Source: Acanthamoeba castellanii str. Neff | Taxonomy: Eukaryota > Discosea > Longamoebia > Acanthamoebidae | NCBI RefSeq assembly: GCF_000313135.1 | Contig: NW_004457343.1 | Location: forward strand, 531,321 to 595,320 | Direction of reading: 5' to 3' | DNA: 64,000 nt | Shown here: positions 1 through 64,000 of the stretch, in pieces | Numbering within the stretch: position 1 is the stretch's first letter | Layout: every line of letters begins with the position of its first letter | Position numbers and translations under genes: made by a program | Notes under the pieces: model-generated | Told to the model about the DNA's origin: nothing | Databases searched by the model: none | What the model saw: only the letters and a program-made list of their open reading frames with translations

Positions 1-358
1 GCCGTCCTCCGTGCCACGCCCCCGATGCACGGGAGGTTGGCCGGTTCGGCCACGTAGGAGTCGTTGCCGCTGGTCGCATTGGTAGGGGTGCACGGGCCGT
101 TGAATTGACCCACGGCCAGCACCTGCGAGTCCGTATTGGCCGTGTGCAACAGGGACAACGTAAACGCCCCTGCAACGTGGTCCAGTGGTCAGTGCGGCGT
201 GTACCGCTAGACCGGCAAGCACAGAACCAGAAAAAATAGATAGAGAAATTAAAAGAGAAAAGAGGGAATGTACCTCGGCAAAGGTGCGGCAGAATGCACA
301 GGACGAGGAGACCGCAGAGGAGCAGGCAGGAGCTTGAGTGCTGGGCCTGCTTCTGCAT
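1..358 (-). CDS. 5'-nucleotidase family protein, secreted (5' end only)
   Basis: The gene runs off the left edge. Exon 1 (358-274) encodes a signal peptide (MQKQAQHSSSCLLLCGLLVL, then CILPHLCRG). A phase-1 intron (273-170) leads to exon 2 (169-1), which reads GAFTLSLLHTANTDSQVLAV and later CIGGVARR. The spacing of LLHT and GGVARR is that of the N-terminal metallophosphoesterase domain of UshA/NT5E 5'-nucleotidases, which hydrolyse extracellular nucleotides at the cell surface or in the periplasm. The first metal-binding signature H-T-x-D-x-H reads H-T-A-N-T-D here, so two ligand positions differ. A divergent or inactive member is possible. The rest of the catalytic domain and the C-terminal substrate domain lie outside the window. 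Confidence 0.72.
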   Translation of the reverse strand, partial: MQKQAQHSSSCLLLCGLLVLCILPHLCRGTFPLFSFNFSIYFFWFCACRSSGTRRTDHWTTLQGRLRCPCCTRPIRTRRCWPWVNSTARAPLPMRPAATTPTWPNRPTSRASGAWHGGR

Positions 359-976
359 CCTCTAGGATTGGTGCTCAAGGTGCCTCGGCTGTTGGCGGTA
401 TGGGGAGTGCCGGCAACAGTAACGCGCTTGTGTGTAGTGGCTCGTTCCTCCAAGGTTGAAAGGCCAAGATCAGAGTCGTGTAGGATTTTCGATCTCCCAC
501 TTTTCTGTAGTCTTCAGCAGGCGAAGTCGCAAGCACGCACTGCATGGCCGTGCAGCTCCTTGCCGCTCCTCAAGCTGCTGTGTGCGACCACCATTGGCGG
601 CCCGGTTTGCAAAATTAAACCCCTGATGTGTGGTTACATGCTGCTCAGCCAACCAGCGTGCGTGGGACTCACCCTAGCCTGTAACGGTGGCTCAACACGG
701 CACCTTCACATCCGGTGACGTGAGCTGTCTTCTGGTCAGGAGGACTCACCCGGGGTTGCTGCCTCCCTGCCCTCAGCCGCTTTTCTCCTGGTCTGCCTCG
801 AGTTGGCACTGAACGCGGTGTGCTCCTCCCGCGGCCACAGATGTGCGTACCGCAGAAGCTCGGCGCCTCCATGCACCAAACGCGGATTGGGCTACACTCC
901 CTAGGAGTTTTATGGACAGTTGGGTTTGTGTTTCAACACAGGCGCACTCTGCGCAGAGGCTTGTAGGACGTTACGG
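359..976. other. intergenic, no gene recognised
   Basis: This stretch lies between the start of the 5'-nucleotidase and the stop codon of the acidic protein. It has only short unsupported ORFs on both strands. I see no tRNA-like cloverleaf, no long repeat and no convincing splice-linked reading frame. It should hold the 5'-nucleotidase promoter and the 3' UTR of the acidic gene. Confidence 0.5.
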
Positions 977-1621
977 TCAATCGTCTGCTTGTCGAAGCGC
1001 CGAAGGTTGCTGGGCTCTCCGCACAAAGCTGATCGTTCGATTCAGCTGGGGCTGCTGCCCCGCAGGGGTATCGCTGCTGTCCCGCCGCTGGTGACCCCGC
1101 TCGCCCCGCACCCACCGCGGCGGAGTGAGTGGCGATGACGGAGCCGACCCTGTGGCCTTGACGCGGTGCGGATGACGTCGCGCCAGTCCTTCGTCTTCGC
1201 TGTGTCGCTTTCTGTCTTCGTCGTTTTCGTTCTTTGTCCCCCCCACCTCGCTTTCGCTCTTTCGCCCCGCGAGACGCAACCTCTCGAGGAGGATGAGGTC
1301 CTCCTTTCTGGACAACAAGACGCTCTCCCGATTGTAGATGTGTTTTACGTACGCCGCTTCGTTTCCCTCGAGAAAAATCAATTCTCCCTCATCTTGGTCT
1401 TCGCTGTCGGATCCACCTCCATTCTCGCTATCGCTATCGTCATCTTCATCTTCCTCGCGTAGTTCCTTGGTTACTGCCTCACCCCGCCTTCTGCCGACCT
1501 CCCTGCGCCGCGAACCGTCCAAACGATGCATGCCCTCGCCCCCTTCTCCATCTTCGCCTTTTCCATCCAGCTCCGTCTCGCTGCCCTCCATCAACTTGTG
1601 GCAGACTTTCGGTTTGCCCAA
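977..1621 (-). CDS. hypothetical acidic protein, 214 residues, apparently single exon
   Basis: This uninterrupted frame starts MGKPKVCHKLMEGSETELDG and contains a strongly acidic block (EEDEDDDSDSENGGGSDSED) around residues 56-78. A more ordered helical segment follows (ELIFLEGNEAAYVKHIYNRE, then RKEDLILLERLRL), and the C-terminus is basic and Ser/Pro-rich with SSPLTPP and RDSSDTP. I do not recognise a domain. Low-complexity acidic and basic halves of this kind are typical of nuclear proteins, which is only an inference. The start is the first ATG of the frame. The lack of introns is unusual beside its intron-rich neighbours, so it could be a single large exon of a longer gene. Confidence 0.5.
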   Translation of the reverse strand: MGKPKVCHKLMEGSETELDGKGEDGEGGEGMHRLDGSRRREVGRRRGEAVTKELREEDEDDDSDSENGGGSDSEDQDEGELIFLEGNEAAYVKHIYNRESVLLSRKEDLILLERLRLAGRKSESEVGGTKNENDEDRKRHSEDEGLARRHPHRVKATGSAPSSPLTPPRWVRGERGHQRRDSSDTPAGQQPQLNRTISFVRRAQQPSALRQADD

Positions 1622-1936
1622 CCACTACGAAATGTATTGTATTTGAAGTAATATTTGAAACACCTTTAAAAATAGGGTCAATATTCACCGAGGTTGGGCA
1701 AGGCTCTGTTGCGGGAGGCTTGATGCAAAGGGACAGACCTGTGGGGTGAGCCCTGAAGGGTGTTGTGGTGGACTTTCAGTCTTGCACCTTGCGCCTTCCC
1801 GGCCTCGCTCGCGCGCCTTTCCCGCCAAATCCGCACGTTTTAAATTTGGTAGCGCGAACTGGCGCAGACAACATCCTCTTTTTGGTGAGGCAATCGACAG
1901 AATCTTAAGAAAGAAGAAGCAGCCGCTATACTCGAC

Positions 1937-2250
1937 ATGTCGTACAGGAAGGGGTACTCGTGCACCGGATCAGGAACGAACTCTCAGGTGAGTCCCTCCT
2001 TCTCCATCTCCACTAATCCCAACAATTCCAATCTATTCAGCCCCGCCACACTTCGCTTGCAAACCAGGGCAATCACTACTGCACCCGTGACTACGGCTCC
2101 TCAGCCGCGAACTCCAACTCGTACCATTACTCGAACTCAAACGGCAGCTACTACTACTCGAACCCCAACGGCTCGACTTACTACAACAATGGCAGCGGCA
2201 GTGCCACCTACACCAGCCCGAGCGGCCGTACCTATTACAAGCAAGGTTGA
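1937..2250 (+). CDS. small Tyr/Ser/Asn-rich conserved protein, 77 residues
   Basis: Two exons, 1937-1987 and 2068-2250, join in phase 0. The intron has GTGAGT and CCAG ends. The product begins MSYRKGYSCTGSGTNSQ and continues GNHYCTRDYGSS, SNSYHYSNSNGSYYYSNP, NGSTYYNNGSGSATYTSP and SGRTYYKQG. I recall similar small proteins with a YSNxDGSYYYxNPNGSTYYN core in fungi and protists, without a known function; this should be checked. Use of an upstream AG at 2040 would insert extra residues and break the GTNSQGNHYC join. There is no signal peptide. The repeated Y-Y-S-N-x-N-G motif suggests short beta hairpins or self-association, but that is a guess. Confidence 0.75.
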
Positions 2251-2475
2251 AGGACCTCTTGCACATGTCCTGCCGTTTGGCCGCTTGCTGATGCTCTCCG
2301 CCACGCGCTAATCGCACAGATCAAATCAACTGTTTAAAAAAAATAGAAGACTGTGCGTTCACGGCTCGCCACGTGGGACGAGCGTCTTCTACTTCAACGT
2401 CGTGCAAAATCGCTATTTACAAAAGGTCGAACAGGGCAATGTACAGAGGTGAGCGTTGTGACACACGAGGTGCTC

Positions 2476-5378
2476 TCATTCAGATGAAAGGATGATGTCA
2501 AAGAAGCTGTCAATTTCGCTGGACTCGCAACCATCAACGCCCTCGCTCAGCTGCAGCGGCTCGATCTTCATGTATGGCGACTCCTGCTTGTGTGCGTCCG
2601 CAATGGGCCAGGTTAGCAAACATCATCAGCTGAGCCACCCAATGCGAAACGACCCCCAATGGAAGGGGTGTGTAAACCATATCCTCTCCTTCAACGAAAG
2701 GCGAGAGGGAGAGGCCGCCGAACTGTCGCCGGAGCAGCTCGTAGAGACTTCTGCCCACCTCTTCATTTGCCTGAGACACCCAAGAAGAACCCCACACGAC
2801 ACCACATTGCTTGGTGAGAACCCGCGCGCAGTACACGAGATCCTGCGCGGTACGTACCATGGCTTGGGCGTACAGGGTTTCCACAGTGGCCTGGGCCGAG
2901 TGGGCTGCCCCACCGGTGGCAGCGGGCCGAAGGACCTGCCCGTGATCCAGCTCCTCCTCAGCCTCTTCTTCGCTGGGCAGGTGCGCGCCGTACGGAGACC
3001 CAACAGCGGGAGAAGCCGGTTCGATGTGCTTTCGCTTGCCTCCCGCTGAAACGAATGCAGATGCATGAGGAGCCGGACAAGGGCCTGGGCGCGGGCGCGG
3101 TGTGAAGGGAGGGTGAGATGGGGTACCTAGCTCGTTGACAGCTGTTCCGAAGGTGGTGTTGTTCTCGTAGCCGTGGGGCAGCTTGAGGCTGTGGTCCTTC
3201 ATGCACTTGAGCTGTTTGATGGTCTCCTCCAGCAGCTTGACGTCACACGTCCGATAGCCCGCATCGGTGTGCCGGTCAATGGAGTGCAGCGCCAGAGTGC
3301 CCTCTTGTTCGGGCTGCTTCAGGAGCTCTGACGACAGGACAATGACCACAAACAATCAATTTAGACGGACGCCTTTGTGGTTCCTCATAGCGGAGAGTCG
3401 GCACCGATAATTTGATTGAGCGCCGCCCGCAGAGCCTTGTCGGAGTGAGGGTCATAGATGCGCACGATGGTCGCCTGCAAGCGCCCCTTGTACAAATTCA
3501 AGGCGAGCGCGTCCGGCTGTCGTTGTGACAGCGCCACGCAATGGTGAGCGAAACGGAACGGAGGGCAAAGAAGCAAGCGCGGTACCTGGGACGAGAAGCG
3601 GAGCAAGAACGTGGGGCGGCCGGTGAGCTCGGAGGCTTCCTTGAGGACCTTCTCGACCCGAGAAGGGGGGATGAAGTGGAGCAACGACGACTCCATCAGC
3701 GCTTGAACCTGCGCACCCGATCGACATAATTCAGAAACGGAGCTACATCAGCCGACAGCGGGAGAGGTATACGTCAGCGGTGTTGTAGAGCGCGTAGAAG
3801 GAGTTGGTCCACGCGATGAGCCGCTGGAAGATGTCGGGGGTGATCTCCTCGCTGGGAGTCAGCCGGTGGATGCTGAGTACGATGTCCTCCGAAGGCAGGG
3901 GCTGATCCGTTTTGGCGCCGGCCTTCTGCTTGCCGGTGAGGTCGCGGTAGCACCGCTTGGCATAGAAGCGGGAGATCCACTTCCATGCCACCTCCCACGT
4001 CTGCCACCCGACCACCACGAGGTGGAGGCTCGGTTAGGGTGCGGAACAGTGCCCATCTGGAGTGGTCTAATAATGTAGTACCGGAATCTGCTGGAGCTCG
4101 CGCATGGCCACGCGATAGAACATGTCCGGTCGCTGCGTGCTCTTGCTATGCACGACGTAGTGGAAGTCTTGCTGGGCGACCACCCGCTGCCTTGAAGGGC
4201 GTACATACAGAAACGCAGAGGGTGAATGGGCTGACCTCGAGGGCGAAAACTGCGAAAGGCCTTAGGGGACGTACTCCAGGTCGATCAAGCGCAAACGCAT
4301 CACCTGCACGCCAGCTTTGTTGTAGAGGGTCGAGGTATCGAGCAGCACCTGCGTGCGCATTCAGCGGATGAGCACCGACGAACGTCACACGAACACATGA
4401 CGTCGCACACGCACCATGAACTGGTTGCCTTTTAGCGGGACAAAGGCCACGCTAGGGTCCTCGATCTCATCCGCGCCGTCTCGTGCCAGCGTGACAGCAA
4501 CCAGCCGCGCGTTCCTCGGGTTGGTGACCGTCACATGCAGGTATTCGGGCGTGTTCGGCTTCTTCTTGTCGCGCAGGAAGAGCACGTCCTGGGTCGGCGC
4601 CACATCGATCCTGTCAGCATTGAACAAAGCCAACCGTGAGTGAGCCTCTCGCGCACAATCACATTTGCACTTCTCTCGAAAACGCGAGTTTTGAGAGCTA
4701 CGCACCGAGAGTGAGGGTCTAGGTCTGGGTGAATCCTGGACAGCGGAGCGCTGGGGACGGAGGACTCTTTGGGCGTCGCAAGAGTCGTACGCCGAGCCGA
4801 GCTGGCGCCACTGACCTTGCGCGCCGGTTTTCGGCCGGCCTTGCTGCTGGCCCGCGCGCCCGCAGGCGGAGAGTCGGCCGAGTACTGTGGCGGTGGTGAG
4901 GTGACCTGCTGAGGTGTGGGCGGCAGCACCACGGCCGGGCTCGAGGGATACGACGCGGGCGCGGGCTTGTGGTGGGCTGCCATGTACTCATTCATGGCCT
5001 GGTGCACGTGGGAAGCACTGCGCACGAGCATGGCACGAGATGAGGGTGAGAAGAAGAAAGAGAGCCAACTGCCCCCCTCGAGGGAGATGCGGACCTTGGA
5101 AAGGGGGTGGGCGAGCGGAGGAGGGTCTGCAGCAAATCCGGGAACAACGTGAAGACGCCGGCCTGGTTAGGGTTGGTTCGTATGAACTCGGCCAGGCAAT
5201 CCCCTCGTTGCCCGAGGATGTGCTGGTGCTGCTTCAGTATGTCCTCGCTCTGCCTGTTCGCGTGCTGCCCTCCCCCCCACCCAAATTCAGTTACTTTTCG
5301 CAATTGATCTCAAGATTCAAGATTCCTCCTGGTGGATCGATTGAATTGATTAATCGTGCTCACCTCATCTGCATTCAT
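2476..5378 (-). CDS. STAT-like transcription factor with SH2 domain
   Basis: Thirteen exons join with consistent phase: 5378-5364, 5264-5095, 5017-4706, 4610-4415, 4348-4275, 4190-4082, 4000-3773, 3708-3586, 3516-3405, 3327-3127, 3045-2858, 2770-2678 and 2583-2476, giving 642 residues. In order there is a short helical N-terminus, a Pro/Ser/Ala linker, a DNA-binding-like region (LFLRDKKKPNTPEYLHVTV, NPRNARLVAVTL), a Trp-rich linker (TWEVAWKWISRFYAKR) and an SH2 core GRPTFLLRFSSQ with the phosphotyrosine-binding Arg. Near the C-terminus ESPYMKIEPLQ resembles the STAT tyrosine site (Y-hydrophobic-K). The tail is acidic and hydrophobic (EIDSFFDIILSSE), like a transactivation segment. STATs dimerise through reciprocal SH2-pTyr contacts and enter the nucleus. 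Dictyostelium has such factors, so a homologue here is plausible. The coiled-coil region looks shorter than in animal STATs. Confidence 0.8.
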
Positions 5379-5512
5379 GGTGCACGCACAGAGCCAGGCC
5401 GGACTTCGTTTGTAACTTTGAAAAATCTTGCTTGTTAGTGCACATACTTTATCCCTGTATTTCCTGCTTGCCCATTGGCCCAAACGTGCACGCGACGCTG
5501 GCACGACCTCAC

Positions 5513-8052
5513 TCACGAGGAGGACGACGCCTCCTCTTTGCTTGCGTGGGGCTCCTTCTTGTCCTCGGCGAACTGCTTGCGCTTGAGGAAGTAGTCCGAC
5601 ACGTGGGCGTGGGCCGGGCCTTCGGCGTCCTCTCCGTAGGTGACCTGCAAGCACGTGTGCAATCAGTACCCAGCACACGCACACGCACACGCACCACCAC
5701 ACGCACCACCGCACACCAAAGAAAGGGCAAAGGGTACGGTGATATCGGAATGGATAGAGGGATCAAAGTCCATGATCTTCTCCATCGTGATCAGCCTTCG
5801 TCGCAGGCGCATGGAGAGCACCTGCTCGGAGTTGGCCAGCAGCTTGAGGCAGGGGTGGAGCGGAACGTCGCTGTCCTTGTACCTGCGACGCCGCGGTCAG
5901 AGTGGTAGACCCCTTGCCAGCTGAAGTGGAAGAGAGGGGGGAGTCACGCACTGGTCGGTGGTGGGCAGCCAGTAGACGAGTCGTCCGCCCATAACCAGCG
6001 TCTGTGCGGCGAAAACGAGCAGGTCTCGCAACACGTCCGGCACATCATAGGGCACGGACTGAGGGATGTGGGGCAGGTCGCTGCATGGACGGACACGACA
6101 GACACAACACAGTAAGAACCTACACCCGGGAGGAATGGCTTGCAGCTGCCATGGTCGCAGGGGGCAGGCGTGGTACAGATCGACGCGGGCCTCCTTGACC
6201 TTCCGCTTGACCTTCTTGCCGATCTTACGCGCGCCAGCTCGCACTCCGTATGGCGCTGGAGGTTTGACAGGCGATAAAAATGAGCCAATGGCTGTGCCAC
6301 CGCAGCGGGAAATGGTACACTCGGCGTGCAACTGGGGGTTGAACGTACGATCGCCGACAATGGCATCATACCACTGCGCGTTGCGCCTCCAGCAAGGACG
6401 AGAGCCATCGCACGCAACCAAGTCCACAAGCCTGTCGTCCATCTTGTACTGCGCAAAGTTTGTGAAAATGTTTGTGGATCCATCTGCCAGGAACAGCCAC
6501 CAGTAAGAAATGTAAGCACTCACCATCACACCGACGAGAGAATGGGAAATATGAGCGGAGTGAGTTGAAACCTGTGACTTGCTGGTTGAGCTTGGTGTCT
6601 CCCCGCAGCACGCGCGGATCGATGTCGCCACCGATGGTCATCGCTCCAAAATGAGCGCAGCCCACCAGAATGCTTCCTGTCAGATGCACACGAGACACGC
6701 GCACGCGCGTTAGTCCTAGCTTCTCCTGCGAAAGGAGAGGCCGGGTTGTGGGCCGGTAGGACGCGCACCGGTGCCCACGAACGGGTCAAACACGAAGCTA
6801 CCCGACCGCGCAAGCGCCTGGTTCGCCATCAGGAGGGACCATTCGCTGCTCATCGAGGTGGTGCCGAGGTAGCCTCTCTTCTTGAGCGAGTACTTGTCAA
6901 TGGCAACTCGGCCTTCTCCCTCGGCAATCTTAACATGACCGGCCTTGCGTGAGTAAGGCCAGACGCTACCTTGTGGCGCGATAGAGATGCCACACAAAGC
7001 GGTACCTGACGAGCGAAGTATATCTTGCGAGGCGGCATGTCCTTAGGTGCGTTGTTGCCAATGTCTTCAACGATCCAAAATCGGTTGTCCGGTTCCTCCA
7101 GACTAATCTTGCCTGATGTAAGACATGTGGGGTCCATAGCGATGGATTGTTGTTGTGAGTTGAAATGCGGGTGGGAGCATTGAGTGCGAGCTAGAAGGTG
7201 AGAAGAGGAACCATGCAGAGGAAGGGAGGCAAAGCGCTTCATGATCTCGATACGCTCGGCGTTATCGTACTTGCGGCCGAACCCATCCACCACAAACTTA
7301 AAGGACTTGTCCGCCGCACCGTAGATTTCCTGATGATGCGAACACGGCCAGTTGGTGTAAGACCATACAATCGACATGCAGTTTGTTGATGATGATGATG
7401 ATGAAGGGGAAGGTGAAGAAGATGGCGAGTGTCGATTACCATCTTTTCCCTGGGATACTTGTCCAGGGAAGCGAGCAGCTCTTCATAGGTCTTACCTTCG
7501 CCCCATTTCTCGAAGAACCCTCTGCACGTGCACGAAACAACGAACGTGAGTCGGAGCCGTGGCTGACCACGAGACGAGTGGCAAGAGGGGAAGGTTACTT
7601 GATCAACACCGACCGAGACGCGATGTCGGCGGCCGCCTTCTCGGACGGAAGCGTGACAGTCAAGAACGGACACTTGAGAGATGGACATGTGGTGAGCAAA
7701 CTGCCAGCAGGCAGAGAGAAAGCGGAAAGTGAGCGGTCTAGTGCCGGGCTGTACCTCCGGATCATGTTCCTCTTTGTTGTAGTGGAGGGGATAGTTGAAG
7801 AGACGAGCAAGAGACTCCAACTCTGATGCCCATCAACAATTGATATCTTGAATAAGATTCTGAAGAACAATTAATCGCAAGAGAATGCCGTACCTGGGAG
7901 CCTGAATTCAACTCGTGTGTGGAAAAAATAGCACAAGAACTGCACCCCCTCCGCCGGAGTCTCGTCCACCTAACCGACAATTAGAAGACAAAATGAATAA
8001 ACCTGCCAATGCGCCTGATAGATCTTGGATTGATAAGGACCGCTACCTGCAT
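5513..8052 (-). CDS. TRM11: tRNA (guanine-10-N2)-methyltransferase catalytic subunit
   Basis: Fourteen exons encode about 471 residues, close to human TRMT11 (about 463). Exon 1 is only ATGCAG (8052-8047). The N-terminal THUMP-like part shows FHTRVEFRLPELESLARL and GFFEKWGEGKTYEELL. The Rossmann methyltransferase part has FVFDPFVGTG (SAM-binding motif I), GGDID, WYDAIVGDPPYG (DPPYG catalytic motif joined across the 6349/6255 splice) and QTLVMGGRLVYWLP. Trm11 partners with Trm112 to form m2G10 in cytosolic tRNAs. The last exon (5644-5513) encodes a divergent tail (DYFLKRKQ, then a Lys/Glu/Ser-rich end). The gene is head-to-head with the PDRG1-like gene, 140 bp away. Boundaries of exons 1 and 4 are the least certain. 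Confidence 0.92.
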
Positions 8053-8192
8053 GCCGACGGGTGATGGAAATGAGAAGGTCAGCTGGGGCAGTTGAACGCG
8101 CAACTGGACGCGATGCGAGTTTTGTCTCTTTTTCTTGGCATTTTCTCGAGATCTTTTCCTCAAGAGTGTGGAGCGAAATCGAACAAGACAAG
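8053..8192. promoter_or_regulatory. shared divergent promoter region
   Basis: Only 140 bp separate the start codons of TRM11 (minus) and the PDRG1-like gene (plus), so both 5' UTRs and promoters must lie here or in the first TRM11 intron. I see no clear TATA box. The interval is inferred from gene geometry. Confidence 0.5.
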
Positions 8193-8732
8193 ATGAAGCG
8201 CGGCTTCTTGGTGTCGGAGAAGGCTCCATCTCAAGCCAGGCCAGCCACAGCTGGGCGCCCAAAAAAGACACCGGAAGAGCTTGAGCGAGAACGAGATGCT
8301 GTGATTATGTCGCGATTATCGATTGATCAAGCGGTCGAGTATGAGGCTCTTCGCGAAGACATCGCCACCGAGAAGCAAACGGTATGGGCTCATCCTGGCT
8401 CCTCACATGCACACCCTAACCGTCCGTGTTCTGCCGGCAGCTGAGGAACTACGAGATCCGAGAAGAGCGAAACAAGCAGGCACTCGGGTACCTGGCCAAG
8501 CCAGACGCAGAGTCGAAGGTCTGGTACTGTGCTGGTGACTTCTTCATCCACCTGCCCAAGCAGAAGGCCGAGGGACTTGTGCAGCGAGGTACGTGCCATC
8601 CTCGCGAAGATGCAGCGACCCGCCATAACCGTCTTTGCAACACCAGACCGAGACAACGCAGCGTGCGAGGCCGAGGCAACACACGAACGGATCAAGAGCA
8701 AGACCGTGGAGCTACAGCAGCTAGCCAAGTAG
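8193..8732 (+). CDS. PDRG1-like prefoldin-family protein (intact copy)
   Basis: Three exons (8193-8381, 8441-8588, 8647-8732) encode 140 residues. The N-terminus is basic (MKRGFLVSEKAP) and is followed by a helical segment (DQAVEYEALREDIATEKQ). The core KVWYCAGDFFIHLPKQKAEG and the charged helix after it match the beta-hairpin and second helix of PDRG1 (pattern V-x-x-C-x-G-x-x-F-I-x-x-P). PDRG1 is a prefoldin-like subunit of the R2TP/prefoldin-like assembly machinery for RNA polymerases and PIKK kinases. A second copy that lacks its 5' end lies after the sequence gap (9340-9770). Confidence 0.72.
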
Positions 8733-9247
8733 CCTCTCGCTCTGAACTCTCATGAAGCTCACGCGTGTACAGAACAACAGTCTTGTTCGCCAGCAGTTTG
8801 GCCAGCCTCTTGGCGAACTCGAGGCAAAAGCAACGGAAAACAAAGCAGGTGCTAAAACAACAGCTTACGAAGGAAGAAGGCCACAACTAATAACGAAGAT
8901 GCGACGCTACTTGGCTGGAGGCGCCCCTCTTGTGGGTGCCAGTGGCCGTCTTCTTGCGCGCTCGAGTGCAGCTCGCCCGCTGAGTAAGCAGGCCGCAGCA
9001 GCCCGCCTCTACTCACGCCGCAACTTTACGGCTGCTGCCACCACCGGGTACACGGGTGGCGGCCCTCACCTCTCCACCGCTCCCACTACACCTGCTGCGG
9101 TTCCTCCTCAGCGCAAAGAGAACCGACTGGCGGCAGAGAAGTCGCCCTACCTACTACAGCACAAGCACAACCCAGTCGACTGGTACTGCACCACCTCACC
9201 TTGTTTCTAGAGAGGGGGGGGGCTGCTTGCTTACACCCCTGTGAGTC
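8304..9247 (+). repeat. direct repeat, copy A (about 0.94 kb)
   Basis: From 8304 to the gap, the sequence repeats nearly base for base at 9340-10412. Differences are scattered substitutions (for example in the first PDRG1 intron), small indels in the second PDRG1 intron, and a 135-bp insertion in copy B. Copy A covers most of PDRG1 and the first exon of SPATA20, then stops in Ns. Two contig ends or two haplotypes laid next to each other would look like this. Confidence 0.9.
8899..9247 (+). pseudogene. SPATA20 5' fragment (duplicate first exon before gap)
   Basis: This copy starts with the same mitochondrial-type leader as the complete gene ([20 protein letters not shown]) and runs through [15 protein letters not shown] to the donor near 9183. 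The first intron is cut by the Ns at 9248. There are a few amino-acid changes (SRRNF for PRRNF, TTGYTG for TTRYTG). It cannot make a protein as assembled, and is more likely a redundant allele or contig end than a true pseudogene. Confidence 0.75.
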
Positions 9248-9339
9248 NNNNNNNNNNNNNNNNNNNNNNNNNNNNNNNNNNNNNNNNNNNNNNNNNNNNN
9301 NNNNNNNNNNNNNNNNNNNNNNNNNNNNNNNNNNNNNNN
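9248..9339. other. assembly gap (92 Ns)
   Basis: A run of undetermined bases is flanked by the two copies of the PDRG1/SPATA20 repeat. The gap length need not be real. Confidence 0.99.
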
Positions 9340-9770
9340 ATTATGTCGCGATTATCGATTGATCAAGCGGTCGAGTATGAGGCTCTTCGCGAAGACATCG
9401 CCACCGAGAAGCAAACGGTATGGGCTCATCCTGGCTCCCCACATGCACACCCTAACCGTCCGTGTTCTGCCGGCAGCTGAGGAACTACGAGATCCGAGAA
9501 GAGCGAAACAAGCAGGCACTCGGGTACCTGGCCAAGCCAGACGCAGAGTCGAAGGTCTGGTACTGTGCTGGTGACTTCTTCATCCACCTGCCCAAGCAGA
9601 AGGCCGAGGGACTTGTGCAGCGAGGTACGTGTCATCCTATGAAGACGCAGCGATCCGCCGCCATAACCGTCTTTGCAACACCAGACCGTGACAACGCAGC
9701 GTGCGAGGCCGAGGCAACACACGAACGGATCAAGAGCAAGACCGTGGAGCTACAGCAGCTAGCCAAGTAG
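9340..9770 (+). pseudogene. PDRG1-like gene, second copy lacking its 5' end
   Basis: The copy begins inside exon 1 at IMSRLSIDQAVEYEALREDI, directly after the gap. It keeps the exon 2 core (KVWYCAGDFFIHLPKQKAEG) and exon 3, ending in TAG at 9768-9770. Coding sequence is nearly identical to the first copy, while the second intron has several substitutions and indels. The missing start lies in the Ns, so whether it is a real second gene cannot be decided from the window. Confidence 0.7.
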
Positions 9771-9966
9771 CCCTCCCGCTCTATGAAGCTCACGCATGTA
9801 CAGAACAACAGTCTTGTTCGCCAGCAGTTTGCAGCGTGCGAGGCCGAGGCAACACACGAACGGATCAAGAGCAAGACCGTGGAGCTACAGCAGCTAGCCA
9901 AGTAGCCCTCCCGCTCTATGAAGCTCACGCATGTACAGAACAACAGTCTTGTTCGCCAGCAGTTTG
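9697..9966 (+). repeat. 135-bp perfect tandem duplication
   Basis: Bases 9697-9831 are repeated at 9832-9966. The unit holds the end of the last PDRG1 exon with its stop codon and the start of the intergenic sequence. Because the stop at 9770 precedes the second unit, the protein is unaffected. Copy A of the larger repeat lacks this duplication. Confidence 0.9.
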
Positions 9967-10064
9967 GCCAACCTCTTGGCGAACTCGAGGCAAAAGCAAC
10001 GGAAAACAAAGCAGGTGCTAAAACAACAGCGTACGAAGGAAGAAGGCCACAACTAATACCGAAG

Positions 10065-12322
10065 ATGCGACGCTACTTGGCTGGAGGCGCCCCTCTTGTG
10101 GGCGCCAGTGGCCGTCTTCTTGCGCGCTCGAGTGCAGCTCGCCCGCTGAGTAAGCAGGCCGCAGCAGCCCGCCTCTACCCACGCCGCAACTTTACGGCTG
10201 CTGCCACCACCAGGTACACGGGTGGCGGCCCTCACCTCTCCACCGCTCCCACTACACCTGCTGCGGTTCCTCCTCAGCGCAAAGAGAACCGACTGGCGGC
10301 AGAGAAGTCGCCCTACCTACTACAGCACAAGCACAACCCAGTCGACTGGTACTGCACCACCTCACCTTGTTTCTAGAGAGGGGGGGCTGCTTGCTTACAC
10401 CCCTGTGGGTCTGCAGGTATGCCTGGGGCGAGGAGGCGTTTGCCAAGGCGAAACGGGAGAACAAGCCCATCTTCCTGTCCATCGGCTACTCGACCTGCCA
10501 GTGACGTGCCCACACGCTTGTTTGTCATGTGCCGTGTAGGGTAGAGCCGTTCAACTCAAACCCTCGCTCGCACCCTTTAACAGTTGGTGCCATGTCATGG
10601 AGCGAGAGAGCTTCGAGAGCGAGAAGATCTCGCGGCTGCTCAACGACAACTTCGTCTCTATCAAAGTTGACCGGGAGGAGCGCCCTGATGTCGACCGATT
10701 GTACATGGTACAGTGAAGCTTCATTCAGCTGGTAATGTCCACGCGCGTTACTCACCCACTCCAGACCTATGTCACAGCAACGACCGGACATGGCGGATGG
10801 CCACTCAGTGTCTTCCTCACGCCCGATCTCAAACCGCTAGGTGTGTGCCGCACGTCCATTACCCGCACTCTACTCAGCTAATAACCCACCACCACCACCA
10901 CCACCACCACCACCACCACCACCACCACCACCACCACCTTGTATAGTGGGTGGAACCTACTTTCCCCCTACCTCCAAGTACGGCCGTCCGGGCTTCGACA
11001 CGCTTATTCACAACGTGGACAAGGTGCGGCGCTTTTATGGTGGAGAGAGCAGATGTTGTATTTGCTCTCGCGTTCATTCTTTGTCGCATTTACAAAGGTG
11101 TGGAGAGAGAAGCAAGACCAGCTCAAGGCCGAGGCAGACAATACGGCACACGCTCTTCAGGAGTACATGACTGTTGCCGGCAAGGAGGTGGAGGGAATCG
11201 ACGATGACTCCATTGAGATGTACCTTTCTTCAAGCTCCTGCTTCTGGAAGTGCGTCACGCGCTCACTTCCAGCGGCGTTCTTTTCATACACAGAGCCTAC
11301 GACGCGGCGCTCAAAAGTTTGGCAGAGTCCTACGACGAAGAGCACGGCGGCTTCACCAGGGCGCCCAAGTTCCCACGGCTCGCCACCTTGAACTTCCTGT
11401 TTCGCGTGTACGGTCACCGGAAGGAGGGGCTCGAGTTGAACGAGAAGGCCACCAAAGCGATGGACATGGCCCTTGTCACACTCACCAAGATGGCCCGGGG
11501 AGGCATCTACGACCACATCGGTAGTTCCTTCGTCTTCTCCTTCGCTTCTCTCTTTGCCTCACGTGCATTGGTGACAACGCGTCATCACCGTCAGATGGAG
11601 GCTTCCACAGATACAGTGTCACTGCAGATTGGCTGGTCCCGCAGTGCGTGGCTCCTTCTCGTCTCATCGCTCTGGCTTGTGTGTCTTCCTGCGCCCCTGC
11701 TGATGGCTGACCGTTATCGCATCGTTTTTCTCTCGCGCAGTTTCGAAAAGATGTTGTACGATCAATCGCAGTTGACCATGGCCTACTTGAGCGCCTACCA
11801 GATAACCGACGAGCCCGTGTTTGCCGACGTGGCCGAGGACGTGCTCGAATACGTGACCACCAAGATCACTTCGCCAGAGGGTACGAAACAACCATCTCGG
11901 TTATCCCCGACAGTGTTGGTTCACACACACATACACACACACACACACGACACACCTTGACGGCGCAGGAGCGTTCTACAGCGCCGAAGACGCCGACAGT
12001 TTGGTATCGCCCGACAGCGACGAGAAGGTGGAAGGCGCGTTCTACGTGTGGGAGTACGACGAGGTTATCAAAGCCCTCGGGGAGCAGGATGGTAAGATCT
12101 TCGCTCACCGCTACGGGTACGTGCGCCCTCGTCCGCGCCTCACGGTTTGTTTCCTCTGCTGAAGCGCTGTTGTGCATATTTCATTTCGTTCGACCCATAT
12201 AGAGTATTGCCGGAGGGGAACGTACCAGCGCCGGCAGACATTCAAGGCGAGCTCAAGCACAAGAAGTGAGTTGCACTTGCTCAGCTTCTCCTTGACCGGA
12301 CGCTCACTCTCGTTTGTGTGTG

Positions 12323-12354
<32 letters not shown>

Positions 12355-13863
12355 CGACAGCGTGCTGGCCGAGAAGCTCACCGCAGAGGAGACGGCATTG
12401 GAGTTTGGTTTTAAGGTCGATTACGTCGACAAGCTGACCATGGAAAGCAAGGCAAAGCTCAAGCACGAACGAGACAAACGACCTCGACCTCACCTCGATG
12501 ACAAAATCATCACATCATGGAACGGTTTGTCCGCGTATCATATCCATCTCTTCTTCCTTGTGCCTTATTTATTTCTTCTTCTTCTTCTGCAGGACTCATG
12601 ATCTCGGCCTATGCCAGAGCATCGGAGGTGCTGGGCGACAAGCGCTACGCGGAGTCGGCCAGCAAATGTGCGCAGTTCATCAGGGACCAGCTCTACGACG
12701 ATCAGGAGGCCATACTGTACCGGACTTGGAGAGATGGGCGCGGCAACGTCCGCGGCTTCTCCGAAGACTACTCCTTCATGGTCCAAGCTCTACTGGGTAA
12801 CACCAACGACATGACACGACACGACACACACACGACACGACACGACACGACACCTGCTGACAGTAATTGCCAGATCTATACGAGGCATCGGCGGAGGTGC
12901 GATGGTTGCGGTGGGCGGTCAGACTACAACACCGGCAGGATGACCTCTTCTACGACACCGCAACAGGTGCGTGTGCTTCCTTCCCGTCGCCCCCATCACC
13001 TGTGCCAGATCTGACCACAGTGTCGGTTGGACCCCAGGTGGTTATTTCAATACTGTCAAAGACGACCCTTCGTTGCTGGCGCGCGTGCGCGATGACCAAG
13101 ACGGCGCTGAGCCCTCGAGCAACTGTACCCCCCCTTCACCTGCGCATGCGGGTCTTTTCATGTATCTCCCTCACACGCCTGACATTGGTGTGGTGTGCTC
13201 CTGCGCAGCCATCTCAGCCATGAACCTGGTGCGCCTGTGGCACATGACGGGAAGCGATGACTGGTACAAGAAGGCCGAGGCCACCTTCTCCTCGTGCAAG
13301 GGACCCATCATCAGTACGCATCACCCCGCCCACCATCCACCATCATCACCAGCGCCACTTCGGCTCACCGTGTGCCCCGCCAAAGATGCACCGTTGATGG
13401 TGCCGCAGATGTTGTGTTCGCTCGACTTTAGCCGAGCCACAGCAAAGCAGATCGTCATCGCCGGCGACCCGAACGTACTTCGCCGCTCTCTGACGTGTTC
13501 TACATTCTTTTTTACCGGTACCCTCTGCCTGCGCTGACTGAGAGCTGGGCGTTGCAGGCGGAGGACACGGCGGCCTTGCTCAAGGAGGTGCGGTCCCAGT
13601 TCATCCCCAATCGGGTACTGCTCTATGCCGACGGGCGCGAGGGACAAGACTTCCTCTCCTCCTACCGCGCTCTGATTAAGGGTACACTCGCCATCCATCA
13701 ATCGCCTTGGACCGATCTCTTACATGACACACGACACGACACACACAACGCTGCAGACATGAAGCCCATCGACGGAGCAGCCACGGCCTACGTGTGCGAG
13801 AACTTCACCTGCAAGCTGCCCACCAACAAGCCCGAGAAATTGAGGGACGCCCTCGCGTCTTGA
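10065..13863 (+). CDS. SPATA20: SPATA20/YyaL thioredoxin-domain protein
   Basis: Nineteen exons encode about 788 residues, the length of human SPATA20. An Arg/Ala-rich leader without acidic residues suggests mitochondrial targeting. The N-terminal thioredoxin-like domain (DUF255) follows: [39 protein letters not shown] (C-x-x-C spans a splice), [15 protein letters not shown] and [20 protein letters not shown]. The C-terminal part is an (alpha/alpha)6-type region: [52 protein letters not shown] and [19 protein letters not shown]. The family's biochemical role is unclear; a redox or glycoside-hydrolase-like fold has been proposed. Exon boundaries: 10065-10348, 10417-10500, 10584-10707, 10765-10840, 10947-11023, 11098-11219, 11294-11520, 11595-11643, 11741-11880, 11969-12116, 12203-12265, 12361-12524, 12593-12796, 12874-12966, 13038-13124, 13209-13313, 13386-13474, 13558-13681 and 13757-13863. 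Several introns carry microsatellites. Confidence 0.93.
10886..10938. repeat. (CCA)n trinucleotide tract in a SPATA20 intron
   Basis: About seventeen CCA units sit directly before the acceptor at 10946. They could be read as poly-His or poly-Pro, but the splice phase shows they are intronic. The tract may serve as part of the pyrimidine-rich acceptor region. Confidence 0.9.
12316..12355. repeat. (GT)n microsatellite in a SPATA20 intron
   Basis: A GT-rich run immediately precedes the acceptor TCGACAG at 12360. It is intronic, because the exon beginning [10 protein letters not shown] starts at 12361. Confidence 0.85.
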
Positions 13864-14015
13864 TGCGTCGTAGTGAGGAGAAGAGAACTGGTGACCATTT
13901 GCGAGATCCTCTACAAAACAAAACACAACGAAACACAACACAAACACAACGAACATAATATCACCCCCCCACCACCACCAACGATCAACTAAACGCAGTC
14001 CGCCCGTCCTTGACA

Positions 14016-14373
14016 TCAGACGCGCAGGCCTGCCTTGGAGCCGCGCCTGTCCGTGGCCGTAGAGCTCTTCCGTTCCGCCCTCCTCCTCGAGAGATCCTCA
14101 TCGTCGTCGTCGGTGCGAGGCGAGGCGGCGTCGGAAGGGGTGGGATTGTTGGCGCTGGTGCTGCGCCTGAGGGGCCGACGCCGAGGGCTGCTGGTGACGG
14201 TCGTCTTGGTGAGGGCGCTGCCGGCGGGAGTACCGCTGCTCTTATTCTCCAACTTCGCGGCCCCGACGAAGCGCTTGATCGTCGCCTCGTCGAAGCTGTT
14301 GCTGCGCGTTCGCTTGCGCACCAAGGTCTCCGTTGCCCTGACCTCCGAGCTGCGCGAGCCGTTCTCACCATCG

Positions 14374-14404
<31 letters not shown>

Positions 14405-15759
14405 TACCGTCTCGAGCCTCACCAGACCTGCAGGGTCCGGCCGGGCGGCCGCTGCCCCTCACGATCTGCGAGCGGCTCGAGGCGGTCGGCCTCTTCTCTC
14501 GCTCCTTGCTGCCGTGATGGGTCTTGCCGGTGAGTGAGTGGTAGGCGGACTTGCTCGACGGCGTGGTCTTGGCGGGCCGCGAGGCGCGTGAGGCGTCGGA
14601 CCGGATGCTGCTGGTGCTGAGCCGCCGCGACGCCGATGACGACGACTCCTCCGCTCGGCGCTGACGGCTCCGGTCGCCGTCGTGGTCGGCCTCGAGCCAC
14701 GCCGCGCTCGGGTGCGGTGGCCGAGTGGTGGGCGGCCTCGCCGGGCTGCTGGGCTTGTTATCACGTTCGCGGTCGCTGCCCCTTATGAGTGGCGGCAGCT
14801 GCTTGTCGCGTCGGCTGCGCTTCCTCTGCGACGGCTCGCGCTGCTGCTGCTGCTCCTCCTCGTCCCTCCGCCGCACGGTGGACTGACGCCTCTCTCTCCT
14901 GCCGTCCCTCCCCTCCCCACCAGCACTGCTTCCGCGCCTCGCCGAGCTACTACCGCCGCCGTCTTCGTTCTCTTCGTCGACTTCGTTGTTGTTGCTGCTG
15001 CTGTCTTCTTTGCCGACGTCAGGATCGGATGGTGCCGCGGCGCCGGTGGGCACTGCCGCTAGGCGTGGAGAGCGCGGGGAGAGCAGCTTCGTCTGCGAGC
15101 TCAGCAGCACCCGGGGCTCGACCACCTCCTCGGCCGGGAGCTCGGCAGAGGTGGTAATCCCTCCCAATACCACGACCGGCAGCGGCGGCCGGGAGGTGGT
15201 GGTGGGGGAGGCGGGCGAGGAGGTCTCTTCGTCGCCGCGGCCCAGCGAGTGGTCGAGCTCGGGCGTCTCGCCGGGCTCCTGGCCTAGCGACACCTTCATC
15301 AGGTTGGTCATCCCGATGTGTGTCAGGCGCATGTGATGCCCGCGGTTCATCTTTCGCCGCATCTGCGCGTCGGTGTGTCGTGTGTGTCGTGTGTGTTCGT
15401 GTGTGTTCGTGTGTGTTCGTGTTAGAGGAATTGGCTGCAAGTGAGCTGAAGAGACCTGAAGACGAGATGTTGAGGCGTACGTCGGGCTTGACCCGGCCGT
15501 CGGCGCTGAGCACGAGGATCATGGGCCACAGCGTGGCGGTCCACTTGCGTCGCTCGGCGGCGTCCTTGAAGAGGAAGAAGCGGTCGGCGCCCCCCTTGGC
15601 CTTGATCAGGAGCGTGTTGTCGAAGCCCTGCATCTCCGTCACCACCGCCCCGCCAAGCGGAATGCTGAACTTGTAGCGGTAGGTGCCGTTGCCCAGCGAC
15701 TTGGCGAACCTGATCACAGTGTGATGAGATACGCATAAAGTGTCACCGCACACACTCCT

Positions 15760-15834
<75 letters not shown>

Positions 15835-16683
15835 AAAAGAGAGTGGTGATGGGCGTACAAGAGCATGTCCGACAAGACAAAGACGCGGATCGGCCTCACC
15901 TTCAAGCTCCCGGCCTGCTGTGACGTGGGCACGGTCTTCACCTCAGCCGACAGCGAGGGGCTGGGCCGCCGGACAAATGACATGAGCCTGGTTCGATCGA
16001 ACACACGACCACACACCACCACACACGACCCATGTTTGTGTTAGTTGAGCTCCGACGATGGCCACATGAGCCGCCGGTGGGGAACCAACCCCTTGGTGCT
16101 GTTGTCGGCGAGCTTCATCGTGTTGCCCGGGTCTGCGTGCACACCGAGGAGCAGCGTCCTCCTCGACGAACCGCCGCGCCCGATCGTCCGCCAGATTCTT
16201 GTCGTAGCCTTGGCGTTCAACGCGCACCACGGTCAACCACCGCGGCCCAGCGCGTCAGGCTCAGGACCCACCGAGGCTCCACCGGCGCGAGGCGCGTGAA
16301 CAAGGCGGAGGAGGGTACCGGTGACTTTGTTCTGCAGCTCTTGCATCTTCCTCTTGGAGTGTTCGACTTCGGTGCGCCTGTTGAGCAGCGAGAGAATCGT
16401 CTGGATCCTTTCGGCCGCCGTCATGATGTTGGTGTAGTCCACATGCTCGCCTGCCACAGGAGAAATCACACCGGCCGTGAGCACCACACACACAACACAC
16501 AACACACAACACACAACACACACGGGAGTGGCGTGTACCGGGTGTGTAGGAGAGCAGCTGCTTGAGCAGCATGCTGTATTGGGGTATGCGCTGGCACGGC
16601 CGGTACAGGTAGACCTTGAGGTCCAGCATGGGATTGTACGACGAATTCTTTTGCAATTCCTGTCGTCGCGCAACATTGTGTCG

Positions 16684-16737
<54 letters not shown>

Positions 16738-19121
16738 GCTCACTTGTGAGTGGCTCTACATTCTAGAGAAAGAGGACTGAAACGCGATTGGTGGTGGTGA
16801 GAAGTACATCGACATATTGGCTGAACTCCTCGTTCTCGCTGAGGCGCAGCAGCTGCTCGTTGGTTTCCTCGTATTTGCGGTAATAGACTGAGTACAGCGG
16901 CAACACCGTTTGAAACCTGTGATGGCCTCCTGGTCAGACACGCGACACGACACACGACACACGACACACGACACACGACACACGCGCACTTGAGGATGAT
17001 GTCGCCATAGCAGGTGAATTTGTCGGTGCTGGCAAAACGCTGCTCGAGCGCTTGCAAGAACTGCTGGGAGATGATGGCCAGCATCTCCATGTTGTTGAAC
17101 AGACTCTCCACGTCCTCGCAGGAGAACGTGCTCGCCTCGAATTCCGCCTTATCGCGCAGCGACAACATATAGTGCTTCACGAGGGCGAACATGAGTGAGT
17201 GGTCTGCGCGTGTCGCGTGTCGTGCCATGAAGGAGGTATGGGTTACCTCGATGGCATGTTGGAGCATTTCGGTGTAGTTTCGCTCGGATTGGATGAACTC
17301 GCGGATGGTGGCGAAGCGTCGCCTCTGCGTCTTGGCGTGGGGGGACACCGAGTAGGCGCGCACTAGAGCGAAGAGTTGACCATCAGACGAGAGAGCAAGA
17401 GGCGTGTGTGTGTGCGCGCGCGCGTAAACGGGGACGTACCGAGGGTGATGAGTCGGGTGCCCCGCCGTCGGGCCAGCCAGCTGCGCACGATGCTCTGACA
17501 AGCCCGCACGGCCTGGTCGTCGTAGGTCTGCGCACCACACGGTATCTTGAGCCAAGAGCGCAGGAGAAGGTAATGAACGACTTTGCCTTCTTGGAAACGT
17601 ACCACCGGCTTGGCTTCCTCTTGGGGCAGCGCGGGCGGCGCCAGATGTAGTGACTTGAACTGCGCGCGGGGATGATGAGCTTAAGAAAGAAGAAAGAGAG
17701 AAGAGAAAAGAGAGAAGAACGAAGGCGGACTGGGTCTGTCTGGTGCGTACCGGTGCGACCATGGACTGGCGCCTGAACAGGGTGAAGGCTCGCTTGACGG
17801 TGGAGGTCTCCTGCATCCAGAACGCCTTTTCGTGCCGCCAGGCCTGGGCCTGCTCCTCCATCAGCCGCTTCTGCGTCTCTACCTCGCGCGCCGACGCCTG
17901 GGCTCGCTCCTCCATCAGCTCCTCCAGTGCTTCCTTCTCGCGCTGCCAGGCCTGGGCCTGCTCCTCGATCAGCTTGTCCAGTGCTTGCTTCTCGCTTTGC
18001 CAGGCCTGGGCCTGCTCCTCCCGCAGCTGCTCCTGCGCTTCCTTTTCGCGCTGCAGGGCCTGGGCCTGCTCCTCGATCAGCTTTTCAAGTGCCTCCTTCT
18101 CGCGCTGCCGGGCCTGGGCCTGCTCGTCCATCAGCTGCTTCTGTGTCTTCTCGGTCTGGGCTGCCTCCTTGAGTAGGTCGTACATCCTGCTCTTGAGCGT
18201 GCTACCCACCTCCTCAGCCTCTTCTTCGGCCTCCTCCAGCCGCGCATTCTTGCGCGCGATCTTGGCGCGCAGCTTGTCGATCACCGCCAGGGCCTCCCGC
18301 AGCCTCCGAGGCGCATCGTCGCCTTCTGCCTGTGCCGCAGCACTTCGCTCAGCGGCCACTGGGGCGACCTCTCCCTTCTCCTCGCCCACATCGGGACCGA
18401 CGGCCTTCTCTTCTGGTCGTAGAGCCTCGACGCCATCCACCTCGTTCTTCTTCTCTGCGCTCTCGCCCTCCATCCCACCATCGCCTTCAGCTTGCTCTTG
18501 CTTCCCGGCTTCGCTATCGGCTTCCACCTTACCCTCGCCCTGTTGCGGTTCTTCTTTCCCAGATCGCATCTCGCTCTGGCCGTCACCTTTCGCTTCACCT
18601 GCCTCGTCGGTGATGGTGGTGCGGCTGCTGGTCTCGGGCACAGGCACGGGGAGGCTGGGCGAAGAAGCTGCAGCGGCGGCGGGCACGCCCTCGCTCTCGA
18701 GCTTGACATCCGCCACGACGGGCACGCTGCGGGGAGAGCGCGGCGACTTGAAGAGGGGAGGGAGCAGCTGCGGCTCCTGCTGCTGGTTTTCGCGCAGCTT
18801 GAACTCGAAGGTCTCGTAGTGGGGCACGCGAATCCGCCGGGAGAGCCGCGAGCCGGGCTTGAGCAGGGCGGACGGGTGGTCGCGCGCGGCGGACTTGACG
18901 TCGAGTTTGTGGGCGGCTAGGGAGCTGAAGCAGTTGCGACAGATGGCTGGTTTCCACTCGTGCGGCTCAAACAGCCAGCACGCCACGGAGCACACAGAGG
19001 CGCGCGGCCTGGTTTTAATGACTGCCTCCTCCTCGGGAGGCGCGACGACGACTGAGGGCGTGGACGAGGGAGGAGAGCGTGGAGGAGGGTCATCCACAAT
19101 ACTTGATGTAGGGTGCTCCAT
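14016..19121 (-). CDS. large coiled-coil, IQ, RhoGEF (DH) and PH domain protein
   Basis: Exon 1 (19121-17751, 457 residues) starts MEHPTSSIVDDPPPRSPPSS. It has a Cys-rich motif (SVCSVACWLFEPHEWKPAIC, then RNC), low-complexity Glu/Pro sequence and six 18-residue coiled-coil repeats of type EEQAQAWQREKEALEKL. Later exons give an IQ motif (ACQSIVRSWLARRRG), a DH domain (FIQSERNYTEMLQHAIE, FSCEDVESLFNNMEMLAII, YRPCQRIPQYSMLLKQLL) and a PH domain (YRYKFSIPLGGAVVTEMQGF, RFFLFKDAAERRKWTATLW). The last exon (about 15360-14016) is a disordered Ser/Arg-rich tail. RhoGEFs load GTP on Rho-family GTPases at membranes, and the IQ motif suggests calmodulin or myosin-light-chain binding. DH-PH is well supported. 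The intron after HAIE (about 17248-17178) is uncertain, since a short read-through frame also exists. Confidence 0.85.
15761..15832. repeat. (CA)n microsatellite in RhoGEF intron
   Basis: About 36 CA units lie in the intron between the two PH-domain exons. On the coding strand this is a GT tract. Confidence 0.95.
16685..16735. repeat. (GT)n microsatellite in RhoGEF intron
   Basis: About 25 GT units lie in the intron between DH-domain exons. The tract reads CA on the coding strand. Confidence 0.95.
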
Positions 19122-19468
19122 AATGCCCAGCCCTTCAAGAGATGGATGTGTGTTGATTATCGAATCGATGTGGAGGAAGAAGAAGAGATGGCGAATCGAA
19201 TCGAGGAGAGGGCGTCTTTGGGAGGTGCCCTTTTAGGAGGATAGCTTCTGATGTTGGTCTCGAGTTCTAGTTCGAAAGGAAAGGTGTGTGTGGTGTGTGT
19301 GTTGTGTTTGTGCGCTATCCGCAACGGCCATGGCACAGTTGTGAAGTGAACTGTTGTGGCGCTCCTTATTTGGAATTTAGTCATGTCCCGAAATAAGTAA
19401 CTGGATTTATGGGGGATCACGCACCAGCTGAGCTCGAGATTGGGGGGGAGGAGGGCGCTCTCTCTTCA

Positions 19469-21347
19469 TCATACGAGACCCAGGTTGATGATGCCAAAGG
19501 AGGTGGAGGGCCACTCCTTCCGCCTGGCCTTGAGCACGTTAATCCTGGCCCACGCGATCCATCCTTCCCACCCCACACGCTACGCCATGCACAATGCACA
19601 ACGCGCACACGGGCGTGTTAGGCTATCGTCAGTGAACCGAACCACGCAGGCAACAGGCTTAACCAAGGCGGCACCTTGTCCCACGCCGTTCCCCACTCAA
19701 ACAGCAGGCGCAGTGCTTCCTGTTGTCGTCGTCTTGCCAGCAAAGAGCACGAGTGAGCGCACGCGAGAGCAATAGGAGTTATGGGATGATGATGATTATG
19801 ATGAGACGGTCTGCGAACCTGTGCCTGGCTCTCGGCCTCTTCGTAGCGGCCCGAGACATTGTAGATCTGGGCTAGGAGGACACGAGGCTCGGCAACAAAG
19901 GGGTTGAGTGCGATGGCCTTGCGCAAGTCTTCCGCTGCCTCCTCGTGTTGCTCCTGCTCCGTCTTGTGCATGACCACGCGCCAATACAAGTCCCTGCAGG
20001 AGTTGGGTGCCAAAGCAACATCAATAGGAATTGGTCAACTACACGGTCAAATAGTGACCGACCACTGCTTGAGCCAAGGCACAGTTCAACAGATTCAATC
20101 GATACCGCGCTTCGCGTTCGCTGTCGGGCTCCAACACTGTGGAGCAGTTGTTGAAGATGGGCGGTAGCGGTTCGTCATCGGGCTCCTGCTCGTGGATCCT
20201 TCGGCTGAGGACCGCCATTTGCGACAGGCGGCTCATCCACAGCCCTGGTGTTCAACCCAACGGTGCCGCCGAGCATTAGATAGGAGCACGGTAGATGTGC
20301 CGCATGGGCAAATGGGAGGCATCATAGCGGTACCTGGCTTGCCGGTGGAGGGCCACAAGGTGGCGGGGTTATCGCCAGACATGGTGAGGCCGCCTTCGTT
20401 GGCAAAGAGAAGGTCCTGCCATCCGTACCATTGATCCTGTCGTGAGAGAGGGAGCACGTGTAAGCGGCCCTGTATTGAGTAAACGCGTCTCTGGCGTTGC
20501 AAGATCGAGAGCGCATGACAGGTGGCGCACACAAAAGTCGGCAATGGTGAGAAGTAGAGAGATCTTCATGAGCTTCGGCGAGACTCGTATCTTCTCGTCC
20601 TTGTTGCGTATGTGCCTCACCTCTACGCCCTCCTGCACGATGGGACGCAGCTATTAGACACGGCGTGAAGAACTGTAGAACAAAGCTGGAGATGAGGTGA
20701 GGAGCGGAGACCTTGGGTATGGGCTTGTCCGGGTGGAGGGGCAGGATGTGGTCGAAGATCAGCTCCTGGCGAGGGATCGTACAGAAGAAGTGGATCTGCA
20801 TGCACTCGCGTTGGTGATGTGAGAGGCGAAGGTGGCCAGCGGGAAGTGTGGGCGAGAGCGTACCAGTTCTTCGGCCTCATTGCCCACGGCCGAACGCACG
20901 GTCTCTCTTCCCGTATCGGGTTTGAAGATCGCAAGGTTGACGTAGCTGTTCGAATAGGCACTGTGGTAGAGCCCACAACGGCAAACCTGCGTCGAAGAAG
21001 AAGTGAGTACAAAAAGCCAGCCAAGGCCTGCACTTGGTGTCGTACGGCTTGGCTCTGCTTCCACAGGTAGAGGATGCGCCACACGCCAAACAAGTGCTGC
21101 TTGAACGTGCCGTGCTTGTGCCAGCACTCGCTTGCGCCGTGCTTACCCAGTTGCTCCAGCAGCGCTGCATTGAGGCCGCAGATGTAAAAAGAACGAAAGG
21201 CGTAAATCAATTTGCGACACAAATGGTCGACGTACCCGGTAGCTTGGGGTCACAGTGATGCAACTCCTCGCGCAAGAGGGCGCGAGCGTGTTCAGGAACC
21301 AGCTCCTGTGTCACAAACACAGGCCCCTCCACCTCAAGTCCTTCCAT
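19469..21347 (-). CDS. DUF6817-like plus TPR protein
   Basis: This multi-exon gene starts at the ATG for MEGLEVEGPVFVTQELVPEH. The N-terminal half reads REELHHCDPKLPG, LGKHGASECWHKHGTFKQHL, GVWRILYLWKQ, CGLYHSAYSNSYVNLAIF and TGRETVRSAVGNEAEEL, then IHFFCTIPRQELIFDHILP and LLTIADF. This is the pattern I associate with DUF6817 proteins of plants and protists. The C-terminal half has TPR-like helices (AAEDLRKAIALNPFVAEP, VLLAQIYNVSGRYEEAE) and ends WEGWIAWARINVLKARRKEW, then TSFGIINLGLV. TPRs mediate protein contacts. No enzymatic role is established that I know of. A longer N-terminal frame is open upstream but overlaps the divergent gene at 21564, so I prefer the ATG at 21347. Confidence 0.68.
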
Positions 21348-21563
21348 CTCTGTTCCTTTTTGTTGTTGTGTTGCGCCGGCTGACGTCAGCGTGGTTTCCT
21401 CGTGTGTTGACAGGACTTTTCGTTCTGTTTGGGTAGAGTGTGGTGCCACGACAGCAGACCCACCGAACGATTGGATCACCAAGGAGTCTGTCGCATCACG
21501 TAAAGGAATCTTACCAAGTGAGGATCGATCTAGACGCATTCTGTTCCTGATATATCCTTCAAG

Positions 21564-23850
21564 ATGGGATCGGTAGAAATCGTTCTCGGGCAGAGGACGA
21601 TGTGGAGGATCCTCTTCCTGATCTTCATCACATTCTTCTTTTTGTTCATGCTGATGTTCTTTTACAAGTCTGATGTCAGGTACCAGTCGCCCCACCTCTA
21701 TCTCATTTTTGTTTTTTTCATGGATTTTCGCGAAGACTTGGGCTGATGAATTTGGCAGTGGGTTAGAGCCGGTAGGGGACCGCCACGTTCCTCCCATGCA
21801 GCAACACGGACGTGGTACGTCCCAAGTTCTGATCAAAGATCAACACGACATGGATCTCAATTGGCGTGAATCTACAGGCGAGGGCTCGTCGCAACAGATC
21901 AACTGCGAATCTCTGAAGAGCTTCAAGGAATGCTCACAACACAGCGACCAATGCACAGTCATTGAGGGTGAGGTGTGCGCGGCTCCAGGCACAACTGACA
22001 AGGAGACCCTCTTTGGCTACTGTGTCAGTAACGTTGTCGCCGCCACGTATGCCAGTACGTCCTCCTCTTTCTTCATCTCGATAATCAGCCCACCGTATCG
22101 CCTCCTCATCCTGTTCCCCACGTGCAGCTGTTAAGATGAAGATGGAGCCGAAGATCCCCACGTGGATGTCTTCGCATCCCGACTACTCTGCTGTCTGCGC
22201 CCGTCCTGCGAACTCGCTTGGCCCCCTCGCGCGCTTCAAGAGCCTTATCCCTCCCGGTTGGGTCCAGGTACACCTCCTCCTCTCCACTTGCGCTCGCGCT
22301 GTTCCTCACAATTCGTGCCTTCGATGATGCTTACATCCGGACCCACAGGAGAAGTGTGTTGGCTGCTGCGTGCCTCCTGAGCCGGTGCCGCAGAAGGAGG
22401 ACGACTCCCTGGCCCTCATCGTCTCGGTCTACAAGTATGTGAAGTGTTTTAATTCAACAGCAAGCATGCACCCTTGCTCGCTGCGTACCTTCTCATGGCG
22501 ATTCGGTTTTCGCATGCAGTGAGCACTTGAGTTTGGAGAGCTCCATGAAGTCGTGGAAGGCCAATGGTCTTCTCGAGTACGTGCAGGAGGCCTACCTCTA
22601 CATCGACGGTGCGCTTTCCCTCGCTCTCTTTCTCGCACCTGCAAGGCGGTGTCTTTTATAAGTTGAAGTTGAAGTTGAACCACTCCGCTTCCTATCAACA
22701 TCCGCGTTTGGGCTTAGCTCTTAACCGGTGTCGTTCGTTGAATCGCGCAGGTGGAGACCCAGAGATTCGAGAGAAGATCGAGTCGGTGGGCAAGTCCTTT
22801 GGTTTCACCGTGATGAACGAGGAGACCAACCTTGGCCTGGGCAAGGCGCTGGGTACTTACTTCTCTTTGCTACTCTCGCGTCTCAGCTTTCAGCTCTGGC
22901 GCTTCCCCTTTGACTTACCCAGCACTTGATGGTTCACAGCCAACTTGATGAGGGCTGTGAAGAGCCGCTTCGTTCTCTTCCTGGAGAAGGACTGGCAGCT
23001 CGTTGAGCCGCGCCAGACGGTGATTGAGCAGGTAACCGACCCACCACCGCCAAGCTGTCGCTCGCCCGCTCGCTCATTTTCTGCTTTCAACAGCTTGACT
23101 TGGCCAAGCGTATGCTATTCGATAAGCACAATGGGTCGCGTGCCGACGTGGTCAAGTTCCGTTCGAGGTTGAACCACGGTCACCCCAACATTCACCCGTC
23201 CAAGACCGATCCTCCGCAGTGGGACGATGACGCTGGCGTCAACATGGTGCGCGTGATTCTTCTTGCAATGTCACCATCGATTCTCGTCTCTAACTCCCAT
23301 TTTACGTTTCGTCATCGCAGTGGCTGACCCAGCCGGGATGGGAGCCTCATCTGTTCTGTAACGGCTATCACTACAAGAAGGACGACTTCCTCCTCTCCAA
23401 CTATCCTCACAGGTACTCTTTCTTCATGTGAAGCGGCGCTGTGTGTTGTTGGAAAGTTGCTGACCAGGCGGATCGTGTGGCGCCCCAGGATGTGGAAGTG
23501 TGGGTGCGACTACAGTTATTGGTGCTTCGATGCTGGCCAGTGTGGATGGACCAACAACCCCATCATGTACAACCGACAGTGGTGGACCGACACTTTCGTA
23601 CGTGACCTGCAACGCACAACACACAAGACATGTTGTTATTGTTGTTGGAGGCAATCATTGACCTGCTCTGATGGTAATCGTCGTTTATGGTGTGCAGTAC
23701 GAGATCTCGCAGAAGGACTGGAACAGGATTTTTGAAGCGGGCACCTACTACTCGACCGAGTGGCTGCTGCCCCACTGGGTCGTGGCTGAGGGCGATGGCC
23801 TCTTCAGGCACGAGGAAGTGGGCGAGGGCGACACCAGAGAGTTTTACTGA
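21564..23850 (+). CDS. type II membrane protein, putative Golgi glycosyltransferase
   Basis: About thirteen exons (21564-21679, 21759-22054, 22128-22267, 22349-22434, 22520-22608, 22751-22852, 22940-23031, 23094-23246, 23321-23412, 23468-23597 and 23698-23850 are clear). Residues 12-35 are one hydrophobic segment (ILFLIFITFFFLFMLMFFY) after a short cytosolic N-terminus, a type II signal anchor. The lumenal part has many Cys and Trp residues (INCESLKSFKECSQHSDQCT, RMWKCGCDYSYWCFDAGQCG). It also has a GT-A-like core: LALIVSVYK, a strand and helix, then SRFVLFLEKDWQLVEP, where EKD may replace DXD, and later WLTQPGWEPHLFCNGYHYKK. The fold assignment is tentative and donor and acceptor are unknown. 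The gene is divergent from the TPR gene, 216 bp away. Confidence 0.6.
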
Positions 23851-24357
23851 GCGCCGATTAACATCTCCACCTCTGAGAACAGGGAATCCCACTTCCTCCT
23901 TTCCTCTTTCCTCCTCTTCTTCTTCACAATCTTCATCTTCAATTGCTGTCTTCCCCCATTTGTGTCATCTTCTTCTTCATTGGGCTACTTGGTGGAGAAC
24001 TGCGCAACAATTGGCTGCCAACCACCACTTTCTCTACCGCAGTTCACACAGCTGGCCACCATAGTTAGTCCCAGGTACGGTCTCGCAGGAACCAAAGGGC
24101 AACGGAAGTTTGTGATGGTGGGTTTTTACCGGGATTAGCGAAAGCCAGCGAGGCCAGGCGTGATATGCAGCGCATTTTCGCGGAGGCCAGTCCGAAACTT
24201 CGCGGACTCCGTGGCCAGGCCTTATCATTGTGCCGGCCAGGTGCACTCTCATAACCACATCCCGCCGCGCAAGCATTCAGCCCCGCCTTACCATTGCCCT
24301 GCACCAACTCCTCCCAATCCGCCTTACCTTCTGCTCAAGCCCAAACCACACACCAAG

Positions 24358-24612
24358 ATGAACGCCAGCACCGAATCGGGCTTCTTTCGGGAAACCTTCA
24401 TCATGAAGTACAGCCCCAAGGTCTCTCGCCGCGCATCAACATCTTCCCTGGCCTGCGACGTCATGGACGTCGAGGCCTCCTCCCACAACCTCCACGTCCC
24501 TTCTTCCTCGAGTCCCTCGTTCCTGCCCTGCACGCCGCTCTCTCGGCTCTCGCAGAACGAGTTCCTCACGGGCGTCTTCCACTTCAAGCTACGTAGCCCG
24601 TCCCGTACGTGA
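24358..24612 (+). CDS. small hypothetical Ser-rich protein, possibly frameshifted at its 3' end
   Basis: The frame starts MNASTESGFFRETFIMKYSP and runs 84 residues with Ser-rich and LSRLSQNEFLTGVFHFKLR segments. Just before its stop another frame continues with protein-like composition (PVREEIPSKDDHSTPVPEAL) to TAG at 24671-24673, so either an indel or an unrecognised splice may join them. I recognise no family. The open frame extends upstream without a clear start, and ATG 24358 is chosen by context only. Confidence 0.35.
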   Translation: MNASTESGFFRETFIMKYSPKVSRRASTSSLACDVMDVEASSHNLHVPSSSSPSFLPCTPLSRLSQNEFLTGVFHFKLRSPSRT

Positions 24613-24746
24613 AGAGATCCCTAGCAAGGACGACCACTCCACGCCCGTGCCCGAAGCGCTCGAGTCGGCGTAGAGCCGCGATCCTCAGCTACCACCACCC
24701 CTGCCAAACTCCAGCTCGAGTTTGGTTGCTTGGGTGTCGACCTTCC

Positions 24747-26439
24747 TCAATCGTGTTGATTGGAGGAGACACGCACATTAGGCGAAACTTCGCGAAAGTT
24801 GAGATAATACGACCAATCAATACAAACTTTCCAACTCGTAACTCTGAACAACTGGCTGGTTCTTCTTTGTACAAACGAGACACTCTCCGGCCGTGGTAAT
24901 GATATCAACAGTGGCTGCCGGTGGCCACAGCAACTGTGGACAGGGGGTTCCTGCGCGATCTCCTCGTCTTCCAAAGGACCCGTGGGCTTGCTGGTGGTGT
25001 CGCCTCGGCCATCGTCGGCCTCCGCTGTCGGTCGTTCGCCCACCACCACCTCCCCGTCCTTGCTGCTCGTGAGCGCCTTCGTCTCCCGCAGCCACGGCAG
25101 CAGCTCTCGCAGCATCCTGGCCGACCAACACAACACATTGAGTACTCTCCCAGTTGAAGGCCAGCATCATCATGATGGGAAGTGGGGAAGGGGGGTACGA
25201 ACCGAACGTAGCCGAAGCGGTTGGGGTCGACCCGCTGGACGGCCTGGAGGAAGCGCAGGCCGGAGAGGATGACCTCCTGGGTCTGGTCGCGCAGGCGCGT
25301 GGAGTTGGCTTCGCAGTCGTTGCGTTGGAAGGCCGCCGTGGGAATGGGCGGGCCAAAGTGGTAGTACAGACGCTGGTACTTGCGTGGGCCTGGAGGCTTC
25401 ATCGCCGGCACCGTGAGATCGCGCTTTTTGGACTGCATGCCACCACAGGAGGTCAGCTCACTAACAATCACGTGATGATGGCCATCTCCTTGTGAGAATG
25501 CCGGTGGGGATGAGGCACCGCCGGGATGTCGCAGAGCACGCCGATCATGTCCTCCATGCCGAGCACTGTCACCGGCACGATGATGGCTTCCGTCTGTATC
25601 GCCATTCGGGCAAAGCCCTTGTGGTCTGGTGGCCGAGGGAGAATATCAGCGTTGCGAAACGGGCTAAGGAAGTCGGGGCGAAGGCAGTACCGGCCCAGAA
25701 CAGCGCATACTTGGGGTCGCTCTTCTTCTTAAAGGCCTCCCTGGCGCCTCCCGGGTAGATCAACACCGGATGGCTGCAGGAATGATGTGAGATCTCCGAG
25801 AGAAAGCAACCACAACACCAACAAGTGGAGTGGGAGGAGCCTCCGGAGAGTGCATATAGGAACTCGACTTACTTGTCTTCGAGGAGGGCTCTGCAGATCT
25901 CCCGGGTGCCGTCGACGACGCCCATCTTCATGAGGATGCGCTTCCAGCCGGGAATGTGGAAGTGAAAGTGGTCCCCCATGGTGCGCACGAACAGTCCTCG
26001 CTCCTGCAGCAGCCCGAACAGCAGCACCGGCAAGTCCAGCGCCTGTGCACTCCACGACAAAAAATAGGCATAAGGCGAGCAACGCACACGAAGTTGATGG
26101 GTTGATGGTGATGTGTGCGGGTACCATCATGGTGTGGTTGCCCACGAACATGAGCTTGGCACCGGGGTTGGAGGGCACGTTCTCAAGGCCGTAGAACACC
26201 GGGTCGAAGGCCTTCGTCAGCGGACTGCACCACCGGCCCATCCACTTGACCGATGGCGGCTTCTGCTCCAACTGCCCCCCCCCACGTTAACAAGCATCAA
26301 CAAAGGCGCCCTACATGCCCAGCTAGGGGGGGGGTACAATGGCCCTGAGAGCCCGCTCCTTCCGGCGTTGGGCTTTAGCGTCAAGCTCGAGCGTGTGAGT
26401 GTGTGTGGAGCTGGCGGCGGCCGGCGTGCTGCTGTCCAT
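24747..26439 (-). CDS. LPLAT/DAGAT-family acyltransferase (TMEM68/phytyl ester synthase type)
   Basis: Exon 1 (26439-26338) encodes MDSSTPAAASSTHTHTLELD and joins in phase 0 to LEQKPPSVKWMGRWCSPLTK. The next exons give VFYGLENVPSNPGAKLMFVG, then NHTMMALDLPVLL. That is an N-H-x5-D version of the acyltransferase catalytic His/Asp motif, joined across a splice. GDHFHFHIPGWKRILMKMGV and YPGGAREAFKKKSDPKYALF follow; the latter is the DAGAT glycerolipid-binding motif. KGFARMAIQTEAIIVPVTVL, GPPIPTAAFQRNDCEAN and an uncharacteristic tail complete the protein. Family members transfer acyl groups to glycerol, diacylglycerol or other alcohols at the ER or in plastids. There is no obvious long transmembrane segment. 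The stop is at 24747-24749. Confidence 0.82.
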
Positions 26440-26854
26440 CGGGCGAGAAAGGGCTGAGCTGCAGAGGAGTGGAGGTCTTCAAAGGGTCAGTGGTTGGTTG
26501 TGTAGTATTGAATTTGTGATATGGCGGCGTACGTCCAATCGGTACCGGTGCGTCTCTCCTCCTTCTTCTGCAGCTGGCCTGCTCCTCGCGGGTCTGTGGC
26601 ACGAGCGCGTTTGCGTTGGGTTGCGTGCCAAAGAGAAGAGCCCCTCGCTGTGAGTCCGAAAACCTGCCGAATCGGCGCTGCGGGCAGCGCCATTCCGCAG
26701 GACTCACGCCGGCTCATCAGTGCGCCTCTCCATCTCCTTCGTTCCTGCCGCTCAACCGATTTTGTAAATGGAAAATCAATAATTCTCTCATTTTCTTTTT
26801 TCTTTTTCTTTTGGCTACACTGCACCATTCATCAGCTGGAAGATCCTGGGCAGG

Positions 26855-28133
26855 ATGTCGTACCGTGATCGCGAATACGATGAGCGAGATTACCGCCGTG
26901 ACGATCGCGATGAACGCGATTATCGGAGACGTTCACCATCGCCAGTCTCGCGGGGAGGTGACGCTTATCACCATCATCATCGCAGCGCCCCGCCCCCGCC
27001 TCCCTCGCATCGCGGCGGCATGCCGCCCATGATGCACCACATGGCCGATAGCGGCAAGAGATTGAACGAGGTGTGCCGAGATTACAGAATGACGGGCCGC
27101 TGCTCGCGTGGATCGCGCTGCATCTACATTCATGCCATGGAAGAACCTCTGGAGAAGCGCGAGCTCTGCCGCGATTTCTCTCGCGGCTACTGCGCGCGCG
27201 GTGATCTCTGCCCCTACTCGCATCGGATGGTGGACGACGCCCCACGAGACGTGTGCCGCGACTTCATGCGAGGGCTCTGCACGCGTGGCTCTCGATGCCC
27301 CTACATGCACATCGGCCTCATGCCAGCGCCGCCGCCATTTCTCTTCCCACCACCCATCGTGCCTCCTCCCCAGCCCCTACCATCCCAATCCAACAAGGTT
27401 ACCTCTAGCTCCCTCCTCATCTTCTCCATCTCCTTGCTTCTTCTTCTCTCCGCTCCGGCAACGCCAGCCACAGCCATTGCTTCCGCTCATCGCTCCTCCG
27501 CTCACTGCTGCACCATAGCGCACTCCTCCCTCTCATCTCATTTCGCGATGCATCCATCTCGGCCAAATTCTCAAAGCCCTCCGCAGCCTGAACGCTCCAA
27601 AATCATCCACCTCAGCAGCTGTAACTGCTTCTAACATCAAATCACACCTCCATCTCATCCCCTCAGCCGGCGCGCGCTGGACCTGAAGTGTGTAGGGACC
27701 ACCTCTTCCGCAAGAAGTACGGCCCTCCCCTCTTCGCCCTGGTCTCATCTCTCCGTTGATGTCTTCATCTTCTTACCCTCGTCATGGCGTCTTGTTGAAT
27801 GATAGCTGCACACGAGGGAAACAGTGTCCCTACCTTCACGTCGTCCTCACGGACAAGGACAGCGAATTGGCCGCTGGCGGCAAGAGAAAGAGGGAGGACG
27901 GTGAAGACGACGATGACGATGACAAGGACGACTACGTGGACGTCGACGAGCTCGACAAGATCAACAGGCACCTGCGAAGCGACAACAAGGTGATCCGCGA
28001 GGAGAACAAGATGCTGCGCGAGGAGAACCTCCGGTTCCGCGAGGACAACATCCGGCTGCGCAAGCTCATCGAGGAGAACAAGAAGGACCACAGACAACAC
28101 TCGCCCGAGCTCAACGCCGCCTCTCCGCTGTGA
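26855..28133 (+). CDS. CCCH zinc finger protein with four fingers and a C-terminal coiled coil
   Basis: Three exons (26855-27397, 27667-27716, 27806-28133) encode 306 residues. The N-terminus is rich in RD/RE dipeptides (MSYRDREYDERDYRRDDRDE) like an RS-type splicing protein, then His/Pro-rich. Four CCCH fingers follow: VCRDYRMTGRCSRGSRCIYI-H, LCRDFSRGYCARGDLCPYSH, VCRDFMRGLCTRGSRCPYMH and, built across two splices, VCRDHLFRKNCTRGKQCPYL-H. Spacing is C-x7/8-C-x5-C-x3-H. After an acidic stretch comes a leucine-zipper-like helix (LRSDNKVIREENKMLREENL). The fingers resemble ZC3H10-type RNA-binding proteins. A role in mRNA processing or turnover is inferred. Confidence 0.88.
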
Positions 28134-28296
28134 TGACTTCTCGCGCCCGCACCCTCCGTGTTGTGCCTCCTTCTCCTCTCCTCCTTGAACGAGTGCGACA
28201 CTCTCAGTTATGGAGGCGAGCAGTGTACGTCTCTACTTCATGAAGAAGAAAGCGCGTGTCTTCCGCGATATACAAACAATGGCTCGTCGTCTACTC

Positions 28297-30105
28297 TTAC
28301 TCTTCCTTCTGCACGTCGGCGCGAGTGGCGTTGGTGTTGGCGCCGACGCTCGGCTGCAGGCTCTTACCAGGGTGGATCTCGAAGGTGTCGTAGTGATCGT
28401 CGTCGCTGTGCGGAGCCGACGTTGTCTGCCCGACGCCGCCGGACTCGTGCAGTTCGGGGCTCCCGCGCTGCGAGTTGGAGAGCTTCGTCATCTTCGGCAC
28501 TGGACCGTCGGGCAGGCTGAGGCCTCTACGTTGCGGCGCCTTTCTCTTCTTCCCTGGTGCTGCGCGCTCTGGTTGATCACAAACCAGAAGCCGGAAGCTT
28601 GATGAGTTTCGCTGTGCAGCTCGAGACCTGCGTGTGTGTGAAGAGGTACCCATCAAGAGCTGGCTCTGCTTCGCGGGGACAGGGGTCAGGCCTCCGTTGC
28701 TGCTTTGCTGTTGACGGAAACTCGCAAGGCGGTCTTGCAACCTTCTGGACGAGTTCAGCGTCTGCCTCTGCAGGAACGGCGGCGGTTCGCGGCCGAGGAT
28801 CGAGTCTGGCGTAGAAGCTGTAGGCGGTGTGGGCAGGCGAGCTCCACCTCCACCTAGCATCGCCAATCCAGAAGGCAGGGCATGCTGGCGTGCGGAGAGC
28901 GACATCGGCTGGTCGATGGATTCGGCCGTACGCTGGCCCGGACGTTCGCTATAGCGAAACTGCGCGATACCTTCTTTCGTTATGGTAAGGGGAGGCGGTG
29001 TAGGCTCGGGCTTCAGGATGAGCGAAGCGTGAGGAGCTTCTTGCGACGGATGAAGGTTAGCAGCGCACTCGGAGATGCAGCACTAGCATGTATGTGGGTT
29101 ACCTGGCTTGGGGCCTACAAGCAACCCGTCCTGGTTTCCGATGAGCTGCGGAGAGTGGCGGAACGAGTGTCCAGCCAGCGATGGATAGCCCATGGGAGTA
29201 GCATCAGGCTTTGTGGTGGCCTGACCATGCGCTTCTTTCGCATGACCACTGCATGAACAAAATGAGGAAGCGAGCATTCCGAGAAACGCGCAAGGTAGCG
29301 TACTTCAGGGCGAGCCCAGGCGGCGGACTCAAGCCAAAGGGCGGCCGTATGCCATACTCGTCGGACTGATAACCTGGAGGCGATGGGTACTGCCTCACTT
29401 GGCCAGGCATCGCCAAGTCCCACGCGTCGACAGCGTTCGTCCTGAAGCTGAATATCCAATGTAGCACGATGAGTCGACAGAGCACAGCAACTACGCGGAG
29501 CAGACGACTCGGTACCTATCAGTGGAACCCTGCGTAGGGGAGTGTTGCCAGAGAACCGCTGACTCCTGTTTTTGGCGGTGTATCTGGCGAACGAGACCTC
29601 GCACAAGGGCCGCCTCCTGGCCGCGCTGGAATCGCATCACCTTGATCGCCCTGCGTTGCAAAAAGAAGGTCATTGCGCCGTTCTCGCGAGAAGAGAGCTC
29701 TGAGAACCAACCTTTCCAGCGCGACGACTGAGTCCTCGAACCCTTGAGCCGAAATGGGGGTGTGAGCACAGTGCTACGCAAAGCGACTTCCAGTGGAAGC
29801 GTACAGGGTTGTATTCGCGGAGGTGGGCTGTCCTTCTGCATCGAGCACGTCGCGGTAGATGATGAGCAGAGCTCTGCAAGCCTAATAAGACGTGCGGATG
29901 TACGTACTCGGAACGTAGTAGACTGGCAAGATTTGCCGCACGAGGGGCATAGCGAGTCGCTCGAGTAGGAAGAAGGCGCAGTGAAGCAGGTGTGACAGAA
30001 TACGTGCCCGCAGTTGGTGAAGACCACGTCCAGCCACGCCGGCCACGAGTCGCTACTCGCTACGTTGTAGCACGAATTGCAGTGTAGCCACACGCTCTCT
30101 TCCAT
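28297..30105 (-). CDS. ZIP3/RNF212/HEI10-like RING protein, probable meiotic SUMO/ubiquitin ligase
   Basis: Exon 1 starts MEESVWLHCNSCYNVASSDS and has the RING ligands C-x2-C, NCGHVFCHTC and CPSCGKSC, the short RING at the extreme N-terminus seen in ZIP3, RNF212 and HEI10. Phase-consistent exons add KDSPPPRIQPW, FEDSVVALER and AIKVMRFQRGQEAALVRGLV. The last matches the helical region after the RING in that family (pattern F-Q-x-x-Q-x-x-x-L-x-x-x-x-R-x-I). The rest is disordered: ROYPSPPGY-type Pro-rich exons (VRQYPSPPGYQSDEYGIRPP), a Ser-rich tail (LPTPPTASTPDSILGREPPP) and a basic patch (GKKRKAPQRRG). Family proteins sit on the synaptonemal complex and select crossover sites. Exon limits in the middle are approximate. 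An ordinary RING ligase is the alternative. Confidence 0.72.
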
Positions 30106-30521
30106 TCGTCTTGTCGAGGTCTTTAGCACTGCACTCTCTCTCTCTCTCTCTCTGGTCCTCGTTCAAGTAGAAGAAGTGCTTGTACTACGTACTGTGCTCC
30201 TAGCTGCAGCCGTGCCTCCTCCTTTCGTGTCGAGCGTTGAAAAAGAACAGAGCAAGCCGGCGCCTTCGGCGGCCGCTACATTTTTGCCTGCACAGCCAGG
30301 AATGGGAGTGGAATGCGCACGAACGGAGGCGAAGGAATGAAGAACGCGCGCGTTGTGGTAGTGGTATAGCTCTCTTTCGTTGCTTCCGCTCATGAAGCGG
30401 GTCATAGTTCCATGCGCATGTGCAGGGCGCCGAGCGTGTCGGGTATGTGCTGTTCGAATATGGGGGAGGTGATGGTGCAATACTCTGCACGTCTCGCAGG
30501 GTTAGAGCAAGGCTGCTACTG

Positions 30522-31247
30522 CTAAGCCTGGAGCTTGGTGGTACCTTTAAAGCCCACCTTCTCGTAGGCCTTTACCGAGGCCTCGTTGTCGGCATACGGT
30601 GTGATCTGAGCTCGCTTGAAGCCTCTTGCCCGCCCTTGATCCAGCACTGCCAGCATCAACTGGTGGCACACGCCTCGCTTCCGAAAGGTCGGGGTCACGG
30701 CAACGTATTCAACGATCCAGTGCTCGTGCTCACCTGCAACGTCCATGTGACGCTTAGAGCCAGAGACGAAAGGGCTATGGGAGGAGCTGTAGTACCGTTG
30801 AGCGCGGGCCAGAGCACGAGCAGTTCGTTCCACACGCGCTCCGTCTTGGCCATCTGCTCTACACTCCACTTCCTCTCCTTAAGTGCGGTCGTGACTGCTC
30901 GCCAGAGCCCCTCTCCAGTCTTCTCTTCAGCGCTGTAGCCGCACGCGGCTGGAATCACAAAGGTGAGCTGCTACTTGCGGAAGTAGCGCGTGGGTGGTAC
31001 CTCCTGCGTGAATGCCATCGATTTCAGCGATGAGGAAGCAGTCCCAGCGGGTGAACGAGGGCTCGGGAGTGAGGACGAGGTCCTTGAGGATGGCGAGCAG
31101 CTCCCCCTCACCGCAATCATCAAAGAGCACATCATAAAATCCCCGGGGCAAGGACGATCGTGAAGCTTCTAGCAGAATCCACGCCAGAAATGTGGCGTCA
31201 TCTTCCGTGGCGCGGCGCACACTCACTTTGCTGCTGTTCGCTTGCAT
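30522..31247 (-). CDS. GNAT-family N-acetyltransferase
   Basis: About three exons. The start is MQANSSKVSVRRATEDDATF, with an N-terminal strand and helix (FLAWILLEASRSSLPRGFYD) and WDCFLIAEIDGIHA. The second exon gives AACGYSAEEKTGEGLWRAVT and VWNELLVLWPALN. The third gives EHEHWIVEYVAVTPTFRKRG, then VCHQLMLAVLDQGRARG. R-K-R-G-V-C is the acetyl-CoA pyrophosphate loop (usual R/Q-x-x-G-x-G/A, with Cys at the last position). QITPYADNEASVKAYEKVGF is the usual motif B with Tyr. The substrate cannot be told from sequence; small molecules or protein N-termini are both possible. Confidence 0.82.
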
Positions 31248-31405
31248 CTACGTGAGGGGAACTTCTGCGTTTTTCTTTTTTTTCTTTTGTTATTTAGACG
31301 AGAAAGCTGTTCAAGGCCTTATGTACAAGCTCGCGGTGTTGCGCGACATCGGTCGGCAAGAGACTGGAGTGGAAGAGAAGGAGTGGAAGATGGTGCGAAG
31401 GGACC

Positions 31406-33157
31406 TCACTTGCCAGCCTTGAGCGTCTTGGGGGTCCAGCCGGCTTGCCGCAACTCTATGACGTCCTGAACGAGGAAGCGGATGCGGGCGGGCAGGGCCT
31501 TGTTGGTCATGATGCCACGCAGGGCGCGGAAGTACTCATCCATGCGCTTGTGGCTATCCGACGACAGCACGTCGAGGTCGCGGCCGACGATGATGAACAG
31601 CTTGCACAGACACTCCACATCTTCGTCAATCGTCTCAGCCTTATTGTCCGCAATCGCATCTGCAAGAACAATGACGAACAACAATGACGGTTAGCGCGTG
31701 TCGTGTGGTGTCATGTAGTAGAGTGGAGTGGAGTGCTTACGGGTGACGGATCCGAGCAGGGTAGAGAGACAGATGTGAGCGATCTTGTGCGTGATCACTT
31801 TCTTGCGGTAGAGCTCACCGATGAAGATCACGTTGCCGATCATCACCCTCTTTGTGGGATGTGTCTCGCCCTCCTCCTTCTTCTCGAACATTGCCTGGCA
31901 CCTATTTAAAAGAGCACGCCTGAATGTCTATAAAACCTAAGTTTAGTAGGAGCCATGATAGTCCTTGGCACATTGAATGCAAGCGTACCATATCTCGCTC
32001 TGACCCAGGCTCCTTGAACTTGGGGGCCTTGTTGACCCAGTCCGAGCACATCTGTGCGTAGAGGGAGCTGAACGTGGGCTCGAGGGTGGCCTTGTCGAAG
32101 ATGATATCAACGATGCCCTTCAGGACGTCCAACGAAGGTATCTCCAGCGCGAACAGCTGCCCGCACAACTGGTGGAAGTTGTCCACCGACAGCTTGTTCA
32201 GGATCCTGCGCGGAGCCATGTTCTATAAGCACCACATACCCCGCTAAACAGCCACACAGGCAGTGCGCTCGTACCCCTTGACCTGGGAGAGGAGCTCCTG
32301 GTCCTTGCTGAGTCCGCCCTGACGCCTCCGCGGGGTCCACGCCTTGGCGCCATCTGACAGAACCGCCGGCGCAGCTTCGACTCGCTCTCTCCTCCAGCCG
32401 CCGGACTCCTCCATCTCCTCGGGGTTGAACTCGCCTTCCTCCTCTTCAACCGGACCCTCGGCTCGCTTCCACATGCGAGGGGTTGAGGGCGCCGACGAGG
32501 TCGCGGCCTTCTGTGCGAAGCGCGGGGGAGTTGGTGCGGCCTGGAATTGCTTCCAGCGCGGCACGGTGGGCGAGCCTGGCGTCTTGGGACGACCCGCGGG
32601 CGGAGGGCTGTAGCCCGGTGGGTAGGGTGAGCCTGCGCGCCCGCTCGTGGCAGTCCCCGCAGCGCGCCTGCCGCGGTGCAGTCTGAGCGTGGCGATGTCG
32701 CGCGCGGACTCGCCTCTTCGGATCGAGGGTCGCTCGTCCCGGCCTGGACGGTCCCTGGTTGTCGTCATGGGCGTCTCTGACGAGATCAGGCACCCCAGGC
32801 CCGACTTGGGCAGGCCCGGCGGCGGCTCGGTGTAGCGCTGTACACCGTCATTCAGAAGATAGAAAGGGTCTGAGGCAAAGGCGGCAGATAGCAACAGGCA
32901 AAAGTAGCATAAGCGAGTACCTCTTTGAATTGGAGGAGAAACGATGGTGAGTAGACCCTGCGCTTTCCGTCGCCATCGCCATCAGCACACTCGTCGCTGG
33001 TAGTGTGGTGAAGGTTGGTGCCCGGGTCGTGGGAGATGGAGGTGTCGATATGCCGCTCTTGGGCTTTGTTAGTGCCTTCCGCTTCGGCCAACAGGCGGGC
33101 GAACGAGGCCGTGGCTCGGGCCGCGTGCTCGCTTAAGGGAAGCGCGGGAGCAGACAT
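31406..33157 (-). CDS. eIF4G-type translation initiation factor with MIF4G domain, short form
   Basis: Exon 1 (33157-32921) ends with RRVYSPSFLLQFKE, a Y-x4-L-L eIF4E-binding motif. Exon 2 starts at 32837 (RYTEPPPGLPKSG) and is a disordered Arg/Pro/Ser-rich linker. The MIF4G domain follows: KGILNKLSVDNFHQLCGQLF, TLEPTFSSLYAQMCSDW, TFRRALLNRCQAMFEKKEEG, VMIGNVIFIGELYRKKVITH, DVECLCKLFIIVGRDLD and IRFLVQDVIELRQAGW. MIF4G binds eIF4A and eIF3 and bridges mRNA cap to ribosome. The frame stops at KAGK, with the next gene starting 158 bp beyond, so no MA3 domain follows. The order (eIF4E site, then MIF4G) resembles compact or iso forms of eIF4G. Confidence 0.9.
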
Positions 33158-33549
33158 GCGTGGAAAATCTGTTGTCTCTTTCTTCTGCGCACCATGAAGA
33201 GGAAAGCTGCTTAGCTACAAAGAAACGAGGGGGAGGGGGAGGAGAGGTACCTCAAGTGCTGATGAAAACGTTGAGAGAGGGTTGAATAAGGAGTTTGTTG
33301 TACGCCGTGACGGAGCGTGGATAAACCGAAGAAGGTGAAGGGGCATGAAGCTGGAAGGGGGGGATCATGTCAACCTGGGTGGTGCGGCATGCCGCTCTGC
33401 GATTCCATGTATATCCCAGACGGAAAGGCGAGGAAAGCCACGCGAAAAGAACGAAGCGTCGTCTGGCCGCCCCAAATTTTTATGTGGCTGACTCGGTTCT
33501 TCTGCTTGATGCCCGCGAAGAGCACGAACGAGGGCTGTACAGTCGATGA

Positions 33550-34124
33550 TCATACATTGTTATCACGCATGAAACTGGCGATCTTTTCCACCTCCACGGT
33601 GCTGCGCCCTGGATAGGTTGGCGCATCGTAGAAGCCGACTACCACACCTGTGGGTGGTGGACAGTGAGCCATTGGCCACAAAGAACTGAACTCCAAATTT
33701 GGAGTAAGCATACCCTGCTTCGTCTTGGCAGCAGAGAAGCCTGACGATCCCTGCAGGAAGGTCGTACAGAGGCGGTGAGCACAAAGGAAGCTCGTCCATA
33801 TTACGATGGCGCGTACCCTCTTGGCGTAGATGCTCTCGCTGGTGGAGCGCAGCAGGATGTATGACAAGCCCATTAGTTTGAGACCATTTGATTGAGCTTC
33901 GTAGGGGTTATCGAACGTCTTGCTCACGGCCACCAGTTCACTGCTTGCGACCTGAAAGAGCCCGTTAGCTTCATGCCGGCGAAAGGGAGGGGGTGAGGAA
34001 GATGTCGTACGTTGCTCAGGCCAGGAGAAGCCGCCCACACAGTACCATCATGCCCAAAGATGATGGCTTGCGTGACCTGCCCGGTCGCCGTCAATGCCTC
34101 GATGTAGCTGGCCCAACCTGACAT
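33550..34124 (-). CDS. profilin-like actin-monomer binding protein
   Basis: Four exons join to about 125 residues. The start SGWASYIEALTATGQVTQAI matches the N-terminal poly-proline-binding helix of amoeba profilins (W-x-x-Y plus V-T-Q-A), and IFGHDGTVWAASPGLSN continues that fold. Then come VASSELVAVSKTFDNPYEAQ, LKLMGLSYILLRSTSESIYA, KRGSSGFSAAKTKQGVVVGF and VEVEKIASFMRDNNV, the typical C-terminal helix. The insert YDAPTYPGRSTV lies in the variable loop. Profilin binds G-actin, proline-rich proteins and phosphoinositides. This is clearly diverged from the well-known Acanthamoeba profilins I and II, so it may be a further isoform. It is head-to-head with the RhoGEF gene, 186 bp away. Confidence 0.85.
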
Positions 34125-34310
34125 GTCTCGCTTTGGTTGCTGGTCTTCTTTCGGTTTTAAAAAGGAAAGCAAGAAAGGCGAAAAGAAAAGCAAGGCCGTG
34201 AAGCGAACACACGGAAGCGAAGTCGAGAGAAGAAGGGTTTGAGAGAAGGGGCCCGACCGAGGATTTTCGGTTCGGATTGGCGTAGGAGAAGGTCATCCTA
34301 AATCGCTAAA

Positions 34311-37300
34311 ATGTCGCTGCCTCGAACGCGTAATGCGCTCGCGGAGAAGATAGCCCTCTGGGAAGAACGCAATCAGCGCATGGCGGCGCAATTAGCGGCG
34401 GCGAGGCCGCGCAGTACTCAACCGAGACAGACGGTCGCGGATATGAGGATGGGGATGGGGAGCGTTATCGCGAGGCCCGTGACTGGGAGCGGTATCGTGA
34501 GGCCCTTGGCCGCCCCCGATGAGCCAAGCCACAACAACACAGAGGATGAGAAAGAACGGGAGAAGCATGCGAGGGAGCGATTGCGAAAGGAAGAGGAGGA
34601 GGAAAAGGCGCGAATGGATGAAGAGGTGAAGAAGGAATTGGAGAGGATGGAGCGAGAACTGGAGGGACACAGGCAGCAGCAAGATCAGGAACGATTGCGC
34701 AAGCAAGCAGAGAAGCTAGAGCGGGATACGAAAAGGGAGGTCGAGGCAAGAGAACGCGAACGGAAGGAACGCGAGGAGGAAGAATGCAAGGCGAAGGAGC
34801 AACAGCAGCAAGAGGAGCAACGACGGAAGGAGGAGGAGGAAGCAAAGCAGAGACAAGCGCTGAAGAGCGAAAAGGAGCTCGAGCTGGAGAGCAGACGACT
34901 CGAAGATGAACGTCTACACAAGGAACGCTTGCAAAGAGAGGAGAAGGCGCGATTGTGGAGGCTGCGAGAAGAGAACAAAGCGGCCGTAAAGATTCAAGCC
35001 AGATGGAAGGCATCGCACGAAAAGCGAAAATTCCAAGTGATGCGTACGTATCGCGGTCAGCTTGAAGCGATCTTCCATTGGCTCTCTTATTCACCCGTCC
35101 CTTCTACAATAACAGGGAAGATGAACTTGTATCGGACACAAGTGGCCCAAGAGATCCTCTCTACAGAAGAAAACTACGTCAAGACGCTGCGCGAAGTCGT
35201 AGAGGTACACCACCTGTTCTGTTTCCGGTCACAAAGCAGGCGAGATTATATTTTATATTGATTTACTTATTTTCATATTTCAATGTGATCAGCACTTCGT
35301 GAGGCCGCTCAAGGAAGCCGTGGCTCGCGGCAAGCCCATAATCTCGAACGATGAGATTAAAACGATATTCTCGCACATCCAAATAATCTTGGGCTACAAC
35401 GACGCCCTGCTCGAGGATCTGAGGAAGAAGACGAGTTCCTGGCATCCGTACCAAATGATCGGCGACGTGTTCCTCAAAATGGCCGCCTTCATGAGGGTGT
35501 ACACCGACTACGTGCGCAACTTCAACGACGCGCTCGCTATGATCCAGGTGCGTTCAATCACTCCCGTTGCGATCTCAGCGCGCTCACTTTCCTGTTGTTT
35601 TTGTTTCTTTCACCAGGAGTGTAAGAAATCACCAGAGTTCCTGGCCTTCTGTAACGACACCTACCCGAAGATGAGCGTCGTTCAGGCAGACCTTTCCTCG
35701 TACCTCATCACACCTGTACAGCGCATCCCTCGATACCAGGTTCGTACTCTCTCTTCACTCTCTCTCTCTCTCTTGGGCTGCTGGGCATTGTTCCGTGTTC
35801 GAGGCTAACGCATGAACTACTCCAGCTCCTTGTCCGAGATCTGCTCAAGCACACCTGGAAGGAGCACAGCGACTACGACAACCTAGAACAAGCGCTGCAG
35901 CAGATCACGACGACTGCCATTTACGTAAATGACAAGCAAAAGGAGGCCGAGAACATCCAGAAGATGCTGAACATCCAAGGCAGCTTGTACGGCAAGAAGC
36001 TTGTGGTGCGTGCACCTCCACCAGCACACCTTTTCGTCTCATATCGTTTGGTGACTAACTTGGCTTGTTCATCAGAATTTGGTGGACCCTCAACGCCGCT
36101 TCATCAGGGAGGGCTCCCTGGTCGAAATCAACCCCAAGGGCAAGGGCAAACCGCGGTGGTTCTTCCTCTTCACCGACCTTCTGGTCAAGTGCAACATGTC
36201 CAACACCATGAAGAAGAAGACCTTCAAGAAGGGGTCCGGCGCCCCCACCTTCGAGTATGTAGAACAGATCCCTTTGGAAGGTTGCGAGCTGGTCAACACC
36301 GCCGACGAGGGCGACAAGAAGCACAGTTTTCAGGTACCTTATTTTGTCTCCCTCTTCTCTCCACCATTGTACACTGACCTGTTTCCCTGCCAGGTCGTGA
36401 GCTCACCACCAGGCCTCTGGCTCTGTGCCTCCGCCGAGGAGGAGAAAACCGAGTGGATTAAGGACCTGAAAGAATGCATCAAGTTGCTCAAAGAAAAGAG
36501 CGACCTTTATGATGGTGCGGCCACCCGCTTATTTCCTGCTGCCTCTCTTCTTCGAGCCGTGAGCTGTACCTCTTAACTCTTTGTCATATCACAGAGCACG
36601 CCACCAAGATCGCGTCCCAGCGAGCAGCGGCGGCGAAGGCTCTAATTTCGGAGCAGTACACCGGCTACCGAGTCAGGGGTTCCTATACTTCAGCGAGCGG
36701 CGCCAAAAGAGCCGAAGCAAGGTATCCCGCTTGGAACCTTTTTCCTTCCCGTGTGGCAGGCACTAAACCCCACTGCTCTCCAGGAAAGGATCGCTGGGCG
36801 GGAACAATCCGATGGAGCTGCCAGACGAAGACACAGACTTGGGCAAGTCTTCTTTCCGATCCCTCTCTGCGCAGGAGCGCTTCCAGCTTGCCAAGCAAGC
36901 CGAGCAGCGGTATCGATACTCCCCCACATCAAGGGTTTGGTGGTTGGAACCCTGATTCTCAAGCTCGGTTGGCTCTTGTTAGGCTGGGCTTGCTTCTTGA
37001 AGAGGAGAAGCTGCAGGAGCAGAACAGGTTGGAGGCCGGCTATGAGAGGGTCAGACAGTTCAAAGACAGCATGGGCAAGAGATACTCGAACGCCTCCGAG
37101 GATATGAGCTCGATGGACGGCAGCGACTGCGATGAAACTCTCGACAGTAGCGATAGTAGCTTCATCTCAGATCTGAACGAAGGCATCAACACGGAAGCGA
37201 CCTCCGGTCGGACTAGCCGTGTCGGCTCCTTCGAGGAGAGCGAAGGGTACGCAGAGCTGTGTGGGCGATTATGGTAATGGACGTGCAACTCATCACACTA

Positions 37301-38441
37301 TTGCTGCTTTTCAGATCCCTGAACGACAGCGGGTCCACTTTCATCCAGCCCGGCAAAAGGCGATTTGCCAGCATGAAGGTACACCATGCCCACAATAAGG
37401 TAATTCGACACCGTGGACGGCTTACCTGCGTGACGCTTCTGCTGTTCTAGAGGGAACATTTCCGAGGCGCGGGCGGGTCGTCATCGCCGAAGTCTAACTC
37501 GCTCCCAGCTTCGCCCAAAGAAGATCGAGAAGAGGGTATGCGCTTGGTGTTCCCTACTGCCGCCACTGCAATGATTGACGCCTCTCTTTCGCGCCTGCAT
37601 AGCTCCACTGGCCGGGAGCGCGACGAAGCTCAACACCGACGCGCCAGCCGCCGGAGCACCAAAGACGAGGAAGTTCGCCAGCCTCAAGAGGGAGGATTAC
37701 CGCAGTGCACGCGCGTCTCGATACACTTCCTCGGGACCTTCGTCGATCGGATCGTCGGGTACCGACCTCTCAGCGATGACCGACGATGCAACGCTGGACA
37801 AGGAAGAGAGCGACGTGGTCATTCACGAAGACGCCGCGCCGACACCGCTCGCCGCCGTTCTGGAGAAGGAACGACGGAAAACGAAAACTAACTACGCAAC
37901 GGGAAGGCAGAGGTACCCCTCAGTCCACTCCAAGGACCTGCCGGCCGGCGGAGATTTTGGCGACGTGGCGGACATGCTCACGGAGCTGAAGAAGGGCAAG
38001 GCCGACAGCTCTCTCGGCAACAGCAGCACGATGGCCGGTGCCGCGGCCTCCGTCGCTGCGGGAGGCGACGAGAGCAAGAAGAAGATCAAGAAGAAGAAGA
38101 AGTTCAGCTCACTCAGGCCCCTCGAGAAGAAGTCCTCTGCCGCGCTCGTCGATGGAAGCAAGGAGGAGTTCGAGGAACCGGTCAAGAAGTACAGCAGCAT
38201 GAAGAGGGACGACTTCAAGGCCCACTCTGCCGCCTTCGGTGCGATCGAGCTCAAGGACATGGTCGCGGTGGCGAGGCCTGCCACGGATCGGGACCCGATT
38301 CCCTCTTCCACTCCCAACGGGGGCGGTGCGCCGAAGCGACGATTTGCCAGCATGAAGCGGGAGAATTACAAGAACTTCAAGCAGCTCAGCGCAGACTCGG
38401 AGCGGGAATTCGACGACGCGGCCGACGACGCCAAGCAGTAA
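34311..38441 (+). CDS. RhoGEF (DH-PH) with IQ motif, coiled coil and C-terminal RFASMKRE repeats
   Basis: About sixteen exons. The N-terminus (MSLPRTRNALAEKIALWEER) leads to a very long Glu/Lys/Arg single-helix or coiled coil (residues about 80-230) and an IQ motif (NKAAVKIQARWKASHEKRKF). The DH domain reads YRTQVAQEILSTEENYVKTL, HFVRPLKEAVARGKPIISND, ECKKSPEFLAFCNDTYPKMS and LSSYLITPVQRIPRYQLLVR (the conserved DH helix). The PH domain reads REGSLVEINPKGKGKPRWFF, LFTDLLVKCN and EEEKTEWIKDLKECIKLL. The C-terminal 250 residues are disordered and carry at least four copies of a K-[RK]-[RKY]-[FY]-[AS]-S-[ML]-K-R-[ED]-x-[FY] motif. The stop is TAA at 38439. It acts on Rho GTPases at actin-rich membranes. 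Confidence 0.9.
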
Positions 38442-39110
38442 CAGCAACACCACCCTCGTCGTGCGTGTAGTGTATTAGGGGTACGTTCCGTCCTGTGATT
38501 GCGCGCCTCTATCGACTTCGTACGCGCGCTGAGATTGACCCCTTTCTCCCTATGGTGGGTTGGTCCCGCAGCTGTGATGGAGTGTGGGTCGGGCAAACCG
38601 ATGGCTTGTCTGGCCGGCCACCTCTACCGTGGTTCATCCCTCCTACTCCTCTCTTCTCCTCTCTATCTCTCTTTATTTATTATCTTCTCTTTCTCTTTTT
38701 CCCTCTCTCCACTTCTTTTCCTATGTATTATATTCGACCTACTGTGTGCTCTCCGACGCGAGACACGGTGGCTCCAGCGTGATGTATGTATACCAGGACT
38801 GCCACTAAAAGCTCACGTGCCTTCAACAACATGTTGTTGGTTCGTTTTGTAGCTGCGCCGTCTCGACCCTTCGCCCTTCGCCACAAAATAAGGTAAGTTG
38901 CCGACAAATATGGAAAGTGGAAAAAGTGGTGGTACACGTGTCCCTCTCCCTCTCGAGTTGACCGCGACGTTCAAAGTCTTCTTCCAGAAGGAAGACAACA
39001 CAACGCCAGACACTCACTCGCTCGGTGTGTGAAAGTGGAGCGAAGGAGGAAGAGGGCCAGGTGACACCTGGAAGGAGGGACAGAGTGATATATAAATCTA
39101 GAGATTCACG
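38442..39110. other. intergenic between RhoGEF and RhoGAP
   Basis: This 669-bp stretch contains a pyrimidine-rich tract (about 38640-38720) and AT-rich sequence near 39089-39100, but no convincing exon on either strand. It should hold the RhoGEF 3' UTR and the RhoGAP promoter. Confidence 0.55.
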
Positions 39111-41335
39111 ATGAGCGACAAGGAAGCCAAGAAGAAAGAGAAGGCCGATCAGAAGGCCGCGGCCAAGGCGTTGAAGAAGGCCGACAAAGAGAAGAAGAAG
39201 GAGCAGCTGCTGCTAGAAAAGGAGAGGAAGAAAAGGGCAGGCTTCTTCGCGGCGAAGCGTTCGTCCACCACCAACTTCACCAACAACAATGGTAGGCTGC
39301 CCCCAAGAGCGACTGGTAAGATGATGGTAAGAGATTAATAGCTATTCCTTGCACCTAGCACCAGCGTCAGGGGGCAAACCTCTGAGCGCTCTTGAAAGGG
39401 CCTTGATGTCGAGGCCTGGTGAACAAGAGCTCGTTGCCAAGGGCGTCATCAAAGCTACACGCAACAGTATGTCCCCCACCACAATATCCTTCTGGCACCC
39501 CACCACACTGACCATCTTCTCGCCGTCGTCATCAGTTCCCGTTTTTGGGGTCCCCCTGCCCCACGTGATGTACATCACCTACACCCAGTTCCAGCTCCCC
39601 CTGCCCGTACTTCACGCCTGTGAATTTCTTCGTTCAGGCAATGGTATCCCCCCCCCCAAACGCACCAACAAGTTCATAGGTATGGCAATATGTTGATCGA
39701 ATCGTCACGTGGTGGAATGGGCCAGGCCATCACTTGATGACGGAGGGCATCTTCCGAGTTCCGGTTCGGCGGAAGAGGTGAACAGCTTCAAGGCCAAGTA
39801 CAACTTAGGTGCGCACTGCAACACTGGGCTCTCCGCAAGCTCGTTGCCCCTTGCATTACAAACACTCGTGACCCGGTGGCGACAACTCGACTCACGGATG
39901 GTTGCAGGAGAGGATCCTAAGTTTAGTGAATCTCACGTCCACTCGGTGGCGAGCATGCTCAAGCTCTACTTCAGGTAAAACCAACCCACTCACCTCGACC
40001 CCTCACCGCGCGCCCCCCTGGCCTAATCAGTTGTGCTTGGTCCGTGAAGGGAGCTTCCGGAGCCCCTGTGCACGTACAAAGGCTATCAGCTGTTTTGCGA
40101 CAGCCAGAGGGAACCCGACGCGGAGCAGGGCAAGGTGATGCTCATGGCGGCCCTCGCCGCTCTACCTCCCGTCAACCGAGCTCTCTTCGCTACCGTGACT
40201 CGATTGCTCAAGGACGTGGTTCGTTTGACCCTCCCAACTAGGACTAGGCGGGCGTCGCTGTGCCCATGGTGGGATGCTGACGCCAACGCGCGCTTCATGG
40301 CAACAGGCAGCGCACGAGAAACTGAACTTCATGTCTCCCGACAATTTGGGCATCGTGTGGGGACCCACGCTCCTGCGAGAGGAGAAGGAGAACTTCATGA
40401 GCATGGATCTCCCCGTGTCGGTCATCATATCTCTCATCAAATACTGCGACGAAATCTTTGTTGGCGAGGTGCGTTTCTCTTCTCTCCTCCTCTTATCTTC
40501 CTGTATGCCCAACGACACTAACAATGCAACGATGCGGGGGTACCAGGAGAAATTGGAGCTCAAAGCAGCATCCCAGGCCATCATCCTGCACACTGCTCCA
40601 TCCCACACAGCGGCGGAGATGAGCGACAGCAGCGGGAGCCTGAGCGTGAGCAGCATGCCCCGGTCGCCGGCCACCCCGGACATGCTGGGATCGGGAACGC
40701 AGGAAATACACCACCCGCACCCACTCCCGCAACCTCCCCCCTTCCCCAGGTTGCCCTCCGACTTCGGCGTTGGCATCCGCTCCCCCGATTCGGGAGGGGC
40801 CGACTCGGACAGGACTGGGGTGAGGCCCGGCTTCGGTACCTGTCCTGTATGCCGTGCACTGTTCGTGTTTGACCCACCATTCAACGTCCGTCCAACAACA
40901 CAGGCAAGATGCCGGGTCGCTCCTCTTCATTCAGTTCCCGGCACGGTGATTCTTGTCCTCTACCGGCCGTGGGCTCTGGATCATTCCCACTCCCCAGAAG
41001 CGACTCGCCCGGTCCCACGTACGATGAAGATCCATGCTCTATATGTTGTTACTCGAGCTGGTGTTGTGCTGGCGCGTTCATTCGCTCGCTCGCTCGCTCC
41101 TCTCTCTCTCTCTTTCGTCTGTTTCACTCATTATTGCCCTTGCTTGTGCAGCGAGCCTCCGGCGAGGATCTACACGCCGCCAATGGTGCCCGGCGGTCTG
41201 GCCGCAGCTGTGGCGAGGAGGACCAGCGACATCGAGGGCACGCCCACGCCCCTACGCGTGGGCATAGGCATGTCTACGCCGCCACGCCGGGCCCTGGGCA
41301 GCCGGCGAGAATACTCGGAGAACGACCTTCCCTAG
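39111..41335 (+). CDS. RhoGAP domain protein with an apparent one-base frameshift
   Basis: The N-terminus is a Lys/Glu helix (MSDKEAKKKEKADQKAAAKA). The RhoGAP domain follows over several exons: PVFGVPLPHVM, GNGIPPPKRT, HHLMTEGIFRV, then in another frame GSAEEVNSFKAKYNL. Later come HVHSVASMLKLYFRELPEPL, LPPVNRALFATVTRLLKDV and EKLNFMSPDNLGIVWGPTLL. The arginine finger of the family is the Arg in EGIFR, which is present. Between IFRV (to about 39759) and GSAEEV (from about 39763) one base is missing, so the continuous frame hits TGA at 39778. The tail is Ser/Pro-rich (SSSFSSRHGDS, YTPPMVPGGLAAAVARRTSD). RhoGAPs switch off Rho GTPases. Sequencing error is likelier than decay, as the rest is intact. 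Confidence 0.85.
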
Positions 41336-41843
41336 AACGAATGAACAGCAACCAACGCCAACGCAACTGACCAACGACCAACCGACTGACGAACACTGCG
41401 CACGAAGACCACGACGACGACGATCAAGCGACGCGCACCCAAGATGGTGATGATCGCTCCAGCGAGGGGAGGTTCCGTCGCGGTCTTCATGTCCACCTGC
41501 CGCATAGCGGATGGCTCCGTTACAGAAGCGACTTTTTTTTAATCACCCGCCTCCCAACCTTTTCGAGTGCTCACTCTTAACCTATCTCAGCTGCCAACCC
41601 TACATGCGCTTCACACCTTTCGTGGCAGCGGACCTGCAGTTTTAGGTCCGAAGATCGGTATTTCGGTCTGGACCGGCACCCTTTCTTTTGTACCGGACTT
41701 ACTTCTGGTCCGGTTCTTGTGCAGGTGCCCAACGAAAGCGGTATCAGGAAAGGACGGGGAGTGTGGTGGAGCCGTGTCACAGTCTCTAAGAAAGACTGAA
41801 CGCATGTCATAGGGAGCCACTTGCAAGTGCATTCGTCTCTGTG

Positions 41844-41849
41844 TATAAA
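41844..41849 (+). promoter_or_regulatory. TATA box candidate
   Basis: TATAAA lies 54 bp before the ATG at 41903. A start site about 30 bp downstream would leave a 5' UTR of about 25-30 nt, normal for a compact amoeba genome. No experimental start site is visible. Confidence 0.4.
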
Positions 41850-41902
41850 GTGAAGCCAAACCACGCGAGCTGGTAAAGACCATACGATCACAGCTCCCAA
41901 CA

Positions 41903-42681
41903 ATGTCAGCGTTTGGTATCTCCAGTTCCTTCCAGTTCTTAACGTGCAACTGCGTTCTGACCCAGCGTTGCCGCAGATGAAAACTACTATGTGGGAAACC
42001 TCTTTCGAGGTGAAGAGAACCTGGACTACTACCCGCAGGTACACCCCGCCGCCAACGCCGACCGAAGGTGTGCTGTCCCAATTCTCTTCCCCTTTGATAG
42101 GTCGCTGCGCCAGGCTATGGGCCGTATGGCTATGCCGACCCTCAGCAGCCCGGTGGGTACCTTGCCGAAGTGCCCAAGCCGCAGCAGGCCTACTACCCGC
42201 CGCCGCAGGGATACGCGGCTCCTCAGGCGTATCCTCAAACCTACGGCCAGCCGCTGCAGAGTCCCGGCTACGGTTGGCAGCAGGGGGGCGGCTATCCGCA
42301 ACCTGCGTATCAAGCCCCCAGGTCCTACATGGAGCAACAGGTACGCCTCACATCCTCTCCATCCCCCAGCTGAGGTGGTCTTGACTTGGTGTGTGTGTGG
42401 CAGGCTGTTGCCACGCCCACTTATGAGGAATACGAAGGGGTACGTCGTTGACGCCCGCACTGACGGAGAGACGAAGAACTGATGGTGGCTTTGTGCTGCA
42501 GCCGAGAGCAGAGAGCATGCCCACGGAAACCCAGATGCGGGGCGGGCACCACGACCAAAAGAAGAAGAAGGGAGACGACCACCACACCTCGCTGAGCACG
42601 GGCTTACAGGCGCTGATGGGCGCAGGCAAGCTCTTCAGCACCGGCGTTGATGTGTTGGCCGCACTCAACAACTTGACTTAG
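41903..42681 (+). CDS. Pro/Gln/Tyr-rich protein with NLFRGEENLDYYPQ box (tandem member 1)
   Basis: Five exons (41903-41915, 41977-42038, 42101-42340, 42404-42439, 42502-42681) encode 176 residues. The order is MSAFDENYYVGNLFRGEENL, then DYYPQVAAPGYGPYGYA, a PQQ/YPPPQGY repeat region with SPGYGWQQGGGYPQP, YMEQQAVATPTYEEYEG, and a Lys/His-rich hinge (HHDQKKKKGDDHH). It ends in an amphipathic helix (TSLSTGLQALMGAGKLFSTG, then VDVLAALNNLT). No signal peptide. The layout matches the next gene exon for exon, so the two arose by tandem duplication. Pro/Gln/Gly/Tyr-rich tails of this kind occur in annexin-like and membrane-trafficking proteins, but I recognise no family. Confidence 0.7.
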
Positions 42682-43062
42682 TCCGTGTTCTTTACACCGC
42701 CCTTTTTGCCTTTTTAAGACGTTTTTATTCTTTTAGCTGAGCTCAGCCCAATCAAAGGCGGTCTTTGAAACTAAATACAAAAGTTGATGTGCTGCCTTCT
42801 CTCCTCTCGTCCTGCCAACACACGTCCGCCAAGTCTACGCCAAGAGGCAAAGAGGGAGGGTCCAGCGGTGGTAGTGGAGCCGTGAATCGAATTCGCTGAG
42901 GCTGATGGGCGCAGTTCGAGTGGAGCTGCTCCTGCATTCAGACGGCTTTCTAGTGCCGCTTCAACAGGGTCAGCGAATCAATCGGCTTGGAAGTAGGAAC
43001 AGCGTTTTGTACGTTTTCAAAAGACCACGCCATTGCCACACAGATCCCACTACTACAGCACC
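42682..43062. other. intergenic between the tandem pair
   Basis: This stretch holds the 3' UTR of the first and promoter of the second Pro/Gln-rich gene. Only short unsupported frames occur, with no repeat of note. A T-rich segment near 42698-42735 may belong to 3'-end formation. Confidence 0.5.
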
Positions 43063-44594
43063 ATGACCTCCACGGGTACTTCGTCCTTCTTGCTAAGTAA
43101 AAGTGTAGTAAAGGTAACACCTTCAATCACTCGCAGAGAAAAGCTACGACTTGAACTACCTCTACAGGAACGAGGAGAACCTCGATTGGTACCCCCAGGT
43201 AAACGCAGTCGCAGCCGCACTCACCTGCTACGCCCCGGCTAACCCTCCATCCCCGTAGGTTGGGCCTCCCAATCCATACAGTCCGCCCCAGCCTCCCGGT
43301 GCGTTGCTCCCTTCACGACTGTCCTGAACCATGTCCCCTAAACCTGTAGCAGTAGCATCAGGCTATCGACCGTACGGGACCGACTACCTTCAGCAGCGGG
43401 GAAGCTTCCCAAGCAAGCAGTCCACCTACCCTCCGCCTCCTCAGCAGCAGAGCTATCCTGCCGGCCAGGCCTACCCTCCGCCTCCTCAGCAGCAGGGCTA
43501 TCCTGCCGGCCAGGCCTACCCTCAGCCTCCGCCGCCGCAGCAGCCGAGTCCCGGCTACGCTTGGCAGCAGGGCGGCGCAGGAGGTGGTGGCTATCCGCAG
43601 GCTCAGCCGCCACCGCCACCACAACAGCAACAGCAGGGCTACGCTGCCGGCCAGGCCTACCATCAGCCTCCCCAGCAGGGCTACGCTGCCGGCCAGGCCT
43701 ATCCTCCTCAGGCGCCGCACCCGCCGCAACAGCAGCAGCAACAGGGCTATCCTGCCGGTCAGGCCTCCCCTCAGCCTCCGCCGCCGCCTCCGCAGCAGCC
43801 GAGCCCCGGTTACGCTTGGCAGCAGGGCGGCGCAGGCCTCTATCCTCCCCAGGGCCAGCCGCCAGAGTACCAGGGCTACGCTACCGGCCAGGCCTCTCCT
43901 CCGCCGCCGCCCCAGCAGCCCGGCTACGTCCAGCCTTGGCAGCAGGGAGGAGGAGGCGGTCTCTATCCTCCCCAGCCACCTGTGTACCCGACTTATGCGC
44001 CGCAGCAGGTGCCCTCTCCCTTCTCATCCATATCTGCCACCAGGCATTGATGGTGTTCTGAGACGTGGACAACAGGGTACCGCGGCTCCGCTCTACTCCC
44101 AATCTTACGTGGACCAGAGAGTGGAGACCGTATCCACCAACCCCCAACACCCGGAGCGGAAGGCGACGAAGACGAAGGAGACCAGGAGCCGCTCGTTCTC
44201 GCATGGCCTGCGGGGATTGTTCCACAAGGAGAAGGAGGCCGCCGCCGCTGACGGGACAGCCCCCGCCTCGATCGAAGTGCAGAAGGTGCAGCTCAAGAAC
44301 GCCAGAAGCCGCTCGCTGTCGCAGGGACTACGGACCCTGTTCCGCCCCGAGGACCACAGCAAGGCCGCCGCAGCCGCAGATGATCAGGGACTGGTCGCGG
44401 AGGAAACTCTGGTGGTACACACGACTGAAACAGCAGCGCAACCAGAGAGAAGCGGTGGCGGCGAGGAGCACGAGGAGAAGAAGGAAGAGAAAAAGCATAA
44501 GAAGGCAGACTCAGCGGCAACCGGACTCAAGGCCCTGACGGTCGCAGGCGAAGCCCTTCACGCCCTCGACCTCCTGTCGTCTTTGACCTTCTAA
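43063..44594 (+). CDS. Pro/Gln/Tyr-rich protein with YLYRNEENLDWYPQ box (tandem member 2)
   Basis: The start exon MTST joins in phase 1 to EKSYDLNYLYRNEENLDWYP, then QVGPPNPYSPPQPP. Exon 43345-44008 (approximate) is a long repeat of YPAGQAYPPPPQQQGYPAGQ and PSPGYAWQQGGAG units. The final exon (QGTAAPLYSQSYVDQRVETV) carries two copies of a basic box, RSRSFSHGLRGLFHKE and RSRSLSQGLRTLFRPE, an acidic/Lys hinge (EEHEEKKEEKKHKKADS) and the same C-terminal helix as its neighbour (ATGLKALTVAGEALHALDLL). The stop TAA overlaps an AATAAA signal. It is an expanded paralogue of the upstream gene. Function unknown; the doubled R-S-R-S-[FL]-S box could be a phosphorylation or lipid-binding site. Confidence 0.72.
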
Positions 44595-44598
44595 TAAA
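44593..44598 (+). promoter_or_regulatory. polyadenylation signal candidate
   Basis: AATAAA overlaps the TAA stop of the second Pro/Gln-rich gene, implying a very short 3' UTR. The minus-strand HAUS6 gene ends only about 160 bp further on. Confidence 0.45.
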
Positions 44599-44754
44599 CG
44601 TAAACTTGGATTGCTCTCTTCAAGCTTCCATACTTTCGGTCGAAACGCAACCCACCAATGGCACTAAGAGATGAACAATAAAAAGAGAACCAATTGGTAA
44701 ATACAAGGGCGCCTCCAAGGAGCTCTGTGGTGGTCGTGGTGGTGGTCGTCGTTT

Positions 44755-47700
44755 TCACTGCAGTGATGAGAAGGACAGCTTCTTGCGGGGTCGGGTGGGC
44801 GACGTGACCGAGCCGCTGCCGTTGGGGTGGAGCGAGGGGGTGACCGCCGATGTGAGCCGTCGGGCGAGACCGTCGTCGTCGCCCCGCACGCCCGCCGGCG
44901 TGAGCAGGCCGTCCATCACCGTTTCGTCCATCTCGCCGGCCGAGAGCAGCGACAGGCCCATCTGGGGCGCCTCCTTCCGTCGGCCACCGCCGAAGCCAAT
45001 GGCCGGAGACGCGCAGAAGGTGTCCCACTCCTTGGCCTCCCGTTCCTCGTCGTCGAGGCCGAAGAAGATGTCGTCGACCACCGTAGTCGTCGTGGTCGCG
45101 TTGACGGATGACGATGAAGAGGAGGCCTCGGCCGACGACAGGTCGCCGATCAGTTCGTCGATGCTCTTCACCTCGCCCTCGAAGGTGTCTTCCAGATACT
45201 CTTCTTCGCAATCGGGGCGCTGGATTGTTGTATCCGCTTCCTCGTCATCCTCGTCGTCCTCTTGCTCGCCGAGTTCCTCCTGCAGATCCGCGAACAGGTC
45301 GTCGTTGCTCGAGTGTCTGCTGGCGGGCACGTGGTCGTCGTCCTTGCCGTCACCTGGCCAGCAGTGGGGCAAAGAAAGGTGGCAGGTCAGCAAGCGTGTC
45401 ACCAATCACAAGGAAAACAAAGTCTAGCTCTGGAAGGAAAACAGGCTGTACCGTTGGGTGGCTTGAAAGTGATGTCGAGGACGGAATAGTCGCCCAAGGC
45501 CGTTTCGTCGGCGCAGTGGCTCTCATCTTCTTCAGCTTCATCGGCGGAATCTCCAAGCCCGCCGGCCTTGGCGATCTCGGCCTCCATGTTGATCTCCACC
45601 ACGTCTTCGTCTTCCTCCTCGTCGCCGTCGATGGAGACGTCTTCCTCTTCGTCTCCCTCTTCCTCGGATTCGATCGCCATCGACCAATCCACGTTCCCTC
45701 CTTCCTCCTCCTTCTCTTCCTCGTCACTTCCTTCATCTTCGTTTGCCAAGGTCGTTTCGCCGACCTGCTCGACCTCAGTTTCCTTCTTATTTTCTGCGTC
45801 CTCATCGTCGCCGTCATCGCTCAGCCCGACGTGCTCGGTCACGGCCATAGTTGCGTTCAATTCCTCCTCGTCCTCTCCCTCTTCGTCGCTCTCGAGTTCG
45901 CGCAGGTCGAAGCCGAGCGAGACCCGCTTCTTCTTGACCTCGTCTCGCACACTCCCCCGGATCTCCACCGAATAGTCATCCGGCGCGAAGGCCTCTTCAG
46001 GCTCGGCCTCGACCTCGGCCTCCGCGTCGCCGTACTCCAGCTCGGCCTCCTCCAGCTCGTCAAAATCTGCTTCGCCGATTTCATCGACCTCCTCTTCGGC
46101 GCCATCGTGGTCAACGTCTCCGTCTGCGGCATGTCTCAGAGCGGTGATGTTGGTCGAGAATTGCTGCGTGCGGCCCAAGTCGCCGTCTTCGAGGTCATCG
46201 AGCGCCATGGAGAGGTCGTTGAGGGCGTCTTCTTGCCACCCCTTGTCCTCGCGCAGGATGTTCGAAGTGAGCCTGTCGGCCATCAGGCTGATGAGCGCAT
46301 CCTGGCGCTCCACGGCCGCCCCGAGGTCATCCTCTAGAGGTTCGTCGTCGTGCTCGAGGTCGTCGAGCTGTGCGAGCACATCCTCATCGCCGAGATGCGC
46401 GAGCGCGTCCTTGTGCGAGTACGCGGCGGCGAAGGCGGCGCAGCTCTCCAGTCCAGCGGGCAGCGGAGTGGAGGTGGCCTGCAGGAAGGAGTCCTCCTTC
46501 ATTAGCCACGCGTCCTCGTCGTCCTCCATCTTGAAGGCCGGCTTGAACGGCTGCCGCTCGGGGCCGGTGCCCACTGTCCCGCTGCGGGCCGGAGCGAAGG
46601 AGTCCATAAACGAGAGCGGGTCGGAAGCGAAGGGGCTTTCGGCGGGCGAGGAGGCGGGCGAAGGGGAGCGGAGAGGCGCGGGAGCGCGGGAGGCGAACGG
46701 GGGCAGGATTCCGCCCGGCCGATTGAGGTACGAGATGGTCGAGGCAGAGGCGCCCTTGCCGGGTCCACCGAACGGCGAGAAGAGGCCGAGATTGAGCGTG
46801 AACTGGGCCGTCATCTCGCGCATGGGGGACAGCTCCAACCCACCCACGTGGCCGTCGGCCATCCTGCCCCATCTCTGCTGCTCGCCGTCGCTGCTCGATC
46901 CGCTGGTGTTAAGCGGCGACGAGAGCACGCCGCCGCCGTTCGGCGAGGCCTTGTCCTCGTCGGTCAGCTTGCTGCGCGAGAACATCGCCTTCTTCATCGC
47001 CACGGTCGAGCCGCCTTGAATGCGTAGAAGGGTCAGCGCTGGACGGAGAGTGCACGCACCACAATAGCAGCTCTGGTACGAATTCGCACGTACCTGCAGC
47101 CCTCCCCGATCCGATGCTGAGGCGGGGCCTTCTCTGCTTGGCGGCCCGGTGGATGGAATCAACCATCCGCTCCTGGTCCTCGCGCTTTGGCAGCGGAGTC
47201 GCGCCGACCTGGGCGGGCATGTCTGCGGTCTCGTCCTGGGCTTCGTCCAGGCATTTCTCGAGCGCGAGATCAGGCGTAGGTGGCAGAAGTTCAAACCCGG
47301 TGCTGTTGTGTGTGAAGCATGTGATCTCTTAGCAATGAGCGCTATCGACGTGGTACTGCAACGCACGTACCTGGCGTCGGCGCTCCCTCGCGAGGGGGTT
47401 TGCAGTCCCAGTGGTCTGCGAGAAGGCGTGGCAGGAACTGATAGAGGCGCGTGTCAGGATAACAGCAGTTACGTGAAACAATAACGGCTGGCTTACCGGT
47501 GATGCTCGGCTCTGGTGGGAAGAGTTTGCGTAGCTCTGTCGTCTGTTCCTGCAGAGCGGGGAGCTCTTCGTTGAGACTGTTGTTGAACGCTGAGAGGGCG
47601 GAGAGGCGATTTTGATGGGCATCCAGCAAGTTCGTCAGCATGGGCGCATCCTCTGTGAGTTGGCTGCCTGCTGCCAACACACAGAGGAAAATATCATAAA

Positions 47701-49220
47701 TGAGCACAATCACCACACCAACTAAACGCACATTCAGATGGCGTGGTACCGTACCAGCATGTGACCGCTCTAGAAGGTGGTTCGACTCGATCCGTTTCTT
47801 CACTATCGACAGGGACAGGTTCCACAGTTTGATGAGTGTGAGAAGATCCAACTGGTCGTCTCTGAGCGGGTTGACCGAGAGCAGCAGCTGGCACTCTTGG
47901 TAGCTCAGCGTCTGTACGGCCGTAGACGCAGCTTGCGCGGTGGCGGGCGAGACAGGGGAGCACATGGACGACGACAGCAGCTGCTGACGGAGCGACGCCA
48001 AGTCGCTGTACATATCCGCCTGGTTCAGCGCGAGCTTGCTCGATTTGCCCGATGCGATGTTGTCCAGCATATCTAGTAGGGAGAGAACTGGCATTAAGCG
48101 TGCTCTAAAGGCTAAAGGGAGTCAAGGATAACGCCACGCACCTCGGTTGGCGGTATTCTCTTCGTGATACTTGGAGAACAGACCCCACACACGCTTAATC
48201 TGTTCAATCTTCTTTTGCCTCTTGTTGATGTAATCTTCGCTCTTCTTCTCAAAGCCCGCCAGGCGCTTGCGTTCTTCCTTCAATTTGTTCTGGAGATTGT
48301 GCGTTTGCTGGTGAGCAAACACGATCAGCGAGCCGGGTCATTGAATGGTGCGTACCATCTGCTGAGTAAGACTCCTGTACTCGTTTTCGAGGTCCCGCGC
48401 GCATGTGCGCCACTCACCCTGCACTGCCACGACGGCTTGCGCATGTGACAGGAACCGCTGCCTCTGGCGCTCAATGAGATGCTGTGTAAAGAGAGGAGTC
48501 AGCGCCATGCCACAAGGTCGGAAGCCTATGTCGCGAGACCTTTGGTGCTTTGGCGATGACACCGGCCAGCTTGTAGGTGCCGGCATCGATCAGGCGCTTC
48601 TGCGGAGGCGCGGCGGACGGGTACTTCTTGACCAGAGCGCCCCTGATCGCCGCGACGGAGAGATGCCAGAGAAGGGTGTAGAATCTGGAAGAGTCGAACT
48701 GCCGGTCAGCAGGTGGAGTTTGCTGCTTTGAAGAGGAGCGTACCTAGTGCCGACGCTTTGGAGATGAGACAGTCGAAATGTTCCAGCTGGGATCTCTCCA
48801 TCGTGCTCAAGCTCGGTGATGAGATTGTTTGCGGCCTTCTTGTAATCGTTGAGGTTATTTTTCATGTCAAGAGTCGGCCAGCAACCTTTGAATGCCTTCA
48901 GATGAAGAGAGATGTTAAACAATTAATTTTGTAATGGCACTGGCAACGGTGCATACCTTCTTCGTTTTGTCCCTGTTGATTTGTCGAAGCAGGTAGTAGA
49001 GGACCACTTGCATGCCCTTGGTGCTCGCTTGCTCGAACATGTCGGGATGGAAAGAAACGGCGTACACTTTCTCATTCTCGATTGGGCAAAATCCCAACAG
49101 TAGCATGTTCGCCCACCAGATGTCCTTCGGGGAGACAGCCGTCTTCAAAATCCGTCTCGACTCTCGTCCGACGACGTTTTCTTTGTTCTCTTCATCGGGC
49201 AGGGCCAGCGTGGTGTCCAT
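44755..49220 (-). CDS. HAUS6: augmin complex subunit 6 homologue
   Basis: The start MDTTLALPDEENKENVVGRE is followed by the HAUS6 N-terminal calponin-homology-like domain: ANMLLLGFCPIENEK, FHPDMFEQASTKGMQVVLYY, LLRQINRDKTKK, FKGCWPTLDMKNNLNDYKKA and FYTLLWHLSVAAIRGALVKK. Coiled-coil exons follow (IERQRQRFLSHAQAVVAVQG, LQNKLKEERKRLAGFEKKSE, QIKRVWGLFSKYHEENTANR). The second half (from about 47100) is acidic and disordered and reads through about 600 residues before the last exon (about 45360-44755), which starts GDGKDDDHVPASRHSSNDDL. Augmin nucleates new microtubules from existing spindle microtubules through gamma-tubulin. The N-terminal match is the evidence; the acidic tail is not diagnostic. 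The gene is head-to-head with the AIMP1-like gene, 158 bp away. Confidence 0.78.
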
Positions 49221-49378
49221 CTCTCTACTCGAATCGTGCGTTTGTGATCTGCTTGGCGTGGTTCACAGTTTTGGCGCCAAACGGGGAAGACCGGACGGAA
49301 TAGACAGAATGGTGAATCTGCAGTTCCAGGCCAGGCGCCCAAAGTTGTGGGCTTCGCTATTTTCGACAGCACGCGACC
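49221..49378. promoter_or_regulatory. divergent promoter of HAUS6 and AIMP1-like genes
   Basis: The two start codons face away from each other across 158 bp. No TATA element is evident. The interval is inferred from gene positions. Confidence 0.45.
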
Positions 49379-51204
49379 ATGCAGACCATCCGAGAGGCAG
49401 CTGAGCAGGAAGCCAGAAAAAGATCGGAAGCACAAATGGCGTCAACATCTGCCCCCCTGATCGACGCGATCAATGGCTTCGCGGCTCTCAAGAATGTCGA
49501 GGCGATCGCGTCGTACATAGAAAGCAACAAGCAGGCCGAAGCCTTCCTCGGGGCCACCCCCGAGGATAAGAAGGAGGTAAATTAAATTAATTTTAATTCA
49601 TTCATTCTCAATTCGGATCATTTAGTGCTGGGACAGTCCTGATTAAAGATCTTTCGACTGCAGATTGAGAAGTGGCTGGCATTCGCCCGCAAGGAGCTCG
49701 GCGACACCTCTGGTGGCTTCGAAAAGGCCAAGCACTTTGGTAAGCTTGGCAAATTGCACAAGCATCTCGTTCCCCGGGTGTTCCTGGTCTCGAACAACCT
49801 GACGGCCGCTGATGTTGCTGTTTATGCTGCCCTCCTTCCTCTTGTGGTACGTCCCTCTTGTGCCACAATCTTCGCCACTCATCGTGATACTGATTTCGCT
49901 TGTCAACACAGCCCGGCCTTGACTCGCACACCCAGTTCAGTTTTGCTGGTGCGGCTCGCTGGTTCGACTTTATTCAGCACCACCCTGCTGTCCGCAGCGC
50001 CGGTGTGCCGATTGTGGAGCTCGACCTTAACTACCCCCTCAACCCCGTACGCTCCCTTCGCCAAGTCTGCTGTAGAGGTGGAGAGTGTCGAAGGACGTTT
50101 AGCTAAACCCTCGTATGTTCTCCAGAAGCCGCCCAAGAAGGAAGAGAAGCCCGCTGCTCAGGCCAAGCCTGCGGCGGAGCAGGCCGCGGAGAAGAAGCCG
50201 GAGGGAGCGGCTGAGGCTGGTAAGGCCAAGGCACCCAGGCAACCCAAGCAGCCCAAGGGCCAGGCTGCTGGTACGATACGATTTGTCAGCTCACAGTAGC
50301 GCAATGCCTGCACGTATAGCTGACTCTCGCTTGTTCCTTAGCTGCCGCTGCTGGTCCGGCTGTCCCCGATATCGTCCGTCTGGACATCAGGGTGGGCAAG
50401 ATCACGAGCGTAAAGAAGCATCCTTCCGCTGACAGGTACTCGCCGAGCTGCGTCTTTATACTTGCCCATTTTGAGTTGTCCCGACTGACCTACTCCAATC
50501 GGCAGCTTGTACCTGGAGGAGATCGATCTGGGCGAGGAGAAGGTGCGCCAGGTGGTCTCGGGTCTGGTCAACTTCATCCCCATCGAGCAGATGCAGGTAT
50601 GACATTGCCTTTGTGCCCACCACAGTGCCAGAGGGCTTCGGTTGCTTACTTTTTTTTTGCTTTCCGTAACCAACCTTAGGACGCCCGCGTCATCTGCCTG
50701 TGCAACCTCAAGCCGGCCAAGATGAGGGGTATCGAATCGCAGGCCATGGTGCTCTGTGCCTCGAACGCCGACCACACGCAGGTGGAGCTCATCAAGCCTC
50801 CGGTAACACTCCCTCTTGAGCTCCTCAGCTAACGGCCAAGTGGTTGATGGCTGACCGTTGCGGCGAACCAACCAACAGGAGGGAGCCAAGATTGGCGAGA
50901 GGATCTTCTTCGGTGAAGGCTACGAGGGCGAGCCGGACAAGGAGTTGAACCCCAAGAAGAAGATCTTCGAGGGCCTGAAGCCGGTACCTGCCGCCCTCTT
51001 CTCCGAAACATCACGCCATGTTGTGCGTTGGGCTGCTTACTGATCCCAACTCTTATTCTCTTTATTGTGGCGGCGCAGGATCTCTTCATCAACGCCGACC
51101 TGGTAGCGTCGTACAGGGACAAGGAGAAGCAGAAGGAGCTGGTCTTCCTCACTTCCGCCGGCCCGTGCAAGGCCACGTCGCTCTCTGGCGGCTCCATCTC
51201 GTAA
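49379..51204 (+). CDS. AIMP1/Arc1p-like tRNA-binding cofactor of aminoacyl-tRNA synthetases
   Basis: About seven exons. The N-terminal part is a GST-C-like helical domain ([66 protein letters not shown]), as in Arc1p and synthetase-complex scaffolds. A Lys/Ala/Pro linker follows, then an EMAPII/tRBD OB-fold domain: [100 protein letters not shown] and [20 protein letters not shown]. The domain binds tRNA and raises synthetase efficiency in a multi-synthetase complex. ATG 49436 ([10 protein letters not shown]) is an alternative start in frame. Confidence 0.92.
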
Positions 51205-51446
51205 GCAGCGTTGGACTCTCGCTCAAAACAAGAACGAATCCTGTGGTGCCACGCGTTGCTTGCTGGTTGGTAGGGATTTTATCTTGCTGCTTGTCGTCAG
51301 AATTTCACCAGGTTTGCCAGCCCGAATGTACCCGCTGTCGGCGTGCGGGTGTACGCCAACAGTCCGAACACTGTGCCCTTGTGTTGTGCAAGCCCCACCA
51401 GCAAGAGTACATCTTTTATAGCTACATTTATAGTTTATATTTGTAA

Positions 51447-52887
51447 AATGGACCTCCACCAGAGGCGCCTCGCCCCAACTGCGGGCCTGGCACTGGAAGA
51501 CGAGCTCGAGCAGGCACACCACTCCTGCCACCCAACAGCGCACCGCCGACACAGCAAGCCCAGTTTGTGGGGACCCAAGCCGGCCGGCCGTACGCTGGCG
51601 GTGTACGTCGCCCTCCTGCTCGCCTGTGGCGCCCTCTGCTGGCTCGTCACCACCTACAGCGGCCGGGTGCCCGAGCCCGTGCCCGCCGGAGCTCCGCCAC
51701 AGTTATTCTCCGAAGGCCGAGCGCGGCTTCACCTGGAGCAGCTCATCAAGCAGATAGGCTGGCGTACGCCCATCTCCTCTCCCTCGTCATGTTGTGTGGT
51801 GTGGTGCGTTGCGGTTCGCCTTTCTCGATTCAGGGAAACTGTGCCGCCCAGACGACAGGCAGCGCTGATGCCTCCGTGACGTGCAGGCCAAGCTGGCACG
51901 CGAAACAACGATGTTCTCACGGTCAACTGGTTGCTTGAGAAGCTCAATGCCGTGCAAGAAGAGGCCAAGGTAAGCAACAACAACAACAACTACGAATCGG
52001 GCGAAGGTGGCCGCTCACTCTCACTTGCGCACATCTCCGCCACACATCAGGCGATCGATGGTGGGAGACGCCTGCTGGATATCGAGCTGCAGAGCGGCTC
52101 GAGCGCATACACGCTCTATTTTGTGGACGCCTACATCACCAACACATATTCCAACATCACCAACATTCTTGTTCGCGTGCCTGCCCGCAACAAGCCCGTC
52201 GGTACCGCTCCCGCGTTCACGCCATCACTCACTCACTGTTTCCACCGCCACGACTCACGGGCTAGTGGTCCCTGCGCCTGTGCCACAGATGCCTATTCGC
52301 CTCTCCTGCTGATCAACTCCCACTTCGACTCCGGCGTCGGCGCAACCGGCGCCTCCGATGACGGCGTGGCCACCGTACGCTGCCAGCGCCTTAGGGTCCC
52401 CTCCCTCTCTACCTACTCACACCGTTCTCTCTCTCTCTCTCTCGGGCTGCTGCCCTCATGAAGGTGGCGTGTCTGGAGATGGTGCGGAACCTGGTCTACG
52501 AGCCGCCGCTCGATTACGACGTGCTCTTCCTCTTCAACGGAGCGGAGGAGCCTCTCCTCCCGGCCTCCCACGCCTTTGTCACCCAACACCCGCTCGCCAA
52601 ACGGTACTCGCTACGCTTCCGCTTACCCTTCACCCTCACTCCTTCGTCGCGTACACTCATCACTCCAGTTCACGACAGAGTGAAGGCGGTGGTGAATCTC
52701 GAAGCCGCCGGCGCCGGCGGGCCTGCGCTCGCCTTTCAGATCGGCTCGGCCGACCTCGCCTACGCCTACGCCAGCGTCGTTCCCTACCCGCACACCATGG
52801 TCACCGTACGCCTTTCGTTCCTCCTCTCCCCCTCCACTCCCCCACTTCGTATACTACTGAGCGCCGCGGCCTATCGTCTTACTCTCT

Positions 52888-52918
<31 letters not shown>

Positions 52919-55456
52919 GCTCCGTCGGGCAGGCTGCGGAGATCTTCCAGTCGGGGGTGATCCCCGCCGACACGGACTACCGCATCTTCCGCGACTTTGG
53001 CGAGATCCCCGGCATCGACATGGCCTTCTACCAGAACGGGTATGGGGCCGGTCAACCACTACGCACCGACTCTCGAGAGTCCACTCTCTCCGTCACTCAC
53101 TCACACCCAACGCACTCTCGTGTCGTAGATACGTGTACCACACTCCGCTGGATGACTTGGACGTGGTGACGCCCGGCAGCATCCAACACATGGGCGGCAA
53201 CACGCTGGCGCTGGCGCGGCACCTGACCGACGCGCAGGCCTCCGACCACCTCCTGGCCAAGCCGCGCGACAGCTCCAGCAGCCGAGCCTTTTACTTCAGC
53301 CTCTTCGGTACCCACTTTTCCCTTCTCTTCCTCCTTTCTCTGCTGATGGACCCTCGGCCTGACCGCCTTGCTTGGCCGCGCTCACGCCAGGCTGGTGCGT
53401 GGCCTACTCCGCGCTTTGGGGCTTCGTGGCGAACGTCGCGGCTGCGTGCTTGTGCGTCGGCTTCAGCTGGCGCGCGATTCGTGAAGGGGACCGCACCAAG
53501 CTGCGCCAGATGTACGTCGGCATGCTCCAGGCCGCGCTGGCCGGCGTGCTTTCATCGGTCCTCACCGGTACGTGCCCACCCGCTATTCTCTCTTTTTTTC
53601 TTTTTTTTTGGCTCCGAGCGCACTCTTCGCTCATACAACTCTTGGTCCCCGTCAGCGCTGGTGCTGGGCAACGTCCTGGGCCATCCCCTGTCATACTTTT
53701 CCGCGCCTTGGCTCGGCACCACCCTGCACTCGGCCGCGTTTGTGCTGGGCTTTCTCCTGGTGATGGTACGCCACGTCACCATCATCTGCCACCCATTTTC
53801 TTGAAGCGCTGTGCCACGACCTCACCATCTACGCCTTACTATTGTTTTCTGCAGCGACGAGTCTTCACCGCAATCAACAACGTCCACCAATACGGGTTCG
53901 TAATTGTCCTGTCGACGACAATCTTTCAATCGAAACTCTTACCTTTCGTCCACATATATGTGTGTCTGCAGCAAACCGGTGGAGGACCACACGATTCTGA
54001 CCGAAGCGACCGAGGAGCTGGCGGTGCACGCCGGCATGCTCTTCTTCACCACCATCTCCCTGCTGTTGACCGCCGCTGGCGTCTTCACTTCGTGGTTCTT
54101 CGCCGCCCAGAGCCTGTTCCTCGTCGCCGCCCGGGCGTGGCAGCTGCTCTACCGGTCGGCCATCCTCCCGCGCCTCCGCCACGCTTCCGCCGACCACCAT
54201 GATGCGATCATCGGCTCCGGCCCGCGCGCCCAGCGTGTGCCCGCCCACGGCCTCCCGCACTGGACCGAGGCCCCCGCCAGCGCGCTCTTCTACGCCCTCA
54301 CCGTCGCCCCCACCGCGCTGCTCACCCTCCCGGCCTACCAGGTGGGCCTCGACATGATCCTGCCCCTGCTCGGCCGGGCCGGCGTGGCGGTGCCGCCCGA
54401 CCTGGTGATCGGGGCCATCACGAGTCTCATGGCCCTGTGCCTGCTGGTACCGGCCGTGCCCGCGCTGATCCGGGCCGGCAACCTGCGCTACGCCATCCGC
54501 ATCGCCGGCGTGGTGCTGCTGGTGCTGATCGTCGTCGCGCTCCTGTCGTTCCCCTACGGCGCCGCTACGCCCAAGCGGCTCATCGCCCAGCACACCTACC
54601 ACCGCCCCGTCCAGGTCCTCCACAAGACAGCCACGACCACCGGCCTTCCCACCACGCCCGACGACCAGGCGGCCAAGATCGCGGACATGATCGCCAAGTT
54701 CAACGCCGAGGACCGCAGCGGGAAGCCCGACGCCGACGACAGCTTCGTGCTGCTAGGCTCGTTCGACTACATCCCGGCCGACGTGGTCTTCTCGGGACTG
54801 GACGGGCCGCCGCCCTCGTTCAAGAAGGCCGAGGACGTGCTCTACAACTTCCTGCCGGTCTACCCCTTCCAGCCCTTCATGAGCGCCGTCCAGCTTCCGG
54901 CTGCGGCGCCCGTCGGCCCGGGCCTCTTCTCCTCGGGCCGCATGGAGCACCCCACCATCCGCGTCCTCAAGGACGAGTTCCACGCCTCGACCGACATCCG
55001 CACGCTGGTGCTGTCGTTCGACTACTCCGGCTTCGAGATCTCCACCCTGCGGCTCGACGCCACCGACAGTACCACCACCCTCAGCCTCACCTTCGACCGA
55101 AGAATCATTTTTGTTTTCTATAGAATGCTAACCTGCGTGTGATTGGGTGGCTGCAAGGTCCGCTGTTGGAGTGGGCCTTTTCGTCGACGGAGGACTGGCG
55201 GGCGGGCAAGGTGCCCCACTTCTCCACCCCGCCGCCGGCGGCGCGGGGCGACTACTTCATCCGCCACATCGGCGGCTACGGCACGCGCGAGTGGGTGGTG
55301 CTCCTCCGCATGCGGGGGCTCGACCCGGTGCGGCTCGACACCGCCGGCACCCACCTCCGGATGACCCCCGAGCTCGAGGCCCTCAGCCGCATGCTGCCCG
55401 ACTGGGCCACCTCCTACTTCTTCTACTCCGAAGTCACCACCTGGATCGTCGAGTGA
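51447..55456 (+). CDS. ERMP1: ER metallopeptidase 1-like M28 peptidase
   Basis: The N-terminal signal anchor ([20 protein letters not shown]) precedes a lumenal M28 zinc-peptidase domain: [40 protein letters not shown] (His and Asp ligands), [20 protein letters not shown] (catalytic Glu and ligand Glu), [20 protein letters not shown] and [11 protein letters not shown] (final His). Six or more hydrophobic segments follow ([76 protein letters not shown]) and then a large lumenal C-terminus. A late intron (55069-55129) joins LDATD to [17 protein letters not shown]. All five metal or catalytic positions are kept, so it should be active. Confidence 0.9.
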
Positions 55457-55620
55457 TCATCACCTCTTTCTCTTTCTCGATGAAGATCATCATCGTCGTG
55501 GCCACATCGCGCGGCTGTACAAAAAGATACATAATCCTAATCATCATGATGGCCTTCGTTGTAGTTATGTTACCTTCGTTGACGATCATCCCGTCCGTCG
55601 CACACATCACATGTGTCGCA

Positions 55621-56740
55621 CTACTGAAATCGTTGCTGGTGCTCGGCCAGGTTCTGGCGATAGCCTGGAGGAGGGGAAGAAGTCAAACTCTCTGCGCAAC
55701 CCGCTCATGGGATGGGTTGGAGGAGGGGAGGGGGGAGTACTCTCGAGCAGGGCCACAACAAACCAGACGATGGCGAGCCACACCACCAGGTCGTCGAACA
55801 GACCCACCAGCCCTGGGGAGACGATCATCACCCGTTGAGTGAGCCGTAAAGAAAGAAAGAGAAAAAGAGAAAAAGAAAAAGAAAGGAGCTTGGCGAACCG
55901 GCAGAGTCGGGGATGAGGTCGAACGGGACGAAGAGGTAGAGGACGCCGAGGCAGATGGTGATGGTGGTGAGGATCTTGCGCAGGGTCAGGTCGCCGCTCA
56001 TCACCCGGTTGAAGAGCACCCAGTCCTCCTGCACCCGCTGCATCACCGGCCGGTCGGCGTTCAGGTAGCGCTGGTTGTACTCGTCGACCTTCGCATCGTG
56101 CTGGCCTGCTGGACCCGCCTCCTGACCACCAACCACCCGTCAGCACTCCTTGTGAGCGAGCCGCGATCACACACGACACACACACGACACAACGCACGGG
56201 CTCGACGGCCTGTCCAGTCTCTCGCCGGTAGGCGTCGACACCGGCTCGCTGAAGACCACACACAAACCCACGAATAAACTATTGTGTCAGTCCACCGACA
56301 TCATAGGAAGGAAGGAAGGAAGGAAGGAGATGGGCCATGAGGCGTACGAGGGCGTAGCTGGGGATGAGCATGGAAACGTTGCGCCGGTCGATGGGGCAGC
56401 GAATGGGTCGCTGCTCCCTGTCGGTCTCCCACACGCGCAGTATGCACCCGGCTGTAGTAACATACATGAGAGACGTATGTGCGCGTGAGCGGGTGTCGGC
56501 CCGAGCAAGTAGCATTAGAAGGAGGAGGAGGAGGAGGTGTGGGCAGTTGAGAGGACGCACCACAGAAGGCGTGTCCGCTGCAGCCATGGCCAACAGAGGA
56601 ATTTGGGGGGGGGCAACGTTAGCTGGCTGTGTAAAAAGTGGAGAGGGGGGGCGGGAGGAGGAGGAGGAGGGGCACCAGGACGTCTCAACGGCATCGTTGA
56701 GGGTCTCCAAGCACAGGGGGCACTCCCAGTGGCTGCTCAT
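55621..56740 (-). CDS. RNF170-like membrane RING E3 ligase
   Basis: About six exons. It starts MSSHWECPLCLETLNDAVET. The RING continues CGHAFCAGCILRVW across three splices and ends IRCPIDRRNV. A helical linker (RAGVDAYRRETGQAVEP, YNQRYLNADRPVMQRVQEDW) leads to the DUF1232-type membrane part: LRKILTTITICLGVLYLFVP, FDLIPDS and GLVGLFDDLVVWLAIVWFVV. The last exon gives YRQNLAEHQQRFQ. RNF170 is an ER ubiquitin ligase for IP3 receptors; the phrase F-D-x-I-P-[ED] and the paired membrane helices support the assignment. The substrate here is unknown. Confidence 0.82.
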
Positions 56741-56906
56741 CCTTCTTCAACGAAGGGCAAGCGACGTGGCACGAAACAAGAAAAATAAGAACAACAAAAT
56801 AAATGAGGGGAAATGGTTGTTTTCTTTTAACAGAATAAAGAAACTGATAAATAAAATACACGGGTTGGGTTGGTCAAAATTGTGAGCGCGCTGCGGATGC
56901 TATGGA

Positions 56907-59900
56907 TCAGAGCTGGTGCATCTGCATGGTCTTGGTGAGGCGACGCCGGCGCTGCTTTCGGTTGCGGTGCGCGATGACGGTGATGAGCACCGCCGCGCCG
57001 ATCACGAGCACGATGGCCACTGGCACCGCCACCGACACGGCGATGATCAGGGGCATGCTGTCGCTGCCGCTGCTGCCCTCGCCCCTGGCCGGCGAGCCGA
57101 ACAGCACGCCCAGGTCTGCCACACAGTCACAACCCAACCCAACCCAACCCGGTCAGCTTTTGTTCCTGGAATTCGAAGCATCCGCAGGACTGGCTCGGGT
57201 GTGAGCGTACCGGGATCGTAGACGAGGGTCGAGTTGAAGTAGTCGAAGCGGAGCACGAGCTCGGAGGTGGCGGCGTCGAGGTCGAACAGCACGCCGGAGC
57301 CCACCTGGCGGCCGTCGAGCTCGATCGCGTCGATGAGCCGCAGCTGGGTCTTGGTGTCCTGCTCGGCGGCGTACTGTCCGGTCAGGATAAAGGTCGTCAC
57401 GCCGGCCTGCGGCGTGTTGGGCTGGCGGGTGAAGTTGATGAACGACGGGTTGATCTTCATGCGCAGCTCGATGCGGTCGGCGGGCGAGGCCCACTGCCAG
57501 TCGAACAGGCGGATCGAGAACTTGGCGAAGGAGGGCAGCGCGTCGAAGGCCAGGTCGCCCACCGAGATGTTGGTCTTGGTGTCGAACAGGTAGAACTGGA
57601 GTTCGACCCGGCTGCCGCTGCTGTTGCTGGTCGCGATGGGGTCGCCCGCGGCGTCAAAGGTGTCGAGGCCCCCCGTGAACAGGTACGAGCTGCTGGCGCC
57701 CAGCTCGGAGTCTACCACCGGCTTCCACGAGCCCGACACGGTGGTGCCCAGCCGCACGGTCGCGCCGTCATCGTCCACCTCTTTCAACTGCGCCAGGCTC
57801 ACGCCCACCGCTGCCTTGGACTGCACCGTGCCCTGGTTATCTGTTGTCGGCCAATCGGAGCGTGTGAGTTTAAACAGACGACCAATGGTGGGTTGGGGGC
57901 GGAATGATGCGAACCCTTGGGCAGGAGGATGATGTCGGGTGCGGTCAGGTTGAACTTGAGCACCGGCACGGACTCGACGGTGGTGGTGTTGGAGATCAGG
58001 TAGACGGGCGACGAGCTGGGAGAGAACGACGGGGTCACTGAGGGACTGGGCGTGCGGCTGGTGGACGGGCTCGCAGTGGAAGAGGGCGTGGGCGTGGGCG
58101 TGGGCGAGACGGTCGGCGAGATGCTCGCTGTGGGAGTCGGCGTGCGGCTGGGGCTGGGCGTGGGCGTGGGCGTGACGGTCGGCCAAGCGCTCGCAGTGGG
58201 AGTCGGCGTCCTGCTGGGGATGGCGCTGGGGGTCGCTGTACGGCTCGCCAGAGGCGTACTACTCGGCGTCGCAGAGGCAGCAGCTGTGCCTGATGGAGCA
58301 CAGGCACCTGGGGAGGGAGAGCAGCACATGGCGGAGTGAGCCGCGTGGGGGGGGGGGAAAGAAGCGCAGCGCAGCGCCAGCCGACCAGGAGGTTGCGCGG
58401 TACCTGTATAGCCGCTCACATTCGCAGAGCTCGTCCAGCCCGGAACAACGCTGCCCGTGCACGCGATTGCTGCAAAGATGGCGGCCAGCACGAAGGCTCA
58501 CGATTAGCGCCACCCGACCACATTCAAAGGGGGGGGGCAATGTGGAGCTGCGGAGATGTGACGGACGAACCCTCGACGTTGCTCCCAGTGGAGCCGAAGG
58601 CGATGCTGTCGCTCTGCACCCAGATTCCCGCAGTCCGCATGTCGACACCTGGAAACCACAAGAGAGGGAGAGGGGGGGAGACCGGGCATGAGCATCGCGT
58701 TTGCACTGAGCGAGTGTGTTGGCCGCGCGCACTAACCGATTGACTTGATGGCAGCATTGGTCGAGGTCACCTCGATCGTCATGCCGGCGAGCTGGAGCCA
58801 TGTGGCGTTGGTAAGGAAGGCCACGCCTGGAGAGAAGGAAGCGATGATGAGGGTCAACGGAGCATCAGTCATTGGGCGGAGCGGGGGGGGGAGAGAGAGA
58901 GAGATAGAAGGGTCAGGTCCTCGTGTGTGTACCGGTGGTATCAGACACGCGCATTTGGCCGGTGTTGTTCTGCTGCCACGAACTGGTGCCTCCCAGCGTG
59001 ACGGCTGCTTTGGCCAGGTAAGCAGGGGTGAGGCACGCACACGTGGCGACAAACCTCCCCGAACGAGGAGACTAAAGAAAGTAGGGAAGCAGGAGCGAAC
59101 CAACGCCCCCGGTGGCAGTGATCAGGGTCTTGCCCGCTTGGCCCCAGAGCGAAGTCGTTTGCAGCTCCACTCCTGAAATGGGAGAGAGACGGGGTAAGAG
59201 CCCGCGAAAGCCGATGGGAGGGTTTTAGAGGCAGAACGTGCCCTTGGTCCCGAGAGCGGTGATGTTGACGTCTCCAACTTGTGTCCAGGTGGTCGAGCTG
59301 GTGAGCAGTACTCCTGTTCGCAGAGCCCCCATCGGCCATCAGAAGTGAAAAAAGGAACGGCGGACCGCGTGGGGGGGGGGCTGTGACACGCACCGGCGCC
59401 CGAGTACTCGGTCTCGATGGTGAGTAGGCCATTTTGCTGCCACGTGGCACCGACGCCGTTCAGATATACGCCATAGCCCGAGGTGGAGTTGGTCACGTGG
59501 ATCGTGGCCGCTCCGTCCTGTATCCAGTGGCTGTTGCCTCCCACCTGGACCCCTGTGTGCGGAGGTGTCAGCTCACCCCGGCGCGGGGAGAGAACGCAGC
59601 AGGGTAGGGTATGAAGGCCATCAAGCGTGGTAAGTGTTGGTACCGCTCCCAGAGGCTCCGGCCTGCAGCTGGACGGAGAGGGTGCCCTTCTGAGCCCAGG
59701 TCGCACCAGTAGAAATGCTGACGCCTGGCGCGTGCGTGTTACATCATCCATTTTGGCGTGGGTATCGTTGGTTAAAGAGCTGTACGGTGCGCGCGCGCAC
59801 GCACACACACACACACACACGGGGTCATACCTGTTGCCGTTTTGCTGCTGATGCTGATGTTGCCGTTCTGTTGGAAGGTGGAGTCATCGACACTCATGAA

Positions 59901-60725
59901 GGCTGCTCATTTTAGGGGAAGAGAGCGTTAAGCCTTACTAGTGTCTAACCGTACAATGACTTACAGCAAGCCACTGTGCACAGTGGAGTGGGTCCGGCGT
60001 ACAGTCGACGATGGTGAGCGTTCCCTCCATCACTGCGTCGGCCAGGAGGGAGAACCACGGCCCAGCGCTACACTGGGAACAAGAGACGCTGACATCGTCG
60101 AATCTATTTGTTGGGGGGGGGAGGTGATTAAGAAGAAGCACGCGCGGCTTGGTCCAAAAATCATGGGCAATAGAGAGAGAGAGAGGAGCTCGTACTGTAG
60201 AGTAATACCAGACACGATTGAGTTGAGCTGTGATGTCTCCTCGTAGTTGCCCGCAGCGACAACAACTGTGTCGCCGGGAGCTGCCGCGTTCACTGCTTCG
60301 CCTATACTTGGATAGCCGCAACCGCTGCTGCACACTGTTGGCCGGCGCAGAATCCATGGATGCGATTGCAGCGCACACAAAAAGATGTCAGCATCAGCCG
60401 CCGACACGAAAACAATAAACGAATATCATCTTAATTACTCTTTTAGTTCCGACAAAAACGCCGTCGGCGGACATTGGCCCACCCGGGCAGCCGCGGGGGT
60501 GTGGATACGATAGCACGACCCCCTCAACCGCGGGATGGGTGGATTGGGGACGTGTCCAGGAGGGTTTGAAGAAGAAGAAGAAGATGAAGAGATGGGGTCG
60601 GGAGAGGTACCGGTAATGGTCACCGAAAAGACGGGTGAGGCCAGGAGGGACGCCGTCAAGAAGAGAAGAATGATCAGGTCTCGACCAATTGATTGGCTTG
60701 CGACTGGCGCCCGGTCGTTCTTCAT
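56907..60725 (-). CDS. secreted type I membrane protein with beta-helix-like W-x-Q repeats and a Ser/Thr/Pro stalk
   Basis: Exon 1 encodes a signal peptide (LIILLFLTASLLASPVFSVT). A phase-1 splice leads to VCSSGCGYPSIGEAVNAAAP, then GDTVVVAAGNYEE, as in right-handed beta-helix proteins. About nine small exons (60100-58450), all phase 1-1, each carry one W-x-Q repeat: STGATWAQKGTLSV, GNSHWIQDGAATIHV, GVGATWQQNGLLTIE, SSTTWTQVGDVNIT, TSLWGQAGKTLI, GTSSWQQNNTGQ, TNATWLQLAGM and AGIWVQSDSIAF. Then comes a Thr/Pro/Ser stalk (about 58270-58030), an ectodomain of unknown type (VELQFYLFDTKTNISVGDLA, FSIRLFDWQWASPADRIELR), a transmembrane helix (MPLIIAVSVAVPVAIVLVIG) and a short basic tail (HRNRKQRRRRLTK). 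It may be a cell-surface adhesin or cyst-wall protein, which is inference. Confidence 0.7.
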
Positions 60726-61140
60726 TGATGTGTGTTGGGCGTCCGCAGAGAACGGTGTGATTAGTGTGGTTTTACTTTGAAGGAAGGACCTGTGGGGCTG
60801 GACGCGAGCTGAATGTGTGGTGGGATCGTTGTGGTCTTGGCTGTGTGGCTGTTCCGTTGGGAAAGCACACCACGCGGCACCAGCTATTGGCCACAATTCT
60901 AACTCCGTTAATGAACGGATCCCATTTTCAATTTTACTGAGGCTCCTTGTCGTTTTCACCCCCCGACAGCTGTTCTTCTTGTTCTTGTCTCGGCTCGACG
61001 AACACGCGCATGTTTGCACGGCAAAAAAGAAAGAAATGAATAAAGAAAAAATTACAGGAGGCGGGAAAACCAAAAGTAAAAGCCACAGATTACGCCACAA
61101 GGCCAATAGACCTTGCAATTGTAGCAGAAGAAGCAGAAGA

Positions 61141-63275
61141 ATGGAAGGGAAACCAGTGTTGAAGGCGGTGATCATGGTGGGCGGCCCCAGCAAGGGCACG
61201 CGCTTCAGGCCCCTCTCGATGGAAGGCTTCCCCAAGCCTCTCTTCCCAGTCGGTGGCAAGCCCATGGTCTACCACCACATCAAGGCCTGCTGCGAGTACT
61301 TCCCCACACACAGCAACCATCTTCTTCTCTTGCAAGAAGTAGCACTAATCAATTAACCACAGAATCGAAGGCATGAAGGAGATCTTCCTGCTGGGCTACA
61401 ATGAAGAGAAGGAATTTCAGGATTTCCTGCAGCAAATGGAAAAGAAATTCAACATCAAGATCAGGTGCTCGCCTGCCCTGGGATCCCTTGTTGTAGCGTG
61501 CAGCAAGGGTCTTGTCGCATCACCTCAGCTTCTCACCACCACCGCCCGCGGTGTGGTGATGTGTGGCTAACAGCTACCTGCACGAGGAGACCGAGCTGGG
61601 CACGGCGGGCGGCCTGTACAAGTTCAGGGAGCAGATACTCGCCGATGGACCCGAGTCCATCTTCGTCCTCCACTGCGACATCGCGTGCCCCTTCCCGCTC
61701 AAGGAGATGCTCGCCTTCCACCGCGAGAAGGTGCGCGAGCTGGGCATCGTAGGCACCCTCCTCGGTTCCAAGGTACACTACAGCGCAGACACGACACACG
61801 ACACACGACACACGACACACGACACGCGACACGCGACACGCGACACACGACACGCGACACACGACACGCGACACACGACACACGACACGACACACGACAC
61901 ACGACACGCGTCAAAGCTTGCTCAACTCGCGTCTTGTCCAGGTCAACCCCGAGTACTCCCACCACTACGGCTGTCTGGTGGAGGACGACCAGCACAGGCT
62001 GCAGCACTACGCCGGTACGAAGAAAAAACACTCGATTGATCGCACCCGCGCCACTCATGTTCGCGTCGTTGCTGTGTTGTGTCGTAACAGAGAAGCCGTC
62101 GACGCACGTGAGCGACCTCATCAACAGCGGCGTGTACTGCTTCTCGCCCAAGATCTTCGACACCATCAAGGACACCGCCGCCCGCCTTCAATCGGAGAAC
62201 AGCGACCTCCCCGCCTACCTGTACCCCACCCGCCCGCCCGCCCTCGAGTGCTGAGGCCTTGGTGAGCATACGATCGGGCGCTTACCTCCCGAACGTGGCC
62301 AACAAACTTTTTAGGAGCAACGTGTGGCGAGTCAACAAGGAGTCGGTGCGGCTCGAGCAGGACATCCTCATCCCACTCTCCGACAAGTCGCAGTTCTGCG
62401 TCTTTGCCAACAACTCCTTCTGGCGCCAGATCAAGAACGCTGGGTACGTGTGTCGTGTGTCGTGTGTGTCGTGTGTCGTGTGTCGTGTGTGTGCGCGCGT
62501 GTGGAGTGGTGGTGAGTTCTCACTAACTCTCCGTGCGATCGGTCGGTCACCACAGGGCGCCCGTCTATTGTAACGAGCTCTACCTGGACCTGTTCGCCAA
62601 GACCAACCCCTCGGTGCTCGCGCCCAAGGCGCCCAACATCCGCGGTAACGTGATCATCCACAAGACCGCCCAAGTCCACCCCACCGCCCTCGTACGTCGC
62701 CCCTCCCCCGGTGAAGGCAAGCGCTGTGGGTGGGTGGCCGCTCACAGCTCACCTGCGCTGGCCGCCTGCAACAGCTCGGACCCAACGTGACTGTGGGCAA
62801 GAACGTGAAGATCGGCCCGGGTGTCCGCATCTCGCACTCGATCATCCTCGATGACGCCGAGATCAAGGTCCCCTCCCTCCCTTGTTGTGTGTCGTGTGTG
62901 TGTCGTGTGTGTGTGTGTGTGTTGAGCGGCCAACTGACAGGTTTCGCATGTGTTGAATGTAGGACCGCGCGTGCGTGTCGTGGAGCATCATCGGGTGGAA
63001 CAGCATCGTAGGTCCGTGGTCCCGCGTGGAGGGCATCACCAACCCAACGCCCGACATGTACGTCAACAAGATCCGGAAGGGCATCTGCATCGTTGGTACC
63101 TACCTCCCCCCCTCCCCCTCCCCTCAATCGCCAGCCAACACCCTCACCGCGCATCTCTCCCTCTATCTCGATAGGGCGAGACTCGGTGATAGCACCGGAG
63201 TTGATCATTCTGAACTGCATCGTGATGCCCCACAAGACGCTCACCTCCAGCTACACCCACGAGATCGTACTGTAG
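61141..63275 (+). CDS. GMPPA: GMPPA-like mannose-1-phosphate guanylyltransferase regulatory subunit
   Basis: Exons give [20 protein letters not shown], then [20 protein letters not shown] (the nucleotide-sugar pyrophosphorylase start), [116 protein letters not shown], then left-handed hexapeptide repeats ([40 protein letters not shown]) and [25 protein letters not shown] senses GDP-mannose and inhibits the catalytic GMPPB. The [11 protein letters not shown] form of the signature (not GGxGTRLRPLT) is that of the alpha subunit. Two introns carry ACACGAC-type minisatellites. The join near 62210-62320 is approximate. Confidence 0.92.
61787..61909. repeat. ACACGAC-type minisatellite in GMPPA intron
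   Basis: About 120 bp of CGACACACGACAC units fill most of the intron between GTLLGSK and VNPEYSHH. Similar units on either strand occur in introns at about 12812-12855, 13725-13745, 16936-16985 and 62448-62500. Confidence 0.9.
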
Positions 63276-63397
63276 ACCCCGCTCGCTCCCGCTCTGAGTC
63301 GCGCACGCCGCTCCACTCCCATGTTTTCATATCTCGATTAAGAATTGACCCTTTTATTTACAATCGCCGCCTCACGAGAGTCGCCTCTGTCTGAGAC

Positions 63398-64000
63398 TTA
63401 CCAGTCGCCATGCTTGTGGCCTCCACCCTCGTGCCCACCACGGGCGCGGTGGTGGCTGGGCTGCTGCTGGTGTCCCTCACCGCCATGACCGTGGCTGTGG
63501 GCTTGGCCTCGGCCTCGGCCTCGGTGCGGCTGGTGGTGGCGTTCCTCTCCGCCGTCTCCTGGTATATGCTCACCGCCGCGCCGGCCGCCGCGGCCTCTCC
63601 TCCCGCCTCGCCCTCGGCCACCACCGCCCCTGCCTCCTCGCCCTCCATACCCTCGGCGGCGGCCACCATCGTAACCGCCACCATTCTCGTCGCCGTCGTC
63701 TTCGTCATCGTCGTCATCATCGCCTTCGCGTCCCTCGAGCGAGCGAAGGCACGGCTCGGGCAGGGTGACGTTGGGCAGCAGGCCCGAAGCGAACTCGAGC
63801 CCGGCCTGGTGGGGCGGGAGCGAGTAGTCGCACGCCAGCACCTCGTCGTTGCCGTACGCGCCCGCCACTACCCTGAGCGAGCCCGCCAGGAAGCCGTCGC
63901 CGTCGGCCATGGTCATGGTCACCCGGGTGTCGTCGATCGCGCCGCCGCCGGTGGGCTGCCGCTTCTCGGTGAGCGCGTGGTGCAGCGGGCTGGCGGGACC
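63398..64000 (-). CDS. 3' part of an RGG-box protein of unknown function
   Basis: The gene enters from the right edge; no start is visible. The frame reads GPASPLHHALTEKRQPTGGG, ADGDGFLAGSLRVVAGAYGN, DEVLACDYSLPPHQAGLEFA and LLPNVTLPEPCLRSLEG. An acidic run follows, then Arg/Gly repeats (RGYGGRGGRGGGGRGRGG) and a Gly/His/Arg tail ending HKHGDW. GAR-type tails bind RNA and are common in nucleolar and RNP proteins, but the globular part matches nothing I recognise. The stop is at 63398-63400, 122 bp from the convergent GMPPA stop. Confidence 0.6.
   Translation of the reverse strand, partial: GPASPLHHALTEKRQPTGGGAIDDTRVTMTMADGDGFLAGSLRVVAGAYGNDEVLACDYSLPPHQAGLEFASGLLPNVTLPEPCLRSLEGREGDDDDDDEDDGDENGGGYDGGRRRGYGGRGGRGGGGRGRGGRRGRGGRRGGEHIPGDGGEERHHQPHRGRGRGQAHSHGHGGEGHQQQPSHHRARGGHEGGGHKHGDW

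What the first reader, a model, noticed from the sequence alone, without database searches (positions are those of the whole stretch)
2476..5378. A STAT homologue with SH2 core and tyrosine-site tail
The hand-spliced 642-residue product has, in the right order, a beta-rich DNA-binding-like part, a Trp-rich linker, GRPTFLLRFSSQ in the SH2 domain, and SPYMKIEP near the end, which resembles the phosphorylated Tyr motif of STATs. The sequence shows the motifs and the splice phases; that they form a working pTyr-dimer switch is inference. It would mean that a tyrosine-kinase-to-nucleus route exists in this amoeba.
Basis: partly seen in the sequence, partly recalled or inferred. Interest (0 to 1): 0.75.

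Follow-up and report, generated by a model that had tools for sequence, protein, structure and literature searches.

The report
Divergent STAT-like gene in Acanthamoeba

Summary
Homologue P0001 supports residues 70-642; the first 69 are unconfirmed.

Finer tests still favour STAT descent: hhalign (4 of 2000 shuffles score as high), two introns shared in place and phase with an ordinary Acanthamoeba STAT gene, and a fold model whose 28 best listed PDB rows are STATs, helped by STAT rows in its alignment.

The tyrosine claim is not supported. In 36 of 42 amoebozoan STATs a Gly-Tyr lies 85-98 residues after the SH2 arginine. Here Tyr500 (LPHGYENN) lies 95 after it; SPYMKIEP Tyr611 lies 206 after it.

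No STAT coiled coil was found, phosphotyrosine-pocket residues are changed, and 142 residues follow Tyr500. STATs and 22 tyrosine kinases of A. castellanii are in print (2013-2014), and this genome has five ordinary STAT loci. So this is an aberrant STAT-like gene, not the first sign of a kinase-to-nucleus route.

The parts
2476..5378 (-). Whole gene, 13 exons: 5378-5364, 5264-5095, 5017-4706, 4610-4415, 4348-4275, 4190-4082, 4000-3773, 3708-3586, 3516-3405, 3327-3127, 3045-2858, 2770-2678, 2583-2476; 642 aa
   Evidence: Spliced alignment to P0001 for residues 70-642; hand splice for the first two exons and the start of the third, provisional
4139..4722 (-). Beta-rich, Ig-like part (about residues 161-272), in the place of the STAT DNA-binding domain
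   Evidence: Predicted strands in both models; Ig-like PDB rows for the model made without STATs; STAT rows for the model made with STATs
3690..4138 (-). Helical linker (about residues 273-374)
   Evidence: Predicted helices; hhalign register with the STAT linker
3167..3708 (-). SH2-like domain (about residues 370-498) with FLLRFS; Arg405 codon at 3600-3598
   Evidence: Alignment with 42 STATs; model confidence 81-90 over P0001 291-360
3167..3169 (-). Codon of Tyr500 in LPHGYENN, the best candidate for the STAT switch tyrosine
   Evidence: 95 residues after Arg405 against 85-98 in 36 of 42 STATs; BLASTP register with the C229 STAT at E 0.10
2476..3166 (-). C-terminal tail of 142 residues after Tyr500: basic stretch GGKRKH, two predicted helices, SPYMKIEP, acidic/hydrophobic end EIDSFFDIILSSE
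   Evidence: Sequence; predicted helices in both models; conserved in P0002; function inferred
2572..2574 (-).
   Evidence: 206 residues after Arg405; Tyr-Met-Lys kept in P0002, which has KIQP for KIEP

Best explanation
The gene encodes an old, strongly diverged STAT paralogue of Acanthamoeba. It has kept the Ig-like part, the helical linker and the SH2 domain, seems to lack the coiled coil, and carries a long tail behind the switch tyrosine. Proposed working (inferred): one of the amoeba's tyrosine kinases phosphorylates Tyr500; SH2 Arg405 of a partner molecule binds it; the dimer, or a heterodimer with an ordinary STAT, enters the nucleus and binds DNA with altered specificity; the acidic/hydrophobic tail end acts as an activation segment. 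Shown by computation: gene structure, conservation, and a weak but above-chance relation to STATs. Inferred: phosphorylation, dimerisation, nuclear entry, DNA binding, activation.
Against: No Pfam or NCBIfam hit and no PDB sequence hit. HMMs from 5 or 42 STATs score it below many shuffles. hhalign's own probability is only 3-5%. Of 53 ORF decoys 15 score above ours: 14 come from STAT loci or other SH2 loci, so ordinary non-STAT SH2 proteins (scores 41-63) look more like the STAT profile than ours does; the 15th, an ORF of the L048 locus, scores 28.06. The intron match is not significant against all 22 distinct STAT intron positions (P 0.09). The STAT-fed model is partly circular, has mean confidence 56.5, and Foldseek alone gives it no match at E 0.001. 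The model without STATs is poor (35.7) and lists no STAT among its 50 rows. The multiple alignment A3 puts Tyr500 on another STAT tyrosine (the YYSK one), not on the switch Gly-Tyr. The alpha-A Lys, beta-D His and DNA-contact-type Asn are changed.
Confidence: 0.6

Rival explanations
1. STAT-derived, but no longer a phosphotyrosine switch: a constitutive or inhibitory partner of the ordinary STATs, regulated through its tail.
For: Invariant beta-D His is Ala, the alpha-A Lys/Arg is Pro, the Asn of ITNESQW is Lys; no coil found; long conserved tail.
Against: The SH2 Arg, the Ser two residues on and Gly-Tyr500 are kept in ours, P0001 and P0002.
Confidence: 0.22
2. One reading: the switch tyrosine is Tyr611 in SPYMKIEP, as in animal STATs.
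For: Tyr-Met-Lys resembles the Tyr-Ile/Leu-Lys of animal STATs (recalled, from no call); the tail end is conserved, 32 of 35 residues in P0002.
Against: 206 residues from the SH2 Arg against 85-98 in 36 of 42 STATs; no preceding Gly; the last 35 residues match no PDB sequence, animal STATs included (a weak test for so short a query).
Confidence: 0.08
3. Not a STAT descendant: another SH2 protein (for example with a Cbl-like linker and SH2) or an unrelated protein with an FLLRFS motif.
Against: STAT rows score much higher over all three parts, though with STAT rows in the alignment; shared introns; Gly-Tyr spacing; Ig-like part before the linker.
Confidence: 0.1

Closest known systems
Acanthamoeba castellanii STAT, XM_004336169 (PMC4206453), here locus L044 on C183
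   Same: Order of Ig-like part, linker and SH2; an intron at the start of the DNA-binding part in the same phase
   Different: Published protein (689 aa) has poly-Gln N-terminus, Dict-STAT coil and its switch Tyr at 677, near the end; ours has no coil found and 142 residues after Tyr500
Acanthamoeba STAT at C124 (L045, P0007)
   Same: Two introns in place and phase; core order
   Different: Has four Pfam domains; only about 19% identical to P0001 in the multiple alignment
Dictyostelium STATa (PDB 1UUS, 1UUR)
   Different: 13% identity; has the coil in the structure; the model had STAT rows in its alignment
Animal STATs (STAT1, 2, 3, 5, 6 in PDB)
   Different: Ours lacks a recognisable coil; its last 35 residues match no PDB sequence

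Membership tests
STAT | SH2 domain with the beta-B Arg (FLIRFSE type) | tested here: met
STAT | Complete phosphotyrosine pocket (alpha-A Lys/Arg, beta-D His) | tested here: not met
   beta-D His, invariant in the 42 STATs, is Ala; alpha-A Lys/Arg aligns with Pro
STAT | Ig-like DNA-binding domain followed by an EF-hand-like linker | tested here: inconclusive
   Ig-like part without STAT input, STAT core with STAT input; mean confidence low
STAT | Coiled-coil domain before the DNA-binding domain | tested here: inconclusive
   PF09267 rang at five other loci but not here; Pfam on the 82 N-terminal residues empty; N-terminal exons unconfirmed
STAT | Single C-terminal switch tyrosine at the family's distance from the SH2 Arg | tested here: met
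   Gly-Tyr500 at 95; 36 of 42 STATs at 85-98; but alignment A3 places it differently
STAT | Recognised by STAT or SH2 family profiles | tested here: not met
   Pfam 0 families (filters drop most matches above about 0.1); NCBIfam 0
STAT | Tyrosine phosphorylation, dimerisation, DNA binding | not testable with these tools
   Needs experiments
Cbl TKB | Four-helix bundle, EF-hand and SH2, without an Ig-like part | tested here: inconclusive

The most novel reading that the evidence does not exclude
A coil-less STAT that gained, in a single-celled amoeba and independently of animals, a transactivation-like tail behind the switch tyrosine, possibly with a second regulatory tyrosine (SPYMK): an animal-like STAT layout in a lineage whose known STATs mostly end a few residues after the tyrosine.
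Probability: 0.25. Interest if true: 0.55.

Novelty: new variant of a known kind. Interest (0 to 1): 0.36.

Why it matters
STATs in Acanthamoeba are published, so a kinase-to-nucleus route is not news. New would be that the family reaches beyond what domain libraries see: a conserved, apparently coil-less member with a long tail. If right, the STAT core can be kept without the coil, and lists of STATs in protists made with Pfam are incomplete.

Tried and rejected
Pfam, NCBIfam, phmmer against PDB, and HMMs from five or 42 STATs gave no significant hit. PF02864 STAT_bind rang nowhere, controls included, so it is uninformative. The two-sequence AlphaFold model was poor. Foldseek listed single Ig-like domains first for both models. 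No STAT is among the 50 rows listed by VIA-align for the two-sequence model; this is told here, not counted as evidence of absence. The SUMO reading of MKIEP was dropped because P0002 has KIQP. Paralogues: all 11 exon-level matches to P0001 in the genome are at this locus. Intron comparison: L044's second shared intron is next to a suspicious four-residue exon in my splice, so that one rests mainly on L045. Literature: four searches listed 10 of 10, 15 of 55, 8 of 8 and 10 of 1,215 papers; the titles and abstract starts shown do not mention this gene; supplements could not be read. PMC13191114 was checked by term search only; its two STAT hits are a journal abbreviation in the reference list.

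Full report
What is there. The window lies in a 38.4 Mb genome, contig C189. It is most likely Acanthamoeba castellanii: contig C124 of the same genome has 2,036,344 bases, and an NCBI protein labelled A. castellanii, identical over 96% of the C124 STAT query region, is given with a contig of the same length. On the minus strand from 5378 to 2476 lies a gene of 13 exons. I spliced it by hand to 611 aa. Homologue P0001 (573 aa) showed a missed exon at 2770-2678. The first 69 residues are not covered by P0001 and stay provisional. P0002 (405 aa on a 1357-nt contig) is too short to hold the introns and so looks RNA-derived (inference).

Conservation. In a collection of 5.8 billion proteins only P0001 and P0002 came up at E 10; candidates must share five-residue words, one search scored only the 7,996 candidates sharing most words, and it used the 611-aa model. 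Ours and P0002 agree at 238 of 242 positions over 258-500, 67 of 74 over 501-575, 31 of 32 over 576-607 and 32 of 35 over 608-642. Core and tail both look constrained, though two close relatives are a thin basis. All 11 exon-level matches of P0001 in the genome are at this locus.

Is it a STAT? The simple tests say no. Pfam reports nothing for the 611-aa model or for four pieces, NCBIfam nothing, PDB sequences nothing, and the locus is not among the 50 SH2 matches of the genome. HMMs from five Acanthamoeba STATs or 42 amoebozoan STATs score it below many of its own shuffles. Most of the 89 STAT proteins found with the C124 query carry PF18214, PF17901 and PF00017, many also PF09267.

Together I put descent from STATs at about 0.8. 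Because profile recognition and a complete phosphotyrosine pocket were tested and not met, I call it STAT-like and a probable STAT descendant, not a proven member.

Which tyrosine. In 36 of 42 STATs a Gly-Tyr lies 85-98 residues after the SH2 beta-B Arg; 34 of the 36 have 3-12 residues after it, the others 21 and 33; six of 42 had no Gly-Tyr more than 60 residues after the Arg. In ours Arg405 is followed by Gly-Tyr500 at 95 residues, and Tyr611 of SPYMKIEP is at 206; the only other Gly-Tyr is Tyr471, at 66. BLASTP aligns 401-501 with 623-723 of my first splice of the C229 STAT (E 0.10), which covers both Gly-Tyr sites. Against this, the larger alignment A3 puts Tyr431 of P0001 on the YYSK tyrosine and the switch Gly-Tyr on unrelated residues.

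What is altered. Against the 42 STATs the invariant beta-D His is Ala and the near-invariant Asn of ITNESQW is Lys; the alpha-A Lys/Arg aligns with Pro. That these positions matter for phosphotyrosine and DNA contact is recalled knowledge, in part supported by the pocket description in PMC4206453. The Dict-STAT coil rang at five other loci and not here. After Tyr500 come 142 residues with a basic stretch, two predicted helices, SPYMKIEP and an acidic/hydrophobic end. I read the end as a possible activation segment; this is inference.

How it may work. Most likely as a STAT variant: kinase, Tyr500, SH2-mediated dimer, nucleus, DNA. Only gene structure, conservation and the weak family relation are shown; every functional step is inferred. 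The changed pocket leaves a serious rival: a STAT-derived factor that no longer needs phosphotyrosine or that dampens the ordinary STATs.

What was known. Clarke et al. 2013 (PMC4053784; passages only) report 22 tyrosine kinases, 12 phosphatases and 48 SH2 proteins in A. castellanii and mention the STAT family. Kicinska et al. 2014 (PMC4206453; abstract, introduction, methods, results and discussion read) cloned one STAT of 689 residues and report at least two more. Two of their primers match locus L044 exactly; the one tried on the window has no match with up to three mismatches. Five loci of this genome have both a coil and an SH2 match: C183, C124, C130, C229 and C44. The gene of this finding is a further, divergent one; I saw no mention of it in the listings.

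Verdict. The STAT reading is probably right but weaker than stated, and of a kind already known in this organism. The tyrosine assignment is probably wrong. What remains of interest is a conserved, apparently coil-less, tail-bearing STAT derivative that standard libraries miss.

Noticed in passing
G000 contigs C183, C124, C130, C229, C44 (L044-L048): Five ordinary STAT loci with coil and SH2 matches, more than the three proteins listed for A. castellanii in PMC4206453.
   Followed up: partly
window 5513-7800, minus strand: Next gene upstream; contains DPFVGTG, which recalls a TRM11-like tRNA methyltransferase. Pfam on three single-exon pieces was empty.
   Followed up: partly
window 8193-8730, plus strand: Small spliced gene (starts MKRGFLVSEKAPSQ) that recalls a PDRG1/prefoldin-like protein; Pfam on its first piece was empty.
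   Followed up: partly
window 1937-2250, plus strand: Small, apparently spliced frame rich in Tyr, Ser, Asn and Gly (SNGSYYYSNPNGSTYYNNGSG), beyond the gene's 3' end.
   Followed up: no
G000 C189:510362-510496, about 21 kb before the window: Another SH2 match (E 3e-8) on the same contig.
   Followed up: no
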